From Microvirga roseola (GTDB lineage Bacteria; Pseudomonadota; Alphaproteobacteria; Rhizobiales; Beijerinckiaceae), in assembly GCF_020866965.1 (NCBI RefSeq), contig NZ_JAJATX010000016.1, positions 1 through 64,000 on the forward strand: a stretch of 64,000 nt of DNA, given 5' to 3'. Shown in pieces: positions 1 to 64,000 of this stretch. The position numbers and the translations under genes are program-made. A model generated the notes under the pieces. It saw only the letters and a program-made list of their open reading frames with translations. It ran no database searches and had not been told where the DNA came from. Each line of letters begins with the position of its first letter. Within the stretch, counting starts at the first letter, position 1.

Positions 1-60
1 GAATCACACCTCAGCCCAAATTAATAGGTCCTGAGCCTAGTGAAGAAGCAAAGAACGGCG

Positions 61-510
61 CTAACCCACCAGTGCCCTAATCATCTCTACCCGCGTCACA
101 TGCCGGCCGGCCTCGAACTGTGCGGTCAGGAACGCATCCACAATATCAAACGCCAGCCCTTCGCCCACTACGCGCACGCCAATTGACAGCATGTTGGCAT
201 CATTGTGCTGGCGGATCATGCGGGCGGAGAATGTGTCGACGCAGACACCGCAACGGATGCCCTTTACCTTGTTTGCCGCCATCATGATGCCCTGGCCGGT
301 GCCGCATAGAATAATGCCAAAGCGGTAATCACCGGACGCGACGAGCCGCGCCGCCGCTTCGCCGTACCTAGGATAGTGTGTGCTCTCCGGCGTCGTCGGT
401 CCGATATCGACCACCACCCAGCCATGCGCTGCGATATGAGCGGCGATGGCCTGTCGGAGCTGAATGGCGGTGTGGTCGCTGGAGAGCACGATGCGGTTGC
501 TGACTGTCAT
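61..510 (-). CDS. rpiB: RpiB/LacA/LacB family sugar-phosphate isomerase
   Basis: 149-aa protein of the RpiB/LacAB aldose-ketose phosphate isomerase family, the usual length for the family. The N-terminal SDH motif (residues 11-13) corresponds to the substrate-binding DH of RpiB. The LCGTGQG loop carries the catalytic cysteine (about C69), and the RQHNDANML segment supplies the ring-opening histidine (about H102). It should interconvert ribose-5-phosphate and ribulose-5-phosphate or related C4/C5 sugar phosphates; the exact substrate cannot be read from sequence. The ATG at 508-510 has only a weak ribosome binding site. It lies just outside the leftmost guaA-type attachment repeat (569-584), so it may be a chromosomal flank or part of a larger island extending left of the window. 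Confidence 0.85.
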   Translation of the reverse strand: MTVSNRIVLSSDHTAIQLRQAIAAHIAAHGWVVVDIGPTTPESTHYPRYGEAAARLVASGDYRFGIILCGTGQGIMMAANKVKGIRCGVCVDTFSARMIRQHNDANMLSIGVRVVGEGLAFDIVDAFLTAQFEAGRHVTRVEMIRALVG

Positions 511-568
511 CGAGAAGTCACCCCGCTTCCCACAGCGATTTGGTGGCCTGACCGAGTTGGATCAACTC

Positions 569-584
569 ACCCCTACTCCCACTC
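569..584. repeat. Leftmost guaA-type attachment repeat (att1)
   Basis: A 16-bp sequence identical to 4491-4506, which spans the stop codon and last codons of guaA. It sits in non-coding DNA here. The sequence to its right (TGTTTC and beyond) resembles the right flank of the copy at 2691-2705, while its left flank is unrelated to the others. This is what the outer left junction of an inserted element should look like. Confidence 0.75.
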
Positions 585-585
585 A

Positions 586-690
586 AATGTTTCTTGCAAG
601 AAAAAGCTCATGTTTTCCAGCACTTAAAGATTGCCTGTGGATACGATACCATGAGCTATGCCATGGCAAAAAGTGCCGCATTTTAGGGTG
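586..690. repeat. Left-end homology of element A
   Basis: Non-coding DNA next to the 569-584 repeat that resembles 2706-2810. Shared pieces in the same order are TGTTTC just after the core, GTGGATA, TACCATGA and ATGCCATG. It contains one copy of the decamer CGATACCATG (644-653), which recurs in both right ends. It is a candidate for recombinase or directionality-factor binding. Confidence 0.5.
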
Positions 691-742
691 CCGAGGAGCC
701 CTACGCGTAGACTGATCCTGGCAGTTACCGTATGTCGATCCG

Positions 743-1333
743 ATGACCGAATCCAAGTTCCGCCAGAATGAGTTATTCCGAGGCGACACACAAAATTCTA
801 GCAAGAATGCGTGTGTCGGCGACAATGGTGGCCGATACGATCTTTTCGATTACGCGCTCGGCTATTTCGATGCCACGCTAATCCTGCTCCGAGCGGCACA
901 GCAGCCCGGCGCCATAGTTGACACGCTAGTCTATCCTGCGTGCTACAGCTATCGGCACAACCTTGAGTTGTTCATGAAATGGCTGGTGAATGAAATGGGG
1001 CTGGCCTTAAGCGACGAGGAGATGAAGGCGGCGAAAGTTCACGACCTCACTAAGAACTGGGAACGCGCTCAGGCAGGCTTCAGAAAGCTTCCTGCGCGGC
1101 TCGCAAAGCCGGAGGAGTTGGATCTGATGGGACTTGCTATCAAGTGCGTCCACGAGATCGACCCGAATGGCGAAACCTTCCGGTTTTCGGATGATCGCAA
1201 AGACAGGCAGCACTTGAAGGAATGGAGCCTGATTAATCTAACCGTCCTACTCGGCTACATTGAGAAGACGGTCGAAGTGATGAAGGACTGGCAATATAGG
1301 CTGGATAGCTACCGGGAGGAGTTGAGAACCTAA
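743..1333 (+). CDS. Hypothetical all-helical protein, possible HEPN-like domain
   Basis: 196-aa soluble protein with no signal peptide or membrane segment. It looks mostly helical. A motif near residues 71-80 (RHNLELFMKW) resembles the RH-x-x-EL-x-x-K helix of several HEPN-type and uncharacterised defence-associated families. Near residues 152-157 the string RKDRQH fits the R-x4-H spacing of HEPN ribonuclease active sites. Both resemblances are weak pattern matches, so a nuclease function is only a suggestion. The ATG at 743 has no strong ribosome binding site and a start a few codons in is possible. It is the first cargo gene of element A and converges on the 76-aa gene, overlapping it by 4 bp. 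Confidence 0.6.
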   Translation: MTESKFRQNELFRGDTQNSSKNACVGDNGGRYDLFDYALGYFDATLILLRAAQQPGAIVDTLVYPACYSYRHNLELFMKWLVNEMGLALSDEEMKAAKVHDLTKNWERAQAGFRKLPARLAKPEELDLMGLAIKCVHEIDPNGETFRFSDDRKDRQHLKEWSLINLTVLLGYIEKTVEVMKDWQYRLDSYREELRT

Positions 1334-1560
1334 GCCTGCGGCCCAGGCAGGTACTCAATCCCCACCTCTTTCAGCTTCAGACGGAGCCGAATGATCTCCC
1401 GCGCGGCGTCGCCGGCTAGGTCGTGGTAGTGGTCGGCTTCCTGGATGCTCCCGCCGCAGGCATTCCGGCGCCACCGCCGGATCTCGTCGGCCCGCACCTC
1501 TTCTTCCTGGCGCAAGCGGTAGAGGATGTCGTCGGAACCGACGCGCAGAATTTCGTCCAT
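1330..1560 (-). CDS. Small hypothetical protein, 76 aa
   Basis: 76-aa charged, probably helical protein with no recognised family. The start is supported by a GAGGGG-type ribosome binding site just upstream of the ATG at 1558-1560. It overlaps the end of the convergent 743-1333 gene by 4 bp. Composition (many Arg, Glu and Asp, no hydrophobic stretch) resembles small accessory proteins of phages and islands. An alternative is a non-functional open frame; the good ribosome binding site favours a real gene. The stretch 1561-1799 downstream on the other strand holds no recognisable gene. Confidence 0.5.
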   Translation of the reverse strand: MDEILRVGSDDILYRLRQEEEVRADEIRRWRRNACGGSIQEADHYHDLAGDAAREIIRLRLKLKEVGIEYLPGPQA

Positions 1561-1799
1561 TCCAGCCCCTCAATGCAGCCCGCACTATACCATGCGCTCG
1601 TCTGTGCTTGGCATTATCCGTGTCCGCGCTAGGATAGAAATCGGAAGGTGCCGGCCAAGGCGTTTCGGACGTTAGATGAGGGGCAGTCCCAGACTGCGCA
1701 TTCGATCGTGGCCGGACCTTCCACTCACTTTGGCCCTAGGGATAAGGGGAGCCGCCTCGGCGGTGGCGCGCTGGGCCCGGCGCGTCCCCAAAGTGGCTT

Positions 1800-2267
1800 T
1801 TGGGTGATGCCTTGAGAAATGTAGATGACTATCGGCCTGTCGTCGAAGCCTTGAGCCCGATCCTGCACGGACTGCCAGGTAAGATCGTGGCGATCGACGG
1901 GCTGCCGGGTGTCGGCAAGACCGAGATGGGACGCTACCTGGCCTATCGGTTCAACGTGTCGCTGATCGAGTCCGACCTATTCCTGATCGAGCGGCAGGGT
2001 CGGCTCGTGTACCGCAACGACGAGATCGCCAGGATCATCGCCAAGCGGGTCGACGCGTACTCACCACGCCCAGTCATCATTGAGAGCGCGGTGGTCTTGC
2101 GGTTGCTTGCCGAGTTGGAGCGCAGCCCGGACTTCACGATCTACATCACCAACAAGGACGCACCGGCAAGCCGAGGCAGCCTCCTGGCCGACCTGAAAGC
2201 ATACGAAGCCGAGTTCTCGCCGCGACAGCGTGCCGACCTGACTATTGCCCTCGATCACTTCGGCTGA
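1800..2267 (+). CDS. P-loop nucleoside/nucleotide kinase-like protein
   Basis: 155-aa P-loop NTPase. Walker A is GLPGVGKT at about residues 34-41, after a hydrophobic beta strand (KIVAIDG), as in nucleoside and shikimate kinase-like folds. A later strand (RPVIIESAVV, about 90-100) ends in a glutamate that could act as Walker B. Substrate unknown; small-molecule kinases and polynucleotide kinases share this layout. The frame opens with TTG at 1800 and contains no ATG before the Walker A region, so the start is uncertain (TTG at 1812 is an alternative). It is the last cargo gene of element A, 30-40 bp before the conserved non-coding right end. Confidence 0.65.
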   Translation: MGDALRNVDDYRPVVEALSPILHGLPGKIVAIDGLPGVGKTEMGRYLAYRFNVSLIESDLFLIERQGRLVYRNDEIARIIAKRVDAYSPRPVIIESAVVLRLLAELERSPDFTIYITNKDAPASRGSLLADLKAYEAEFSPRQRADLTIALDHFG

Positions 2268-2299
2268 ACGATTGATGATGTGGCTGCATCATCAATAAG

Positions 2300-2690
2300 G
2301 GCGGAGCAAGAAAATCGTTCTAAGTGCCTATAGAAGCTGTCTATTCCGGGTTTCCTTAGAAATTCGAATTCGCCGCGATACCATGAACAAAAAGTGCCAT
2401 AAAAATCGGCCAAATCCGTTGACTCTAAAGGCGTTGCTCTGCTGCGATACCATAATGCTAATACTTTGACGGGCTATGGTATCGGAGCGCGTCTGATGAA
2501 TAGCTGAATCCCGTACCCTCAGAAGTACCAAGAAAAACTCACTCTCCTTCGAGTTTTACTCGGTTTGAGCGTCGCGACTCATCATCCTAAAACTATCGTC
2601 GTCGACAAGAAAAAAGCCCACGAAACCGTGGGCTTAGTTCCTAATACGTGCTTCGATTGTGAGGCTTCCTAGACATTATTAGGAGTATTA
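2300..2690. repeat. Right-end repeat of element A
   Basis: About 390 bp of non-coding DNA homologous along its whole length to about 4100-4490. Exactly shared blocks include 29 bp at 2511-2539 (matching 4313-4341) and 32 bp at 2606-2637 (matching 4407-4438). It carries two direct copies of the GATACCAT motif (2376-2385, 2445-2454) and one inverted copy (2474-2484). No open frame is conserved between the copies, so the conserved function is probably at DNA or RNA level. Confidence 0.75.
2606..2637 (-). terminator. Intrinsic terminator in right end of element A
   Basis: Perfect 9-bp inverted repeat (AAGCCCACG at 2614-2622, CGTGGGCTT at 2627-2635) with a run of A on its left side, so it works as a terminator for leftward transcription. 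An identical 32-bp block occurs at 4407-4438 downstream of guaA. In this copy it would stop transcription leaving the left edge of element B. Confidence 0.75.
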
Positions 2691-2705
2691 ACCTCACTCC
2701 CACTC
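2691..2705. repeat. Central guaA-type attachment repeat (att2)
   Basis: 15-bp copy of the guaA 3'-end sequence (acctcactcccactc). Its left flank matches the left flank of the 4491 copy and its right flank matches the right flank of the 569 copy. That is the expected pattern for the junction between two tandemly inserted related elements. Read leftward it still encodes E-W-E-stop, but with TGA in place of TAG. Confidence 0.75.
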
Positions 2706-2810
2706 GATTGTTTCCGGACAGAAATTGATCATTCTTTTCAATGCCTTACGTGCTGCTTGTGGATAAGCTACCATGAAAAATGCCATGACCTCAAAACGCG
2801 ATTCTGAGGT
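2706..2810. repeat. Left-end homology of element B
   Basis: Non-coding DNA next to the central repeat, resembling 586-690 in order and spacing of short blocks (TGTTTC, GTGGATA, TACCATGA, ATGCCATG). It contains a degenerate form of the GATACCAT motif at 2767-2775. Confidence 0.5.
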
Positions 2811-2867
2811 GGTTTAGCCGGCCGCTAGAAGGTACTCAATAGGGGCTTATTGTCGGGAGAGGCTGAG

Positions 2868-3521
2868 TTGCGCGTCTATCACTTCATAGATCAAAAGTGG
2901 GGGCTGGATGACATCCGCAAGCGGCATCTCAAGGTCGCTCGCGTTCACGACCTTAACGACCCTTTCGAGTTCGAGATCGCGACCGCTGATAGAGAAGTGC
3001 GCAAAGCGTTCAGAGCGGTGAAGGACTGGCTACACGAGTCCATCGGAATTCTGTGCTTTAGCCGAGACTGGAAGAACCCAGTCCAGTGGGCGCACTACGC
3101 TGACCGACATCGAGGGCTCTGCCTCGGATTCGATATCCCTGACGAACGACTGGACCCAGTAATATATAGCGAAACACTGACCGAGCCGAGTGACGCCCTG
3201 CTTCGGAAAGCGGGAGATGATCGTTGGGAGCATTTCAAGCAGATCATCTCGACCAAGTACGTTCACTGGCAATACGAGAACGAAGTACGCGTCTACGTGG
3301 ACCTCAGAGGCGAGAAGCCGGACGAAGAAGATCGCCACTTCACGAACTTCTCCGACGAGATTGCCTTGCGGGAGGTCATCGTCGGGCACCGTTCAACGTT
3401 GACCAGGGACCACCTAAAGGCTGCGCTAGGAGACCAGGCGAGTAGCGTGTCACTCTGCAAGGCGCGCCTGGCGTTCAGGTCATACTCAGTGGTCCCTCAG
3501 CTCAATCAGTCACTCTGGTAG
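2868..3521 (+). CDS. DUF2971 domain protein
   Basis: 217-aa DUF2971-type protein of unknown function. Family hallmarks are visible: the N-terminal LxVYHFID start, an LNDPFEFE segment (about residues 27-34), a CFSRDWKNPVQWAHYAD core followed by HRGLCLGFD, and a YVHWQYENEVRVYV segment. The TTG at 2868 is chosen because a GGGAGAGG ribosome binding site lies at good spacing upstream and the family start (LRVYHF) follows directly; a TTG at 2850 is in frame but would overlap that site. It is the only rightward gene in element B. DUF2971 genes are common in genomic islands, but I infer no activity. Confidence 0.8.
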   Translation: MRVYHFIDQKWGLDDIRKRHLKVARVHDLNDPFEFEIATADREVRKAFRAVKDWLHESIGILCFSRDWKNPVQWAHYADRHRGLCLGFDIPDERLDPVIYSETLTEPSDALLRKAGDDRWEHFKQIISTKYVHWQYENEVRVYVDLRGEKPDEEDRHFTNFSDEIALREVIVGHRSTLTRDHLKAALGDQASSVSLCKARLAFRSYSVVPQLNQSLW

Positions 3522-3536
3522 TCTCAGGATTGGTGA

Positions 3537-3959
3537 TCATGCTGCACCTGCTGCGGCGATGGCGGCGCTGTCAGCATTCGCGTTCTTGGCGTAGCTGAAG
3601 CCGTAGGCTGGCCAGTGCTCGCCTGCGACGACGTTTGGGAACTTCTTGACGATGCGAACGCGCCACTCGGGGTCGTTGAAGCCGCAGCCCCGGATGCCCA
3701 TCACAAACGGCACATGCGGGCCGTCCTGGATCTTTACCGTGCCGTCCGAGTAGGACTGATACTGATTCATAACCACGACGGTGAGGCTGTCGCCGCCATC
3801 CCAGAATTCAGCTTCTGTCCCGATGTAGCTACCGTGCCAGATCACGACGATGTCGCCCGTGTGCAGCTCATTGCCAGTATCGTCCTGATAGCCGAGCGCT
3901 ATACCCACGTCGCACAGGCAGCACTTCCCACTGTGAACCTTCAGCTTGTCGGTTTCCAT
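3537..3959 (-). CDS. Hypothetical protein, 140 aa
   Basis: Unrecognised 140-aa soluble protein. An N-terminal CCLCD motif (about residues 13-17) could be half of a metal site, but no second cysteine pair follows. A segment ELHTGDIVVIWHG resembles a small SH3-like barrel strand. The C-terminus is alanine-rich. The start is well supported: AAGGAGAGG lies immediately upstream of the ATG at 3957-3959. It converges on the DUF2971 gene with a 15-bp gap. The layout looks phage- or island-like; no function can be assigned. Confidence 0.6.
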   Translation of the reverse strand: METDKLKVHSGKCCLCDVGIALGYQDDTGNELHTGDIVVIWHGSYIGTEAEFWDGGDSLTVVVMNQYQSYSDGTVKIQDGPHVPFVMGIRGCGFNDPEWRVRIVKKFPNVVAGEHWPAYGFSYAKNANADSAAIAAAGAA

Positions 3960-4099
3960 ACCTCTCCTTCGTTTGGTGATTGTTGATGGAGAGAATTGTA
4001 CCGCTGCCGAGCCGGGCTCGTGATTGATTTTGGCTATCGGAAATTGTGGTTCGATTTGGAAACCAATGCTCGTTGACGATGCGAATACATCGTCAACGG

Positions 4100-4490
4100 C
4101 AACAAAGTTCCGAAAGCGCCCTAAGTAGCTATTGAAGCTTAGCTATTCCAGGATTCCCCAGTAGTCCTGATTCATCTCGATACCATGATCAAAAGGCGCG
4201 CGAAAATCGGGCTGAATCCGTTGAGTCTAAAGGGTTCGCCCGTCCGCGATACCATGACCGTGTTACTTTGGAGAGCTATGGTATCAGAGCGTTCTTGATG
4301 AGTAGCCGAAGTCCGTACCCTCAGAAGTACCAAGAAAAACTTTCGCTCCTTCGGCTTTTGCTGGTTTTAACCTGCCGATTCAACGATTCAGAACTATCGT
4401 CTCCGGCAAGAAAAAAGCCCACGAAACCGTGGGCTTAGCTCTCAATACATGCTTCGATTATGAGGTTTCCTAGAGGTAATAGGAATATTT
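4100..4490. repeat. Right-end repeat of element B
   Basis: Diverged duplicate of about 2300-2690, lying between the cargo of element B and the guaA stop codon. It has two direct GATACCAT motifs (4178-4187, 4247-4256) and one inverted (4276-4285), at the same relative spacing as in element A. It also has the shared 29-bp block (4313-4341) and the terminator block (4407-4438). Together with 3960-4100, where I see nothing, this makes a 535-bp gene-free stretch. Confidence 0.75.
4407..4438 (-). terminator. Intrinsic terminator downstream of guaA, supplied by element B
   Basis: 9-bp perfect stem (AAGCCCACG at 4415-4423, CGTGGGCTT at 4428-4436) followed, in the leftward direction, by a U tract. 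It lies 57 bp beyond the guaA stop codon and would end guaA transcription. The same block is found in element A (2606-2637), so it belongs to the islands rather than to guaA. Confidence 0.8.
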
Positions 4491-4506
4491 ACCCCTACTC
4501 CCACTC
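4491..4506. repeat. guaA 3'-end attachment site (att3)
   Basis: The 16 bp that include the guaA stop codon (4495-4497) and its last codons, repeated exactly at 569-584 and almost exactly at 2691-2705. It marks the crossover zone that keeps guaA intact after insertion. Confidence 0.75.
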
Positions 4507-6051
4507 GATGGTGCCGGGCGGCTTCGATGTGATGTCGTAGGTCACCCGGTTGATGCCCTTCACCTCGTTGATGATGCGGGTGGCGACGCGACCCAGGAAC
4601 GTCATGTCGAAGGGATAGAAATCCGCCGTCATGCCGTCGATCGAGGTCACCGCGCGCAGTGCGCAGACATGGTCGTAGGTGCGCGCATCTCCCATGACGC
4701 CAACAGTCTTGACGGGCAGCAGCACGGCGAAAGCCTGCCAGATTTCGTCGTAGAGGCCTGCATGGCGGATCTCTTCGAGATAGATGGCGTCGGCCTTGCG
4801 CAGGATGTCGAGCTTCTCGCGGGTGATCTCGCCCGGCACGCGGATGGCGAGGCCAGGGCCCGGGAACGGATGGCGTCCGACGAAAGCGTCGGGCAGGCCG
4901 AGCTCGCGGCCGAGCACCCTGACCTCGTCCTTGAACAGCTCGCGCAGGGGCTCCACGAGCTTCATCTTCATGCGCTCGGGGAGACCGCCCACATTGTGAT
5001 GGCTCTTGATGGTGACGGAGGGGCCGCCCGTAAAGGAGACGCTCTCGATCACGTCCGGATAGAGCGTCCCCTGCGCCAGGAAGTCGGCCCCGCCGATTTT
5101 CTTGGCCTCCTCGTCGAACACGTCAATGAAGAGCTTGCCGATGGTCTTGCGCTTCACCTCAGGGTCCGACACGCCTTCCAGCGCACCGATGAAGAGATCC
5201 TGCGCCTGCACGTGGACGAGCGGGATGTTATAGTGGTCGCGGAAAAGCGTCACGACCTGCTCGGCCTCCGAGGCGCGCAGAAGCCCGTGATCGACGAAGA
5301 CGCAGGTGAGCTGGTCTCCGATGGCCTCGTGGATGAGCACCGCCGCCACAGCGGAGTCGACGCCGCCGGAGAGGCCGCAGATCACCCTGCCCTTTCCGAC
5401 CTGGGCGCGGATGCGCTCAATGGCCTCCTCGCGGAAGGCCTTCATGGTCCAGTCGCCCCGGCAGCCCGCGATGTCGCGGACGAAGTTGCGGATGAGCTGC
5501 GCCCCTTGGGGCGTGTGCACCACCTCCGGGTGGAACTGGACCCCGTAGAACTTGTGCTCCTCGTCAGCCACCACGGCGAAGGGCGCGTTCTCGGAAGCCG
5601 CGAGCACCTGGAAGCCTTCGGGGAGCTTCGTCACCCGGTCGCCATGGCTCATCCAGACGGGATATTTCTTGCCGACCTGCCAGACGCCCTGAAAGATCGG
5701 GCTCTCGGTCAGAACCTCAATCTCAGCCCGGCCGAACTCGGAGTGATGGCCACCCTCGACCTCGCCGCCGAGCTGCGCCGCCATGGTCTGCTGGCCGTAG
5801 CAGATGCCGAAGACCGGCAGGCCCGCTTCGAACAGTTCCTTCGGGGCGCGGGGCGAGGCGTCCGTGGTCACCGATTCCGGCCCGCCCGACAGGATCACGC
5901 CCTTTGGCTTCATGGTGCGGATCGCTTCCGCCGCCTTCTGGAAGGGCACGACCTCCGAATAGACGCCGTCCTCGCGCACACGGCGTGCGATGAGCTGGGT
6001 CACTTGGCTTCCAAAGTCGACGATGAGGATCTTGTCGTGGGTCTGGGTCAT
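4495..6051 (-). CDS. guaA: GMP synthase (glutamine-hydrolysing)
   Basis: 518-aa GMP synthase, which converts XMP to GMP with ATP and glutamine. The N-terminal class I amidotransferase domain has the nucleophile in GICYGQQ (about C84) and the His/Glu pair in VQFHPEV (about 174-176). The ATP-pyrophosphatase domain starts with SGGVDSAV (about 228), and the C-terminal dimerisation domain ends in the conserved IEWE. It is full length. guaB lies 2.1 kb upstream in the same orientation, with three genes between, so both steps from IMP to GMP are encoded here. Its last codons form the attachment site used by the two elements downstream. Confidence 0.98.
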
Positions 6052-6106
6052 GGCGAGGTGCTTACGGCCTTGAGAGGTGAGACAGCAATAACAATGTGAG
6101 GCCCGG

Positions 6107-7405
6107 TCATGCTTTACGCCTCAGGACGGCAATGTAAAAGCCGTCGGTACCGGTCGTGAGCGGCGTCAGTTGGAGGCCGTGGGCGGTTGGCCGAGCCCGG
6201 TCCTTCAGATGGGCGAATCCCGCCTGCTTCAGGACCTCGTCGACGGGGACGGGCGAGAAGGCGGGGTTGCGCTCCATCAGGACGGAGAGGGCATCGTCGT
6301 TCTCCTCCGGCAGAACCGAGCAGGTGATATAGACGATCCGCCCGCCCGGCTTCACCAGAGCCGCCGCCCGGTCGAGAACGGCGGCCTGTTCCTTCAGCCG
6401 GGTCTCCAGGCTTCCGGGGCGAAGCCGCCACTTCGCATCCGGGTTGCGCCGCCAGGTTCCGACACCGGTGCAGGGCGCATCCACGAGCACGCAATCGATG
6501 CGGCCGTCGAGATCCGAGACCGCATCCGCCTTGGCACGCGGTGTCCTGACCTGGACGTTGCGCACCCCCGCCCTTGTCAGACGATCATGGATCGGGGCCA
6601 GGCGGCGGGCGTCGTTGTCGGTGGGATAGATCTGGCCCTGGTTCTCCATCATGGCGGCAAGCGCGAGGGTCTTCCCGCCGCCGCCGGCGCAGAGGTCCAC
6701 CACCTGCTCGCCGGGCTTCACGGCGGACAGGAGCGCCGCCAGTTGCGAGCCCTCGTCCTGGATCTCGATCCAGCCTTTCAGGAATTCGGGCTCCGCCTGC
6801 ACGGCAGGTCCCCGCCCGTCTTCGCTCGGCGCGATCCGGAGGCCCAGGGGCGAGAGCGGAGTCTCGACGGCCCCAAGATGCGGCAGGGCATCATGCGCCT
6901 CGTCACGGGAGGAGACCTTCAGCGTGTTCACCCTCAGGTCCAGCGGCGCGCGGGTGGAAAGCGCCTGCATTTCGGGAACAAGGTCACCGCCAAGGAGACG
7001 CTGCAGGGATGGCTCGATCCAGTCCGGGAAGTCGCCGGCCACATGGGCCGGAGCGCCGGAGAGCTCGGCGGCTTCAAGCCTCGTCCACTCCTCGTCAGAA
7101 AGCGGCTCGGGAGCGAAGCGCTCCCCGGAGCACAGGCGGGCGATGGCATCCACGGACAGATCCCGCTGCAGGCGCAGCATGCCGAGCACCACGGCGCGGG
7201 GCGTCGTCTCCCCCACGATCCAACCGGCCGAAGCCTTCCGGCGCAGAGAATCGTAGACGAGGCTGGCAATCGCCGCCCGGTCCTTGGAGCCCGCGAAGCG
7301 GTGCGACAGGCCCCAATCCTTGAGGGCGTCTGCCGCCGGGCGGCGGCGGGCTTCGATGTCCCCGAGGACCTCGATGGCGGCGGAAAGGCGGGCGGCAGGT
7401 GTCAT
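6107..7405 (-). CDS. RsmB/NOP family RNA m5C methyltransferase
   Basis: 432-aa SAM-dependent RNA cytosine methyltransferase with an N-terminal NusB-like region and a C-terminal Rossmann methyltransferase domain. Motif I is [11 protein letters not shown]. The two catalytic cysteines are in [10 protein letters not shown] (motif IV) and TCSVLPEEN (motif VI). The likely target is a cytosine in rRNA, as for RsmB; the exact base is not deducible. The start is placed at the ATG 7403-7405 (MTPAARLS), because the 34 codons upstream do not resemble the family. It lies 55 bp upstream of guaA in the same direction and is divergent from the small lipoprotein gene. Confidence 0.92.
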
Positions 7406-7528
7406 CGAAAAAGCACACTTAAGCTTGGCCGTAGAAACGACACATTGTTTCCTATTTTCCGGCCCGATCCGATGTGGATTCAGGAAGCGCTTGCACATCG
7501 CACGCATTCTTTCCGGAGTCTTGACCTC

Positions 7529-7678
7529 ATGTTCTCCCGTCTGACCCGCCTCGTCGCTGTCGGCCTCACCCTTGCCATCGCGGCCTGCGCCAGCACGCCG
7601 CCCGCCGCGGACCTGACGCCTCCGCCGCGCAAGGCCTATGACGCCAAGACGCAGCTCGAGAGCGGCAAGCGCTTCTAA
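7529..7678 (+). CDS. Small lipoprotein
   Basis: 49-aa protein with a lipoprotein signal peptide: positively charged MFSRLTR, a hydrophobic core, and the lipobox IAAC with the lipidated cysteine near residue 20. The mature part is only about 30 residues, proline-rich then charged. Such tiny lipoproteins are common in alphaproteobacteria and have no assigned function. A strong intrinsic terminator follows at once, so it is a single-gene transcript. Confidence 0.75.
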   Translation: MFSRLTRLVAVGLTLAIAACASTPPAADLTPPPRKAYDAKTQLESGKRF

Positions 7679-7684
7679 GGCGCC

Positions 7685-7717
7685 GGGGATGGGTCAACGC
7701 CCATCCCCTTCTTCTTT
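7685..7717 (+). terminator. Intrinsic terminator after the small lipoprotein gene
   Basis: 9-bp GC-rich stem (GGGGATGGG at 7685-7693, CCCATCCCC at 7700-7708) followed by a pyrimidine tail rich in T. It begins 7 bp after the stop codon at 7676-7678. Confidence 0.85.
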
Positions 7718-7743
7718 TCCGCCCGCAATGCAGGGCAGATGCG

Positions 7744-8175
7744 CTAGATGCTGGCCTCCGTGAAGAGGACCCGCAGCGCGAATACGAGCCACATGAGCAT
7801 GAGCACCATCGCGCCGATCAGGAAGACCTGAAAGCGCCGGGCCACCTTGTTGGACGTGGCGTGAATGTAGGCATGGGCGAGCCGGGCCGCCACGAACAGC
7901 CAGGCGAGGATCACGAAGGCGAGGTCCGCCTTGCGGGTGATCAGCGCCAGCGCCACCAGCACATAGAACAGTACCGGCAGCTCGAACTGGTTGTGGAAGG
8001 CGTTCGCGATCTGCAGCGTGCGCCTCGGCCAGTTCCGCTCGCCCAGCGCGATCTCGCCCACCTTGACCTCCCCCTTGCGTATGTGGGTCACCCGCGACCG
8101 GCCCATCCAGGCCATCAGGACGAAGGTCAGCCCGATCTGGAGGAAGACGGGCAGAAGAATGGCGGTCAGGCTCAT
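7744..8175 (-). CDS. MAPEG family membrane protein
   Basis: 143-aa integral membrane protein of the MAPEG family (eicosanoid and glutathione metabolism-like). Four hydrophobic segments are visible: about residues 5-24, 65-85, 85-100 and 118-138. The family signature region with AFHNQFELPVLFY follows a KVGEIALGERNW loop. The bacterial function is unknown; some members bind glutathione. It sits 8 bp downstream of guaB in the same direction and is probably cotranscribed. Length is normal. Confidence 0.85.
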   Translation of the reverse strand: MSLTAILLPVFLQIGLTFVLMAWMGRSRVTHIRKGEVKVGEIALGERNWPRRTLQIANAFHNQFELPVLFYVLVALALITRKADLAFVILAWLFVAARLAHAYIHATSNKVARRFQVFLIGAMVLMLMWLVFALRVLFTEASI

Positions 8176-8183
8176 GGGACGGC

Positions 8184-9836
<1,653 letters not shown>

Positions 9837-9840
9837 TTAA

Positions 9841-11310
9841 GTGCCAAAGGTCATGCGCCAATCCCGCCTCCTTCCCTTGATCATCGCCACCGCTCTCTTC
9901 ATGGAGAACATGGACTCGACGGTGATCTCGACGTCCCTGCCGATGATCGCGCAGGACTTGGGGACGGATCCGATCGCGCTGAAACTCGCCCTGACCTCCT
10001 ATCTGGTGAGCCTTGCCATCTTCATCCCGATCTCGGGTTGGATGGCGGACAAGTTCGGGGCGCGGACCATCTTCACCGCCGCTATCGGCGTGTTCATGGC
10101 GGGTTCCCTGGCCTGCGCCGGAGCCAATTCCCTCGAAGGCTTCGTCATCGCCCGCTTCCTGCAGGGTGCCGGGGGCGCCATGATGGTGCCGGTCGGCCGC
10201 CTCGTTCTCCTGCGTAGCGTCGCGCGCAACGAGGTCGTGCAGGCGCTTGCGACCCTCACGATCCCGGCCCTGATAGGCCCCGTCGTTGGTCCGCCCCTCG
10301 GGGGCTTCATCACCACCTATTTCGACTGGCGCTGGATCTTCTTCATCAACATTCCCATCGGGATCCTTGGCATCATTCTCGCCACGATCTTCGTTCCCAA
10401 TGTCAGGGAGGAGGATACCCCGCCCCTGGATATCGTGGGTTTCCTGCTCTCCGGAATCGGCCTCGCGCTCCTGATGCTGGGCTTCGCCTCGGGCGGACGG
10501 CACCTCATCCCGGCGGAAATCTCGGCCGGCTGCATCATCGTCGGGGCGGCGAGCGTGATCCTCTACATGTTCCATGCCCGGCGGACGCCGCATCCCGTGC
10601 TGCAGCTAAGCCTTCTCAAGGTCCCGACCTTCCGGATCAGCGTGGTCGGCGGCTCGCTCTTCCGCATCGGCGTCGGGGCAATCCCCTTTCTGCTGCCGCT
10701 CATGCTGCAGATCGGATTCGGGCTTTCCCCCCTCGCCTCCGGCTCGCTCACCTTCATTGCGGCGGTGGGCGCGCTGTTCATGAAAACCATGGCGAAGCGC
10801 ATCCTGGAGCGGTTCGGCTTCCGCCGGGTGCTGACCGTCAACGCCTTCATCGGCGCGCTCTTCATCGCCCTGAACGGATTCTTTACGCCCTGGACGCCCT
10901 ACTGGCTCATCATGGCGATCCTCTTCGTGGGCGGCTGCTTCCGCTCGCTCCAGTTCACCAGCCTGAATGCCATCGGCTATGCGGAGATTTCGAAGCGGGA
11001 CATGAGCTATGCCACCAGCCTCTCAAGCGCCGCCCAGCAGGTGGCGCTGAGCATCGGCGTGGCCTTCGGGGCCTATGTGGTGGAGGCTGCAGCCCATTTC
11101 CGGGGCGCGGAAGCCATCGGCGCAGTGGACTTCGGGCCTGCCTTCTGGGCCGTTGCGACCGTCTCCGCCTTGTCCGGCTTCATCTTCGCCCACCTGTCTC
11201 CCACGGCAGGCGCGGAGATGTCGGGCCACCAAGCCGTCGAGAGCAAGCCTCCCTCCACAGGTCTAGGAGACGGCACTACAAATCTTGGTGAGGAAGTGGA
11301 ACGCCGCTGA
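9841..11310 (+). CDS. MFS exporter, DHA2 (14-TM EmrB/QacA) type
   Basis: 489-aa major facilitator superfamily protein. The DHA2 signature is visible in TM1 (MENMDSTVISTSLP) and in GWMADKFGAR after TM2 (motif A). Motif C (GPVVGPPLGG) near residue 145 marks drug:H+ antiporters. About 14 hydrophobic segments, inner membrane. The substrate is not predictable. Starts are GTG 9841 or ATG 9853; the choice is uncertain because neither has a strong ribosome binding site. It is divergent from guaB. No regulator gene lies next to it. Confidence 0.88.
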   Translation: MPKVMRQSRLLPLIIATALFMENMDSTVISTSLPMIAQDLGTDPIALKLALTSYLVSLAIFIPISGWMADKFGARTIFTAAIGVFMAGSLACAGANSLEGFVIARFLQGAGGAMMVPVGRLVLLRSVARNEVVQALATLTIPALIGPVVGPPLGGFITTYFDWRWIFFINIPIGILGIILATIFVPNVREEDTPPLDIVGFLLSGIGLALLMLGFASGGRHLIPAEISAGCIIVGAASVILYMFHARRTPHPVLQLSLLKVPTFRISVVGGSLFRIGVGAIPFLLPLMLQIGFGLSPLASGSLTFIAAVGALFMKTMAKRILERFGFRRVLTVNAFIGALFIALNGFFTPWTPYWLIMAILFVGGCFRSLQFTSLNAIGYAEISKRDMSYATSLSSAAQQVALSIGVAFGAYVVEAAAHFRGAEAIGAVDFGPAFWAVATVSALSGFIFAHLSPTAGAEMSGHQAVESKPPSTGLGDGTTNLGEEVERR

Positions 11311-11350
11311 GCCTGCGCTACGATCCTGTCTCCAGGACCAGGAGGCCACC

Positions 11351-12205
11351 ATGGATCAGCGCATCATCGACCTCTACGACGACTTCACCCATGGCGGCAT
11401 GAACCGCCGGACCTTCCTCGACCGCCTCGCAGCGCTGGTGGGAAGTGCGGCAGGCGCAACGGCGCTCCTTCCGATCCTCCAGAACAATTATGCCCACGCG
11501 CAGACCGTGCCGGAGAACGATCCGCGGATCACGACCGAAATGGTCGACATTCCCGGCGCTTCCGGTCTGAAAGGCTATCTCGCCAAGCCGACAAGCGGCG
11601 ACGACCTTCCGACCGTTCTCGTGATCCACGAAAACCGCGGCCTCAACCCGCATATCAAGGACGTGACCCGCCGCATGGCGACCGAGGGCTTCATCGCGCT
11701 CGGCCTCGACTACCTCTCGCCCATGGGCGGTACGCCCGCCGACGAGGACAAGGGCCGCGAGATGATCGGCCAGCTGGAGCAGGAGGACGTGATTTCCTAC
11801 GGTAAGGCCGCTGTGGACTACCTCCAGGGCCTGCCGGACGGCAACGGCGAGGTCGGGGCGGTCGGCTTCTGCTGGGGCGGTGGGGCCGTCAATACTCTCT
11901 CCGTCAATGAACCCGACCTCGACGCCGGCGTCGCCTATTACGGCCGGCAGGCGGATCCTGTCGACGTGCCGAAGATCGAGGCGGCGCTCATGCTCCATTA
12001 TGCGGGCCAGGACGAGCGCATCAACGCAGGGATCTCCGCATATGAAGCGGCCCTGAAGGAAGCCGGGAAGACCTATGAAATCCACATGTACGAGGGCGTG
12101 AACCACGCCTTCAACAACGACACCAATGCTGCTCGCTATGACAAGGAAGCCGCCGATCTCGCCTGGAAACGCACGGTGGATTTCCTGAAGAAGCACGTGG
12201 GGTGA
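11351..12205 (+). CDS. Dienelactone hydrolase family protein, Tat-exported
   Basis: 284-aa alpha/beta hydrolase of the dienelactone hydrolase family. A Tat-type signal peptide is present: NRRTFLDRL followed by an alanine-rich hydrophobic stretch and cleavage near AHAQ, so it should be periplasmic. The catalytic triad is visible: Cys in FCWGGG, Asp in AGQDERI and His in GVNHAF. Substrate unknown; many such proteins are carboxymethylenebutenolidase-like in name only. The ATG at 11351 is used, with an AGGAGG site upstream. It follows the MFS gene by 40 bp and could be cotranscribed. Confidence 0.88.
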   Translation: MDQRIIDLYDDFTHGGMNRRTFLDRLAALVGSAAGATALLPILQNNYAHAQTVPENDPRITTEMVDIPGASGLKGYLAKPTSGDDLPTVLVIHENRGLNPHIKDVTRRMATEGFIALGLDYLSPMGGTPADEDKGREMIGQLEQEDVISYGKAAVDYLQGLPDGNGEVGAVGFCWGGGAVNTLSVNEPDLDAGVAYYGRQADPVDVPKIEAALMLHYAGQDERINAGISAYEAALKEAGKTYEIHMYEGVNHAFNNDTNAARYDKEAADLAWKRTVDFLKKHVG

Positions 12206-12216
12206 ATGGGCGGGAG

Positions 12217-13155
12217 TTAATCCTCGAACGCTTCGACCTCGACCCGTTTCCCGACCATGAAGGCGTCGGCGACGAGGCGGAACGGGGCGGCGTCCACCTC
12301 CGATCTTCCGATGGTCAGGAGGGCATCGAAGCGTCTGTAGATGCCTTCATACTCCTTCGGCTCCTCGTTCACCACGAGACGCCCGTCGATCTCGAGACAG
12401 CTTCCGCCGCGGACGAGCTTCAGGCCAAAGCCTGCCTCCGTCTCGACCTCGATGTCCCACGTCTGCGGCCCGGTTTGACGCCAGTCGAACTCGGCCTGGA
12501 GGTTGCCGTCCGTGTGACCGGTGGCGAGTTGGAGATTGGCCGCAATCGGCGCATCGCGGTTCGCCGGGCATTCCAGGGTCGCCTGTTTGATGAAGACCGG
12601 TTCCGGCATGATGCGTGTGACGATGGAGAGCGCATTGATGCCGGGATCGAAGATCCCGAAGCCGCCCGGAGCCCAGATCCATTGCTGGCCAGGGTGCCAG
12701 TGGCGAACGTCCTCCTTCCAGGTGACCTGAAGGCGCTTGATGGTCCATCCGGCGAGAGCCTTCTTCGCCTCCTCGACGGCCTTGTTGTACTGGGCGTGCC
12801 AGGTCGTGAAGATGGTCTTGCCGGCCTTGTCGGCCAATTGCCTGAGATCCTCCAGCTCGCTTAAGCTGGCGGCAGGCGGCTTTTCCAGGAGCACGCTCTT
12901 GCCTGCGAGCAGCGCCTCGCGGGCAATCCGGTGGCGCACCTGCGGCGGCGTGCAGATGGCGACCGCATCGAGGTTCGGGACCTTGGCGAGCATCTTGCGG
13001 TAGTCCTGAAACGTGTATTCGGCATCCTCGGGCGAGATCCCGCGCTGGCTCGACACGGCGACCAGCTCAAAATTGGGATTGGAACGGATGACAGGCAGAT
13101 GCTGGTCGTGGGCGATCTTGCCGAGGCCGATGATGCCGATGCGATGTGTCGTCAT
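12217..13155 (-). CDS. Gfo/Idh/MocA oxidoreductase, L-arabinose/D-galactose 1-dehydrogenase-like
   Basis: 312-aa NAD(P)-dependent sugar dehydrogenase. The N-terminal Rossmann motif is GIIGLGKIA and the family catalytic EKP lies in LLEKPPAAS. The overall pattern, including KEDVRHWHPGQQWIW and the GGFGIFDPGINAL segment, closely resembles the L-arabinose 1-dehydrogenase of Azospirillum and D-galactose 1-dehydrogenases, which oxidise the pyranose to its lactone. The start is ATG 13153-13155. No other sugar-oxidation gene (lactonase, dehydratase) adjoins it, so the physiological substrate stays open. Convergent with the dienelactone hydrolase gene. Confidence 0.85.
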   Translation of the reverse strand: MTTHRIGIIGLGKIAHDQHLPVIRSNPNFELVAVSSQRGISPEDAEYTFQDYRKMLAKVPNLDAVAICTPPQVRHRIAREALLAGKSVLLEKPPAASLSELEDLRQLADKAGKTIFTTWHAQYNKAVEEAKKALAGWTIKRLQVTWKEDVRHWHPGQQWIWAPGGFGIFDPGINALSIVTRIMPEPVFIKQATLECPANRDAPIAANLQLATGHTDGNLQAEFDWRQTGPQTWDIEVETEAGFGLKLVRGGSCLEIDGRLVVNEEPKEYEGIYRRFDALLTIGRSEVDAAPFRLVADAFMVGKRVEVEAFED

Positions 13156-13197
13156 GTGCGTGGTCCCTTCATGAGCGGCAACCACGCAGGAGGCCCG

Positions 13198-13917
13198 TCA
13201 GGGCGAAGGCGTCCGGTCTGCCGCACCTCGAAAACCGGTCGCCAGCACATAGAGTTCCGCCGAATCGGCCCGGCTTGCCGCAGGTTTCACGTGGCGCACC
13301 ACCGCGAAGTCGCGCTTGAGGTCAGCGAGAAGCTGGTTCTCCGTGCCGCCCTGGAACACCTTGGCGACGAACGCCCCGCCCGGAGCGAGGATCTCACGGG
13401 CGAAATAGATAGCAGCTTCCGCCAGCCCGATGATCCGCAGGTGATCGGTCTTCTTGTGACCGGTCGTGTTGGCCGCCATGTCGGACATGACCACGTCGGC
13501 CGGGCCGCCCAGCATCTCGATCAGCTTGCCCGGAGCGCTCTCGTCCAAAAAGTCGAGCTGGATGAATTCGACGCCCGCCATCGGATCGATGGGCAGGAGG
13601 TCGATGCCGACGACCTTGCCCTTTGCCCCGACCTTCTTGGCCGCGATCTGGGACCAGCCGCCGGGCGCGGCGCCCAGGTCCACGACCCGCTGGCCGGGCT
13701 TGAGAATCTGATACTTCTCGTCGATCTCGAGGAGCTTGAAAGCTGCACGCGAGCGGTAGCCCTCGCGCTTGGCGCGGGCGACGTAGGGATCGTTGAGCTG
13801 GCGTTCGAGCCATTTCTGCGAAGACAGGGACCGCTTATTGGCCGTCTTCACGCGCTGCTTGAGGTTGCGGACGCCAGAGCCGGATTTGGAACTCACCGCT
13901 GGCTTCCCTCCCGCCAC
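13198..13917 (-). CDS. rlmE: 23S rRNA 2'-O-methyluridine methyltransferase
   Basis: 239-aa RrmJ/FtsJ-type methyltransferase that modifies a uridine of the 23S rRNA A loop. Motif I is [11 protein letters not shown]. The K-D-K-E catalytic tetrad can be placed: K in [10 protein letters not shown] in VVMSDMA, K in FVAKVF and E in SAELYVLA. A basic N-terminal extension of about 40 residues precedes the domain. The GTG at 13915-13917 overlaps the end of the ppx gene by 25 bp, suggesting translational coupling; this ppx-rlmE order is common in Hyphomicrobiales. Confidence 0.93.
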
Positions 13918-15041
13918 ACCGAATCCTCACGCATCATGTTCATCAGAATCCCTTCGCGCAGGCCGCGATCCGCAATGCGCAGGCGATCCGACGGAAAGGC
14001 CCGGCGGATTGCTTCGAGGATCGCGCAGCCGGCCAGCACCAGATCGGCGCGCTCGCGTCCGATACACGGATTCTCGGCCCGCTGCTCGAAATTCGAGTGC
14101 AGCAGGCGCTCGATCACCGTCGAGATCTCACCGTTTCGCATCCACATGCCGTCAACGCGGCGACGATCATAACGTGCCAACCCCAGATGGATGCCGCCGA
14201 CAGTCGTGACGGTGCCCGAAGTGCCGAGGAGATGGAAATTGTGCGCCCGCCCGGCATCGGCCGCGGCAAGAGTGAAATCGAGGAGAAGTTCGGAGACCTC
14301 CTCGACCATCCCCTCGAAATTGGTGCGGCTCACGTCGACCCCACCATGGCGTTCGGCCAGGGTCACGACCCCGACGGGCAGCGAATCCCAGGCCCGGATC
14401 CGATTGCAGGGATCGGCGAAAGCATGGGGAGCCTGGCCGTCGAGCCAAGCGATCTCCGTCGAGCCGCCGCCGATATCGAACACGATGACGGAATGGGCCT
14501 TCGGATCGGCGAGCGAGGCGCAGCCGGTCACGGCGAGGTAGGCCTCGGTCTTGCGGTCGACGACCTCGAGTTCGAGGTCGAGGTCGCTACGCACCCGTTC
14601 GATGAAGGACGGGCCGTTCTTTGCGAGGCGGCAGGCCTCCGTTGCGACGAGCCGTGCACGCCGGACCTCCTTGGCGATCATCTTGTCGCGGCAGACGCGC
14701 AGCGCGTCGATGGTGCGCTCGATGGCATCGTCGCTCAGGTGATTGCCGAGCCCGAGCCCCTCGCCGAGCCTGACGATTCGCGAGAACGCATCGACGACGC
14801 GAAAACCGAAATGGGCCGGCTCCGCGATGAGGAGGCGGCAATTGTTGGTGCCGAGATCGAGCGCCGCATAGCTCCGCGTCGGCCGGCGGATGTCGTTCCT
14901 TGCCGTTGTCTGTGGGCGATCAGGCAGCCATGCGGGAGCGCTCACGGTCCCGGTCAGCGGGTCCGCTCGTCTGTCTCCTGGCTCTGTCGCATCGACTTTC
15001 ACGGTCAAGGCTTCGGTCCTCTGGTCCCCAGCCGGGACCAT
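13893..15041 (-). CDS. Ppx/GppA family phosphatase
   Basis: 382-aa exopolyphosphatase/guanosine pentaphosphate phosphatase family protein of the ASKHA fold. The phosphate-1 loop is [13 protein letters not shown] (about residues 59-71), the phosphate-2 motif is [13 protein letters not shown], and a later glycine-rich LGTSGTVTT loop is present. It lacks the extra C-terminal HD domain of E. coli Ppx, as is usual in alphaproteobacteria. The first 50 residues are poorly conserved, so the true start may be downstream of the ATG at 15039-15041. It would degrade polyphosphate or pppGpp; which of the two is not clear. Confidence 0.88.
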
Positions 15042-15122
15042 CTATGGAATCGAGAGTAACAACCGGCCCATGGTCCTGCCAAGGGTCGGCCCCTCGTTTA
15101 TTCGGCTAGTGTTCGGCGGCGA

Positions 15123-16307
15123 TCAGACCCGCAGGTCTCGCAGGCGCTCCGTCAGGCCGGCGAGAACGTCGGCCCCCACATTGGCGAAGGCCACGCGCAG
15201 ATGCCCCTCCTGACCGGGGCCGAAATAGCTCCCCGGCAGGCACAGCACCCCGCGTTCGGTCGCCAGCCTCTCAGCGACGGCCTGCGCCGTGGCTCCGGAG
15301 AGCGGGTGGCGCAGATACGCGAAATAGGCCCCAACGGACTCGATCCGCCACTCCGGCAGTGGCGCGAGGGCATCCTGAAAAACCTGTGCACGCCGGTTGA
15401 TCTCGGCGCGATTTTCCTCCCGCCAGCCTTTCAGGGCCTCGATGGCCCAGGGCAGTGCGGCCTGCGCCGTTCGCGGCGCGCAGATCTGGATACAGTCGAG
15501 AATCTTGGCGAGTTGCCCGATGAGTTGCGCATCCGCCGTGACCGCGCCCATCCGATGGCCGGGAATAGCATAGGACTTCGAGAAGGAATAAAGCTGGATC
15601 GCCGTATCGCGCCACTTGTCCTCGGAAAACAGGCCGTGGGCGCGATTCATGCCCTGTGGCAGGAAATCGCGATAAGTCTCGTCAATCACGAGATAAATTC
15701 CGCGCTTGCCGCAGAGCTCCGAGAAGGCCTCGATTACATGGGTGGGATAGACGGCGCCGGTCGGGTTGTTGGGCGTGACGAGCACGATGGCCCTGACCTT
15801 CTCGTCGATCAGTGCCTCCGCATCTTCCAGACGCGGTACAAATCCCGCCTCGGGCCGGCACGGCAGCGGGCGCGGCTCGATTCCCAGCATGTCGAGGCTC
15901 ATCTGGTGATTGAAGTACCACGGCGTCGGCAGCAGCACTGCGTCGCCCTGCCGGGCGAGCAGCATCATTACGGCAAAGAAAGCCATGTTGCAGCCGGCGG
16001 TCATCGCCGTATCGGCGGGCTCGATCCGACCCTCATAGAGGCGCGAGAGCTCGACCGCATAGGCCTCGCGCAGCATCGCATCACCGATGATCGGCCCATA
16101 CTGAGCGCCCGCCGGCGAACCGGCCATGGACGCCATCCGCTCCATGAGCTCCTCGTGAGGCGCATTGCCAGGAACGGCCTGGGACAAGTTGATGAGCGGA
16201 CCGAAGGCCCCGTCATACCGCTTCGTCCAGCTCTGCGCTTCCGGGATCGGCGGACTTCCGACATCAGCGACGAGAGAGTTGATGGAGATCGCTGGGCCGC
16301 TGGTCAT
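15123..16307 (-). CDS. Pyridoxal-phosphate aminotransferase, class I/II
   Basis: 394-aa fold-type I aminotransferase. The PLP lysine is in SFSKSYAIPGHRMG. The family motifs VTPNNPTGAVYP (Asn contacting PLP) and VIDETYRDF (Asp near the ring nitrogen) are present, and the C-terminal arginine lies in HLRVAFANVG. The amino donor and acceptor are not predictable. The start at ATG 16305-16307 (MTSGPAISI) is chosen over an upstream extension of 52 codons that is not family-like and would run into the next gene. It stands alone in its direction. Confidence 0.9.
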   Translation of the reverse strand: MTSGPAISINSLVADVGSPPIPEAQSWTKRYDGAFGPLINLSQAVPGNAPHEELMERMASMAGSPAGAQYGPIIGDAMLREAYAVELSRLYEGRIEPADTAMTAGCNMAFFAVMMLLARQGDAVLLPTPWYFNHQMSLDMLGIEPRPLPCRPEAGFVPRLEDAEALIDEKVRAIVLVTPNNPTGAVYPTHVIEAFSELCGKRGIYLVIDETYRDFLPQGMNRAHGLFSEDKWRDTAIQLYSFSKSYAIPGHRMGAVTADAQLIGQLAKILDCIQICAPRTAQAALPWAIEALKGWREENRAEINRRAQVFQDALAPLPEWRIESVGAYFAYLRHPLSGATAQAVAERLATERGVLCLPGSYFGPGQEGHLRVAFANVGADVLAGLTERLRDLRV

Positions 16308-16443
16308 CGAAAGCTCAAGCTCCTCGGGAACGAAAAAAGTGGGAAGCCAGGGAAGGTCCAGCCTAACCCCCTGACCCACAGATTCAAATTGGCAGCAGTC
16401 AGCCCCCGAGTACCAAGTCGCGGGTCGTGCAGCCCTGCTCTCC

Positions 16444-17226
16444 TCATTGTTCCGAAGAAGCAATGAGCTGAAGTTTTCTGTGGTGCACAGGTTTTGAATT
16501 CACAACGCGGTACGCCAATGAGCCCTTTGGAAAGCGATTATTCCGGGCAAAGTTCATGATCTCAGCCGTACCGACGCGGTTGGAGAGCTGTATGACGCAA
16601 ATAATTTCCTGATAAACAGGGTAGTTGAATAGGCTGAAGTGCTTCCTGCCGTCCTTCTGAGGATCGTAAAAATGTCGGTTGGCCGGCGCATTCAACGGGA
16701 GAACGAATTTGCTGGCGCTGCTGTAGATTCGATTGCTTCCGTCGATGGCCCATGAGACGGGCTTTTTCGACTTTAGGCGCCGGATAGCGCGGTAGAAGTC
16801 GAGTGTCGTCATAGGGTTTTGATGGCCGCCCCAGTCCGACCAGTAGAGCTTCAGTTCATTCTGGAGAAGCTGGCCATCAGCATCGAACCATGGTTGGCGA
16901 ATGAAAACGAAGTCCCTCGAGATGCTGACAGCACTTTCGATGCACTTCATGGCCAGCGGCAGGCCCGGCAGGTGCTCCAGGAAATGGGCCATGATGCTGA
17001 AGGATACGGCATTCTTGTAGCTGCCCACCTCCGTTGCATCGACGACCAGAGCGTCTTCGCCCCTTTCGATCGACGTCTGAACCTTTTTGGGATCGATATC
17101 GATCCCAAGGCCGTTCCGTCCGCCTAGATGATCTCTCCCGAAAACAAGAGAATCCCCCTTGCTGCAGCCGAAATCGATGAAGTCGTAATGCCCTGAGGAT
17201 AATTTGTTCTTTAACTCAGTCTGCAT
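16444..17226 (-). CDS. SAM-dependent methyltransferase-like protein
   Basis: 260-aa protein with a class I methyltransferase motif I (DFIDFGCSKGDSL) and an acidic GLGIDIDPKKV strand 2 that would bind SAM. The C-terminal half is not a recognised family and may bind the substrate. The start may be ATG 17224-17226 or the in-frame ATG at 17275-17277. Base composition is visibly more AT-rich than the flanking aminotransferase and efp genes, and codon use includes more A/T-ending codons. I suspect lateral acquisition. It has no partner genes here. Confidence 0.65.
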   Translation of the reverse strand: MQTELKNKLSSGHYDFIDFGCSKGDSLVFGRDHLGGRNGLGIDIDPKKVQTSIERGEDALVVDATEVGSYKNAVSFSIMAHFLEHLPGLPLAMKCIESAVSISRDFVFIRQPWFDADGQLLQNELKLYWSDWGGHQNPMTTLDFYRAIRRLKSKKPVSWAIDGSNRIYSSASKFVLPLNAPANRHFYDPQKDGRKHFSLFNYPVYQEIICVIQLSNRVGTAEIMNFARNNRFPKGSLAYRVVNSKPVHHRKLQLIASSEQ

Positions 17227-17310
17227 CAGGCAAAACTTCCAATTTGGCAGGACAGATGCCACCGTCCTGCCAATCACAATAAAGATATGAAGACAGCAGG
17301 CGAGCCGGCC

Positions 17311-17877
17311 TTAGTCCTTCGCGCGCTCCACGTAGGAGCCGTCCTCGGTCATGATGACGACGCGGGTGCCGGCCTGGATGTGGGGAGGCACCATGGTGCG
17401 CACGCCGTTGGAGAGCATGGCGGGCTTGTAGGAGGAGGAAGCCGTCTGGCCCTTCACGACCGGCTCGGTCTCGGTGATCTCGAGGGTCACGCGAGCGGGC
17501 AGCTCGATGGCGATCGGCACGCCGTTGTGGGTCGAGAGCATTACGGCCATGCCTTCCTGGAGGTAGGGCTTCTGATCGCCGATGATGTCCTCTGGCACGA
17601 CCACCTGGTCGTAGGTCTCCGGATTCATGAAGTGGAAGCCTTCGCCATCCTCATAGAGGAAGGTGTGCTCGCGGTCTTCCACGAATGCGCGTTCCACCTG
17701 CTCCGTGGTGCGGTAGCGCTCGGAGACCTTCACGCCGTCGGAGATACGGCGCATGTCAAGCTGGGTGACCGGTGTGCCCTTGCCGGGGTGGATATTCTGG
17801 GCGGTGAGCACGACATAGAGCTTGCCGTCCATATCGACGACATTGCCTTTGCGGAGCGTAGAGGCGATGACCTTCAC
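17311..17877 (-). CDS. efp: Translation elongation factor P
   Basis: 188-aa EF-P, exactly the usual length, which relieves ribosome stalling at polyproline. Three beta-barrel domains. The modified lysine is K33 in HPGKGTP, the form that accepts beta-lysine from EpmA. The GTG at 17875-17877 is the start: an AAGGAAGG site lies upstream and the family begins MKVIAS there. It is divergent from epmA (18018) across a 140-bp promoter region, and epmB follows epmA, so substrate and both core modifying enzymes are encoded together. Confidence 0.97.
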
Positions 17878-18017
17878 GGGAAGCCTTCCTTGTGACAGAT
17901 AGGGGCGCACCGCAGGGCTGGTCTCTCCAGCCCCGCCGATGCGGGAAAACGGTTTCGGTGCCGCAAGTAGCCTATATCGGCGCAAATCGCCAGTCCGACC
18001 TCACGGAACCCTTTGGA

Positions 18018-19082
18018 ATGGACAAGCCTCTGAAAGCCCCTTCCCCCTGGTGGACGCCGCATGTCCATGCCGACCGACGGCCGTTTCTCCTGGCGCGCAA
18101 CCGGATCCAGGGGGCGCTGCGCGGCTTTTTCGCAGGCCATGATTTCGTCGAGGTAGATACCGCCACGCTCCAGACCTCTCCCGGCAACGAGGCCCATCTT
18201 CACGCCTTCGCCACCGAAGCGATCGGGCTCAACGGATCGAGAACGCCGCTGTTCCTGCACACCTCGCCGGAATTCGCCTCCAAGAAGCTGCTGGCTGCCG
18301 GAGAGAGCCGGATAGTGTGCTTCGCCCATGTCTACCGCAACCGGGAACGCGGCCCCCTGCATCATCCTGAATTCACGATGCTGGAATGGTACCGGGCCGG
18401 TGAGAGTTACGAGAGCCTCATGCGCGACTGCGGGAGTATCCTTGCCCTCGCCGCCGAGACGGCCGGCACCCGAACCCTCGCCTTTCGGGGCCGGGAGACC
18501 GATCCTTTCAAGGAGCCCGAGCGGCTGAGCGTGGCGGAAGCCTTCCAGCGTTTTGCCGGCATCGACCTCCTCTCCTCCATCTGTCGGAGCGGAGAAACGG
18601 ACCGGGACCGGCTGGCCGAGAGCCTAAGGCAGGCAGGCCTGCGGGTGGCCGAGGACGACACCTGGGCCGATCTCTTCAGCCGCGTCATCGTCGAGCGGAT
18701 CGAGCCCCATCTCGGCCTCGGGCGCGCCACGATCCTGGACGAGTACCCGGTCGCGGAAGCGGCGCTTGCCCGCCCGACCGCCCGCGACCCGCGCGTTGCG
18801 GAGCGGTTTGAGCTCTATGCCTGCGGCGTGGAACTTGCCAACGCCTTCGGGGAATTGACCGATCCGGAGGAGCAGCGCCGCCGCTTCGAGGCCGAAATGG
18901 CCGAGAAAATGCGGGTTTACGGGGAAAACTACCCGGTGGATGAGGATTTCCTGGCGGCGCTCGCCCATATGCCGGAGGCCAGCGGCATCGCCCTCGGTTT
19001 CGACCGTCTCGTCATGCTGGCGACCGGCGCCTCGCGCATCGAGCAGGTGCTCTGGGCCCCCGTCCCGGAGACGTCGGCATGA
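18018..19082 (+). CDS. epmA: EF-P beta-lysylation ligase EpmA
   Basis: 354-aa class II lysyl-tRNA synthetase paralogue (GenX/PoxA/YjeA). It has the aaRS catalytic core (motif 2 in AHVYRNRERGPLHHPEF; motif 3 in GIALGFDRLVM) but no N-terminal anticodon-binding domain. That absence distinguishes EpmA from LysS. It activates (R)-beta-lysine and attaches it to the EF-P lysine. Start ATG 18018 (MDKPLKAP); the frame upstream of it has no family similarity. Its last four bases overlap the epmB start (ATGA). Confidence 0.95.
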   Translation: MDKPLKAPSPWWTPHVHADRRPFLLARNRIQGALRGFFAGHDFVEVDTATLQTSPGNEAHLHAFATEAIGLNGSRTPLFLHTSPEFASKKLLAAGESRIVCFAHVYRNRERGPLHHPEFTMLEWYRAGESYESLMRDCGSILALAAETAGTRTLAFRGRETDPFKEPERLSVAEAFQRFAGIDLLSSICRSGETDRDRLAESLRQAGLRVAEDDTWADLFSRVIVERIEPHLGLGRATILDEYPVAEAALARPTARDPRVAERFELYACGVELANAFGELTDPEEQRRRFEAEMAEKMRVYGENYPVDEDFLAALAHMPEASGIALGFDRLVMLATGASRIEQVLWAPVPETSA

Positions 19083-20134
19083 ACGCGCCGCGCCCCATCC
19101 GCACCCCGGCGGAGCTTGTCGAGGCAGGACTTCTGGCGCCTGAGCGCATGACCGAAATCGGGCGCGTGGCCGAGCGCTACGCCGTCGCGATCAGTCCGGC
19201 GATGGCGGAGCTGATCGACCGGAACGATCCCGATGACCCGATTGCCCGCCAGTTCGTGCCGGATGCGGCGGAACTCGTGACGAAACCGGAGGAGCGGGAC
19301 GACCCTATCGGCGACCTCGCCCATTCCCCCGTCGAGGGCATCGTCCATCGCTATCCTGACCGGGTGCTGCTGAAGGCCGTCCATGTCTGCCCGGTCTATT
19401 GCCGCTTCTGCTTCCGCCGGGAGATGGTCGGCCCGCAGGGGCTCGGCACCCTGTCTCCGGAGGCCATAACGAAGGCCTTCGCCTATATCGCCGACCATCC
19501 GGAAATCTGGGAGGTGATCCTTACCGGTGGAGATCCGCTGGTGCTGTCGCCGCGCCGCCTTGCCGAGATCATGCGGCGGCTCGCGCCCGTCGACCACGTC
19601 AAGGTCGTCCGCTTCCATACTCGTGTGCCCGTGGTCGCGCCGGAGCGGATCGATGCAGACCTGATCGAAGCCCTGAAGGCGAGCGGGAAAACGGCTTATG
19701 TGGCCCTGCACGCCAACCATCCGCGCGAGCTGACGGACGGCGCCCGGGCGGCCTGCGCCAGGCTTGTGGATGCAGGAATCGTGATGATCAGCCAGTCCGT
19801 GCTGCTGAAGGGCGTGAACGACGACCCGGAGACGCTCGCCGCCCTCATGCAGGCCTTTGTGGAGAACCGCATCAAGCCCTATTACCTCCACCACCCGGAC
19901 TTTGCTCCGGGCACCAGTCATTTCCGTCTCTCCATCGAGGAAGGACGGGCGCTCCTCACCGCTCTGCGCGGGCGGATCTCGGGGCTCTGCCAGCCGACGT
20001 ACATCCTCGATATTCCCGGCGGGCACGGGAAGGCCGTCATCGGGCCGGATGCGATCCGGGAGAATGGCGGCTGCTACACGGTCTCGGATTTCCGGGGCGG
20101 AGAGCACGCTTATCCGCCCGGCGGCGGGGATTGA
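19079..20134 (+). CDS. epmB: EF-P lysine 2,3-aminomutase EpmB
   Basis: 351-aa radical SAM, PLP-dependent lysine 2,3-aminomutase. The radical SAM cluster motif CxxxCxxC is CPVYCRFC (C104, C108, C111). The PLP-binding and SAM regions (ILTGGDPLVLS) follow. It makes (R)-beta-lysine from L-alpha-lysine for EpmA. It is shorter than clostridial KamA, as EpmB proteins are. Translationally coupled to epmA by a 4-bp overlap. Confidence 0.94.
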   Translation: MNAPRPIRTPAELVEAGLLAPERMTEIGRVAERYAVAISPAMAELIDRNDPDDPIARQFVPDAAELVTKPEERDDPIGDLAHSPVEGIVHRYPDRVLLKAVHVCPVYCRFCFRREMVGPQGLGTLSPEAITKAFAYIADHPEIWEVILTGGDPLVLSPRRLAEIMRRLAPVDHVKVVRFHTRVPVVAPERIDADLIEALKASGKTAYVALHANHPRELTDGARAACARLVDAGIVMISQSVLLKGVNDDPETLAALMQAFVENRIKPYYLHHPDFAPGTSHFRLSIEEGRALLTALRGRISGLCQPTYILDIPGGHGKAVIGPDAIRENGGCYTVSDFRGGEHAYPPGGGD

Positions 20135-20140
20135 CCACGC

Positions 20141-20815
20141 TCAGGTCAGCGCGGCGAACTTCTCGACCAGTCGCGTGGAACCCGAGACGATGAGGATGTC
20201 GCCCGCTTCGATGCGAGTTTCGGGCTTTGCATAGGTGAAATCGGTCCTGGGCCGCTTCACCCCGACGACAGTCACGCCATAGCGGCTGCGCAGACCGGAT
20301 TCGGCAAGCGTCCTGCCCGTCACCTCCCGCGGGGCCCGGGTCTTCACAATGGCGAAGCCGTCATCAAACTCGATGAAGTCGATCATCTTGCCGGTAACGA
20401 GGTGAGCCACCCGCTCGCCCATGGCGGCTTCAGGGTAGACGACGTGGTGCGCCCCGGTGCGCTCCAGGATGCGCCCATGCTTCGTCGTCATCGCCTTGGC
20501 CCAAATATCCGGCACGTCGATTTCGCTCAAAGCCAGCACGGTCAGCACGCTCGCCTCGACATCGGTGCCTATGCCCACGACGGCGCGTCCGAATTCGTGC
20601 ACGCCGAGACGGCGGAGCGTATCGCTGTTGGTGGTGTCCGCCTGGACGACGTGAGTGAGGCGCTCCGCCCATTGCTGGACGAGGTCGGCATTCTCGTCGA
20701 TGCCGAGAACCTCATGGCCTAGGCGGACGAGGGATTCGGCCACCGCTCCGCCGAAACGGCCGAGGCCGATAACCACCACGCCGTCGTGGTGGGATGATCT
20801 GAGATTATCCGACAA
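20141..20815 (-). CDS. ktrA: Potassium uptake regulator KtrA-type (RCK protein)
   Basis: 224-aa cytoplasmic RCK protein. The N-terminal Rossmann domain has VVIGLGRFGGAVAESL (nucleotide binding), with the ribose-contacting acidic residue in VLGIDEN; a C-terminal TrkA_C domain follows (about residues 145-224). It gates the membrane subunit KtrB next to it. I place the start at the TTG 20813-20815, because GAGGAG lies 7 bp upstream; this start overlaps the ktrB stop by 11 bp, typical of coupled genes. A longer frame reaches 20866 but lacks a good start. Confidence 0.9.
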   Translation of the reverse strand: MSDNLRSSHHDGVVVIGLGRFGGAVAESLVRLGHEVLGIDENADLVQQWAERLTHVVQADTTNSDTLRRLGVHEFGRAVVGIGTDVEASVLTVLALSEIDVPDIWAKAMTTKHGRILERTGAHHVVYPEAAMGERVAHLVTGKMIDFIEFDDGFAIVKTRAPREVTGRTLAESGLRSRYGVTVVGVKRPRTDFTYAKPETRIEAGDILIVSGSTRLVEKFAALT

Positions 20816-22199
20816 TGGGGCGCTCCTCGGGATAACGGAATGGCGTCTGCCTGCTGCGAAGGGCAAGAGCTGCGGCGGCGGTAATCGTTCCCACGCGGCC
20901 GATGAACATCAGGGCAACGAGAACGAGCTGTCCTATGGGCGGCAGGTCGTCCGTGATGCCGGTCGACAGGCCGACCGTCGCGAAGGCCGATATGGCCTCG
21001 AACAGGACCACATCGAGAGTGAAATTGGTCACGGTGAGGAGAACAAGCGTCGCCAGCACCACGAGCCCGACGGCGAGCAGCACAACGGTCAGGGCCTGGC
21101 GCTGGACGTCCGCAGGCAGGCGGCGGCGGAAAACGCTGACGTCCGGCTCGCCGCGGATCTCCGCAAAGACCACTACGCCGAGCAGAAAGAAGGTCGTAAC
21201 CTTGATGCCGCCGGCGGTGCTGGCGCTGCCGCCTCCGATCAGCATGAGCACGTCGCTGACCGCTAGCGTCTCAGGACGCATGAGCCCGATGTCGACGGCG
21301 TTGAAACCGGCCGTTCTCGTCATGACCGAGTGGAACATCGCGCCCAGCACCTTGCCTCCCCAGCCGAGCGGCCCGAAAGTTCCTGGATTGCTCCACTCGA
21401 AGGCGAGGAATGCCGCCGCTCCGCCGACGAGGAGCATGGCAGTGACGAACAGTGTGATCTTCGTGTGAACCGACCAGCGCCCCGGCCATCCCGGTTTCCG
21501 GTAAAGCTCATAGAGAACGGGAAACCCGAGGCCTCCGAGCACGACGGCGATCATGATCGGCACCAGGAACAGCGGATCGACCGCGAAGCCGATCAGGCTA
21601 TCGGAATAGATCGAAAAGCCTGCGTTGTTGAAAGCGGAGATGGCGTGGAACACGCCGCTCCAGATCGCCGTTCCCCAGCCCTGTCCGTATTTCAGGTGTA
21701 GGTGCAGAGAGAGAATGGTCGCCGTGACCAGTTCCACACCCACGGTGACCAGGAACACGAGCCGCAGCACCCCGGCCACGTCGCCGAGCGCCATGCTCGG
21801 CGTCTCGGTCTGGACGAGCAGGCGGCTCGTAAGCCGCAGACGGCGGCTGATGAGGAGTCCGAGGAGGGTCGAGCCGGTCATGATTCCGAAGCCGCCGACC
21901 TGGATCAGCGCCAGGATCACGGCCTGACCGAAGCCGGTCCAGTAGGTCGGCGTATCCACCACGATATGTCCTGTGACGCAAACCGCCGACGTTGCGGTGA
22001 ACAGCGCCGTCAGGAATGGAGCCCCATCAGGCCCGACCCTGGCTACCGGCAACATCAGAAGAATGGTTCCCACGGCAATGGCCGTCAGGAAGGACAGGGG
22101 CACCAATCTCGCCGGATGCTGAATTGTACGTCGAAACGCCAAGATGACCCTTTCCGGAACACGCCGAGCCCGGCTCGTCCGGGTTTGACAGCCCGGCAT
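20805..22199 (-). CDS. ktrB: Potassium uptake channel subunit KtrB/TrkH family
   Basis: 464-aa membrane protein with four M1-P-M2 repeats. The four selectivity-filter loops are visible: TSAVCVTG, SAFNNAGFS, TRTAGFN and SAFATVGLS, each with the conserved glycine. It forms the K+ (Na+-coupled in many species) channel with the cytoplasmic KtrA ring. The first in-frame ATG is at 22197-22199; the first 20 residues are charged and cytoplasmic. It is the first gene of the ktrB-ktrA operon. Confidence 0.93.
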   Translation of the reverse strand: MPGCQTRTSRARRVPERVILAFRRTIQHPARLVPLSFLTAIAVGTILLMLPVARVGPDGAPFLTALFTATSAVCVTGHIVVDTPTYWTGFGQAVILALIQVGGFGIMTGSTLLGLLISRRLRLTSRLLVQTETPSMALGDVAGVLRLVFLVTVGVELVTATILSLHLHLKYGQGWGTAIWSGVFHAISAFNNAGFSIYSDSLIGFAVDPLFLVPIMIAVVLGGLGFPVLYELYRKPGWPGRWSVHTKITLFVTAMLLVGGAAAFLAFEWSNPGTFGPLGWGGKVLGAMFHSVMTRTAGFNAVDIGLMRPETLAVSDVLMLIGGGSASTAGGIKVTTFFLLGVVVFAEIRGEPDVSVFRRRLPADVQRQALTVVLLAVGLVVLATLVLLTVTNFTLDVVLFEAISAFATVGLSTGITDDLPPIGQLVLVALMFIGRVGTITAAAALALRSRQTPFRYPEERPIVG

Positions 22200-22503
22200 C
22201 GAGAAACAGCCCAGTGTAGGAGTGCATGCCCTCTGGGAGGGACCGCTGTCCAGAGGGGTAGAGGTTTTCGTTGTGTGCGGCTTCGCAGAAGCTGTTTCAT
22301 AACCGCTGAAGAGCTCGAATCCAGCAGTATACTCTGCCCGTTAAGCTAATTCTGAGAACAGCAAAGCCTAACATAGGTTACATTTGTACGCTCAGCGACG
22401 GTAAAAGAGGCGTCCCCCACGAGATCTTTGGAACAATCATTTTGGCTGGCCTTTATTCCCGTACGAGATCGTCAACACTTGAGCGAGACGAGCGAGGATT
22501 GCC
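22200..22503. other. Intergenic region between ktrB and the SPW-repeat gene
   Basis: 304 bp between two divergent genes. It should contain both promoters. I see no RNA gene, repeat or clear operator; only a GAGG ribosome binding site just before 22504 is evident. Confidence 0.5.
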
Positions 22504-22884
22504 ATGCGTTTCATTCCAACCCGCGTTCACGGCGTAATCGACTATCTCACCGGCCTCTTGCTTATCGCCGCGCCGTTCGTCCTCGGTTTCGCCGATGGAG
22601 GGGCTGCCCAGTGGGTCCCGATGATCGTCGGCGCCGGTATCCTGATCATGAGCCTGATGACGGATTACGAGCTGTCACTGGCTCACCTGATCCCCCTGCC
22701 CGTCCATCTTGGCGTCGATGCGATCGGCGGGTTGCTCCTGCTTGTATCCCCCTGGCTGTTCGGCTTTGCGGATTTCGTTTTCTGGCCGCACGTCATCATC
22801 GGTCTCATGGAGATCGGCGTCGCCCTGACGACGCATACGACACCCGACACGGCGGAGGTCGGCGCGCGGCGGCACTATGGTTGA
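22504..22884 (+). CDS. SPW repeat membrane protein
   Basis: 126-aa membrane protein with four hydrophobic segments in two repeated pairs. The SPW-type repeat motif appears as SPWLFGFAD in the second half and as a variant (APFVLGFAD) in the first. These proteins occur singly in many alphaproteobacteria, with no known function. The ATG at 22504 has a GCGAGG site upstream. It is divergent from ktrB and stands alone. Confidence 0.85.
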   Translation: MRFIPTRVHGVIDYLTGLLLIAAPFVLGFADGGAAQWVPMIVGAGILIMSLMTDYELSLAHLIPLPVHLGVDAIGGLLLLVSPWLFGFADFVFWPHVIIGLMEIGVALTTHTTPDTAEVGARRHYG

Positions 22885-22908
22885 CCGTCCGCTCGGCAAC
22901 CGGCTCTC

Positions 22909-23331
22909 CTAATCGAGACCCGGCTTTCCGCTGCGGCCTTTCTTGATTTCCGAGCGGCGACCCTTTGCCTCCAGGCGACGCCGCTTGGAGGCAAGCGTGG
23001 GTCTGGTGGGGCGTCGCGGCTTTGGCCGCTCGGTCGCCTGCCGGATCAGGTCGAGAAGGCGCTGGAGCGCATCCTCACGGTTACGTTCCTGCGTGCGGAA
23101 CCGCTGGGCCGTAATGATCAAGACGCCCTCGCTCGTAAGCCTTTTCCCGGCAAGCCTTTCCAAACGCATCTTCACGTCTTCCGGCAGGGAAGGCGAATTG
23201 CGCACGTCGAAACGCAGCTGCACGGCCGATTCGATCTTGTTGACGTTCTGGCCGCCGGGACCGGATGAGCGGATGAAGCTCTCCTGAAGCTCCGCCTCGT
23301 CGAGCGCGATCGAATTCGTCACCTGGATCAT
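22909..23331 (-). CDS. arfB: Alternative ribosome-rescue factor ArfB
   Basis: 140-aa class I release factor-like protein with the catalytic GGQ motif in SSGPGGQNVNK (GGQ at about residues 26-28) but no codon-recognition domain. The C-terminal tail is rich in Lys and Arg (KRRRLEAKGRRSEIKKGR), as needed to enter the empty mRNA channel of stalled ribosomes. It hydrolyses peptidyl-tRNA on non-stop complexes. Length is normal. Not in an operon. Confidence 0.94.
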   Translation of the reverse strand: MIQVTNSIALDEAELQESFIRSSGPGGQNVNKIESAVQLRFDVRNSPSLPEDVKMRLERLAGKRLTSEGVLIITAQRFRTQERNREDALQRLLDLIRQATERPKPRRPTRPTLASKRRRLEAKGRRSEIKKGRSGKPGLD

Positions 23332-23508
23332 AGGGCCTCGGTCGGGAAGCGAAGGTTAAAATTGGGGCGGAGCGCCTGACTTGTCCATGGAAGCCGAACC
23401 TTGGCTTGTCGCCCGGGATAATCCGGTCTAATCGCCTCCTGCCCGCCCGTATTCTGCAGATTGAGTTCTTTCCAGCGGATATCGGTCTCCTCATCCGGCT
23501 TCATCCCC

Positions 23509-24438
23509 ATGTCCGCTGTCTTCGCCAGCCTTATCCCCACCTTTCTCATCATCGCCACCGGCTGGCTCTGCCGCGCCACGGGTTTCGTGAACGACCAGCA
23601 ATGGGTCGGGATCGAGCGCGGCACCTATGTGATCTTCTTCCCGGCCCTCATCATCGACACGCTCTCCCGCGCGGATCTCACCTCCGTGCCGGTCCTCGGG
23701 GTCGGTGGCGCGCTGGTCGGAGCCATCCTCGGCATGTCCGTGCTCGTGCTGGCGCTGAGACCGCTCCTGGAGAGCCGTTTCGGCATCGACGGGCCCAGCT
23801 TTACCTCGGTGTTCCAGGGCTCGACCAGGTGGAACACCTTCGTCGGGCTCGCCGTGGCGGGAAGCCTGTTCGGGCAGCGGGGCATTGCCCTGATCGCGGT
23901 GGCGATCGCAGCCATGGTGCCGCTGCTCAACCTTCTCGCCTTCTATGTCTTCATCCGCTATGCGGGCCAGCCGAAGCGAAGCCCCTGGGATATCCTGCGC
24001 TCCTTCGTGACCAACCCCTTTATCTGGTCCTGCGCTGTGGGCCTCGCGCTCAATCTCCTCGCGCCGCCCCTGCCGGAGCCTCTGGCCAACTATATCGAGA
24101 TCATCGGGCGCGCTGCGCTCGCGGCCGGCCTTCTGATCGTGGGTGCGGGACTGGATATCCGCCGCCTCGCCCGGCCCGGAATTCCGCACGTCCTCACCTG
24201 CGGACTCAAGCTCGTTCTCCTTCCCGTTACGGCAGTCGCTCTCGCCCAGTACCTGGGGGTCAGGGGCGACGACATCGTCGTGACCATCATCGCAGCCTCC
24301 GTGCCGACGGCGAGCGCCGCCTATGTCCTAGCGCGCCAGATGGGAGGCAATGCCGCCCTCATGGCCGAGATCCTCACCCTCCAGACACTGCTGGCCCTGG
24401 TCTCGATGCCACTCCTGATCGCCGTGTTGGTGGAGTGA
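23509..24438 (+). CDS. AEC (auxin efflux carrier) family transporter
   Basis: 309-aa membrane protein with about ten hydrophobic segments, starting at MSAVFASLIPTFLII. The family bundle motif around STRWNTFVGLAVAGSLFG is present, and the C-terminal half repeats the fold. Members export malate, malonate or auxin-like acids; the substrate here is unknown. Start ATG 23509; a 16-codon upstream extension from a TTG is unlikely. Standalone gene. Confidence 0.88.
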   Translation: MSAVFASLIPTFLIIATGWLCRATGFVNDQQWVGIERGTYVIFFPALIIDTLSRADLTSVPVLGVGGALVGAILGMSVLVLALRPLLESRFGIDGPSFTSVFQGSTRWNTFVGLAVAGSLFGQRGIALIAVAIAAMVPLLNLLAFYVFIRYAGQPKRSPWDILRSFVTNPFIWSCAVGLALNLLAPPLPEPLANYIEIIGRAALAAGLLIVGAGLDIRRLARPGIPHVLTCGLKLVLLPVTAVALAQYLGVRGDDIVVTIIAASVPTASAAYVLARQMGGNAALMAEILTLQTLLALVSMPLLIAVLVE

Positions 24439-24538
24439 GGGCAGATTTTGCAACTGCCAGTTAAGAAGCCAGCCTTGTGTTATGTTTGGTTGTGCTGCTA
24501 ACTAGGCGGAGTGAAACATAGAGACAGTTCGGCCCTCC

Positions 24539-24784
24539 ATGTCCAAAGCCCCGCGCCGCTCCATCAAAGCCTCGCCACCCTGTGACCGAGCCACGGCGAA
24601 ACGGACCGACGATTCGGGTGCGACTGGCATGTCCTCGGCGGAAACGGCCCAGTACGTCGCGGAGTTCTCGGCGGAGCTGTCCTATCTGGCGCGCCGGGCC
24701 CAGCTCGTTCTTTTGGCATACCTCCTCGACATGGCGCGGCTTGAGGCGATTCGGGCTGTCCAGAGCGATGAGAGGGACCGCTAG
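24539..24784 (+). CDS. Small conserved-looking protein, 81 aa
   Basis: 81-aa protein, or 51 aa if it starts at the internal ATG 24629. The C-terminal half (YVAEFSAELSYLARRA followed by a leucine-rich helix) forms a well-defined amphipathic helix pair that looks like a real folded domain, while the first 30 residues are basic and disordered. No family is recognised. It is followed by the broken dprA gene on the other strand. Confidence 0.55.
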   Translation: MSKAPRRSIKASPPCDRATAKRTDDSGATGMSSAETAQYVAEFSAELSYLARRAQLVLLAYLLDMARLEAIRAVQSDERDR

Positions 24785-24830
24785 GACATTCCCTAGGACA
24801 ACCTGCTCCAGCTTTCCGTTGACTCCGGTC

Positions 24831-26003
24831 TCACCGGCCGGCGATCAGGGAGACGGCGTTTCCGCCGTGCCGTTCGAGGCGTCCCGCAACCTCAAGCTCG
24901 AGCAGGATCATCTGCACCATTCGGATCGGAAGCCCCGATTGGCGCACGAGATCGTCGATGGCGATCGGCGATGGCCCGAGGAGGCCGATTAGGTCCGTAG
25001 CGGCATCATTCCCGCCTTGGGCGAAAGCCTCGTCAGGCGCGACCTGTCCGACCGGAGCCCGGCCGATGTCAGGCAGGTCGAGTTCGTCCCAAAGCTCCTC
25101 GGCTCCAGCAGGATGCGAGGGCTCCTCGGCCCTGCTGTCGAGGCGCGGCCCGGCAGCGATGAGAGGCTCCAGCACGGAGGTGACGTGCTCAACCCCGGCG
25201 CAGAGCGTCGCGCCCTCACGGATGAGGTCGTTCGTGCCTTCCGCTCGTGGATCCAGAGGTGATCCCGGAACGGCAAAAACCTCCCGCCCCTGTTCCAGAG
25301 CGAAGCGGGCCGTGATGAGGGAGCCGGAGCGCCGCGCCGCCTCTACCACGACGACGCCGTAGGACAGGCCGGAGACAATTCTGTTACGGCGCGGGAAGTC
25401 CCGCCCCCGAGGCTCCCAGGCGAAGGGCATCTCGGAGACGATTGCCCCACCCTCCTCCACGATCTTGTGCAGCAGAGGCTCGTTCTCAGACGGGTAGACC
25501 CGGTCATGCCCGCCCGCGAGCACCGCGACGGTGCCGGTTCCGAGCGTCGCCCTGTGCGCCCGCGTATCGATGCCGCGGGCAAGGCCCGACACTACGACGA
25601 ACCCTGCCTCGCCGAGTTGCCGCGAAAGGCTCGGTAAAGGTCAGCCCTGCTGCGGAGGCGTTGCGCGAGCCGACGATGGCGACACAAGGCTTCGAGAGGG
25701 ACTCGGCCGAGCCGCGCACGGCAATCAGCGGCGGCGCGGTGTCGGTGGCCTGGAGCGCCTTCGGATAACGGTTCGCCCATGGCAATGAAGCGGACGCCGA
25801 GCCTGGATGCGGCCGCGATTTCCTTCTCGGCCTCGGCGCGGCTCGTCACCTTCAGGAGCAGGCGCCCGCCCCGGCGGGCGAGGTCCGGCAGGGCGTCCAA
25901 CGCGGCGGAGGCTCCACCGAACTGGTTGATGAGTGCGCGGACCGACATTCTCCGACCGGATGAGGCGGAGCCAGTCGAGCCGCTGCTCGTCCGTCAGGCG
26001 CAT
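24831..26003 (-). pseudogene. dprA: DNA-processing protein DprA, broken by three frameshifts
   Basis: The pieces of a DprA protein lie in three reading frames. The N-terminus (MRLTDEQRLDWLRL from ATG 26001-26003) changes frame near 25935-25950; the helical SAM-like domain (LINQFGGASAALDAL) runs to about 25770, where the frame shifts again; the first Rossmann part (YPKALQ, then VAIVGSRNAS) shifts near 25626-25640. From there the C-terminal two thirds ([12 protein letters not shown] onward, 253 aa) is intact to 24831. Intact DprA loads RecA on incoming single-stranded DNA. Each change equals a gain of one or loss of two bases. It lies 5 bp downstream of plsY. Real decay or sequencing error are both possible. 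Confidence 0.85.
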
Positions 26004-26008
26004 CCCGC

Positions 26009-26632
26009 TTATCCCTTCTGCCCGATCTTGCCCTCGGTGCCGGCGAGGAGGCGGCTGATGTTCTCGTAGTGCTTGAACCACAGGAGCGCCACCAGGATCA
26101 CCGCCATGCCGGCCATGCTGGGCTCACCGAGAAGCCAAAGGACGACAGGGGTCGCAGCACTGGCGACGAGGGCGGACAGGGACGAGTAGCGCGTCGTGAA
26201 GGCGAGCCCCAGCCAGACCGCGGCGAAGATCAGCGCCGCCAGGGGCTTGAGACCGATCAGCACCCCGATGAAGGTCGCAACGCCTTTGCCGCCCTTGAAT
26301 TTCAGCCAGATCGGGAACAGGTGGCCAATAAAGGCGGCCAAAGCCGCGATGGTGGCGAGTTGCTCGCCCCAGAGGGCATAGGCGATCAGCACCGCAGCCG
26401 TACCCTTGAGGGCATCGCCCAGCAGGGTCGCTGCGGCCAGCCCCTTGCGTCCCGTGCGCAGGACGTTCGTGGCGCCGATATTGCCGGAGCCGATCTTGCG
26501 CACGTCGCCCAGCCCCGCCATGCGGGTCAGGATCACGCCGAACGGGATGGACCCGAGCAGGTAGCCCACCACCCAGGCGAGCAGGATGGTGACCCAGATT
26601 GTTGCTTCGGGGACGATTGCGGAATCGGTCAT
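26009..26632 (-). CDS. plsY: Glycerol-3-phosphate acyltransferase PlsY
   Basis: 207-aa inner-membrane enzyme that acylates glycerol-3-phosphate from acyl-phosphate, the first step of phospholipid synthesis. Family motifs are visible: GSIPFGVIL near the N-terminus, [11 protein letters not shown], and [10 protein letters not shown] for phosphate binding. Five hydrophobic segments. Start ATG 26630-26632 (MTDSAIV); the 16 upstream codons are not family-like. It lies between the dihydroorotase-like gene and dprA, a common alphaproteobacterial order. Confidence 0.95.
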
Positions 26633-26642
26633 TCTTGTCTCG

Positions 26643-27938
26643 TTACATCGTATGGCGGTCGAATACGATCCTGCCCGCAACCATTGTCAACGTCACCTGC
26701 CCTTCGAGACGGGCTTCGTCGAACGGGGTGTTCTTGGACAGCGAATGGAGCTGGCGCTTGTCGACGACGTAAGGCGCATCCGGATCGAAGACGATGAGAT
26801 CGGCGGGCGCGCCGATCGAGAGCCGACCGCCCGGAAGCCCAAGGATTTCCGCGGGTCTCAAGGTCAGGGCGCGCAGAAGCTTGGGCAACGAAAGGCGGCC
26901 CGAATGGACGAGGCGGAGGGCGGCCGAGAGCAGGGTTTCGAGCCCCACGGCTCCATCGGCCGCCTCGGCGAAAGGCACCCGCTTGGTCTCAACGTCCTGT
27001 GGATTGTGGTCGGAGACGATCACGTCGATGGTCCCATCGGCCAGCGCCTCGATCATGGCCTGCCGGTCATCCTCGTGCCTCAAGGGGGGCGAGAGCTTCA
27101 GGAAGGTGCGGTAATCGCCGATGTCGTTCTCATTGAGAGCCAGGTTGTTGATGGAGACGCCGCAGGTGACCGGAAGTCCCCTTGCCTTCGCAGCCTGCAC
27201 GATCTCCGCCGAATCGGCGGTCGAGATCATGGCGGCGTGGTAGCGCCCGCCGGTGAGGCGCACCAGGCGGATGTCGCGCTCCAGCATGACGGTCTCCGCC
27301 TCGCGCGGAATGCCGAGGAGGCCGAGGCGGGCGGCAAACTCGCCCTCGTTCATCACGCCCTGCCCCACGAGGTCGGGATCTTCCACATGATGGACGATCA
27401 GCGCGTCGAAATCGTGGGCGTAGGTCAGCGCCCGGCGCATGACCTGTGCGTTGGTGACGGAGCGCGCGCCGTCGGTGAAGGCGATGCCCCCCGCGTCCTT
27501 AAGCAGACCGATCTCCGCCATCTCCTCGCCCTTCAGGCCCTTGGTCAGGGCCGCGGCGGGCCGCACGTTGACGAGGCAGTTGTCGCGGGCGCGGCGCCGC
27601 ACAAAATCGACAATGGCCGGATCGTCGAGAACCGGGTTCGTGTCCGGCATGGACACGATGGTGGTCACGCCGCCTGCCGCCGCCGCCTCGCCCGCGCTCT
27701 TGAGGGTCTCGCGATGGGCGGCGCCAGGTTCGCCGATGAAGGCACGCATGTCGATGAGGCCGGGCGAGAGCACCTGGCCTTCGCAATCGACGATCTGCGC
27801 ATCGGCGACACTCGTGAGCTGGGCTCCAACATCGGCGATCAGGCCGTTGCGAACGAGCAGCCCCCCCGTCTCCTCTCGCCCGCTGGCGGGATCGACGAGG
27901 CAGGCGTTCTTGAACAGCAGAGGGCGGTCAGAGGTCAT
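26643..27938 (-). CDS. Dihydroorotase-like protein (PyrC'), probably catalytically inactive
   Basis: 431-aa amidohydrolase of the class I dihydroorotase family. The metal-binding HxH that should follow GLIDM is replaced ([13 protein letters not shown]). The later histidine in the H-x-x-H-x-S segment is changed too (YHAAMIST), while IVSDHNP keeps the terminal Asp region. Loss of metal ligands is the hallmark of PyrC', the structural dihydroorotase-like subunit that holds aspartate transcarbamoylase together in Pseudomonas. A genuine dihydroorotase would then be elsewhere. It starts at ATG 27936-27938, overlapping the stop of the DUF4406-like gene, and is in line with pyrB. Confidence 0.85.
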
Positions 27939-28306
27939 TACGCGCAGCCTGGAATGTCTTCGTATCGGTGAAAAACGAGTTTGCCGTTCTCCCTCGCCAG
28001 GGCGACCATCTCGTCCGCCCCTGCGGAGGGTCCGCCGATCCGCAGACAGGCATCGCACTTGGCGACGAGACGGCGGGCAATCGGGTGAAAGATCTCATCG
28101 AACACTGCATCGCCGATCCGCTCGGAGCCGGCGAACTCGATCAGCGGCAGCGCATACCATTCGCCGAGAACCGGGAGGTGTCCGGCCCGGAACAGGCGCA
28201 GGGCCATCTCCATCATGGCGTCCACATTGGCCTGGATCTTCACCGGGTCGTCGCCTGTGCCGGAACGATATGGACCGGCGACAAGGATCATGAGAGGCGT
28301 CGTCAT
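27938..28306 (-). CDS. DUF4406/nucleoside 2-deoxyribosyltransferase-like protein
   Basis: 122-aa protein with the N-terminal strand and loop ILVAGPYRSG (AGPYxx is typical of the deoxyribosyltransferase fold) and a C-terminal GGPSAGADEMVALA that fits the GxSxGxxxE nucleotide-binding turn. The match is to DUF4406-like members of that fold. It may act on nucleotides. Start ATG 28304-28306. It sits between pyrB (14 bp away) and the dihydroorotase-like gene (stop and start overlap as TAATG), so it is part of the pyrimidine operon. Confidence 0.75.
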   Translation of the reverse strand: MTTPLMILVAGPYRSGTGDDPVKIQANVDAMMEMALRLFRAGHLPVLGEWYALPLIEFAGSERIGDAVFDEIFHPIARRLVAKCDACLRIGGPSAGADEMVALARENGKLVFHRYEDIPGCA

Positions 28307-28320
28307 GCTTTTCTTTCCCC

Positions 28321-29268
28321 TCACCTGTTCGGCAGGTGGCTTGCGAGCGCTTCCAGCACCGCCATACGGACGGCCACGCCCATTTCGACCTGTTCGCGGA
28401 TGAGCGACTGAGCGCCGTCGGCCACTTCGGAGGCGATCTCCACACCTCGGTTCATGGGGCCGGGATGCATGACGAGGGCATCGGGCTTGGCGAAGCCGAG
28501 CTTTTCCTGATCGAGGCCGTAGAAGCGGAAATACTCCTTCACGGAGGGAACGAAGGAGCCGTTCATGCGCTCGCGCTGGAGGCGCAGCATCATCACGATG
28601 TCCGCGTCCTTCAGTCCTTCGCGCATGTCGGTGAAGGTCGGGAAGCCGAGACGCCCAATACCGGGCGGAAGCAGGGTCGTCGGCGCGACGAGGCGCACCT
28701 GCGCGCCCATGGCGGCGAGAAGGATCATGTTGGAACGCGCCACCCGCGAATGCAGGATATCGCCGCAGATCGCGACCGTGAGTCCCTCGATGCGCCCCTT
28801 GTTGCGGCGGATCGTGAGCGCGTCGAGAAGCGCCTGGGTCGGATGCTCATGCGCGCCGTCGCCCGCATTCACGACCGAGCAATCGACCTTCTGCGCCAGG
28901 AGATGCACCGCGCCCGCCGCGTGATGACGTACGACGATGAGGTCCGGCCGCATGGCGTTGAGCGTCGCCGCCGTGTCGATCAGCGTCTCGCCCTTCTTCA
29001 CGGAGGAGGAGGCGACCGACATGTTCATCACGTCGGCCCCGAGCCGTTTGCCGGCGAGCTCGAACGAGGATTGCGTGCGGGTGGAGGGCTCGAAGAAGAG
29101 GTTGATCTGGGTCCGTCCCCGGAGAGTCGATTTCTTCTTCTCGACCTGCCGGCTCACTTCGACCTGGGCGTCGGCCAAGTCGAGGAGCGCCTGAATATCC
29201 AATGGGGAGAGCCCCTCGATTCCGAGGAGATGGCGGTGGGGAAAAGCGGATCGGGGCGCGTCTGTCAT
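28321..29268 (-). CDS. pyrB: Aspartate carbamoyltransferase catalytic subunit
   Basis: 315-aa aspartate transcarbamoylase, which joins carbamoyl phosphate and aspartate in pyrimidine synthesis. The carbamoyl-phosphate motif [12 protein letters not shown] (about 58-69), the HPTQALLD loop and HPGPMNRG near the C-terminus are all present. No regulatory pyrI is nearby; with an inactive dihydroorotase-like partner downstream, the enzyme is probably of the PyrB/PyrC' class. Full length, first gene of the cluster. Confidence 0.96.
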
Positions 29269-29377
29269 CTTAAAGCGATGGCTATAGGCGGTCTTTCAGG
29301 GAGCGGCAAGCGGGCTCTCTTCGCAACGGGCTCCGGCGGTCTAGAATAATAAGGACTGTGCTCCCGGACCGATTGTC

Positions 29378-31024
29378 ATGCCCCCGTTCGACACCCACGA
29401 GATCTTCAACCAGACCCCGCCCTTCGGCGACGTGAATCTCGTCGCAGGCGACCGGCCGCTGCTCGATGCGCTCGAGGCCAACGGGGTCGAGCCGGAGGCC
29501 GAGGGGCTGATCGGGTTCGGCGCGGCCTGGGGCAGCGCGGAGCGCCTCGACCTCGGCAGGCTCGCCAATGAGAACCCGCCGAAGCTGCGCACGCATGACG
29601 CGCGGGGCTACCGGATCGATGCGGTGGAGTTTCACCCGGGCTATCATGCGCTGATGCGGGCCAGCATGGCGGACCGGCTCCACTCCTCGACCTGGGATGC
29701 CTCCGAACCCGGCCGCCTGACAAGCCGAGGCCATGTGGCCCGGGCGGCGCGGATCTATACGGTGGCGGGCGTTGAGAGCGGCCATGTCTGTCCCATCACC
29801 ATGACCCACGCCTCTGTGGGGGCCCTGGCATCCGCCCCGGAGCGGCTGAAGGAGTGGCTGCCGAGGATCCTCTCACGGACTTACGATTCGCGCTTCATCC
29901 CCTTCTGGGAGAAATCTGCCGTCACCCTCGGGATGGGGATGACCGAGAAGCAGGGCGGAACGGATGTGCGCGCCAATACGACCCGGGCGGAAGGCACGGT
30001 CGGAGATGAATATGCCCTGACCGGACACAAATGGTTCATGTCCGCACCCATGTGCGATGCCTTTCTGGTGCTCGCGCAGGCACCCGGCGGGCTGACCTGC
30101 TTCCTCGTGCCTCGCTTCAGGCCGGACGGATCGCTCAACGCCCTTCGCCTGCAGCGTCTGAAGGACAAGCTCGGCAATCGCTCGAATGCCTCGTCCGAGG
30201 TCGAATTCGACCGGGCCTTCGCGTGGCGCATCGGCGAGGAAGGCCGGGGCGTGCGCACCATCATCGAGATGGTGCAGCTGACCCGCCTCGACTGCGCCGT
30301 GGCTTCCGCCGGGCTCGTGCGGATGGGGCTGGCGCTCGCGTTCCATCACGTCCGCCACCGCAGCGTGTTCCAGAAGAGGCTGATCGATCAGCCCGCCATG
30401 CGGATGGTGCTGGCGGACCTCGCCCTTGAGAACGAGGCCATGACGGCTCTGGCCCTGCGGACGGCCGGGAGCTTCGACCGCGCCGGCGAGGACGGGCGCG
30501 AGGCAGCCTTCGCCCGGATCGTGACGCCCGCGGCCAAGTTCGGCATCTGCAAGGCCGCCCCCCGCCTTCTCTACGAGGCCATGGAATGCCTGGGCGGCAA
30601 TGGCTATGTGGAGGAAAGCCCTCTGCCCCGGCTCTACCGGGAGGCTCCGGTCAACGCGATCTGGGAGGGCTCGGGCAACGTGATCGCCCTCGACATCCTC
30701 CGCGCCGCGGGCCGGGAACCGGAGGTGGCGGCCTCCGTTCTCGAACGTTTCACGGCGGAAGCGGGCGGACTTCCGGGAGCCACGGACGCGGCCCGGGATA
30801 TCGCCCTGGCGCTCCGCTCGCCCGAGGCGGCAAGCAAGGCAAGATTCATCGCCGACCGGCTCTTCACCCTTGCCGCCGCCGCGGCGCTGTCCCGTTCCGC
30901 GCCCCCTGAAATCAGCGAAGCCTACGCCCTCACCCGCCTCGCATCGCCTGCCCGGATGATCGGCGCGAATGATCCGGGGGCAGCCCTCAAACCCTTGCTG
31001 GACAGGGGTTTCGCCACCATATGA
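29378..31024 (+). CDS. AidB-like acyl-CoA dehydrogenase
   Basis: 548-aa flavoprotein of the AidB subgroup, longer than ordinary acyl-CoA dehydrogenases (about 380 aa). It opens with TPPFGDVNLVAGDRPL, as AidB does. The FAD/substrate region GMGMTEKQGGTDVRAN, the glutamine-rich KRLIDQPAM helix and CLGGNGYVEE are conserved. In E. coli AidB belongs to the adaptive response to alkylation and binds DNA; here the role is inferred. Divergent from pyrB. Confidence 0.9.
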   Translation: MPPFDTHEIFNQTPPFGDVNLVAGDRPLLDALEANGVEPEAEGLIGFGAAWGSAERLDLGRLANENPPKLRTHDARGYRIDAVEFHPGYHALMRASMADRLHSSTWDASEPGRLTSRGHVARAARIYTVAGVESGHVCPITMTHASVGALASAPERLKEWLPRILSRTYDSRFIPFWEKSAVTLGMGMTEKQGGTDVRANTTRAEGTVGDEYALTGHKWFMSAPMCDAFLVLAQAPGGLTCFLVPRFRPDGSLNALRLQRLKDKLGNRSNASSEVEFDRAFAWRIGEEGRGVRTIIEMVQLTRLDCAVASAGLVRMGLALAFHHVRHRSVFQKRLIDQPAMRMVLADLALENEAMTALALRTAGSFDRAGEDGREAAFARIVTPAAKFGICKAAPRLLYEAMECLGGNGYVEESPLPRLYREAPVNAIWEGSGNVIALDILRAAGREPEVAASVLERFTAEAGGLPGATDAARDIALALRSPEAASKARFIADRLFTLAAAAALSRSAPPEISEAYALTRLASPARMIGANDPGAALKPLLDRGFATI

Positions 31025-31161
31025 CACTGGCGCGAACAAGTTCGATTTGACTTGTCCGCAATCATCAACCACTTATCCCGCCCCACGGCTGCTCCCCTCG
31101 GCAGGTATTCCCTGCCTGTGCAGCGGGGCATCCGTTCTCGGCCATTTACGGGAAATCGTCC

Positions 31162-33852
31162 ATGAAAGTCCTCGTCGTCGAGTCGCCTGCAAAGGCCAAG
31201 ACGATCAACAAGTATCTCGGCAAGGATTACGAGGTCCTGGCCTCCTTTGGGCATATCCGCGATCTGCCCGCCAAGGACGGCTCGGTCGACCCCGAGGCCG
31301 ATTTCCGCATGATCTGGACGCTCGAGGACAGGGGCTCGAAGCGGGTCTCCGAGATCGCCAAGGCGATCAAGGGTGCCGAGAAGCTCATCCTCGCCACCGA
31401 CCCGGATCGCGAAGGCGAGGCGATTTCCTGGCACGTGATCGAGGCCCTGCGTGAGAAGCGTGCGCTGAAGGACCTGCCCGTCGAGCGCGTGACCTTCAAT
31501 GCCATCACCAAGGATGCCGTGCAGGCGGCGCTTCGCCAGCCGCGCCAGATCGACCAGGCGCTGGTGGATGCCTACCTCGCCCGCCGCGCTCTCGACTATC
31601 TCGTCGGCTTCACCCTCTCCCCCGTGCTCTGGCGCAAGCTGCCCGGGGCGCGCTCGGCCGGCCGCGTACAATCTGTGGCGCTTCGCCTCGTCTGCGACCG
31701 CGAACTGGAGATCGAGACCTTCAAGCCCAGGGAATACTGGTCGCTTATCGCCACGCTCGCCACGAAGGATGGCGGCGTGTTCGACGCGCGCCTCGTCGGC
31801 GCGGATGGCAAGAAGATCCAGCGCCTCGACATCGGCAACGGAGCAGACGCCGAAGCCTTCAAGAAGGACCTGGAGCTTGCGACCTTCTCGGTGGCGAACA
31901 TCGAGGCCAAGCCCGCCAAGCGCCACCCCTACCCGCCCTTCACCACCTCGACCCTGCAGCAGGAGGCCTCGCGCAAGCTGGGGCTCGCACCTGCCCAGAC
32001 CATGCGCATCGCGCAGCGGCTTTACGAGGGCGTCGATATCGGCGGCGAGACGGTCGGCCTCATCACCTACATGCGTACCGACGGCGTCGACATGGCCCCG
32101 GAGGCGGTACAGGCCGCCCGCCGGGTGATCGGCAAGGAATACGGCGACCGCTACGTGCCGGGCGTGCCGCGCAAGTACACGACCAAGGCCAAGAACGCCC
32201 AGGAGGCCCACGAGGCCGTCCGCCCGACGGACATGAGCCGCCTGCCGAAATACGTGGCGAAGTATCTCGAGCCCGAGCAGGCCCGGCTCTATGACCTCAT
32301 CTGGACCCGCACTATCGCGAGCCAGATGGAATCGGCGGAGCTGGAGCGCACCACCGCAGACATCACGGCCCAGGTGGGTCCGCGCAAGCTCGACCTGCGC
32401 GCCACCGGCCAAGTTGTCAAGTTCGACGGCTTCCTCACGCTCTACAACGAGAGCAAGGACGACGAGGGGGACGAGGACGAGGGCCGCCTGCCGCCCATGA
32501 AGGCGGGCGATTCCCTGGAGCGCCGCCGCATCAATGCGACCCAGCACTTTACCGAGCCGCCGCCGCGCTATTCGGAAGCCTCGCTGGTCAAGCGCATGGA
32601 GGAACTCGGCATCGGGCGCCCCTCCACCTATGCCGCCGTGCTCCAGACCCTGCGCGACCGCGAATACGTGAAGATCGAGAAGAAAAGGCTTGTCCCCGAG
32701 GACAAGGGCCGGATCGTCACCGCCTTCCTGGAGAGCTTCTTCCGCCGCTATGTGGAATACGATTTCACGGCGGATCTGGAGGAGCAGCTCGATCGGGTCT
32801 CGAACAACGAGATCGACTGGAAGCAGGTCATGCGCGAGTTCTGGCAGGACTTCTCCACCGCCATCGGCGAGACGAAGGAACTGCGCACGACGGAAGTGCT
32901 GGACGCGCTGAACGAACTGCTGGGCCCCCACATCTTCCCGGACAAGGGCGACGGGTCCAACCCGCGCACGTGCCCGAGCTGCGGCAGCGGCCAGCTCTCG
33001 CTCAAGCTCGGCAAGTTCGGTTCCTTCATCGGCTGCTCGAACTACCCCGAGTGCAAGTACACCCGCCAGCTTGCTGCCAGCGGTGTCGAGGGCGACGGCG
33101 AGGGCTCGACGGAGAACGGCGGCCAGCCTGGCGTGAAGGTGCTGGGCGAGGATCCTGACACCGGACAGCAGGTGACGCTCCGGGACGGCCGTTTCGGCCC
33201 CTTCGTGCAGCTCGGGGAAGGCGAGAAGCCCAAGCGCTCCTCCCTGCCGAAGGGTATGTCGCCTGCCCAAGTCGATCTCGAGAAGGCCCTGAAGCTCCTG
33301 TCGCTGCCGCGGCAGGTCGCAACCCATCCCGAAACGGGCGAGCCTATCCTCGCGAGCATCGGGCGCTACGGCCCCTACGTCCAGCACGGCAAGACCTACG
33401 CCAACCTGGGTGCAGGCGACGACGTGCTGGAGATCGGCGCAAACCGGGCCATCGATCTCATCGTGACGAAGGAAAGCGGCGGAGGCGGCGCGCGCCGTGG
33501 CGCGGCCGATCCGGGACGCCCGCTGGGCGAGGATCCGGATTCGGGCAAGCCCATCGTGGTGAAGGCCGGGCGCTTCGGCCCCTACGTGACCGATGGCGAG
33601 ATCAACGCCACCCTGCCGAAGACTGTGTCGCAGGAGGCGGTGACGCTGGAGGAGGCTCTCGCGCTCCTCAACGCGCGCCGCGCTGCCGGTCCCTCCAAGA
33701 AGTCCGCCCGGGGCCGCAAGGCTTCTGCGAAGAAGGCAGCGGCGAAGGCTCCGGCCAAGAAGGCCGCTTCCAAGAAGGCGCCAGCCAAGAAGGCCCCTGC
33801 GAAGAAAGCTTCCACGGCAAAGAAGGCTGCCAAGAAAGCATCAGCCGGTTGA
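31162..33852 (+). CDS. topA: DNA topoisomerase I
   Basis: 896-aa type IA topoisomerase that relaxes negative supercoils. The Toprim domain has VVESPAKAKTI near the N-terminus and DPDREGEAISWH. The active-site tyrosine is in LITYMRTDG (about Y303). One four-cysteine zinc ribbon (CPSCGS to CSNYPEC) lies at about residue 600, followed by topoisomerase C-terminal repeats (RFGPFVQ, RYGPYVQ, RFGPYVT). The last 60 residues are an alanine/lysine-rich tail of AKK-type repeats, like histone H1, probably for DNA binding. Confidence 0.96.
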   Translation: MKVLVVESPAKAKTINKYLGKDYEVLASFGHIRDLPAKDGSVDPEADFRMIWTLEDRGSKRVSEIAKAIKGAEKLILATDPDREGEAISWHVIEALREKRALKDLPVERVTFNAITKDAVQAALRQPRQIDQALVDAYLARRALDYLVGFTLSPVLWRKLPGARSAGRVQSVALRLVCDRELEIETFKPREYWSLIATLATKDGGVFDARLVGADGKKIQRLDIGNGADAEAFKKDLELATFSVANIEAKPAKRHPYPPFTTSTLQQEASRKLGLAPAQTMRIAQRLYEGVDIGGETVGLITYMRTDGVDMAPEAVQAARRVIGKEYGDRYVPGVPRKYTTKAKNAQEAHEAVRPTDMSRLPKYVAKYLEPEQARLYDLIWTRTIASQMESAELERTTADITAQVGPRKLDLRATGQVVKFDGFLTLYNESKDDEGDEDEGRLPPMKAGDSLERRRINATQHFTEPPPRYSEASLVKRMEELGIGRPSTYAAVLQTLRDREYVKIEKKRLVPEDKGRIVTAFLESFFRRYVEYDFTADLEEQLDRVSNNEIDWKQVMREFWQDFSTAIGETKELRTTEVLDALNELLGPHIFPDKGDGSNPRTCPSCGSGQLSLKLGKFGSFIGCSNYPECKYTRQLAASGVEGDGEGSTENGGQPGVKVLGEDPDTGQQVTLRDGRFGPFVQLGEGEKPKRSSLPKGMSPAQVDLEKALKLLSLPRQVATHPETGEPILASIGRYGPYVQHGKTYANLGAGDDVLEIGANRAIDLIVTKESGGGGARRGAADPGRPLGEDPDSGKPIVVKAGRFGPYVTDGEINATLPKTVSQEAVTLEEALALLNARRAAGPSKKSARGRKASAKKAAAKAPAKKAASKKAPAKKAPAKKASTAKKAAKKASAG

Positions 33853-33868
33853 GCAGGGCTCAACCGGC
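33844..33868. terminator. Perfect hairpin over the topA stop codon
   Basis: An 11-bp perfect inverted repeat (GCCGGTTGAGC at 33844-33854, GCTCAACCGGC at 33858-33868) with a 3-nt loop that includes the topA stop codon. There is no real T tract after it, so termination is likely but not certain. Confidence 0.55.
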
Positions 33869-33901
33869 CTTAAAAACTTCCAAAGCCTCACATCCGGTGA
33901 G

Positions 33902-34090
33902 CTAGAAGGCCAGCCAAAGCCCCAGGGCAGCGGTCACGGCCATGGACAGCCAGAGGATGTTCGACCCAAAGGTGCTTTTGACGGCGGGAGCGGTATCCGG
34001 TTCGTCGAAGGCGAAGGCCTCGCCCGCGTGGCGCGCGGCACGGTCCAGATGGAGCTTCTTTGCTGGTTGCAAGGTCGTGCGCGTCGTCAT
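33902..34090 (-). CDS. Small single-pass membrane protein
   Basis: 62-aa protein with a soluble, charged N-terminus and one C-terminal transmembrane segment (ILWLSMAVTAALGLWLAF), a tail-anchored layout. Start ATG 34088-34090 (MTTRTTLQ). No family recognised. It converges on topA with a gap of 50 bp. Confidence 0.6.
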   Translation of the reverse strand: MTTRTTLQPAKKLHLDRAARHAGEAFAFDEPDTAPAVKSTFGSNILWLSMAVTAALGLWLAF

Positions 34091-34229
34091 CGTCAGCCCG
34101 TCTCCCATTAAGCCGCAAGCTTAACTTCCCAACGTGAATAGGAACTAAACGGTTCCAGCCCCCCCTACGAAAGACGATATTTAGGAGATTAGTCTTTCGG
34201 CGATATGCGCCCGCCGGCGTTAGTCCCGC

Positions 34230-34865
34230 ATGAACCCAGCGCATTCTCGAAAATGGGCCCGCCGTTCGGGCGACCTCCTTCTGGCGGCCGTCGTCATCAC
34301 CGCTTGCGGCGTCCTGAACCGGGTTGCGGGCGGCGGATTGCCCTATGTCACCGAGCTTCCCGGCCGGGCAATGATCTATGCCAGCTTTGCGGTCTTTCTG
34401 GTCAGCATCCTGTCCCTCTCGTGGTGGCGCTGGCCCACATGGAGGATTCCGCTCTGGATTGCGGTCTCCTACGCCATATGGCGAACTTTCGAATGGGGAA
34501 TGGTCTTCGATCTCGGCAACCTGCCGGACGAGGAGCCGCGCTCGCCCTTCGGCCGGCTGTTCTTCATTACCGGTGATGACTACGCCGATCTGTGGATCCG
34601 GATGGTGGTGGGGCTGCTGCCCGGAGCCGTTCTGAGCCTCTGGCTCCTGCGCCACGGGCTGCTGCGCGCCCGCCTCCGCACCCTGCTCGTCATCTGGCTG
34701 GGCCTCGGAACGGCCATCTGGCTGGCCTATGTCGCCGCCTGGGAGTTGCAGGAGATTTTTCCCGTTCCCCTCGCCGAACTGATCACCGGCGCGGTCTGGG
34801 GGCTTGCCATCGTCTCGGCCCCCAACCTTCGGCCGAAACCTCTGGCGCCGCTTCGTTCCGATTGA
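34230..34865 (+). CDS. Hypothetical membrane protein
   Basis: 211-aa integral membrane protein with five or six hydrophobic segments (about residues 15-32, 45-65, 72-90, 122-140, 150-168, 180-198). No recognised family. Start ATG 34230. The neighbours (topA upstream, parE downstream) give no hint of function. Confidence 0.7.
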   Translation: MNPAHSRKWARRSGDLLLAAVVITACGVLNRVAGGGLPYVTELPGRAMIYASFAVFLVSILSLSWWRWPTWRIPLWIAVSYAIWRTFEWGMVFDLGNLPDEEPRSPFGRLFFITGDDYADLWIRMVVGLLPGAVLSLWLLRHGLLRARLRTLLVIWLGLGTAIWLAYVAAWELQEIFPVPLAELITGAVWGLAIVSAPNLRPKPLAPLRSD

Positions 34866-35037
34866 TTCACCTTTCCCGGTCAGGATGAGGGTGTGGCGGC
34901 AGGAGGGCTTCCCAGGAGCGATTTTTTGTGGCCTTTGACCTCGAACACTTCTTTCCGTTTCCGTTTTGTTCACGTATAAAAACGGTATGGGATATAAAGT
35001 ACAGCAACGCGAATCATCACGACGGACCAAGGTCCCA

Positions 35038-37104
<2,067 letters not shown>

Positions 37105-37109
37105 GACGT

Positions 37110-37147
37110 GGAAGAAGGCGGCATGGAAACTCCTGCCGCCTTCTTCC
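37110..37147. terminator. Strong hairpin after parE
   Basis: A 14-bp perfect inverted repeat (37110-37123 with 37134-37147) starts just after the parE stop codon. It lacks a T tract on the plus side. It may stabilise the 3' end of the mRNA or terminate weakly. Confidence 0.6.
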
Positions 37148-37301
37148 GATGCCCGCCCAACCCATTTGTCTTTGAATTCAATAGCTTACGAGCCTGCCTA
37201 AAAAAATCGAAAAATTTTCTGATTTTTTCTGGAACCTTCCTTGATCCCGCTCGTTGACAAGGCATCACCGGTCCATTCTGCCCCCACGGGCCGGTCCCTC
37301 A

Positions 37302-37329
37302 AAGGCTCCCGGAAGGGGGCCTTTTTTTT
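37302..37329 (+). terminator. Strong intrinsic terminator between parE and rnr
   Basis: A 9-bp stem (37302-37310 with 37315-37323, one G-U pair) closed by a GGAA tetraloop and followed by eight T (37322-37329). It points right, about 130 bp before rnr. A TTGACA box lies at 37254-37259, but no clear -10 follows. It could terminate parE, end a short RNA or act as an rnr leader attenuator. Confidence 0.85.
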
Positions 37330-37462
37330 GCCTTGCGCAGTTCGTGCAAGGGCGCATGGATCCCTCGCCCCGCCCATGCGTCATCAGAAGGTGAGCGGCC
37401 CGGACTAGCCGCGGCCAAGCTTGCATGCGACAAGGCGTGACACATTCGACAGGCATTCTCTC

Positions 37463-39778
37463 TTGGCCAAACGCTCTAAAGACCCAGCCGCCGCCCTTCC
37501 CTCGCGCGAGGAGGTCGTTGCCTTCATCGCCAATGCACAGGGCAAGGTCGGCAAGCGCGAGATCGCGCAGGCCTTCCACATCAAGGGCAGCGATCGGATC
37601 TGGCTCAAGCAGCTGCTGAAGGACCTCGAGATCGAGGGCGTCCTCGACCGCCGGGGCAAGACGATGCACAAGGCGGGCCAGTTGCCCCCCGTCGTGCTGG
37701 CCGACATCGTCAAGCGCGACCGGGATGGCGAACTCATCGCCGTGCCCACCGAGTGGGACGAGGAAGAGCACGGCTCCATTCCCACCATCATCATCATGCC
37801 GTCCCGCAAGCCGCGCCCCGGCATGCCGACGGCGGGTGTCGGCGACCGGGCGCTGCTTCGGGTCGACCCATTAAAGGAAGGCGACATCCATCGCTACGCG
37901 GGCCGGGTGACGAAGATCATCGCCAAGAAACCGGCGCAGGTTCTCGGCATCTTTCGTGCCCTGCCCGAAGGCGGCGGTCGGCTCGTGCCCACCGACAAGA
38001 AGGCCCGGGACCAGGAGCTCCAGATCAGGCCCGGCGACGAGGCCGGAGCCCAGGATGGCGATCTCGTCGCCACCTCGGTCACGAAGCACGGCCGCTTCGG
38101 CCTGCCGACGGCCAAGGTCGTGGAGCGCCTGGGGTCGGTGAAGTCGGAGAAGGCCGTCAGCCTCATCGCGATCTACGCTCACAACATCCCGAACGAGTTC
38201 CCGAAGGCGGTGCTGGACGAGGCCGAGAGCGTGAAGCCGGTTTCCATGGCCGACCGCGAGGATTGGCGGGATCTTCCCCTCGTCACCATGGACCCGCCCG
38301 ACGCCAAGGACCACGACGACGCCGTCCATGCGGTCCCTGACGACGACCCGAAGAACGAGGGCGGCTTCATCGTCACGGTCGCCATTGCCGACGTGGCGGC
38401 CTATGTGCGCCCGGGATCGGCGATGGACAGGGAGGCACTGGAGCGCGGGAATTCCGTGTATTTCCCGGACCGCGTGGTGCCCATGCTGCCGGAGCGGATC
38501 TCGAACGACCTCTGCTCCTTAAGACCGCGTGAGGACCGCCCTGCCCTGGCAGTCCGGATGGTGATCGGCGCAGACGGCCGCAAGAAGAGCCATACGTTCC
38601 ACTGGGTAATAATGCGCTCGGCCGAGAAGCTCTCCTACAGCCAAGCACAAGCCGCCATCGACGGACGGCCGGACGAGACCACAAAACCGATCCTCGAGCC
38701 GATCCTGAAGCCGCTCTGGGCAGCCTGTGCCGCAGTCAGCAATGCGCGCGACGTCCGCGAACCGCTCTTCCTCGATCTCCCCGAACGCAAGATCGTGCTC
38801 AAGCCCGACGGGACGGTGGACCGGGTCTTCGTGCCCGAGCGGCTGGAAGCCCACAGGCTCATCGAGGAGTTCATGATCCTCGCCAATGTCGCTGCGGCCG
38901 AGAGCCTGGAAAAGGCTGAATCCGAGCTGATCTACCGGGTCCACGACGAGCCGTCGCTCGAGAAGATGCGGGCCTTGAGCGAAGTGCTGGCCTCCATCGG
39001 CCTGAAGCTCCCCGCACAGGGAGCCCTGAAACCTGAGCTCTTCAACCGGATCCTGCGTAGCGTCGAGGGCTCGGAGCACCAGCTCTTCATCAACGAGGTC
39101 GTGCTTCGCTCCCAATCCCAGGCCGAATACTCGGCGGAGAACTATGGCCATTTCGGTCTGAACCTGCGCCGCTATGCTCACTTCACCTCCCCCATCCGCC
39201 GTTACGCCGATCTCGTCGTGCACCGGGCGCTGATTACGGCGCTGAAGCTCGGCAAGGACGGCCTTCCGCCCGACACCACCCGCGCGGATCTGATCGAGGT
39301 CAGCGCCCGTATCTCGGCCGCCGAGCGACGGGCCATGGCGGCAGAGCGTGAGACAATCGACCGCCTGATCGCCCACTTCCTCGCCGACCGGATCGGGGCC
39401 ACATTCGAGGGGCAGATCTCGGGCGTGTCGAAGGCGGGTCTCTTCATCAAGCTGATCGAGACCGGGGCGGACGGCTTCGTGCCGGCCTCCACCATCGGAG
39501 ACGATTATTATCGCTACGACGAGCGCACCCATTCCATGCAGGGCGAGCGCACGGGCGAGACGTACCGTCTCGGCGATAGGGTCGAGGTCAGGCTGGTCGA
39601 GGCTGCCCCCGTCGCAGGTGCGCTGCGCTTCGAGCTGCTGACGAAGGGCCGCTTCACAGGCAGTCCCTCCGGCTCCAAGAAAGGATCCCAGAAGATGCGC
39701 GGCGGACAGAAGACGGCGGACAGAAGCCGCCGCACTTCGGTGAAAGTGAAGGCCAGGCGGCAGAGCCACGGCCGGTAA
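37463..39778 (+). CDS. rnr: Ribonuclease R
   Basis: 771-aa RNB-family 3'-5' exoribonuclease that degrades structured RNA. A winged-helix region (REIAQAFHIKG) and cold-shock domains precede the catalytic RNB domain, with the metal-binding aspartates in DPPDAKDHDDAVH and the YAHFTSPIRRYADLVVHR motif. An S1 domain (FEGQISGVSKAGLFIKL) and a basic C-terminal tail follow. There is no ATG at the start; I use TTG 37463, directly before AKRSKDPAA. TTG 37421 is an alternative. A strong terminator lies upstream. Confidence 0.93.
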   Translation: MAKRSKDPAAALPSREEVVAFIANAQGKVGKREIAQAFHIKGSDRIWLKQLLKDLEIEGVLDRRGKTMHKAGQLPPVVLADIVKRDRDGELIAVPTEWDEEEHGSIPTIIIMPSRKPRPGMPTAGVGDRALLRVDPLKEGDIHRYAGRVTKIIAKKPAQVLGIFRALPEGGGRLVPTDKKARDQELQIRPGDEAGAQDGDLVATSVTKHGRFGLPTAKVVERLGSVKSEKAVSLIAIYAHNIPNEFPKAVLDEAESVKPVSMADREDWRDLPLVTMDPPDAKDHDDAVHAVPDDDPKNEGGFIVTVAIADVAAYVRPGSAMDREALERGNSVYFPDRVVPMLPERISNDLCSLRPREDRPALAVRMVIGADGRKKSHTFHWVIMRSAEKLSYSQAQAAIDGRPDETTKPILEPILKPLWAACAAVSNARDVREPLFLDLPERKIVLKPDGTVDRVFVPERLEAHRLIEEFMILANVAAAESLEKAESELIYRVHDEPSLEKMRALSEVLASIGLKLPAQGALKPELFNRILRSVEGSEHQLFINEVVLRSQSQAEYSAENYGHFGLNLRRYAHFTSPIRRYADLVVHRALITALKLGKDGLPPDTTRADLIEVSARISAAERRAMAAERETIDRLIAHFLADRIGATFEGQISGVSKAGLFIKLIETGADGFVPASTIGDDYYRYDERTHSMQGERTGETYRLGDRVEVRLVEAAPVAGALRFELLTKGRFTGSPSGSKKGSQKMRGGQKTADRSRRTSVKVKARRQSHGR

Positions 39779-39787
39779 GGAACGACG

Positions 39788-40264
39788 ATGCCTCAGACCC
39801 GTGAAACGACCTCTGGCGACGTGAAGGCCATCCCCGCCATGCGGCGAGGGTTGGCCGGCCACTGCCCTGCCTGCAGCCGGGGTCGCCTCTTCGGACGTTT
39901 TCTCAAGGTGGTAGACCAGTGCGATTCCTGCGGCACCGAGTTCCACCACCACCGGGCCGACGATCTTCCGCCCTACCTCGTCATCTTCATTGTCGGCCAC
40001 CTGATCGGCTACGGAATCCTGGTGACCGAGACGAGATTCGAGATGCCCATGTGGGCGCATCTCGCGATCTGGCCGACCTTGACGCTGATCCTATGTCTTC
40101 TCCTGCTCCAGCCCGTCAAAGGCGCTGTCGTGGGGCTCCAATACGCGCTAGGTATGCACGGGTTCGAAGCAGCCCGAGCCAAAAAGAACGCCGACGAGGA
40201 CAACGCACGTGACGGATATCGAGACCTTGGCGAGGATGGATCGCCTCGTTTCCGCAGAGTCTAA
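39788..40264 (+). CDS. DUF983 family protein
   Basis: 158-aa protein. The N-terminus holds two CxxC pairs (CPAC at about 26-29; CDSC at about 45-48), forming a zinc ribbon, followed by two transmembrane segments (about 62-80 and 90-110). This is the standard DUF983 layout; function unknown, inner membrane. It starts 10 bp after rnr, and the NUDIX gene starts inside its 3' end (56-bp overlap), so rnr, DUF983 and NUDIX form one operon. Confidence 0.88.
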   Translation: MPQTRETTSGDVKAIPAMRRGLAGHCPACSRGRLFGRFLKVVDQCDSCGTEFHHHRADDLPPYLVIFIVGHLIGYGILVTETRFEMPMWAHLAIWPTLTLILCLLLLQPVKGAVVGLQYALGMHGFEAARAKKNADEDNARDGYRDLGEDGSPRFRRV

Positions 40265-40961
40265 CCCCAAGGCACCGGCCCTTCGTCCCGTCGACGCCGC
40301 TACCCTCATCATCATCGACCGCAAGCCCAAGACCCCGAAGGTTCTCATGGGCAAGCGCCATGCGGGCCTGAAATTCATGCCGGGCAAGTTCGTCTTCCCC
40401 GGAGGGCGGATCGAGGTCGGCGACCGGTCCATGACGGTGACCGGCGCGCTCCACCCACGGGCGGAGCAGGCGCTCATGGCGCGGGTGACCCGCCCCTCGA
40501 CGCAGCGCTGCCGCGCGCTGGCTCTGGCCGCGATCCGCGAGACCTTCGAGGAAACGGGGCTGCTTCTCGGCACGAAGGAGTATGGCAACCCGGAGAGCGT
40601 GCCAGACGGCACCGCCTGGGCATCCTTTCTGGAGCGGGGCGTCTACCCCGACCTCGAAGCGCTCCATTTCATCGGCCGCGCCATTACGCCCCCGAAACGC
40701 GTGAGGCGCTTCGATACCCGATTCTTCGCTGTCGACCGCACTGCCATCGCCGAAGAGGTCGACGGCATTGTCAGCCCGGAAGCCGAACTCGTTGAGCTGA
40801 CATGGGTGACGATCGATCAGGCCAAGGCCCTGGACCTGCCTCCGATCACGACAATCATCCTGGGCGAGCTGGAGGCCCGCATCGCAGCGGGTTTCGGACA
40901 CCATCTTCCGGTGCCCTTCTTCTACCAGAAGCGCAGCCGCTTCGTGCGGGAAGAGCTGTAA
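40209..40961 (+). CDS. NUDIX hydrolase
   Basis: 250-aa NUDIX family protein. The nudix box is imperfect but readable: the REX2EE core lies in AIRETFEETGLLLG (about 99-112), after FPGGRIEVGD. The substrate is not deducible; similar proteins act on nucleoside diphosphates linked to other groups. The GTG at 40209 is favoured, because GAGGA sits 8 bp upstream; ATG 40236 is possible. Third gene of the rnr operon. Confidence 0.87.
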   Translation: MTDIETLARMDRLVSAESNPKAPALRPVDAATLIIIDRKPKTPKVLMGKRHAGLKFMPGKFVFPGGRIEVGDRSMTVTGALHPRAEQALMARVTRPSTQRCRALALAAIRETFEETGLLLGTKEYGNPESVPDGTAWASFLERGVYPDLEALHFIGRAITPPKRVRRFDTRFFAVDRTAIAEEVDGIVSPEAELVELTWVTIDQAKALDLPPITTIILGELEARIAAGFGHHLPVPFFYQKRSRFVREEL

Positions 40962-40964
40962 GCG

Positions 40965-41596
40965 TCAGCCCCTGACCTCGCGCACTCCGTCGATGACGAG
41001 CTTGGCGCCGATCATCCCGAAAACCGCCCCGAAGATACCCTCGACGAACCGGAAGAATCGGGCATAGGCCCGCATGGCGAAGCCCGTCGAGAAGAGCAGC
41101 GCATAAGCGCCGTAGATCGTCATGGCCGAGGCGGAAGCAGCTAGCCCGAAGGCCAGGAACTGCGGTGTCGAGAGGCTGGAGGCTGCAAGATACATGGAGA
41201 CAGCTACCCACATCATCGCGGCCTTGGGATTGGTCATGACAACCAGAAGGCCCCGCCGATAGGCGGCCTGCAGCCGGATTTCGGCTTGCTTAGCCGCGGA
41301 CCGCCCCCGGACCCGTGAAAGGCCGTACGCAAGGCCTTCAGGGACAGGTAAATCAGATAGCCTCCACCGAGGAAGCGCATGGCCGTGAGCGTCTGCGGAA
41401 AGGCCTGGAGCAGCGCTCCGACGCCGAAAGCGAAGAGAATCGCCCAGATGACCACGCCTGTGGCGACCCCGGCCGCCGTTGCGATTCCGGCTCCGCGCCC
41501 GCTGCCGAGCGCGGCGGACGAGACTGCCATCAGGTTCGGGCCCGGCGAGATCTGGGCCAGGAGGACCCCAATAAAGGTAGCAGCGATCTCGATCAT
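40965..41596 (-). pseudogene. LysE family amino-acid exporter, frameshifted
   Basis: A LysE/RhtB-type exporter split over two frames. The N-terminal half (MIEIAATFIGVLLAQISPGPNL, with the conserved SPGPN) reads from ATG 41594-41596 to about 41300. The C-terminal half (YRRGLLVVMTNPKAAMMW, with the family TNPKA motif) reads in the next frame down to 40965. The change of frame lies in a G-rich stretch around 41290-41315. Intact family members have about 205 residues and six membrane segments. A homopolymer sequencing error would give the same picture. Confidence 0.8.
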
Positions 41597-41772
41597 GGCT
41601 TTTCCATCCCAATCATGGATCGACTAGGCCTATCCGACGCCGGAATGCCCGTAAACACGGATGCCCGCGCCCACCGAATTTCCGAGGCGGCAGCTACGCG
41701 GAGCACCCTCTCCCGCACCATTCACCCTTGACGAACCCGGCATAATGGGGCATGGGATCGTCACGATTTTCC

Positions 41773-41790
41773 GGCCGGGTTCGCCCGGCC
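41773..41790. promoter_or_regulatory. GC-rich hairpin upstream of rpmG
   Basis: 7-bp perfect stem (GGCCGGG at 41773-41779, CCCGGCC at 41784-41790) with a TTCG tetraloop, followed by TTTGCGTTTC. It lies 62 bp upstream of the rpmG start. It may be a leader structure or a terminator of an upstream transcript. Confidence 0.5.
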
Positions 41791-41851
41791 TTTGCGTTTC
41801 GGCCAAGGCTCAAGCCAACCGGAACCGCTTAACCGAACAAAGAGGTCCGCC

Positions 41852-42019
41852 ATGGCCAAAGCCGCAACGATCAAAGTGAAGCTCGTCTCCACCGCCGACA
41901 CGGGCTATTTCTATGTGACGAAGAAAAACTCGCGCACGATGACTGAGAAGCTCAGCTTCAAGAAGTACGACCCGGTCGCCAAGAAGCACGTCGAATTCAA
42001 GGAAGCCAAGATTAAGTAA
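41852..42019 (+). CDS. rpmG: 50S ribosomal protein L33
   Basis: 55-aa L33, with the family sequence core [18 protein letters not shown] and a basic C-terminus. It lacks the zinc-binding CxxC pairs, so it is the cysteine-free form and would stay active under zinc limitation. The ATG at 41852 has an AGAGG site upstream. It is a single-gene transcript ended by the terminator at 42051. Confidence 0.96.
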
Positions 42020-42050
42020 ATCTTCCGAGCCAAACGGCCTGAGATTGAGA

Positions 42051-42078
42051 AACCGCCTCTTTATCGGGGCGGTTTTTT
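42051..42078 (+). terminator. Intrinsic terminator of rpmG
   Basis: 7-bp stem (AACCGCC at 42051-42057, GGCGGTT at 42068-42074) followed by a run of six T. It lies 31 bp after the rpmG stop codon. Confidence 0.9.
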
Positions 42079-42371
42079 GTTGGGGAACAGGCTGGTGGAT
42101 CTGCGGGCCCGTTCTACTGGATGCCGATCATGGGCTTGTCCTCAACCCAAATGAGAGGGCGGGTTCCGCCAACCTTATCGCAGGAATGACCGACGGCAAC
42201 TTGGCACTGGTCGATGCGGGTCTCCAGGCTTATGGCGACGACACATATATCGATCTTCAAGCATCGGCGCTGGCGATGGATGAGTTCTCGTCCATGACCG
42301 CCTCGGCGATCATGATCGCCTGAATGCGCATGCCGCAGCGGGATGTCGGAACACCCGTTGGCCCCAATAAA
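42079..42371. other. Stretch without a convincing gene
   Basis: 293 bp between two terminators. Open frames exist on both strands (42045-42323 plus, 42114-42383 minus), but each overlaps a terminator hairpin and none has a ribosome binding site or a recognisable sequence. I see no RNA gene. Confidence 0.5.
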
Positions 42372-42393
42372 AACCGCCCCCATTGGGGCGGTT
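42372..42393. terminator. Bidirectional terminator after the Tyr-rich protein gene
   Basis: 9-bp stem (AACCGCCCC at 42372-42380, GGGGCGGTT at 42385-42393) with a run of A on the left, giving a U tract for leftward transcription. It lies 45 bp past the end of the gene at 42438. Confidence 0.85.
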
Positions 42394-42437
42394 CCTTTTC
42401 GAGACGAGAGAAGCCCGTCCCGAAAAATTCAAGCCTG

Positions 42438-43046
42438 CTACCGGCGAGAATGCGCCCTCACCGCCTTGCGCTTGCCGCGGATGGCGCCGGTGGTGACCAC
42501 ATCACGCCGGACGGTGCGAACGATGCGACCCCGCGGGCTGCGCTGGTGATACAGGGCGCGAACGGCGCGCGGCTGCTTGTAAACGACGCGGCCCCGATAG
42601 GCCCGGACGGGACGGTAGACGACAGGTGCGCGGTAGACGACCCGTGGGCGGTAGACCACCCGCCTCACGACCGGAGCGCGGTAGCCGTAGTAGGGACCGT
42701 AACCATAGCTTCGGCCGTAGCCGTAATAAGCAGCCCTGTAAGGGTAGGCCGGATAGGAATAGCCGTAGGCCGGGTAAGCATAGCCGTATCTATAGGTGGG
42801 ATAGCTGTAGTAGGCCGGGTAGGAATAGGCCGGGGTTGTCGCTGCGCTGATAAGCCCGCCGAGCAGGACACCGCCGATCAGGCCTGCGGCCAGCGCGCCG
42901 CCGGTGTTCCAGCGATTTCCGCGATAATAGTGGTGGTGATAACCGTGGCGCCAGCCATGGCCGTAATAGGCCCGTTGGGCATGAGCCGAACCAACGCTTG
43001 CAAAGGTGATGAGAGCAGCGCCGGCAAGCAGTGTGAGCTTTTTCAT
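42438..43046 (-). CDS. Secreted Tyr/Arg/Pro-rich repeat protein
   Basis: 202-aa exported protein. A Sec signal peptide (MKKLTLLAGAALITF, cleavage near SAHAQ) is followed by a His/Tyr-rich part, a glycine-zipper membrane-like segment (GGALAAGLIGGVLLGGLI, about 48-65), and then long low-complexity runs built of Y-P-A-Y and V-V-Y-R-P units up to residue 165. The C-terminus is strongly basic. Function unknown; such proteins sit in the envelope. Start ATG at 43044-43046. Confidence 0.75.
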   Translation of the reverse strand: MKKLTLLAGAALITFASVGSAHAQRAYYGHGWRHGYHHHYYRGNRWNTGGALAAGLIGGVLLGGLISAATTPAYSYPAYYSYPTYRYGYAYPAYGYSYPAYPYRAAYYGYGRSYGYGPYYGYRAPVVRRVVYRPRVVYRAPVVYRPVRAYRGRVVYKQPRAVRALYHQRSPRGRIVRTVRRDVVTTGAIRGKRKAVRAHSRR

Positions 43047-43327
43047 GGGCGACCTCGCATGAAGGGGGCTTACCCTTCAGCTCGATCAATTCCGCTGCTG
43101 CCGGAAAGTTTCCCGTACTCCAATCAATTCTCGTTCGAATGCAACGATTTAGGGCCGCAAGCCAGGACAGGCTTTTTATGCGCCTGGAAGCTGCTTCGCA
43201 TGCATCCTCCCATCGGGGAACAGCCTTCTTGCTCTTCCGGCAGATCCCCCCTCCCTTATGCGCCGTTGACAAGAATCCGCGGCGGACGGAGCCTCCCTCT
43301 TGTTGCTGCGCAAGCTGGAGAGAGCGG

Positions 43328-43708
43328 ATGCCCAGAAACGTCAAAGATATGCTGGCGGAGGCAAACTCTGCCGTTCCGAAGCTGTCCCCTGCCGAAGCGG
43401 CCGAGAGGATGCGCTCCGGGGATGTGCTCGTCGTGGATGTCCGCGACCCGACGGAGGTCCAGCAGACGGGCCGGATCAAGGGTGCGCTGAACGTCTCGCG
43501 CGGGATGCTGGAATTCCGGGCAGATCCGGAAAGCCAGTACCACAATCCGGCCTTCCAGAAGGACAAGACGGTCCTGCTGCACTGCGCATCCGGAGGGCGC
43601 TCCGCCCTTGCCGGCCAGACCCTCCAGGACATGGGCTACACCGCCGTGTTCAATATCGGCGGCTTCAAGGATCTCGCGGAAGCCGGGATCGATACGGAGC
43701 CGGCCTGA
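43328..43708 (+). CDS. Rhodanese-like sulfurtransferase
   Basis: 126-aa single-domain rhodanese. The active-site cysteine is in LLHCASGGRSA, and the domain begins with VLVVDVRDPTE and ends with FNIGGFKDLAEAG. It is cytoplasmic, since no signal peptide is present. It may transfer sulfane sulfur; the acceptor is unknown. Start ATG 43328 with a GAGAGCGG purine-rich site. Standalone. Confidence 0.88.
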   Translation: MPRNVKDMLAEANSAVPKLSPAEAAERMRSGDVLVVDVRDPTEVQQTGRIKGALNVSRGMLEFRADPESQYHNPAFQKDKTVLLHCASGGRSALAGQTLQDMGYTAVFNIGGFKDLAEAGIDTEPA

Positions 43709-43721
43709 TAGATCGAGACCG

Positions 43722-44204
43722 CTAGACTGAGATCGCCACTTCCGCCTCGACCTCGACGGCGATGTTGAACGGCAGTCCCGCAACGCCGATAGCGGAACGG
43801 GCGTGCCGACCGATTTCCGGCCCGAAGACGTCGAGGATCAGCTCCGAGAAGCCGTTGATAACGGTCGGCGGCCTGTCGAAGCCCGGCGCGCAGTTCACCA
43901 TGCCGAAGACCCGGCACCAGCCTGTGATCCGGTCGAGGCTGCCCAGCTCGCGCTTGAGGCTGCCGAGCATCGACAGGCCGACTTTCCTTGCGATCTCCCG
44001 CCCCTGTTCGATTGAGATCGTGTCTCCCACCTTTCCGAACGGTCCAGCCAGAGAGCCATCGGCATCCTGAGGGCCGTGACCCGAGACGAAAGCGCGGTCG
44101 CCGCGCACATGAACCCAGGGAAACGGCAGAACGATTCCCGGAGGCGTCTGCAGCGGCTTGGGCAGAAGCAACCCGAGCTCCTTAAGCCTTGCTTCAGCCT
44201 TCAT
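43722..44204 (-). CDS. RidA/YjgF family protein
   Basis: 160-aa RidA-fold protein, a longer subgroup than the 128-aa RidA. The N-terminal strand contains RAFVSGHGP and the conserved C-terminal RSAIGVAGLPFNIAVEVEA keeps the arginine that binds carboxylates in active members. It may deaminate reactive enamines. The second of two in-frame ATGs (44202-44204) is chosen, because GGAGGG precedes it. A related protein is encoded at 55673-56143. It converges on the rhodanese gene. Confidence 0.85.
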   Translation of the reverse strand: MKAEARLKELGLLLPKPLQTPPGIVLPFPWVHVRGDRAFVSGHGPQDADGSLAGPFGKVGDTISIEQGREIARKVGLSMLGSLKRELGSLDRITGWCRVFGMVNCAPGFDRPPTVINGFSELILDVFGPEIGRHARSAIGVAGLPFNIAVEVEAEVAISV

Positions 44205-44349
44205 CCTACCCTCCATGCCTGTCCGGAGCCTGAGAATACATCGTCACGAGCCTGTGGCCCAAGCGCATAGGATCCGTTGAAATCCGGTCACGCGGACACC
44301 ATCCAGGCTTTCCGGCGTTGAACGGGCTCACAATCTTTACGGAGGCATA

Positions 44350-44448
44350 ATGGACCCGGATCACCGCACGAATATTCTGACCGTTCTCGGCTTCGCAGGC
44401 GGCGTCGTTGCCCTTGCATTGCTGATCACCGCTCTGCTGGCGCTCTGA
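44350..44448 (+). CDS. Microprotein with one membrane segment, 32 aa
   Basis: A 32-aa frame with a textbook GGAGG ribosome binding site 4-5 bp before the ATG at 44350. The product is a short polar N-terminus (MDPDHRTN) followed by one hydrophobic helix rich in Gly, Val, Ala and Leu up to the C-terminus. It is too short for routine gene calling. No family recognised. It ends 5 bp before the convergent hydrolase gene. Confidence 0.6.
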   Translation: MDPDHRTNILTVLGFAGGVVALALLITALLAL

Positions 44449-44453
44449 GGGCG

Positions 44454-45089
44454 CTACTCTGCAAAGACCTGAGATCTCGGCAGGGTCGTATTCCCGGCGG
44501 TCGCCTGAACGATCGCCGCGGCGATTTTATCACCGCCTTTGGCAGAGGGTTCGATGGGGTTAGCGTAATCGTCGGGCTCGTTGCAGATCAGCCGTAGATC
44601 GATGAGTGGAAGCCGCCGGGCAAAGGCCTCGCGAGTGATGACATCGTTGAAGATGGCAAGGCCCGTCAGGACAAGGCGCTGTTCCTGCGGGTCGGGAAAG
44701 CGGGCATTGTAGATGGTGCAGACCGCGACCGGCAGGCGGCGCGCCAGGACGGCATCGATCATCCTCCGATAGTCGGCGGCGAATGCCTCCCGCACTGCCG
44801 ACAGGCGCTCCATGGCTTCCGCCACGGAGCGCACACCTTCCCGCATGACCGACAGGTTCCCGAGCCCGTCATTGCCGCCGACACTCACAACGAGATACGT
44901 CGCATCCGGTGGCATCCTGCTCAGCTGGCCTGCAACATTTGCCGTAACGGCTCCATCGACGGCGGCCAGTGTCGCCTGTCCTCCACGCGGCAACCTCGCC
45001 CGCACCTGGGTCACCACGTCGGGCTCGCCGCGCCGAACGTAAGCCCCGTTGTCGAAGATGCTGTCTCCTAGGAGAACGACATGATTCAT
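44454..45089 (-). CDS. SGNH/GDSL-type hydrolase
   Basis: 211-aa SGNH hydrolase. Block I holds the nucleophile (LLGDSIFDNGAY), block III is VVSVGGNDGLG, and a glycine/alanine-rich C-terminal region would carry the remaining Asp/His. No signal peptide is seen, so cytoplasmic. Acts on esters; substrate unknown. Start ATG at 45087-45089. Confidence 0.82.
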   Translation of the reverse strand: MNHVVLLGDSIFDNGAYVRRGEPDVVTQVRARLPRGGQATLAAVDGAVTANVAGQLSRMPPDATYLVVSVGGNDGLGNLSVMREGVRSVAEAMERLSAVREAFAADYRRMIDAVLARRLPVAVCTIYNARFPDPQEQRLVLTGLAIFNDVITREAFARRLPLIDLRLICNEPDDYANPIEPSAKGGDKIAAAIVQATAGNTTLPRSQVFAE

Positions 45090-45182
45090 AGAGCCTCCAA
45101 ACTCCGCCCGGCGACAACATGACAGCAGCGCCGCTTGTTCCGGGCTTCGCGCAATGCCAGCAGCGGGACCGGACTGGTCTTA

Positions 45183-45280
45183 GAGCCCGTTTGAGAATTG
45201 CCCGATGGCACAACATTTAGCGCACCGGATCGGCCGCTCTCCCTGCATGTTGGGGTAGGCGCCTATTTTCAAACGGGCAC
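45183..45280. mobile_element. Possible 98-bp inverted-repeat miniature element
   Basis: A segment bounded by near-perfect 13-bp inverted repeats (GAGCCCGTTTGAG at 45183-45195; TTCAAACGGGCAC at 45268-45280, ends differing at one or two bases) and flanked on both sides by the dinucleotide TA. That fits a MITE of the IS630/Tc1-mariner type, which duplicates TA. No transposase is present and no second copy is seen in this window. Confidence 0.4.
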
Positions 45281-45344
45281 TAAGTTCAAGCAGACGCAAC
45301 AGAATGCGGACCTGACGATCAGCCGGATTTCACCGTTCGGGCGT

Positions 45345-45584
45345 CTAGAAGAAGTCCCTGAAGTTTCCCAACCATGGCGTGAGCCACGCCTCGAAGGCGG
45401 CCTTGGCAGCCTGTTCCGTCTGGCCATAGCCCCAGGCGTCCTCCTGCAGGGGCGTGGACCAGATCCAGAAGCGGTTGGAGCCGTCATAGGCTACGCTTCC
45501 TACCTCCACCGCACCAACGGATCCAATATGGCGGTTGAGCGGCACGCCGGCCACACCGTCCTGCTGCCATCGTATCCTGCTCAT
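45345..45584 (-). CDS. Small hypothetical protein, 79 aa
   Basis: 79-aa soluble protein with several tryptophans (W-x-x-D, FWIWSTP, AWLTPWLG) and a central beta-rich segment. It looks folded. No family recognised. Start ATG at 45582-45584 (MSRIRWQQD). It is divergent from the 36-aa membrane protein gene. Confidence 0.55.
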   Translation of the reverse strand: MSRIRWQQDGVAGVPLNRHIGSVGAVEVGSVAYDGSNRFWIWSTPLQEDAWGYGQTEQAAKAAFEAWLTPWLGNFRDFF

Positions 45585-45710
45585 CTCGCGCTCTGCCGTT
45601 TCGCTTTCTCGATATCTAAGGGAAACATCCAGGGTCACAAGCTGCAGAGCGTGCAAGGAACAGGCCGCCGACGAAGGGCGTTGGCGAAGGACATTGAGCG
45701 GAGATCATCC

Positions 45711-45821
45711 ATGGAAGGCGGCCTGATCTGGTTGACCATCATCGCCGGGATCATCGTCCTCGCCGCGATTATCGTCGGGATCGCCGCCTTCCTGCGCTGG
45801 CGCCGACGCTCGCTCAAGTGA
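45711..45821 (+). CDS. Microprotein with one membrane segment, 36 aa
   Basis: 36-aa protein: short N-terminus, one long hydrophobic helix (IWLTIIAGIIVLAAIIVGIAAF) and a basic tail (RWRRRSLK) that would stay in the cytoplasm. A GAGCGGAG site lies upstream of ATG 45711. No family known. It is followed within 36 bp by the glutaredoxin-like gene, likely cotranscribed. Confidence 0.6.
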   Translation: MEGGLIWLTIIAGIIVLAAIIVGIAAFLRWRRRSLK

Positions 45822-45856
45822 TCGGGCACAATCCCTCCCCTGAAAGGAATCCTGCT

Positions 45857-46102
45857 TTGGACCTCCAGCTCTTCCATCGGTGGCAATGCCCCTATTCCGC
45901 TCAAGTGCGCGACTTCATCGACGCGAACGGGCTGAGGGACCGGATCGATTATATCGAGATCACCGAAGTAGACGGGGCGCAGGACCAGCTTGCCGATCTG
46001 ACCGGGAAATCGCAGGTACCCTGCCTCGTGATCGACGGCCGGCCGCTGCTGGAGAGTGCCGACATCGTTCAGTGGCTTCGCCAGAATATGGTCGAATCCT
46101 AG
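45857..46102 (+). CDS. Glutaredoxin/GST N-terminal domain protein
   Basis: 81-aa thioredoxin-fold protein. The redox motif is CPYS (about residues 10-13), a monothiol-like glutaredoxin site. The cis-proline segment is SQVPCLV, and ESADIVQWL binds glutathione in GST-like members. Start TTG 45857, because AAAGG lies upstream at good spacing; GTG 45818 overlaps the previous stop and is an alternative. It probably reduces or glutathionylates proteins. Confidence 0.85.
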   Translation: MDLQLFHRWQCPYSAQVRDFIDANGLRDRIDYIEITEVDGAQDQLADLTGKSQVPCLVIDGRPLLESADIVQWLRQNMVES

Positions 46103-46230
46103 GGCCGCGTGTCCGAACGCACCACCCCTTCCGGACTGCCCCGCATTCCGATCCGTGAAGACGCCCTGCCCGATTGACGGCACGTCCTCGCAAGCGCACC
46201 ATCACAGCTCCTCGGAAGGAGGCGGCCGTG

Positions 46231-46416
46231 ATGGAACAGATCGTTCAGGCCAGTGAGGCGTTCCGTGAGAGTGCAACGCGCATGCAAAGCTCCCTTCGGA
46301 TGGCGCTCAAGGGCTGCCCGGAATGCGGCACGTCGCAGATCATCGCTTCACCGGAACTCGGAACCTGCGCCGATTGTGGATCGGCACTGCAGGTACTGAG
46401 CACGCAAGAGGCTTGA
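46231..46416 (+). CDS. Small zinc-ribbon protein
   Basis: 61-aa protein with two CxxC pairs (CPEC at about 29-32, CADC at about 46-49) that can hold one zinc ion, after a 25-residue helix. Start ATG 46231 with a strong GGAAGGAGG site. The function is unknown; the domain resembles small nucleic-acid or protein adaptors. It converges on the FtsH-like gene with a 9-bp gap. Confidence 0.7.
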   Translation: MEQIVQASEAFRESATRMQSSLRMALKGCPECGTSQIIASPELGTCADCGSALQVLSTQEA

Positions 46417-46425
46417 CGGGCCGCT

Positions 46426-48201
46426 TCAGGCGGCAAGCCTCTCGACCTGCTCCGCCACAATACGGCGAACCTCGTCGCCGTCGATGGTCTCGTGCTCGAG
46501 AAGCGCATCGACAAGGGCATCGAGCCGGTCCCGGTTCTCCTCGATACAGGCCTTCGCCGCGTCGTACATCTCCTCGATGATGCGACGGATCTCCTGCTCG
46601 ACCTCGCGCGGCAGGTTCTCGCCTTGGCGCGCGACTCGGACCATGCCGATCGCGGGGCTCATGCCCCACTCCGTGACCATGCGCGTCACGATATCTGTGG
46701 CCTGGGCGATATCGCTCGCCGCACCCGTGGTGACCTTCTTCGGGCCGAACACCACCTCCTCCGCCGCGCGGCCGCCCATAGCGACGACAAGGTCGGCCTC
46801 CAGCTTCTCGACCGGGATGCAGAAGCGGTCATGCTCCGGCAGCCTCATGACCAGACCAAGCGCCTGGCCATGGGGCACGATGGTGGCGCTGTGAACCTTG
46901 TCGGATCCCGAGACGAGACAGGCGCAGAGAGCGTGGCCCGCTTCGTGCACAGCGACGAGGCGGCGCTCTTCCGGGGAAATCGCGAGCGTACGCCGCTCCA
47001 AGCCCATGATGATCTTGTTGCGAGCAGCCTCCAGGTGATCGCGAGTGATCGCTGCGGCGTTCTCACGGGCAGCGAAAATCGCGGCCTCGTTGAGGAGATT
47101 GCCGAGATCGGCGCCCGAGAAACCTGGAGTTCCCCTTGCGATGGTCGACAGATCGATACCCGGCGCGAGCTTCACGTTCTTCGCATGCACTTCGAGGATC
47201 GCCTCGCGGCCGGCGATATCGGGAAGCCCGACATGGACCTGCCGGTCGAAGCGGCCCGGACGAAGGAGGGCAGGATCGAGCACATCCACCCGGTTGGTGG
47301 CTCCGATGACGATCACGCCCTCGGTCGTGTTGAAGCCGTCCATCTCCACGAGCAGCTGGTTGAGCGTTCCCTCGAACTCGCGATCCGCCGCCGATGAGCC
47401 CCCGCCACCGCGCTTGCGGCCGATGGCGTCGATCTCATCGATGAAGATGAGGCAGGGCGCGCGCTTGCGGGCCTGCTGGAAGAGCTTGGAAACACGCCCC
47501 TTCGCAACACCCACGAGCGGCGCGGAGAAGTCGCTGCCCGACACTGCGAGGAAAGACACGCCCGCTTCTCCGGCAAGCGCCTTCGCGATCAGGGTCTTGC
47601 CGGTTCCGGGCGGACCGATCATCAGGAGGCCGCGGGGAATGCGCGCCCCGACCTTAGTGAAGGCTTCCGAGTCCTTCAGGAAGGCGATCACCTCCTGCAG
47701 CTCCGCCTTGGCCTCGTTCTGACCTGCCACATTGTCGAAACGATCGGGAATGTTCCGGATCACCCGAGGCCATCGTGAGGCCGGCTTGAAATCCGTCTGG
47801 ACGGCGAGAAGCACCAGCACCGCTCCCACCAGAACCAACGGAACCAGGATGCTAGCCACATGGGCGGGATCGAATCCGGGCTTCGTGAAATCCACCTCCG
47901 CGCCGGCTGCCGTCATCCGGTCGATGGTCTCGGTACTCACCAGTCCGCTGGGCAGGCGGACAAAGGCCGTCCTGTCGCCAATCGTAACCGAGAGCCCCTT
48001 CCCCTCGACCAGGACCTTCGTAACCTTTTTCTCGGCCAGCTCGCGCGAAAATGCGGAATAGGTGATCTCGGGAACGGACTCCGCCAGGAGCTTCGGCAGC
48101 GCGATCGAGGCCGCCACGATGGCAAGGACCAGAAGCGCTGCCGCCAGGGCTACGCCCTTTCGGGCCAAGAGCTTTCTTGCTTTCTCGAGAACATCGGTCA
48201 C
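46426..48201 (-). CDS. FtsH-like membrane AAA metalloprotease (paralogue)
   Basis: 591-aa AAA+ zinc protease. Two membrane segments (about residues 14-37 and 110-130) flank a periplasmic loop. Walker A is GPPGTGKT, Walker B is LIFIDEID, the arginine-rich second region of homology is PALLRPGRFDRQ, and the zinc site is HEAGH. It differs from the usual housekeeping FtsH in its shorter C-terminus and N-terminal domain, so I read it as a second copy. The start is GTG 48199-48201, which fits the domain start (TDVLEKARKLL). It is divergent from the FUSC-type gene. An upstream open frame beyond 48201 is spurious. Confidence 0.88.
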   Translation of the reverse strand: MTDVLEKARKLLARKGVALAAALLVLAIVAASIALPKLLAESVPEITYSAFSRELAEKKVTKVLVEGKGLSVTIGDRTAFVRLPSGLVSTETIDRMTAAGAEVDFTKPGFDPAHVASILVPLVLVGAVLVLLAVQTDFKPASRWPRVIRNIPDRFDNVAGQNEAKAELQEVIAFLKDSEAFTKVGARIPRGLLMIGPPGTGKTLIAKALAGEAGVSFLAVSGSDFSAPLVGVAKGRVSKLFQQARKRAPCLIFIDEIDAIGRKRGGGGSSAADREFEGTLNQLLVEMDGFNTTEGVIVIGATNRVDVLDPALLRPGRFDRQVHVGLPDIAGREAILEVHAKNVKLAPGIDLSTIARGTPGFSGADLGNLLNEAAIFAARENAAAITRDHLEAARNKIIMGLERRTLAISPEERRLVAVHEAGHALCACLVSGSDKVHSATIVPHGQALGLVMRLPEHDRFCIPVEKLEADLVVAMGGRAAEEVVFGPKKVTTGAASDIAQATDIVTRMVTEWGMSPAIGMVRVARQGENLPREVEQEIRRIIEEMYDAAKACIEENRDRLDALVDALLEHETIDGDEVRRIVAEQVERLAA

Positions 48202-48348
48202 TGGCAGGCCCCCAAGCGGGAATTTATTATTGGTCGAAACCGGACCTCTAATCGCTTTTACAAGAAACTGCAGTACGGCGAAATGGCACGTCTGCCGTGC
48301 GCCACCGCACGGGCCGCGACCGGCTATGATCCTCGCCTGGAGAATCAC

Positions 48349-49467
48349 ATGCCTTCCCTTGCACGGCTCAGAGAGGCGGCGGACCGGATCGGCGGGCGCC
48401 AGGCGGAGATGAAGCTGGCGCTGCGGGTTACGATTGCTGGGGCCGTAGCCTTCGCCATCACCCGCGCCCTCGACCTGCCTCAGGGCTATTGGGCGGCAAT
48501 CACCGCCGTCATCGTGATGCAGGCCAGTATCGGCGGCTCCCTGAAGGCGGCGCTCGACCGGTTCGCCGGAACCCTTGCAGGGGCGATCTACGGCGGGGCC
48601 GTCGCAGCCATGATCCCGCACAGCACGGCCATGGACCTCGGCCTTGCAGTCGTCGCCGCCCTCTTCCCGCTCGCTCTCTTGGCTGCCGTCAACCCGAGCT
48701 TCCGGGTCGCCCCGGTCACGTCTCTCATCATGCTTCTGCCGCCTCTGGGCCAGGACATCGGCCCCCTCGCCGCGGCTCTGGGTCGAGTGGCCGAAATCAC
48801 GCTCGGCAATGTCGTCGGCGTGGCCGTCGCCCTTTTCGTCCTTCCGGCCCGGGCGCATAGCCTCATGACAGAGGCCGCAGCCAAGGTCGTCTCGCTCAAT
48901 GCTGAGCTGGTCACCATTTTCATGGATGAGCTGACAGCGGGTCCGAAAGGCCGTTCGGCCCTGCAGAGGCTCCACCCGCAGATCCGCTCGGCCCTGAAGA
49001 AGGCGGAGAATGCGGCCGACGAGGCCGCCCGCGAGCGCCGGAGCCACCTGACCGACGAGGCGGATCCCGAACCCCTCATCCGCACGCTGTACCGGGTGCG
49101 GCACGATCTCGTGATGATCGGCCGCGCCGCCGCCAATCCCCTTCCCGCCCCCCTCCGGGACAGGCTGACCCCCTCGCTGACGGTCTTGCGCGAAGAGACC
49201 TACAGGCTGCTCGCAGATCTGGCCAAGTCGCTGAAGGATCGGATCCCGCCTCCGAGCCCGGATGCCTTCAGGACCGCCTTGCAGACTTTCGTGAGCTGCA
49301 CGGAAGTCCTGCGGTCCGAGCCCTCCGTGCGGTCCTTGTCGAGTGAGGCTTTCGGCCAGATCTTCGCGCTCCGCTTCGCATTCGAGCAGTTCCGCAAGGA
49401 CCTTGAGGACCTGTTAGCCCGCGGGCAGGATCTGGCGCGGCAGAAAAGCTCGGATGCGGAGCGTTGA
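48349..49467 (+). CDS. FUSC-type membrane protein
   Basis: 372-aa protein with an N-terminal membrane half (about six segments, residues 25-180) and a C-terminal soluble helical half. ALDLPQGYWAAITAVIVMQ is the usual entry motif of the FUSC/aromatic acid exporter fold. The family includes efflux components of aromatic acids (AaeB, FusC). Start ATG 48349. Substrate unknown. It overlaps slightly with the hydrolase gene that follows if that one uses its upstream ATG. Confidence 0.82.
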   Translation: MPSLARLREAADRIGGRQAEMKLALRVTIAGAVAFAITRALDLPQGYWAAITAVIVMQASIGGSLKAALDRFAGTLAGAIYGGAVAAMIPHSTAMDLGLAVVAALFPLALLAAVNPSFRVAPVTSLIMLLPPLGQDIGPLAAALGRVAEITLGNVVGVAVALFVLPARAHSLMTEAAAKVVSLNAELVTIFMDELTAGPKGRSALQRLHPQIRSALKKAENAADEAARERRSHLTDEADPEPLIRTLYRVRHDLVMIGRAAANPLPAPLRDRLTPSLTVLREETYRLLADLAKSLKDRIPPPSPDAFRTALQTFVSCTEVLRSEPSVRSLSSEAFGQIFALRFAFEQFRKDLEDLLARGQDLARQKSSDAER

Positions 49468-49474
49468 ACAGGGC

Positions 49475-50305
49475 ATGAGCCAGGGCTGGAAGATGTTGAT
49501 GATGGTCTTGGCGTCTGGCGCCCTTATCTTCGCCGGCCTCATTGGAATGGTGTTTCTCTGGCAGACCGGACTGCTGTTTCCAACCCAGATCGCGGCAGCC
49601 AACCGCCCCACGCTTCCGACCTCCGCCGAGCGACTTGAACTCGCAACCGCGGACGGCGAACGCCTCGTCGGTGTGCGCCTGAAACCTCAATCCTCCCAAG
49701 CCGTGTCACCGCCTCTCCTTCTGGGCTTCGGCGGCAATGCCTGGAATGCGGAGGCCATGGCTCTCTACCTGCACGACCTCTTTCCCGATCATGAAGTCGT
49801 CGCTTTCCACTACAGAGGCTACCCGCCCAGCACAGGAGAGCCGAGCGCCAGGGCCTTGTTGGCGGACTCGCTCGCTATCTTCGATTACCTGAATGCGGAG
49901 CGCACCCGGCCCACGGTGGCGGTCGGGTTCAGCATCGGCAGCGGCGTCGCGGCCGACCTGGCACGTCACCGCCCGGTCCAGGGGACGATCCTGGTCACAC
50001 CCTTCGACACTCTGGCTGGTCTGGCGAAGGAGCACTTCCCGTGGGCGCCCGTCGGCCTGCTTTTGCGCCATCAGATGCCGGTGATCGAACTCGTGCGCGA
50101 CACCCGGACGCCAGCGGCCCTGATCGCGGCTGGCAGAGACACCATCGTGCCGGCACGGCGCACCGAGCCCCTGCGCCAGGCGGTTCCGAATCTGATCCTG
50201 GACCGCACCATCCCCGAGGCAGGTCACAATGACCTCTACGGGCAGCCCGCCTTCGCCGCCGCCATGAGAGAGGCTCTGGGGCGGATCGAAGGAGCCCCAC
50301 GTTGA
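49475..50305 (+). CDS. Membrane-anchored alpha/beta hydrolase
   Basis: 276-aa alpha/beta hydrolase with an N-terminal signal anchor (about residues 10-28), so the catalytic part faces the periplasm. The nucleophile elbow is GFSIGSG, the Asp is in AAGRDTIV and the His in EAGHNDLYG. It belongs to the BEM46/FrsA-like group. Starts are ATG 49475 or ATG 49454 (overlapping the upstream gene); the second is chosen for spacing. Likely cotranscribed with the FUSC-type gene. It converges on ade. Confidence 0.82.
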   Translation: MSQGWKMLMMVLASGALIFAGLIGMVFLWQTGLLFPTQIAAANRPTLPTSAERLELATADGERLVGVRLKPQSSQAVSPPLLLGFGGNAWNAEAMALYLHDLFPDHEVVAFHYRGYPPSTGEPSARALLADSLAIFDYLNAERTRPTVAVGFSIGSGVAADLARHRPVQGTILVTPFDTLAGLAKEHFPWAPVGLLLRHQMPVIELVRDTRTPAALIAAGRDTIVPARRTEPLRQAVPNLILDRTIPEAGHNDLYGQPAFAAAMREALGRIEGAPR

Positions 50306-50309
50306 AGCA

Positions 50310-52151
50310 TTACTCGTCGTAAAGCGGCACCAGCTTCATCTCCGGCACCAGCACCAATCCCTTGTCGGTGATGCGGATCTCTGGGATCACGGAGAGCGGG
50401 ATGAGGTTGAAGCCCATGTAGGGGATCTTGCACCCTGCCCTCTCCCAAGCCTCCTTCAGGACGCGGGTCTCAGCCGCCACATCCGTCACGCGCTTATCGG
50501 AGAGAAGGCCTGCGATGGGGAGAGGCACCATGGCGATGACCTGCCCCTGGTCCACCACGCAGACGCCGCCCTGAGCCTCGATGATCGCGTCGAGAGCGAC
50601 CCGCATGTCGGCCTCATTGGTGCCGGCGACGATGAGGTTGTGCGAATCGTGACCGACGCTGCTCGCGACGGCGCCGCTTTTCAGGCCGAAATCCTTGAGG
50701 AAGCCATGGGCCACGCCTGCGCCGCCCGTGCGGCCGTGACGCTCGATGACAGTCACGAAAGTGAGATCGTTTTTCGAGAGCAGAGCCTCCCAGCCCTCCT
50801 CTTTCTCGAGCTTCACCTTGTCATGGAACAGCACGATGCCCGGCAGCGCGACCCGGATCACATTGGCCGTGCATGCCTCCGCTGGCAGGTCAGGAATCAG
50901 CTTCGGCGGGTTCGGGACGTGCACTGTCCGATAGGCCTTATCCGGATAGCGATAGCGGTTGGACAGGGCCTGGTCGAGAACGGGCGTAACCCTCTTGTCC
51001 TCGACGACGAGCTCGCCGCCATACCATGTGTTCTGCACCTCCAGATCGTCGTTCAGGAGCACCACGTCGGCCCGGCGTCCGCCACCCAAACCACCGATCT
51101 CGCCTTCCATCCCGAAGCGCGTGGCGGGATGGAGGGACCCCATGCTCCAGGCCTGCTCGCGGCCCATTCCGGCGCGGCGAGCCTCCCGGGTCACCCAGTC
51201 CATGCCGAACATCATCAGGTCATCCGCGTCGCGGTCATCGGTGCAGACGCAGATGCGCTTGTGGGAAGCGCGCAGCTCCGTGATGGTCTTGATGGCTTCC
51301 GGAAGCGAGTGCCACGGAGTCGTGGGCGGTCCGCCGCGCAGGAAGATCCAGATGCCGGCGTCGAGCAGGTCGTCGGCGATGTCCCGGTCGATGGCCTCAT
51401 GAGTGTCGGTCACGCCACTCGCCGCATAGGCAGCCACGAACTCGCGGCCGTAGATATGACCCGACACCGGCTTGCCGCGCTCGAGAGCGGCCGCAAGGAT
51501 GGCGTGGCTCCTCTCGTCACCCATGGTCACGGGGACAAAATCCATCTTCTCGCCGAGAGCTGCCGCCTCCGGCCAGCGGTCGAACAGGGCCGCGATTTTC
51601 GCAGGCGTCAGGTCTCCTCCGGCCGTCTCCAGATCGGGAGAGGTCGCCGGCACCGTGCTCGGAACCGTGAGAAAGATCGAAAGCGGAGCATGGCGGGCAT
51701 CCTCCAGCATCATCTCGATGCCTTCAGCATCCATGACATTGCCGATCTCATGGCTGTCGCAGAAGATCGTCGTCGTGCCGTTGAGCAGCGCCGCCTCCGC
51801 ATAGGCGCAAGCCGTGATCATGCTGCTTTCGATATGGATGTGCGGATCGACCAGCCCGGGCGCGATGATGCCGCCCTTCGCATCATGGATACGGCCGGGG
51901 GATCCTGCCGCCTGACGATAGGCTCCCGCCGGCTTTACCGCGGCGATGCGACCGCCGGCGATCCACACTTCCCGCTCGGGAGCGGTTCGCTCGCTGTAGG
52001 TCGAGAGTACGCAGGCTCCGGTGATGACGAGATCCGCCGGGGCCCGTCCGGAGGCGACATCGGCCAGATGCCGGGTCACGGTGGAGAGCGGGGCCACGGA
52101 AAAGCGCGTCAGCGCAGATTTCGGAGGGAGCGAAGGTGTTGGCTGGTCCAT
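50310..52151 (-). CDS. ade: Adenine deaminase
   Basis: 613-aa amidohydrolase that converts adenine to hypoxanthine in purine salvage. The metal site HxH is in [12 protein letters not shown], and the following [16 protein letters not shown] is the adenine deaminase signature. The C-terminal half contains the second characteristic region [19 protein letters not shown]. Start ATG 52149-52151 (MDQPTPSLP); the longer frame to 52253 is not family-like. It complements guaA and guaB by returning adenine to the IMP pool. Confidence 0.94.
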
Positions 52152-52347
52152 GGTTCGTATCCCGTCTGGCTGTGCTGCGTCATGCGGCCGGAGAATGATC
52201 GCCCGGACGATCATCGGAAGAGACAGAGCCGCCTCGAACTTCCCGAGCGTCACTCGTTATTTCTATTGATAGGCCCGGCGAAGTTGGGGACACAAGATGA
52301 AGATGCGCGGACGCTTCGCGCGGTCACTCACAGGACAAGGCAACCCA

Positions 52348-52372
52348 ATAAAAAAGGCGCCCTGCGGCGCCT
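52348..52372 (-). terminator. Intrinsic terminator in the divK-ade gap
   Basis: 7-bp stem (AGGCGCC at 52355-52361, GGCGCCT at 52366-52372) with a long run of A on the left, a leftward terminator. It would end the divK transcript. The gene-free stretch 52152-52675 otherwise shows nothing; the only open frames there are unconvincing. Confidence 0.8.
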
Positions 52373-52675
52373 GTTGAAAAGTTTTCAAGCAATCCTTGTA
52401 AGGTGGCCAGCTGGGAACGGTGTTGAGGAGGCAACGATCCGTTCCCAGGCTGGCCGAGCCCACGAACTCCCAGGAGATGCGGCGGACCTGAGCATCCGTA
52501 GGGCATTTCTGATCCGCTAGGGCGGAAACTTGGCTTGAACAATATTAGAAGCTTTGCACGATGCAAGCACCGTTGTGACCCAAAAGCTTCATTTTCCAAA
52601 AAAAGTTAATGCGACACCTTGTCAACGGTGAGAATCGCCCCGAAGCCCTCCGGCAGAAGCGGCCTCGGGAGCCCC

Positions 52676-53059
52676 TCAGGCTGCCGAACTGCCTTCTTCC
52701 AGATAGGTTTTCACGGTCGCGATGAACTTGGCGACCGAGATAGGCTTCGAAAGATAGGCCTCGCAGCCGCCCTCGCGAATCCGCTCCTCGTCCCCCTTCA
52801 TGGCGAAGGCCGTGATGGCGATGACGGGAATCGCCTTCAGGTCGTCGTCTGCCTTGAGCCAGCGGGTGACCTCCAGCCCCGACACCTCCGGAAGCTGGAT
52901 GTCCATGAGGATCAGGTCCGGCTTGTGCTCTCTTGCCAGCTCCATGGCTTCGATGCCATGGCCCGTCTTGAGGGTGGCATAGCCGTGAGCCTCGAGCAGA
53001 TCGTTGAAGAGCTTCATGTTGAGTTCGTTGTCCTCAACAATAAGCACTGTCTTCTTCAT
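52676..53059 (-). CDS. divK: Single-domain response regulator DivK
   Basis: 127-aa receiver protein. The phosphorylation site is D53 ([13 protein letters not shown]), the acidic pair E9/D10 is in IVEDNELN, and K is in YLSKPISV. In Caulobacter DivK links DivJ/PleC to the CckA pathway of cell polarity; here it lies divergent from DUF3572 and dinB, as in other Hyphomicrobiales. No output domain. Its usual partner gene pleD is not beside it. Confidence 0.93.
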
Positions 53060-53159
53060 AGCCTCTGTCCCAGGGCCCCAAAAACCGACTTCACCGGCCC
53101 GTATATTCGTCGGATGATGAATCTAGATTGAACCTATTGACGAAAAGCAAACTCCCAAC

Positions 53160-53450
53160 ATGAGACTTACCCCCAAAAGAATCAGCCGGGATGAGGCGGA
53201 AAACGTCGCCTTAGGTGCGTTTTCCTACATCACAAGCAATGAAGAAGCCCTGACCCGGTTCCTTTCCATTTCCGGCCTGCAGCCGGACACGATCCGCTCC
53301 GCCGCTGCCGCGCCGGGCTTCCTGGCAGGAATCCTCGATTATGTTGCTGCCGACGAGCCGCTGCTTCTGGTCCTGGCGGAAGCGATGAACACGACGCCCG
53401 AGCGCATCATGGAGGCGCACCGAACCCTTTCGCCAACCGAGTTCGAGTAA
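53160..53450 (+). CDS. DUF3572 family protein
   Basis: 96-aa all-helical protein of the DUF3572 family, usually found between divK and dinB. Typical features are AENVALGAFSYI and RFLSISGLQPDTIR. Function unknown. Start ATG 53160. It ends 9 bp before dinB and is probably cotranscribed. Confidence 0.9.
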   Translation: MRLTPKRISRDEAENVALGAFSYITSNEEALTRFLSISGLQPDTIRSAAAAPGFLAGILDYVAADEPLLLVLAEAMNTTPERIMEAHRTLSPTEFE

Positions 53451-53458
53451 CACAATCC

Positions 53459-54733
53459 ATGAGCGAGGCCCCCTTTTGCCGCGACTGCCTGACGCCGGCC
53501 GCCGAGTCCCTGGCGAGCCGGTGCAAGGCTTGCGGCTCCCCTCGCCTGTTGCGGCACAAGGAGCGCGACACGCTCTCCATCGCCCACGTGGACTGCGACG
53601 CCTTTTTCGCGGCTGTCGAGAAGCGGGACGATCCTAGCCTTGCGGACAAGCCCGTCATCATCGGCGGCGGCAAACGGGGCGTCGTGTCAACTGCCTGCTA
53701 TGTCGCCCGCACCTTCGGGGTGCGCTCCGCCATGCCCATGTTCCAGGCGCTCAAGCTCTGTCCTCACGCCACGGTCATCAAGCCGAATGGAGAGAAATAC
53801 CGAAAGGCCGGGCACGAGGTGCGCCAGCTCATGCTGGAGCTGACGCCGCTTGTGGAGCCAGTCTCCATCGACGAGGCCTTCCTGGACCTCACCGGCACGG
53901 AGCGCCTTCATCACGGCAGTCCCGCCCTGACGCTTGCCCGCTTCGCTCACAAGGTGGAGAAGGAAATCGGGATCACCATTTCCGTCGGGCTGTCCTACAA
54001 CAAGTTTCTGGCCAAGATCGCCTCGGACCTCCAGAAGCCGCGGGGCTTCTCCATCATCGGACGCGAGGAGGCCGCGGATTTCCTAGCCGAAAAGCCCGTC
54101 GGAATGATCCCGGGCATTGGGGCATCGGCACAGGCGCGCCTCGCCAAAGTCGACGTGACGCAGATCGCCCATTTGAGGGATATACCGCTAAAGGTCCTGT
54201 TCGAGGCGCTGGGCCGTGATGCGCAGCGCCTGGTGCGCCTCGCCTGGGGTGAGGATACGCGGCGGGTGACGCCGGAGCGGGAGACGAAGGGCATTTCGGC
54301 CGAAACGACCTTCGAGACGGACCTGCGCTCTTTCGAAGACCTGGAGCCCATCCTGTGGCGGCTTTCGGAGAAAGTCTCACGTCGCATGAAGGCGGCGGGG
54401 CTCGCCGGGCGCAGCGTGACCCTGAAGCTCAAGGACAGCGAGTTCCGCCTCGCTACCAGGACCCGGTCGGGCCTCGCGCCCACGCAGCTTGCCGCACGCC
54501 TGTTCGAGCCGGCACGGCAGATGCTCAAGGCCTCCTGCGACGGCACGGCCTTCCGCCTCATCGGCATTGGCGCAGCAGATCTTTGCGACGGCGCGGAAGC
54601 GGACCAGGGTGATCTCGCCGATCAGACGGTGGTGAAGCAGGCCCATATGGAGGCCGCCATCGACCGCATTCGCGACAAATTCGGCGCAACTGCCCTTCAG
54701 AAGGGCATTACGCTCCGCAAGCCTCAGCGCTGA
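53459..54733 (+). CDS. dinB: DNA polymerase IV with N-terminal zinc ribbon
   Basis: 424-aa Y-family translesion polymerase. The catalytic acidic residues are in HVDCDAFFAAVE and SIDEAFLDLTG. An N-terminal extension of about 35 residues has two CxxC pairs (CRDC, CKAC), a possible zinc ribbon absent from E. coli DinB. The helix-hairpin-helix thumb (GMIPGIGASAQARL) and little-finger domain follow. The C-terminus does not end in a strong beta-clamp motif; KPQR is the end. It overlaps the convergent eipB by 10 bp. No LexA box was found upstream. Confidence 0.93.
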   Translation: MSEAPFCRDCLTPAAESLASRCKACGSPRLLRHKERDTLSIAHVDCDAFFAAVEKRDDPSLADKPVIIGGGKRGVVSTACYVARTFGVRSAMPMFQALKLCPHATVIKPNGEKYRKAGHEVRQLMLELTPLVEPVSIDEAFLDLTGTERLHHGSPALTLARFAHKVEKEIGITISVGLSYNKFLAKIASDLQKPRGFSIIGREEAADFLAEKPVGMIPGIGASAQARLAKVDVTQIAHLRDIPLKVLFEALGRDAQRLVRLAWGEDTRRVTPERETKGISAETTFETDLRSFEDLEPILWRLSEKVSRRMKAAGLAGRSVTLKLKDSEFRLATRTRSGLAPTQLAARLFEPARQMLKASCDGTAFRLIGIGAADLCDGAEADQGDLADQTVVKQAHMEAAIDRIRDKFGATALQKGITLRKPQR

Positions 54734-55551
54734 CAGGCCGTTGGAGCCTGGACATCGAGGCTCTTCAGCTCGCCTTTGATTGCAAAATCCCCATAGTCGA
54801 GCCTGAGGTCGCGGCTGATCCCGTTCTCGTAGAGCTCGAAGGAGATCTTGTAGACCGGGTTCCGGTCCTCCTTGCCTTCCTCGAAATAGCTGATGGTCAC
54901 CGGCCAGCGCTGCAGCTTCATCAGCCGATCCTGCCGGGCAGGTTCCTCAAGATTGCTCCCCGCCCCTGGCTCGATCGTTCGGCCGATGATACCTAAGGTG
55001 TCGTAGACCTTCTTTCCGCCGTCGGAGCCGTCATAGACCTTCACGGATAGAATCGTCTGTCCGCTCCGGCCCGCCTCGATCAGGCGCTTGAGGTGCTCGG
55101 TCGGGAAAACTGGTTGACCCTTGGCCGCAAAGGTCGTGTTCCTCGGCCCTTTGAAACGGACATTGAGGGACCCGTCGGGCCGCAACTGCGCATCGCCATC
55201 CACCCCGTCCTTCACCAGGCCCTGCGTCGTCGAGGTTGTCTTGAAGCGCATGGACTGGCCGTTGCCTGCTTCGAAGGTAGCCGTCTGGGTGTCCACCGTG
55301 CGCGGCCCAGTCTCGGTGCTGTTGAGCACCGTCACCTGGCGATACTTCAGGGTATAGCCCTCGCAGGCATCGCCGCCGAATTCCATGGCGATGCGCCCCC
55401 TGACGCTGTCGAGGCCGCGGGAGCCTTCCGAGCGCAGGAGAGACAGGTCGTAGACGGCCCGGTGCGGAGCCAGCGGCACCTTCGCCGTCTCGGCGGCGGA
55501 TGGCGCCAGCATGACGATGAAAAGGCCCAGGGCCGCAGCTAAGGAACGCAT
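54724..55551 (-). CDS. eipB: Cell envelope integrity protein EipB (DUF1849)
   Basis: 275-aa periplasmic protein of the DUF1849/EipB family, which supports envelope integrity in Brucella and relatives. A Sec signal peptide (MRSLAAALGLFIVMLAPSAAE) precedes the spiral beta-barrel, starting PLAPHRAVYDLSL. The two cysteines that form the conserved disulfide are in GDACEGY and in the C-terminal TACQR. Start ATG 55549-55551 with a GGAGGTGT site; the frame extends upstream without similarity. Confidence 0.92.
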   Translation of the reverse strand: MRSLAAALGLFIVMLAPSAAETAKVPLAPHRAVYDLSLLRSEGSRGLDSVRGRIAMEFGGDACEGYTLKYRQVTVLNSTETGPRTVDTQTATFEAGNGQSMRFKTTSTTQGLVKDGVDGDAQLRPDGSLNVRFKGPRNTTFAAKGQPVFPTEHLKRLIEAGRSGQTILSVKVYDGSDGGKKVYDTLGIIGRTIEPGAGSNLEEPARQDRLMKLQRWPVTISYFEEGKEDRNPVYKISFELYENGISRDLRLDYGDFAIKGELKSLDVQAPTACQR

Positions 55552-55672
55552 GACACCTCCAAATCCCTCCAGCCAAGATAGAAGCCTCCTGCGGACAGGG
55601 CAATGTTCCGGCTTGCGTCCATTGGGCTCATCCGCCACTAATCCTGCCGGATTACGAAAACCGGGGCCTCAC

Positions 55673-56143
55673 ATGAGCGCAGTCGACAAGAAACTCCAGG
55701 AACTGGGCATCACCCTGCCGACGCCGGCAGCGCCCGTCGCGAATTACGTGCCCTTCGTGCGGACGGGCAACCTCGTCATCATCTCCGGGCAGCTCTGCCT
55801 GGGGCAGGACGGCAAGCTGTCCGACGCCCACAAGGGGAAGGTCGGCGCCGAGATTTCGCCGGAGGTCGGCCAGGAGGCCGCCCGGCTTTGCGCCATCAAC
55901 CTTCTCGCGCAGCTGAAGGCGGCGGTCGGCGATCTCGACAACGTGGTGCGGTGCGTTCGCCTCGGCGGCTTCATCAATGCCGTTCCGACCTTCGCGGCGC
56001 TCGCCCCGGTGATGAACGGCGCATCCGACCTCATGGTCGAGGTGCTCGGTGATGCAGGCCGCCATGCGCGCTCCACCATCGGCGTGGCGGAACTGCCCCT
56101 CGACGCCTGCGTCGAGGTCGAGGGAATGTTCGAAGTCAAATGA
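55673..56143 (+). CDS. RidA/YjgF family protein
   Basis: 156-aa RidA-fold protein with a similar layout to the one at 43722 (ARSTIGVAELPLDACVEVEGMF at the end). The conserved arginine before STIGV would bind an enamine or carboxylate. Start ATG 55673. The stop overlaps the start of the phosphodiesterase gene (ATGA), so the two are translationally coupled. Confidence 0.88.
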   Translation: MSAVDKKLQELGITLPTPAAPVANYVPFVRTGNLVIISGQLCLGQDGKLSDAHKGKVGAEISPEVGQEAARLCAINLLAQLKAAVGDLDNVVRCVRLGGFINAVPTFAALAPVMNGASDLMVEVLGDAGRHARSTIGVAELPLDACVEVEGMFEVK

Positions 56144-56892
56144 GCACCCCGAGCTGGCTTGTCGCAAAGCCCATCGCCCATCGTGGCCTTCACAACAAAG
56201 CCGAAGGCGTGATCGAGAACACGATCTCGGCCGCGGAAGCCGCCGTCGCACGCGGCTTTCCCATCGAACTCGACGTCCAGCTAACCGCCGACAACGAGGC
56301 GATCGTTTTCCACGATTTCGAGCTCGACCGCCTCACCGGCGATACGGGCCTCGTGATCGAGCGCAACCTCGCCAACCTGACGAAGATCGACATCTCGGGA
56401 GCAAAGGGCAGCGATAAGATCCCGTCCTTCAAGCAGTTCCTCGATACGGTCGCGGGACGTGTGCCCCTCGTCATCGAGATCAAGAGCAAGTTCAACGGCG
56501 ATGTCAGGCTGACCAAGCGTGTCTGCGAGATCCTGGCGGATTACAGCGGCCCATATGTGGTCAAGTCGTTCGACCCCTTCGTGGTCGCGACGCTCCGCAC
56601 GAGCGCGCCGCACATCACCCGCGGCATCATCGGTGAGTTGCATTACGCCTCCAAGAACGACAGCTTCATGAGCGGAGAGCTGAAGCACCGGCTGGCGAAC
56701 CTGTTACACTTCTCGGAGTCGCAGCCGCAATTCGTCTCCTGGAAGGTGGACGACCTGCCCTGCGCCGGTCCTTATCTCTGCAAGGTGCTCGGTAACCTGC
56801 CGGTGATGACCTGGACGGTGCGCAATCCGGACCAGTGCGCCCGCGCCGAGAAATACGCCGACCAGATGGTCTTTGAGGGCTTCCTGCCCTGA
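56140..56892 (+). CDS. Glycerophosphodiester phosphodiesterase
   Basis: 250-aa GDPD-fold enzyme that releases glycerol-3-phosphate from phospholipid headgroup diesters. AHRGLHNKAEGVIENT has the catalytic HR and the ENT metal ligand; PIELDVQLTAD supplies E and D; HDFELDRL carries the second catalytic His. No signal peptide, so cytoplasmic. It starts within the ridA stop (ATGA). Similar pairs, often with the downstream FemAB-like gene, occur in other Hyphomicrobiales. Confidence 0.9.
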   Translation: MSTPSWLVAKPIAHRGLHNKAEGVIENTISAAEAAVARGFPIELDVQLTADNEAIVFHDFELDRLTGDTGLVIERNLANLTKIDISGAKGSDKIPSFKQFLDTVAGRVPLVIEIKSKFNGDVRLTKRVCEILADYSGPYVVKSFDPFVVATLRTSAPHITRGIIGELHYASKNDSFMSGELKHRLANLLHFSESQPQFVSWKVDDLPCAGPYLCKVLGNLPVMTWTVRNPDQCARAEKYADQMVFEGFLP

Positions 56893-56954
56893 CGGTTGAA
56901 ACGGTCCCGCCGAGTGCCTAGCTCTAATACGAAAAGACGGGACCTCTCCACCCT

Positions 56955-58130
56955 GTGAGCTTCCAAGTCAAAATAGCGCAAGGCCTGAAAGCGGTCCCGG
57001 CTGCGTCCTGGGATGGTTGCGCCCTGAACAATGCTTCGGGCGAGGAAGACCCCTTCAACCCCTTCGTTTCGCATGCCTTTCTCTCTGCACTGGAGGATTC
57101 CGGCTGCGTGGGACCGAAGACCGGGTGGTCCCCGGTCCATGTCCTGGTCGAGGATGAGGCCGGTGCGTTTCTGGGCGCGGCTCCCTGTTATCTCAAATCC
57201 CATTCCATGGGCGAGTACGTCTTCGACCATTCCTGGGCGGACGCCTATGAGCGCGCAGGGGGACGCTACTATCCCAAGCTTCAGGTCGCCGTGCCCTTCA
57301 CGCCGGCCTCAGGCCCTCGTCTCCTTGTTCCGGACAGTCCTCAGGCCGGAAAAGTGCGAGAGTACCTGATCGCAGGTCTGCGCGCCCTGCGGGATCAGAC
57401 GAATGCCTCCTCGATCCATGCCACCTTCCTGCAGGAAGCGGATGTTGCGGCGTTCACGGCCGAAGATTTTCTCCGTCGCGACGATCAGCAGTTCCATTGG
57501 TTCAACGAGGGCTACCAGACCTTCGACGAGTTCTTGAGCGCCCTCGCCTCCCGCAAGCGCAAGGCGATCCGGCGCGAGCGGCGGGACGCCCTGGCTAACG
57601 GGATTTTCATCGAGTGGGTGACGGGCAAGGACATTACCGAGGCCCATTGGGACGCCTTCTTCGCCTTCTACATGGATACCGGATCGCGCAAATGGGGCCG
57701 CCCCTATCTCAACCGCCGCTTCTTCTCGCTCGTCGGGGAGCAGATGCCAGACAGGACCCTGCTCGTCATGGCAAAGCGCGGCGGACGTTATATCGCGGGC
57801 GCGATCAACTTCATTGGCGAAAGGCGGCTCTACGGGCGTAACTGGGGCTGCATCGAGGACCATCCGTTCCTGCATTTCGAGGTCTGCTACTATCAGGCCA
57901 TCGACTTCGCCATCGCCCGCGGCCTTGACCGGGTCGAGGCCGGTGCACAGGGAGAGCACAAGCTGGCGCGAGGATACAGGCCGGTCATCACCTCCTCGGC
58001 CCATGACATCGCCGACCCTTCCCTCCGCCGCGCGGTCGAAGCCTATCTCGGCCAGGAGCGACTTTACGTATCGGAGGCCGCCGAGGAACTGTCCGCAGCA
58101 ACACCATTTCGGCATAGGGAAGAGGAGTAA
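56955..58130 (+). CDS. FemAB/GNAT-like protein (DUF482, peptidogalycan biosynthesis family)
   Basis: 391-aa acyltransferase-like protein of the DUF482/PF04339 group, related to FemAB aminoacyl transferases. Typical segments are NPFVSHAFLSALEDSG near the N-terminus and AGAQGEHKLARGYRPV near the C-terminus. The family name mentions peptidogalycan, but the real substrate is unknown. The GTG at 56955 is the start. It follows the phosphodiesterase gene by 62 bp and ends before the histidine kinase. Confidence 0.88.
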   Translation: MSFQVKIAQGLKAVPAASWDGCALNNASGEEDPFNPFVSHAFLSALEDSGCVGPKTGWSPVHVLVEDEAGAFLGAAPCYLKSHSMGEYVFDHSWADAYERAGGRYYPKLQVAVPFTPASGPRLLVPDSPQAGKVREYLIAGLRALRDQTNASSIHATFLQEADVAAFTAEDFLRRDDQQFHWFNEGYQTFDEFLSALASRKRKAIRRERRDALANGIFIEWVTGKDITEAHWDAFFAFYMDTGSRKWGRPYLNRRFFSLVGEQMPDRTLLVMAKRGGRYIAGAINFIGERRLYGRNWGCIEDHPFLHFEVCYYQAIDFAIARGLDRVEAGAQGEHKLARGYRPVITSSAHDIADPSLRRAVEAYLGQERLYVSEAAEELSAATPFRHREEE

Positions 58131-58297
58131 GGCGTTTCGACGCAAGCCGTTGAGGCGGCATCCAAAGCGCTTGCCGCAGCGGTTTTCGCGGACTAGTTCA
58201 CATCTCAACCATGCTTCCGCGGCCCCGCTGCTCAGGCTCCCTTGATCCATGCCCTTCCACAAAACCTGTAAAGCCCATTCCGCACTGAAACGGTCGA

Positions 58298-60271
58298 GTG
58301 GGCGTGATGCTCGATAGCGTGACGCAGGCGTCTGATTTCCTGGTCAGCACCGGGGATATGGGCGAGCGCATCCGGGCGCATGACTGGTCAGGAACCCCTG
58401 TCGGCCCCATTGGGACGTGGCCGCACTCCCTACGGACAGCCGTAGGGATGATCCTTCATTCCAAGTTCCCGACGTTTCTGGTCTGGGGACCGGAGCTCAC
58501 GGCCTTCTACAACGATGCATACCGCCCGATACTGGGGATCAAGCCCGACGCCCTGGGCCGACCGTTCCGGGAGATCTGGTCGGAAGCATGGGATGTCATC
58601 GGGCCGATTGCCGAACGCGCCCTTGCAGGCGAAGCGAGCTATTTCGAGGATCTGCCGATTGTTCTCGACCGGAACGGCTCTCCCGAACAGACATGGTGGA
58701 CCTTCTCCTACAGCCCGGTTCATGACGAGACTGGCCAGATCGCAGGCGTGCTGTGCATCGTCCATGAAACGACTTCCAAGGTTTTGGGCGAGCAGAGACT
58801 CGAGTTTCTCGTCCGGCTGAGCGACCGCCTACGCAACTTGCACGAACCGGTCGATATCATCGTGGCGGCCCAGCAGATGCTCGGAGAGCAGTTGGGTACA
58901 AGCCGGGTCGGCTATGGTGAAGTCGAGGTGACGGCCCGCTACTTCACCACTGAGCGCAACTGGACTGATGGCACAGTCGCCCATCACATCGGAACGCACG
59001 ACCTGACGGCCTTCGGCCCGGAGATCCACGGCGCCCTCAAGCGCGGAGAAACGCTGGTGGTGCATGATGTAGGGAAGGATTCCCGCACCAATTCACCCGA
59101 AGGCCTCATTGCATTCGGCCATCTTCAGACGGCGGCTCTGGTCACGGTTTCTCTGCTCAAGCGTGGACGCATGGTGGCAGCGCTTTACGTTCACGATAGG
59201 GAGCCCCGCCTCTGGAGCGATAGCGAGGTCAAGCTGGTCGAGGATGTGGCCGAGCGAACCTGGGACGCCGTCGAGCGCGCCAGGTCCGAGGCAGCGCTGC
59301 GTAAGAGCGAAGAGCGACTTCAGCTGGCGCTCGAAGCCTCGATTGCCGTCGGCGCGTGGGACTGGGATATTCAGTCCGACCAGATCTATTCCGACGAAAG
59401 ATTCGCCTATCTCTTCGGCCTTGATCCGGTCCAAACGGCCGCAGGCATGCCGCTTTCGCGTTTCGTCGGTGGCATCCACCCTGAAGACCGCCAGAGAGCT
59501 GTCCTTGCCATCGACCATGCCATCGCCACGGGCGAAGTATACGCTGCGGAATACCGCACTATCGACCTGAAGGGGCATATCCATTGGGTTCTGGCAAGAG
59601 GTCGCTGCTATCATGTGGCGGGACAGCCGGTACGTTTTCCCGGCATCATTGTTGATGTCACGGACCGTAAGAAGGCCGAGGAGCACCGGGAACTGCTCAT
59701 CAACGAGTTGAACCACCGCGTGAAGAATACCCTCGCCACCGTGCAGTCCATTGCATCGCAAACCCTGCGCAATGCGGACGCCATGGCAGACGCGCGCGCA
59801 GCCCTGGAGGCACGTCTCTTCGCCCTCTCCCGTGCCCATGACGTGCTCACGCGGGAAAACTGGGAGGGCGCCGGCCTGAGGGATATCGTCACGGAGGCTC
59901 TTGCTCCCTATTGCCACGACCGGGAGAACCGCCTGCATGTGAATGGTCCGGATCTGCGCCTGTCCCCGCGCATGGCTCTGGCCATCGCCATGGCCCTGCA
60001 GGAACTCGCGACAAATGCGGTGAAATACGGCGCTCTTTCGAATACCTCCGGCGAGGTCCGCATCGCGTGGTCCACGGTACAGGAGGGCAACATGCAACGG
60101 CTCCACCTGACCTGGATCGAGAGCGGCGGCCCGCCCGTGGAGCCGCCCAGGCGCCGAGGCTTCGGCACCCGCCTCATCGAGCGCAGCCTCGCCCATGACC
60201 TGGGTGGGCAGGTGGGGATCGCATTCGAGCCCATGGGCGTCACCTGTACGGTCGATACTCTGCTGACATAA
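58298..60271 (+). CDS. HWE-family sensor histidine kinase (PAS-GAF-PAS)
   Basis: 657-aa cytoplasmic kinase. N-terminal PAS domain (about 30-160; FLVWGPELTAFYNDAYRPIL), a GAF domain (about 170-320), a second PAS/PAC (about 330-460; GAWDWDIQSDQIYSDERF) and the HWE kinase core. The phosphorylated histidine is in LLINELNHRVKNTLA; the kinase ATP part includes ELATNAVKYGAL and the W-x-E (TWIESGG) motif. It has no membrane segments. Kinases of this class often answer light or general stress and act on single-domain regulators. Start GTG 58298 or ATG 58307. No cognate regulator adjoins. Confidence 0.92.
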   Translation: MGVMLDSVTQASDFLVSTGDMGERIRAHDWSGTPVGPIGTWPHSLRTAVGMILHSKFPTFLVWGPELTAFYNDAYRPILGIKPDALGRPFREIWSEAWDVIGPIAERALAGEASYFEDLPIVLDRNGSPEQTWWTFSYSPVHDETGQIAGVLCIVHETTSKVLGEQRLEFLVRLSDRLRNLHEPVDIIVAAQQMLGEQLGTSRVGYGEVEVTARYFTTERNWTDGTVAHHIGTHDLTAFGPEIHGALKRGETLVVHDVGKDSRTNSPEGLIAFGHLQTAALVTVSLLKRGRMVAALYVHDREPRLWSDSEVKLVEDVAERTWDAVERARSEAALRKSEERLQLALEASIAVGAWDWDIQSDQIYSDERFAYLFGLDPVQTAAGMPLSRFVGGIHPEDRQRAVLAIDHAIATGEVYAAEYRTIDLKGHIHWVLARGRCYHVAGQPVRFPGIIVDVTDRKKAEEHRELLINELNHRVKNTLATVQSIASQTLRNADAMADARAALEARLFALSRAHDVLTRENWEGAGLRDIVTEALAPYCHDRENRLHVNGPDLRLSPRMALAIAMALQELATNAVKYGALSNTSGEVRIAWSTVQEGNMQRLHLTWIESGGPPVEPPRRRGFGTRLIERSLAHDLGGQVGIAFEPMGVTCTVDTLLT

Positions 60272-60272
60272 G

Positions 60273-60300
60273 AAAAGCCCGCACATTCATGCGGGCTTTT
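60273..60300. terminator. Bidirectional terminator after the histidine kinase
   Basis: 11-bp perfect stem (AAAAGCCCGCA at 60273-60283, TGCGGGCTTTT at 60290-60300) directly after the stop codon. Its A/T ends serve the kinase and the convergent small membrane protein gene. Confidence 0.92.
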
Positions 60301-60327
60301 CCGATTGGGAAGGCGTCCGGCAGGTCC

Positions 60328-60575
60328 TCAGAGATGGGCCATGATGGCCTCGATCCCCTCCAGGATTGCTGCGGGCGACGTGCCGAGGGTCGTCAGGATA
60401 AGATCCAGCAGCCAGTAGGTGCCGAACAGAATGGTCGGGACGAGAATCCAGCCAAGGATCTCCTCGAACCAGACGCGCCGGCGGCGACGGACCTCGCGCT
60501 TTTCGCGCCAGGACAGTCTCGCCGGAGCGGTGAGGCTGGAAGAGGCCTGAAGCGGCCCCTCGTGAAGCTCTGTCG

Positions 60576-60579
<4 letters not shown>
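60328..60579 (-). CDS. Small membrane protein downstream of clpA
   Basis: 83-aa protein with a long basic N-terminal part (REKREVRRRRR) and one hydrophobic helix (about residues 42-65). No family known. Its start (ATG 60577-60579) overlaps the clpA stop codon by 4 bp, so it is translated with clpA. It may be an unrecognised partner of the Clp system, or only a passenger. Confidence 0.65.
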
Positions 60580-63038
<2,459 letters not shown>

Positions 63039-63071
63039 TGGCTTGTCCTTTATGAGACCTCATAGTCCCGG

Positions 63072-63467
63072 CTAATTCTTTTCCATTACACACTGCAGAG
63101 GGTGCTGGTGCTTCCGGGCGAAATCCATCACCTGGGTCACCTTCGTCTCCGCAACTTCGTACGTAAAAACTCCACATTCCCCCACGCCGTTCTGGTGCAC
63201 ATGGAGCATAATCCGGGTCGCGTCTTCACGGTCTTTGTTGAAGAAACGCTCCAGCACGTGAACCACGAACTCCATGGGGGTGTAATCGTCGTTCAAGAGG
63301 AGAACGCGGTACAGGTTCGGCCGTTTCGTGCGCGGTTTGGCTTTTGTGATGATGGCCGTATTCGAGCGACCGCCGCCATCGTCGCCTCCAGGAGGTTGCG
63401 ACCCGCCGGCCGCAGACAGGAATCCCTGCTCCGACCTGGCCCGACTGTCCTGAGCTAACCGCACCAT
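63072..63467 (-). CDS. clpS: Clp protease adaptor ClpS
   Basis: 131-aa N-end rule adaptor that brings substrates to ClpA. The core has [17 protein letters not shown] (ND-D for the alpha-amino group) and [13 protein letters not shown]; a disordered Gly-rich N-terminal extension of about 45 residues precedes it. It is the first gene of the clpS-clpA-small membrane protein operon. The start ATG is near 63467; a shorter start is possible. Confidence 0.95.
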
Positions 63468-63668
63468 GATGTAACGACCGACCCCTCGTTCTTCCTCTGC
63501 CCTGCCCCGCGGTCCACGCCTTCACTCCGGCCACGGCACATAGCCAAATGTATAGTCGCTCGCTTCGGTTCGCTAGATCAACCAGATGGGTGGTCGCAGG
63601 CATGATGGGAAGAGCGACATCTTGGGCACTCCCGTGACCCGGCGCAGCGGGGTATGGCCAGAACGCAA

Positions 63669-63693
63669 AACGCCCGGCTCACGGCCGGGCGTT
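63669..63693. terminator. Terminator downstream of the phasin gene
   Basis: 10-bp stem (AACGCCCGGC at 63669-63678, GCCGGGCGTT at 63684-63693) with a short T tract (TTTT) in the leftward direction. It lies 36 bp past the phasin stop. Confidence 0.8.
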
Positions 63694-63729
63694 GCATCAG
63701 GAATAAGGAGTAAGGAAGAACGGCCGGGA

Positions 63730-64000
63730 TCAGACCGCGGGCGCCTTGGGCAGGAGACCCTCGTAGGGTTTAAAGGTCTCGCTGGCGAGCGCGGAGTAGA
63801 GCGCCCCCATCTTGGCCGATTGGCTGACGAGGCTGTCGCAGGTCCCCTTCACATAGGCGGCCTGGACTTCCATGACCTTGTCGAGGGACTGGACCTCGAG
63901 CAGCTTCTCGACCACCGAGGAGCTCTGCTCGAAGGACTTCCGGGCGAAATCGGCCGACTCGGTCGCGATCGCCTGGGCATTGCTTGAAAAGGCTCCAAAG
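63730..64000 (-). CDS. Phasin family protein, 5' end outside window
   Basis: C-terminal 89 codons of a phasin-like protein; the 5' end lies beyond 64000. The visible part (SNAQAIATESADFARKSFEQSSSV, then QSLDKVMEVQAAYVKG) is the phasin_2 pattern: helix that coats polyhydroxyalkanoate granules. It suggests the cell stores PHB-type polymers. Complete proteins are usually 110-150 aa. Confidence 0.85.
   Translation of the reverse strand, partial: FGAFSSNAQAIATESADFARKSFEQSSSVVEKLLEVQSLDKVMEVQAAYVKGTCDSLVSQSAKMGALYSALASETFKPYEGLLPKAPAV

Follow-up and report, generated by a model that had tools for sequence, protein, structure and literature searches.

The 4 kb next to guaA in the window (the whole 64-kb stretch of DNA from the soil bacterium Microvirga roseola that was analysed) are, with a probability of about 0.7, two integrase-less islands in tandem, integrated site-specifically at the 3' end of guaA and bearing ends cognate to a GIsul2-type integrase. 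They are best read from their sequence as non-autonomous, CIME-like islands cognate to the GIsul2 integrase family, which would be moved by the integrase of another element. The units keep the landmarks of the enzyme and have no such enzyme, and therefore look like passengers that need another element to move.

Array layout and empty sites at guaA

On the plus strand of the whole 64-kb window, the guaA terminal decamer ACTCCCACTC is present three times, starting at 575, 2696 and 4497, and its complement has zero occurrences there. Core copy 1 (575-584) is the distal junction between the array and the chromosome, core copy 2 (2696-2705) is the attP-like junction between units 1 and 2, and core copy 3 (4497-4506) lies inside the final codons of the target gene guaA (4495-6051, minus strand), which is intact. 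The core-to-core distances are 2,121 bp (unit 1) and 1,801 bp (unit 2). The sequence-only reading had proposed three guaA-end copies bounding two units of about 2.1 and 1.8 kb; this was confirmed, and its copy coordinates were within a few bases. The flanks also pair as is typical of a tandem, as it had stated: a left end follows copy 1, a right end precedes copy 2 and a left end follows it, and copy 3 has a right end on one side and guaA on the other. Past the array, the chromosomal flank carries rpiB (61-510, minus strand; LacAB_rpiB, PF02502, 1.2e-51).

In four genus relatives (G031, G024, G003 and G022), guaA is followed directly by rpiB, which represents the empty site. The guaA-rpiB intergenic sequence of G024 and G003 aligns well with the outer flank of the window. 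Of 46 further genomes of the genus that were retrieved, 35 have an arsC-like gene (31) or rpiB (4) directly after guaA. The possibility that the same 4 kb is conserved DNA beside guaA in relatives was rejected, because these 35 genomes do not have it there. The GuaA protein is 86-99% identical in the other 47 genus genomes, the G034 copy being in two pieces. G034 also has a duplicated guaA end (L108), on a contig that is, judged by eye, likely chimeric or foreign; this locus was left out of the island count.

Unit ends and their cognate integrase

The two units have a common right end of about 390 bp and a shorter common left end, as first noticed, and the left ends are less alike. The right (integrase-side) ends occupy 2270-2695 in unit 1 and 4071-4496 in unit 2, with 77% identity between 2312-2705 and 4100-4506 (blastn). 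A third unit, at guaA of Microvirga terrestris, has the same ends, and its right-end homology reaches inward to about 2270 in unit 1 and 4071 in unit 2. The left end of unit 1 (585-700) has an arm pair of GATACCATGA (645-654) and TGCCATG (from 659), an arrangement matched in the island ends L057, L059, L062 and L141. The left end of unit 2 (2706-2820) has the arm pair TACCATGAAAAATGCCATG (2769-2787). Left ends are 61% identical between units 1 and 2 over 113 columns and 78% identical between unit 2 and the Microvirga terrestris unit over 114 columns. These comparisons bear on the possibility that one unit was tandemly duplicated by homologous recombination and its cargo replaced later. The right ends of units 1 and 2 share more identity with one another (73.8%) than with that of Microvirga terrestris (62.1 and 64.8%), which favours duplication. 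The left ends group otherwise (78.1% for unit 2 and Microvirga terrestris versus 61.1% for units 1 and 2; shared-site counts of 28 versus 9 and 8), a pattern that homogenisation of right ends within the array would also account for. We consider duplication very improbable.

The repeat of 390 bp is the attachment end that GIsul2-type guaA islands have on their integrase side, with three arm sites, the guaA terminator and the core. In unit 1, arm site 1 (GATACCATGA, 2377-2386) and arm site 2 (GATACCAT, 2446-2453) lie on the plus strand, and arm site 3 (inverted ATGGTATC, 2476-2483) lies on the minus strand. The corresponding sites of unit 2 are GATACCATGA at 4179-4188 and again at 4248-4257 (both plus) and inverted ATGGTATC at 4278-4285 (minus). 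The spacing of the arms is constant in the three right ends (69, then 29-30; arm-to-core 218-220). In a test of these three sequences only, 24 of 24 arm bases were invariant, as were 205 of the 430 columns outside the arms (Fisher p 6e-8). Terminator-like hairpins reading out of guaA lie on the minus strand at 2616-2633 in unit 1 (GCCCACG/CGTGGGC, then a minus-strand T run) and at 4417-4434 in unit 2. The inner hairpin, TTGATGATG-N6-CATCATCAA in unit 1 (2272-2295) and located at 4073-4096 in unit 2, stands 105-106 nt ahead of arm 1 in all three units and, among the loci examined, was present only in theirs. The int gene is absent, and its place is taken in these three Microvirga units by a common stretch of about 105 bp with this hairpin. 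In 500-4600, no RNA passed the Rfam gathering thresholds.

A scan of the genome-contig collection for the arm pattern GATACCAT-N-GATACCAT-N-ATGGTATC gave 49 stretches, of which 43 were 104-108 nt long and 39 adjoined guaA. The N-terminus of an integrase lies beside the arms in 35 of these 39. Among the four ends without an integrase start, only that of Microvirga terrestris, whose unit was located by blastn and not via its arms, is clean; L047, from a MAG, has an int fragment, and the L020 and L029 ends are truncated where the locus stops. Clean type I ends without int are rare. The integrase beside the arms carries the arm DNA-binding domain PF13356. The L051 integrase is 93.5% identical to the copy in NC_022371, whose annotation reads int-alpA-repA-repC-trbJKL-ars-ISVsa3-sul2, that is, GIsul2. 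The distal ends of GIsul2 and of the viral-contig islands have the same TACCATGA-N-RCCATG pair and core as the left ends of the units.

A tight left-end pattern had no match in G030 or in 25 other island-bearing genomes; since it missed all 25, it says little about prevalence. A relaxed pattern matched Microvirga units only (2 of 397 family genomes and 1 of 397 order genomes). Against plasmids, blastn with the right end gave no match. In viral contigs, scans for the mini-element hairpin with an arm and for the left-end pattern starting CTCCC found nothing, and the left-end pattern starting TCCC gave five contigs, namely four already known and L141.

Cargo and the source of the integrase

The cargo of units 1 and 2 is unrelated, as had been proposed: blastn similarity (E<=1e-3) is confined to the two ends. 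Unit 1 carries a 196-aa largely helical protein (743-1333, plus strand) with no Pfam or PADLOC match, a 76-aa ORF (1330-1560, minus strand) and a 155-aa P-loop-like ORF (1800-2267, plus strand; AAA_18, 0.0011, under the curated cut-off). Relatives of the 196-aa protein occur on 203 plasmid records. HEPN toxins were among the top Foldseek matches of its single-sequence structure (pLDDT 67; all E>0.1), a weak lead that the protein is perhaps HEPN-like. Unit 2 carries a DUF2971 protein (2850-3521, plus strand; PF11185, 1.1e-6; PADLOC candidate defence family PDC-S31, 1.2e-25) and a 140-aa ORF (3537-3959, minus strand) with no significant match. The Microvirga terrestris unit carries a DNA methyltransferase, and the repeat therefore does occur with different cargo. 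Neither of the two refutations that the sequence-only reading had envisaged, the same 4 kb kept beside guaA in relatives and repeats always with one cargo, was borne out, and its interpretation is partly supported. Complete units with both ends number three, in two species. A partial fourth unit of 0.6 kb in a third species (G030) contains a PhnA gene and arm-like sites on one side; it lacks left arms, and blastn gave no match to the other units. The modular cargo system suggested earlier would be based on three complete units in two species and one partial unit in a third.

Neither unit contains a recombinase, in agreement with the sequence-only reading. When a GIsul2-type integrase was compared with the units by tblastn (E<=10), only noise resulted (best E 0.25), whereas two positive controls gave E=0; an integrase or integrase remnant inside the units was therefore rejected. 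At E<=1e-20, no GIsul2-type integrase was found in the three carrier genomes, and thus no resident helper was found. The sequence suggests that the units may be moved by an integrase supplied elsewhere. Of this earlier proposal, the cognate family has been identified (GIsul2 type) and its arm sites lie on the ends, but the carriers have no close integrase.

PF00589 matches of other kinds number 10, 4 and 11 in the three carriers. The 10 in G000 would be in line with movement by an unrelated resident tyrosine recombinase, or by recombination between short direct repeats, as proposed for the microcin H47 island, which is described in the pertinent part of PMC3191183 as excising and integrating without its own recombinase. 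However, the ends fit the GIsul2-type arm layout in both motif and spacing, and the core alone would leave the conserved arms unexplained. We give this explanation very little credit.

The units could also be decayed remnants, that is, former GIsul2-type islands that lost int and the backbone by deletion and persist as immobile scars with some cargo left over. The failure to find a helper in the carrier genomes, the G030 unit without left arms and a 53-bp scrap of the 76-aa ORF in the Microvirga terrestris unit (94% identical) agree with decay, and CIMEs are described as decayed ICEs or IMEs in the relevant passages of PMC5704250. However, the three units have the same stretch of about 105 bp in place of int, together with its hairpin, and the loss of int is therefore older than their divergence. 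All arm bases were kept, whereas more than half of the columns elsewhere were not. An int-less tandem also requires integration after the loss of int, or two losses with an identical endpoint. We believe that decay is unlikely.

In this study, we favour passenger islands that depend on GIsul2-type, P4-like tyrosine integrases. The integrase-side end consists of three arm sites, half-sites, the guaA terminator and the core, and the distal end of the core and two arm sites. The int gene is missing, with the common stretch of about 105 bp in its place. An incoming island or plasmid would supply the GIsul2-type integrase, which would bind the arm sites in trans and recombine the core with attB in guaA. 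Recombination with the core of a resident unit instead would give tandems, and the same integrase could excise the units again. Every unit restores the guaA end and supplies a terminator for guaA, and the cargo that lies between the fixed ends has been exchanged. The units may also be transferred, and the cargo may be beneficial. Tentatively, and at somewhat less than even odds, the units may form a gene-carrying, int-less mini-island lineage specialised on GIsul2-type integrases. The ends of such a lineage would be fixed and complete in their arm sites, int would be replaced by a stretch with its own conserved hairpin, and the exchangeable cargo of 1-3 genes would be partly defence-like; the lineage would spread among Microvirga species without a resident helper via passing integrases.

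Relation to known islands

The units vary a known kind: they have GIsul2-family ends without int and are CIME-like. As in the GIsul2 family, they are inserted at the guaA 3' end with the core GAGTGGGA, have family-spaced integrase-side arms and have a distal core with the TACCATGA/RCCATG pair. They carry no integrase and the genome has none at E<=1e-20; therefore, they are not classed as autonomous family members. According to the sections of Zhang et al. (2022, PMC9376610) that deal with integration, Int and an att site are sufficient for integration, and Int moves an int-less CR2-sul2 unit at the guaA 3' end. GIsul2 and CR2-sul2 resemble the window units in target, core, integrase-side arm layout and distal arm pair, and GIsul2 also resembles the array in having an internal att site (attLR) and an int-less unit moved by Int. 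In contrast, GIsul2 measures about 15.5 kb and contains int, alpA, rep, trb and resistance genes, and the window units are 1.8-2.1 kb. The CR2-sul2 stretch in L140 has the distal arm pair and no exact integrase-side arms, whereas the window units have both ends. A further difference from GIsul2/CR2-sul2 is that the genome of the window units yielded no helper. The rhizobial tripartite ICE named earlier as an analogy (guaA is mentioned in the part of PMC8627217 concerned) is a weaker parallel than GIsul2 and the int-less CR2-sul2.

CIMEs, as outlined in PMC5704250, keep attL and attR, lack integration and transfer genes and undergo tandem accretion. The window units likewise retain attL and attR (with putative att function), and no integration or transfer genes were found in them, some cargo ORFs being without a family match. 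CIMEs are presented there as decay products of ICEs or IMEs, whereas the window-type int-less ends are common to three units that differ in cargo and have no autonomous element beside them. The units do not encode their own excision and integration, as an IME does. The Dehalococcoides ssrA islands are also tandem and int-less at one target gene (15 of 31) and were suggested to be CIMEs, but they depend on a serine recombinase and int-bearing islands occur in the same genus (PMC3146451, in its account of these islands). MITEs and CALINs, treated as hitchers in the corresponding part of PMC11389934, are likewise non-autonomous DNA using the recombinase of a helper, but with other enzyme classes, and MITEs have no protein genes. 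Among the titles and abstract openings listed when openly licensed PMC text was searched for int-less guaA islands, none described int-less GIsul2-type mini-islands in Microvirga.

With the attachment code (arm motif, spacing, distal pair and core), sequence alone is enough to link a non-autonomous island to a named integrase family. The code offers a route to guaA passenger islands that searches for integrase genes would overlook, and the units are a case, directly open to testing, of a very small (about 2 kb) hitchhiker that carries genes. GIsul2-type integrases move sul2 resistance units, and the minimal DNA requirement therefore aids the interpretation of such arrays. A second (type II) integrase subfamily, of about 57% identity, adjoins guaA in 16 of the 19 loci examined and has TACCGTCA-type arms in a similar layout. 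The arm motif thus follows the integrase type, and this subfamily with its own motif provides a built-in control for the attachment code.

Two units without a recombinase at the 3' end of guaA

The guaA gene lies on the minus strand and ends at 4495. The decamer ACTCCCACTC, which is the guaA end read from the opposite strand, was found at positions 575, 2696 and 4497, and its complement had no occurrence in the 64-kb window. The copies delimit two units of 2,121 bp (unit 1, distal) and 1,801 bp (unit 2, adjoining guaA). The right ends, 2270-2695 in unit 1 and 4071-4496 in unit 2, are homologous, with 77% identity by blastn (2312-2705 versus 4100-4506) and 73.8% over 423 aligned columns. The left ends show a weak likeness (61.1% over 113 columns), and the cargo is unrelated. 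In unit 1 the cargo comprises a P-loop-like ORF, an ORF of 76 aa and a protein of 196 aa whose predicted structure is mostly helical. That of unit 2 consists of an ORF of unassigned family and a DUF2971 protein, which matched PDC-S31, one of PADLOC's candidate defence families, at E 1.2e-25. The G+C contents of the units were 55% and 53%, compared with 65% for guaA and 63% for the window. A recombinase was sought in both units and none was found.

Attachment ends and integrase types

Each right end contains two direct copies and one inverted copy of the arm site GATACCAT, with spacings of 69 and 29-30 bp, and the inverted site lies 218-220 bp from the core. The left ends contain TACCATGAAAAATGCCATG and GATACCATGAGCTATGCCATG, and TACCATGA lies 72-73 bp from the core. 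The right-end arm pattern was scanned in genome_contigs (one genome per species, 84,980 species, the window's own possibly left out), which gave 49 stretches, 43 of them with a total length of 104-108. guaA adjoined 39 of the 49. In 35 of these 39, a P4-like tyrosine integrase has its N-terminus beside the arms, mostly at 4-116 bp and directed away from guaA. At one further locus (L025) the integrase is beside the arms, but the locus stops before guaA. The remaining nine had neither guaA nor integrase; seven look like chance matches, and L040 and L054 are element-element junctions.

The integrase of one of these loci, L051, has the arm DNA-binding domain PF13356 and shares 93.5% identity with its counterpart on NC_022371. 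The annotation of that record (int, alpA, repA, repC, trbJKL, ars genes, ISVsa3 and sul2) is that of GIsul2, an island that integrates at guaA. Its integrase-side end differs from these arms by a single base, in arm 2, and both of its distal sites consist of TGCCATGAAAAATACCATGA or a close variant followed by the core. Four islands on viral contigs (L057, L059, L062 and L141) have the same distal-end arrangement as the window left ends. A guaA-proximal terminator-like hairpin was present at an equal position in 9 of 11 other aligned island ends that include int or a fragment of it. It was absent from L013 and L054, the latter having no integrase and belonging to the 11 only if an end without int is counted.

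A second integrase subfamily served as a control. Integrases at E<=1e-60 were found in 43 of 397 family genomes, and guaA was beside 17 of the 20 loci examined (G065 and 16 of the 19 others). Identity to the GIsul2 type (type I) is 88% for the G065 integrase and about 56-59% for the other 19. At the integrase-side ends of those 19, TACCGTCA mostly replaces GATACCAT and the layout is similar; L118 and L122 deviate at some arm sites. The arm motif thus tracks the integrase type, and the window units bear the GIsul2-type arm code.

At L040 (Comamonas suwonensis) and L054 (a Sulfuricella MAG), type I right ends are joined through the guaA core to left-end pairs of the TACCGTCA type. Both loci are tandem arrays in which the two integrase types are mixed.

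Insertion in the genus and history of the ends

The other 47 genus genomes were searched. Stretches downstream of guaA were fetched for 46, three of them shorter than 7 kb because of a contig end, and G042 (Microvirga terrestris BT290) was handled separately. An arsC-like gene (31 genomes) or rpiB (G031, G024, G003 and G022) lies immediately beyond guaA in 35 of the 46. Five contained other intervening DNA, G030 had its own small unit, and neither gene was located in the last five. No GIsul2-type integrase was detected by tblastn in any of the 46. The guaA-rpiB intergenic sequence of G024 and G003 aligned well with the window flank left of copy 1, the outermost guaA-end core; together with the four guaA-rpiB adjacencies, this means that the empty site is seen. 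By this comparison, the 4-kb stretch beside guaA in the window is an insertion. In 31 of the 46 stretches (genomes L063-L096) the arsC/Spx-like gene is within a few bases of guaA, so an insertion that supplies guaA with a terminator would be expected to uncouple them.

In the five Microvirga genomes with other DNA between guaA and arsC or rpiB (L080, L084, L098, L103 and L105), the first 6 kb contained no exact arm motifs. The short contig L108 (G034) carries the guaA 3' end in duplicate, which sets it apart from the genus, and is probably foreign or chimeric.

A blastn search with the right end matched 2 of 48 genus genomes, those of M. terrestris and of the window, and the same two among 397 family genomes. 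M. terrestris has a single unit with 1,634 bp between guaA-end copies and no integrase. Blastn against unit 2 gave identities of 82% for the left end and 69-71% for the right. The cargo is an N6/N4 DNA methyltransferase (PF01555, 2.6e-32), and a 53-bp piece is 94% identical to the small ORF of unit 1, which indicates mosaic cargo regions. In the genus, the right-end arm layout is confined to the M. terrestris unit and units 1 and 2 (2 of 48 genomes, against 0 for the reversed control). In the right-end alignment of the three, 24 of 24 arm bases were invariant versus 205 of the remaining 430 columns (Fisher p 6e-8, from three sequences only). The M. terrestris unit was recovered by blastn and not through the arms, and islands elsewhere define the arm motif as well.

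All three units are missing int and the autonomous backbone. About 105 bp inward of arm 1 are common to them and include a hairpin, TTGAYGATG-N6-CATCRTCAA, that none of the other loci compared contains. Relative to unit 1, the hairpin of unit 2 has one changed base pair that is still paired, and that of M. terrestris has one G-U type pair. This common stretch places the loss of int before the divergence of the three units. Left ends shared most sites between unit 2 and M. terrestris (28 versus 9 and 8 for the other pairings), whereas right ends did so between units 1 and 2 (86 versus 37 and 47). The histories of left and right ends thus differ, and ends have been exchanged or homogenised.

Helper integrase, related elements and prevalence

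A GIsul2-type integrase was found in none of the 48 genus genomes (best match 35% identical), and at E<=1e-20 in none of three carrier genomes, which are nearly complete (the window's genome is in 230 contigs) and have 10, 4 and 11 PF00589 matches. No resident helper was therefore found. Integrases at E<=1e-60 are present on 47 plasmid records, 21 of them at >=80% identity; none of these was linked to Microvirga. A helper integrase could arrive by plasmid.

Zhang et al. (2022, PMC9376610) reported excision of GIsul2 from guaA, a requirement for int and the att sites, and integration of a donor that had nothing but int and attL from GIsul2. In the same report, the CR2-sul2 unit, which is without int and bounded by attLR and attR, was excised and integrated by GIsul2 Int. 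The simplest account is that the same kind of enzyme would act on the window units, which have a complete end pair; for these we infer action in trans, excision and transfer.

It is possible that the units are instead decayed former islands, most of all in G030. This fourth unit at guaA (L100, about 193-816 in guaA-forward orientation) is 0.6 kb long and carries a single PhnA/YjdM zinc-ribbon gene (PF03831, 1.8e-32). Core copies flank it and arm-like sites are present at one side; it has neither an integrase nor left arms, and blastn showed no resemblance between it and the other three units.

Among the nearest known kinds to these putatively mobilised units are CIMEs, as described in PMC5704250, and the Dehalococcoides ssrA islands, 15 of 31 of which are reported to have no integration module (PMC3146451). 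The Microvirga units differ from both in their size of 1.6-2.1 kb, complete cognate end pair, common int replacement, differing cargo and absence of an autonomous neighbour.

The counts show that clean type I ends without int are rare at guaA. The integrase start was missing in 4 of 39 guaA-adjacent ends, and only M. terrestris is cleanly without int. L047, from a MAG, has an int fragment, and the edge of the locus truncates L020 and L029 (an 89% integrase is present in the L029 genome, none above 36% in that of L020). Left-end pattern searches returned Microvirga units only (2 of 397 family and 1 of 397 order genomes) and bound prevalence poorly, since they missed G065, which has an integrase.

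Two loci are leads, with their ORFs assigned by eye. L024 (Acetobacter thailandicus), within the 35, retains the first 73 residues of a GIsul2-type int only, followed by transposase-like ORFs. The type I end of L054 has no int for 7.3 kb and is accompanied by HicB- and AbiE-like ORFs.
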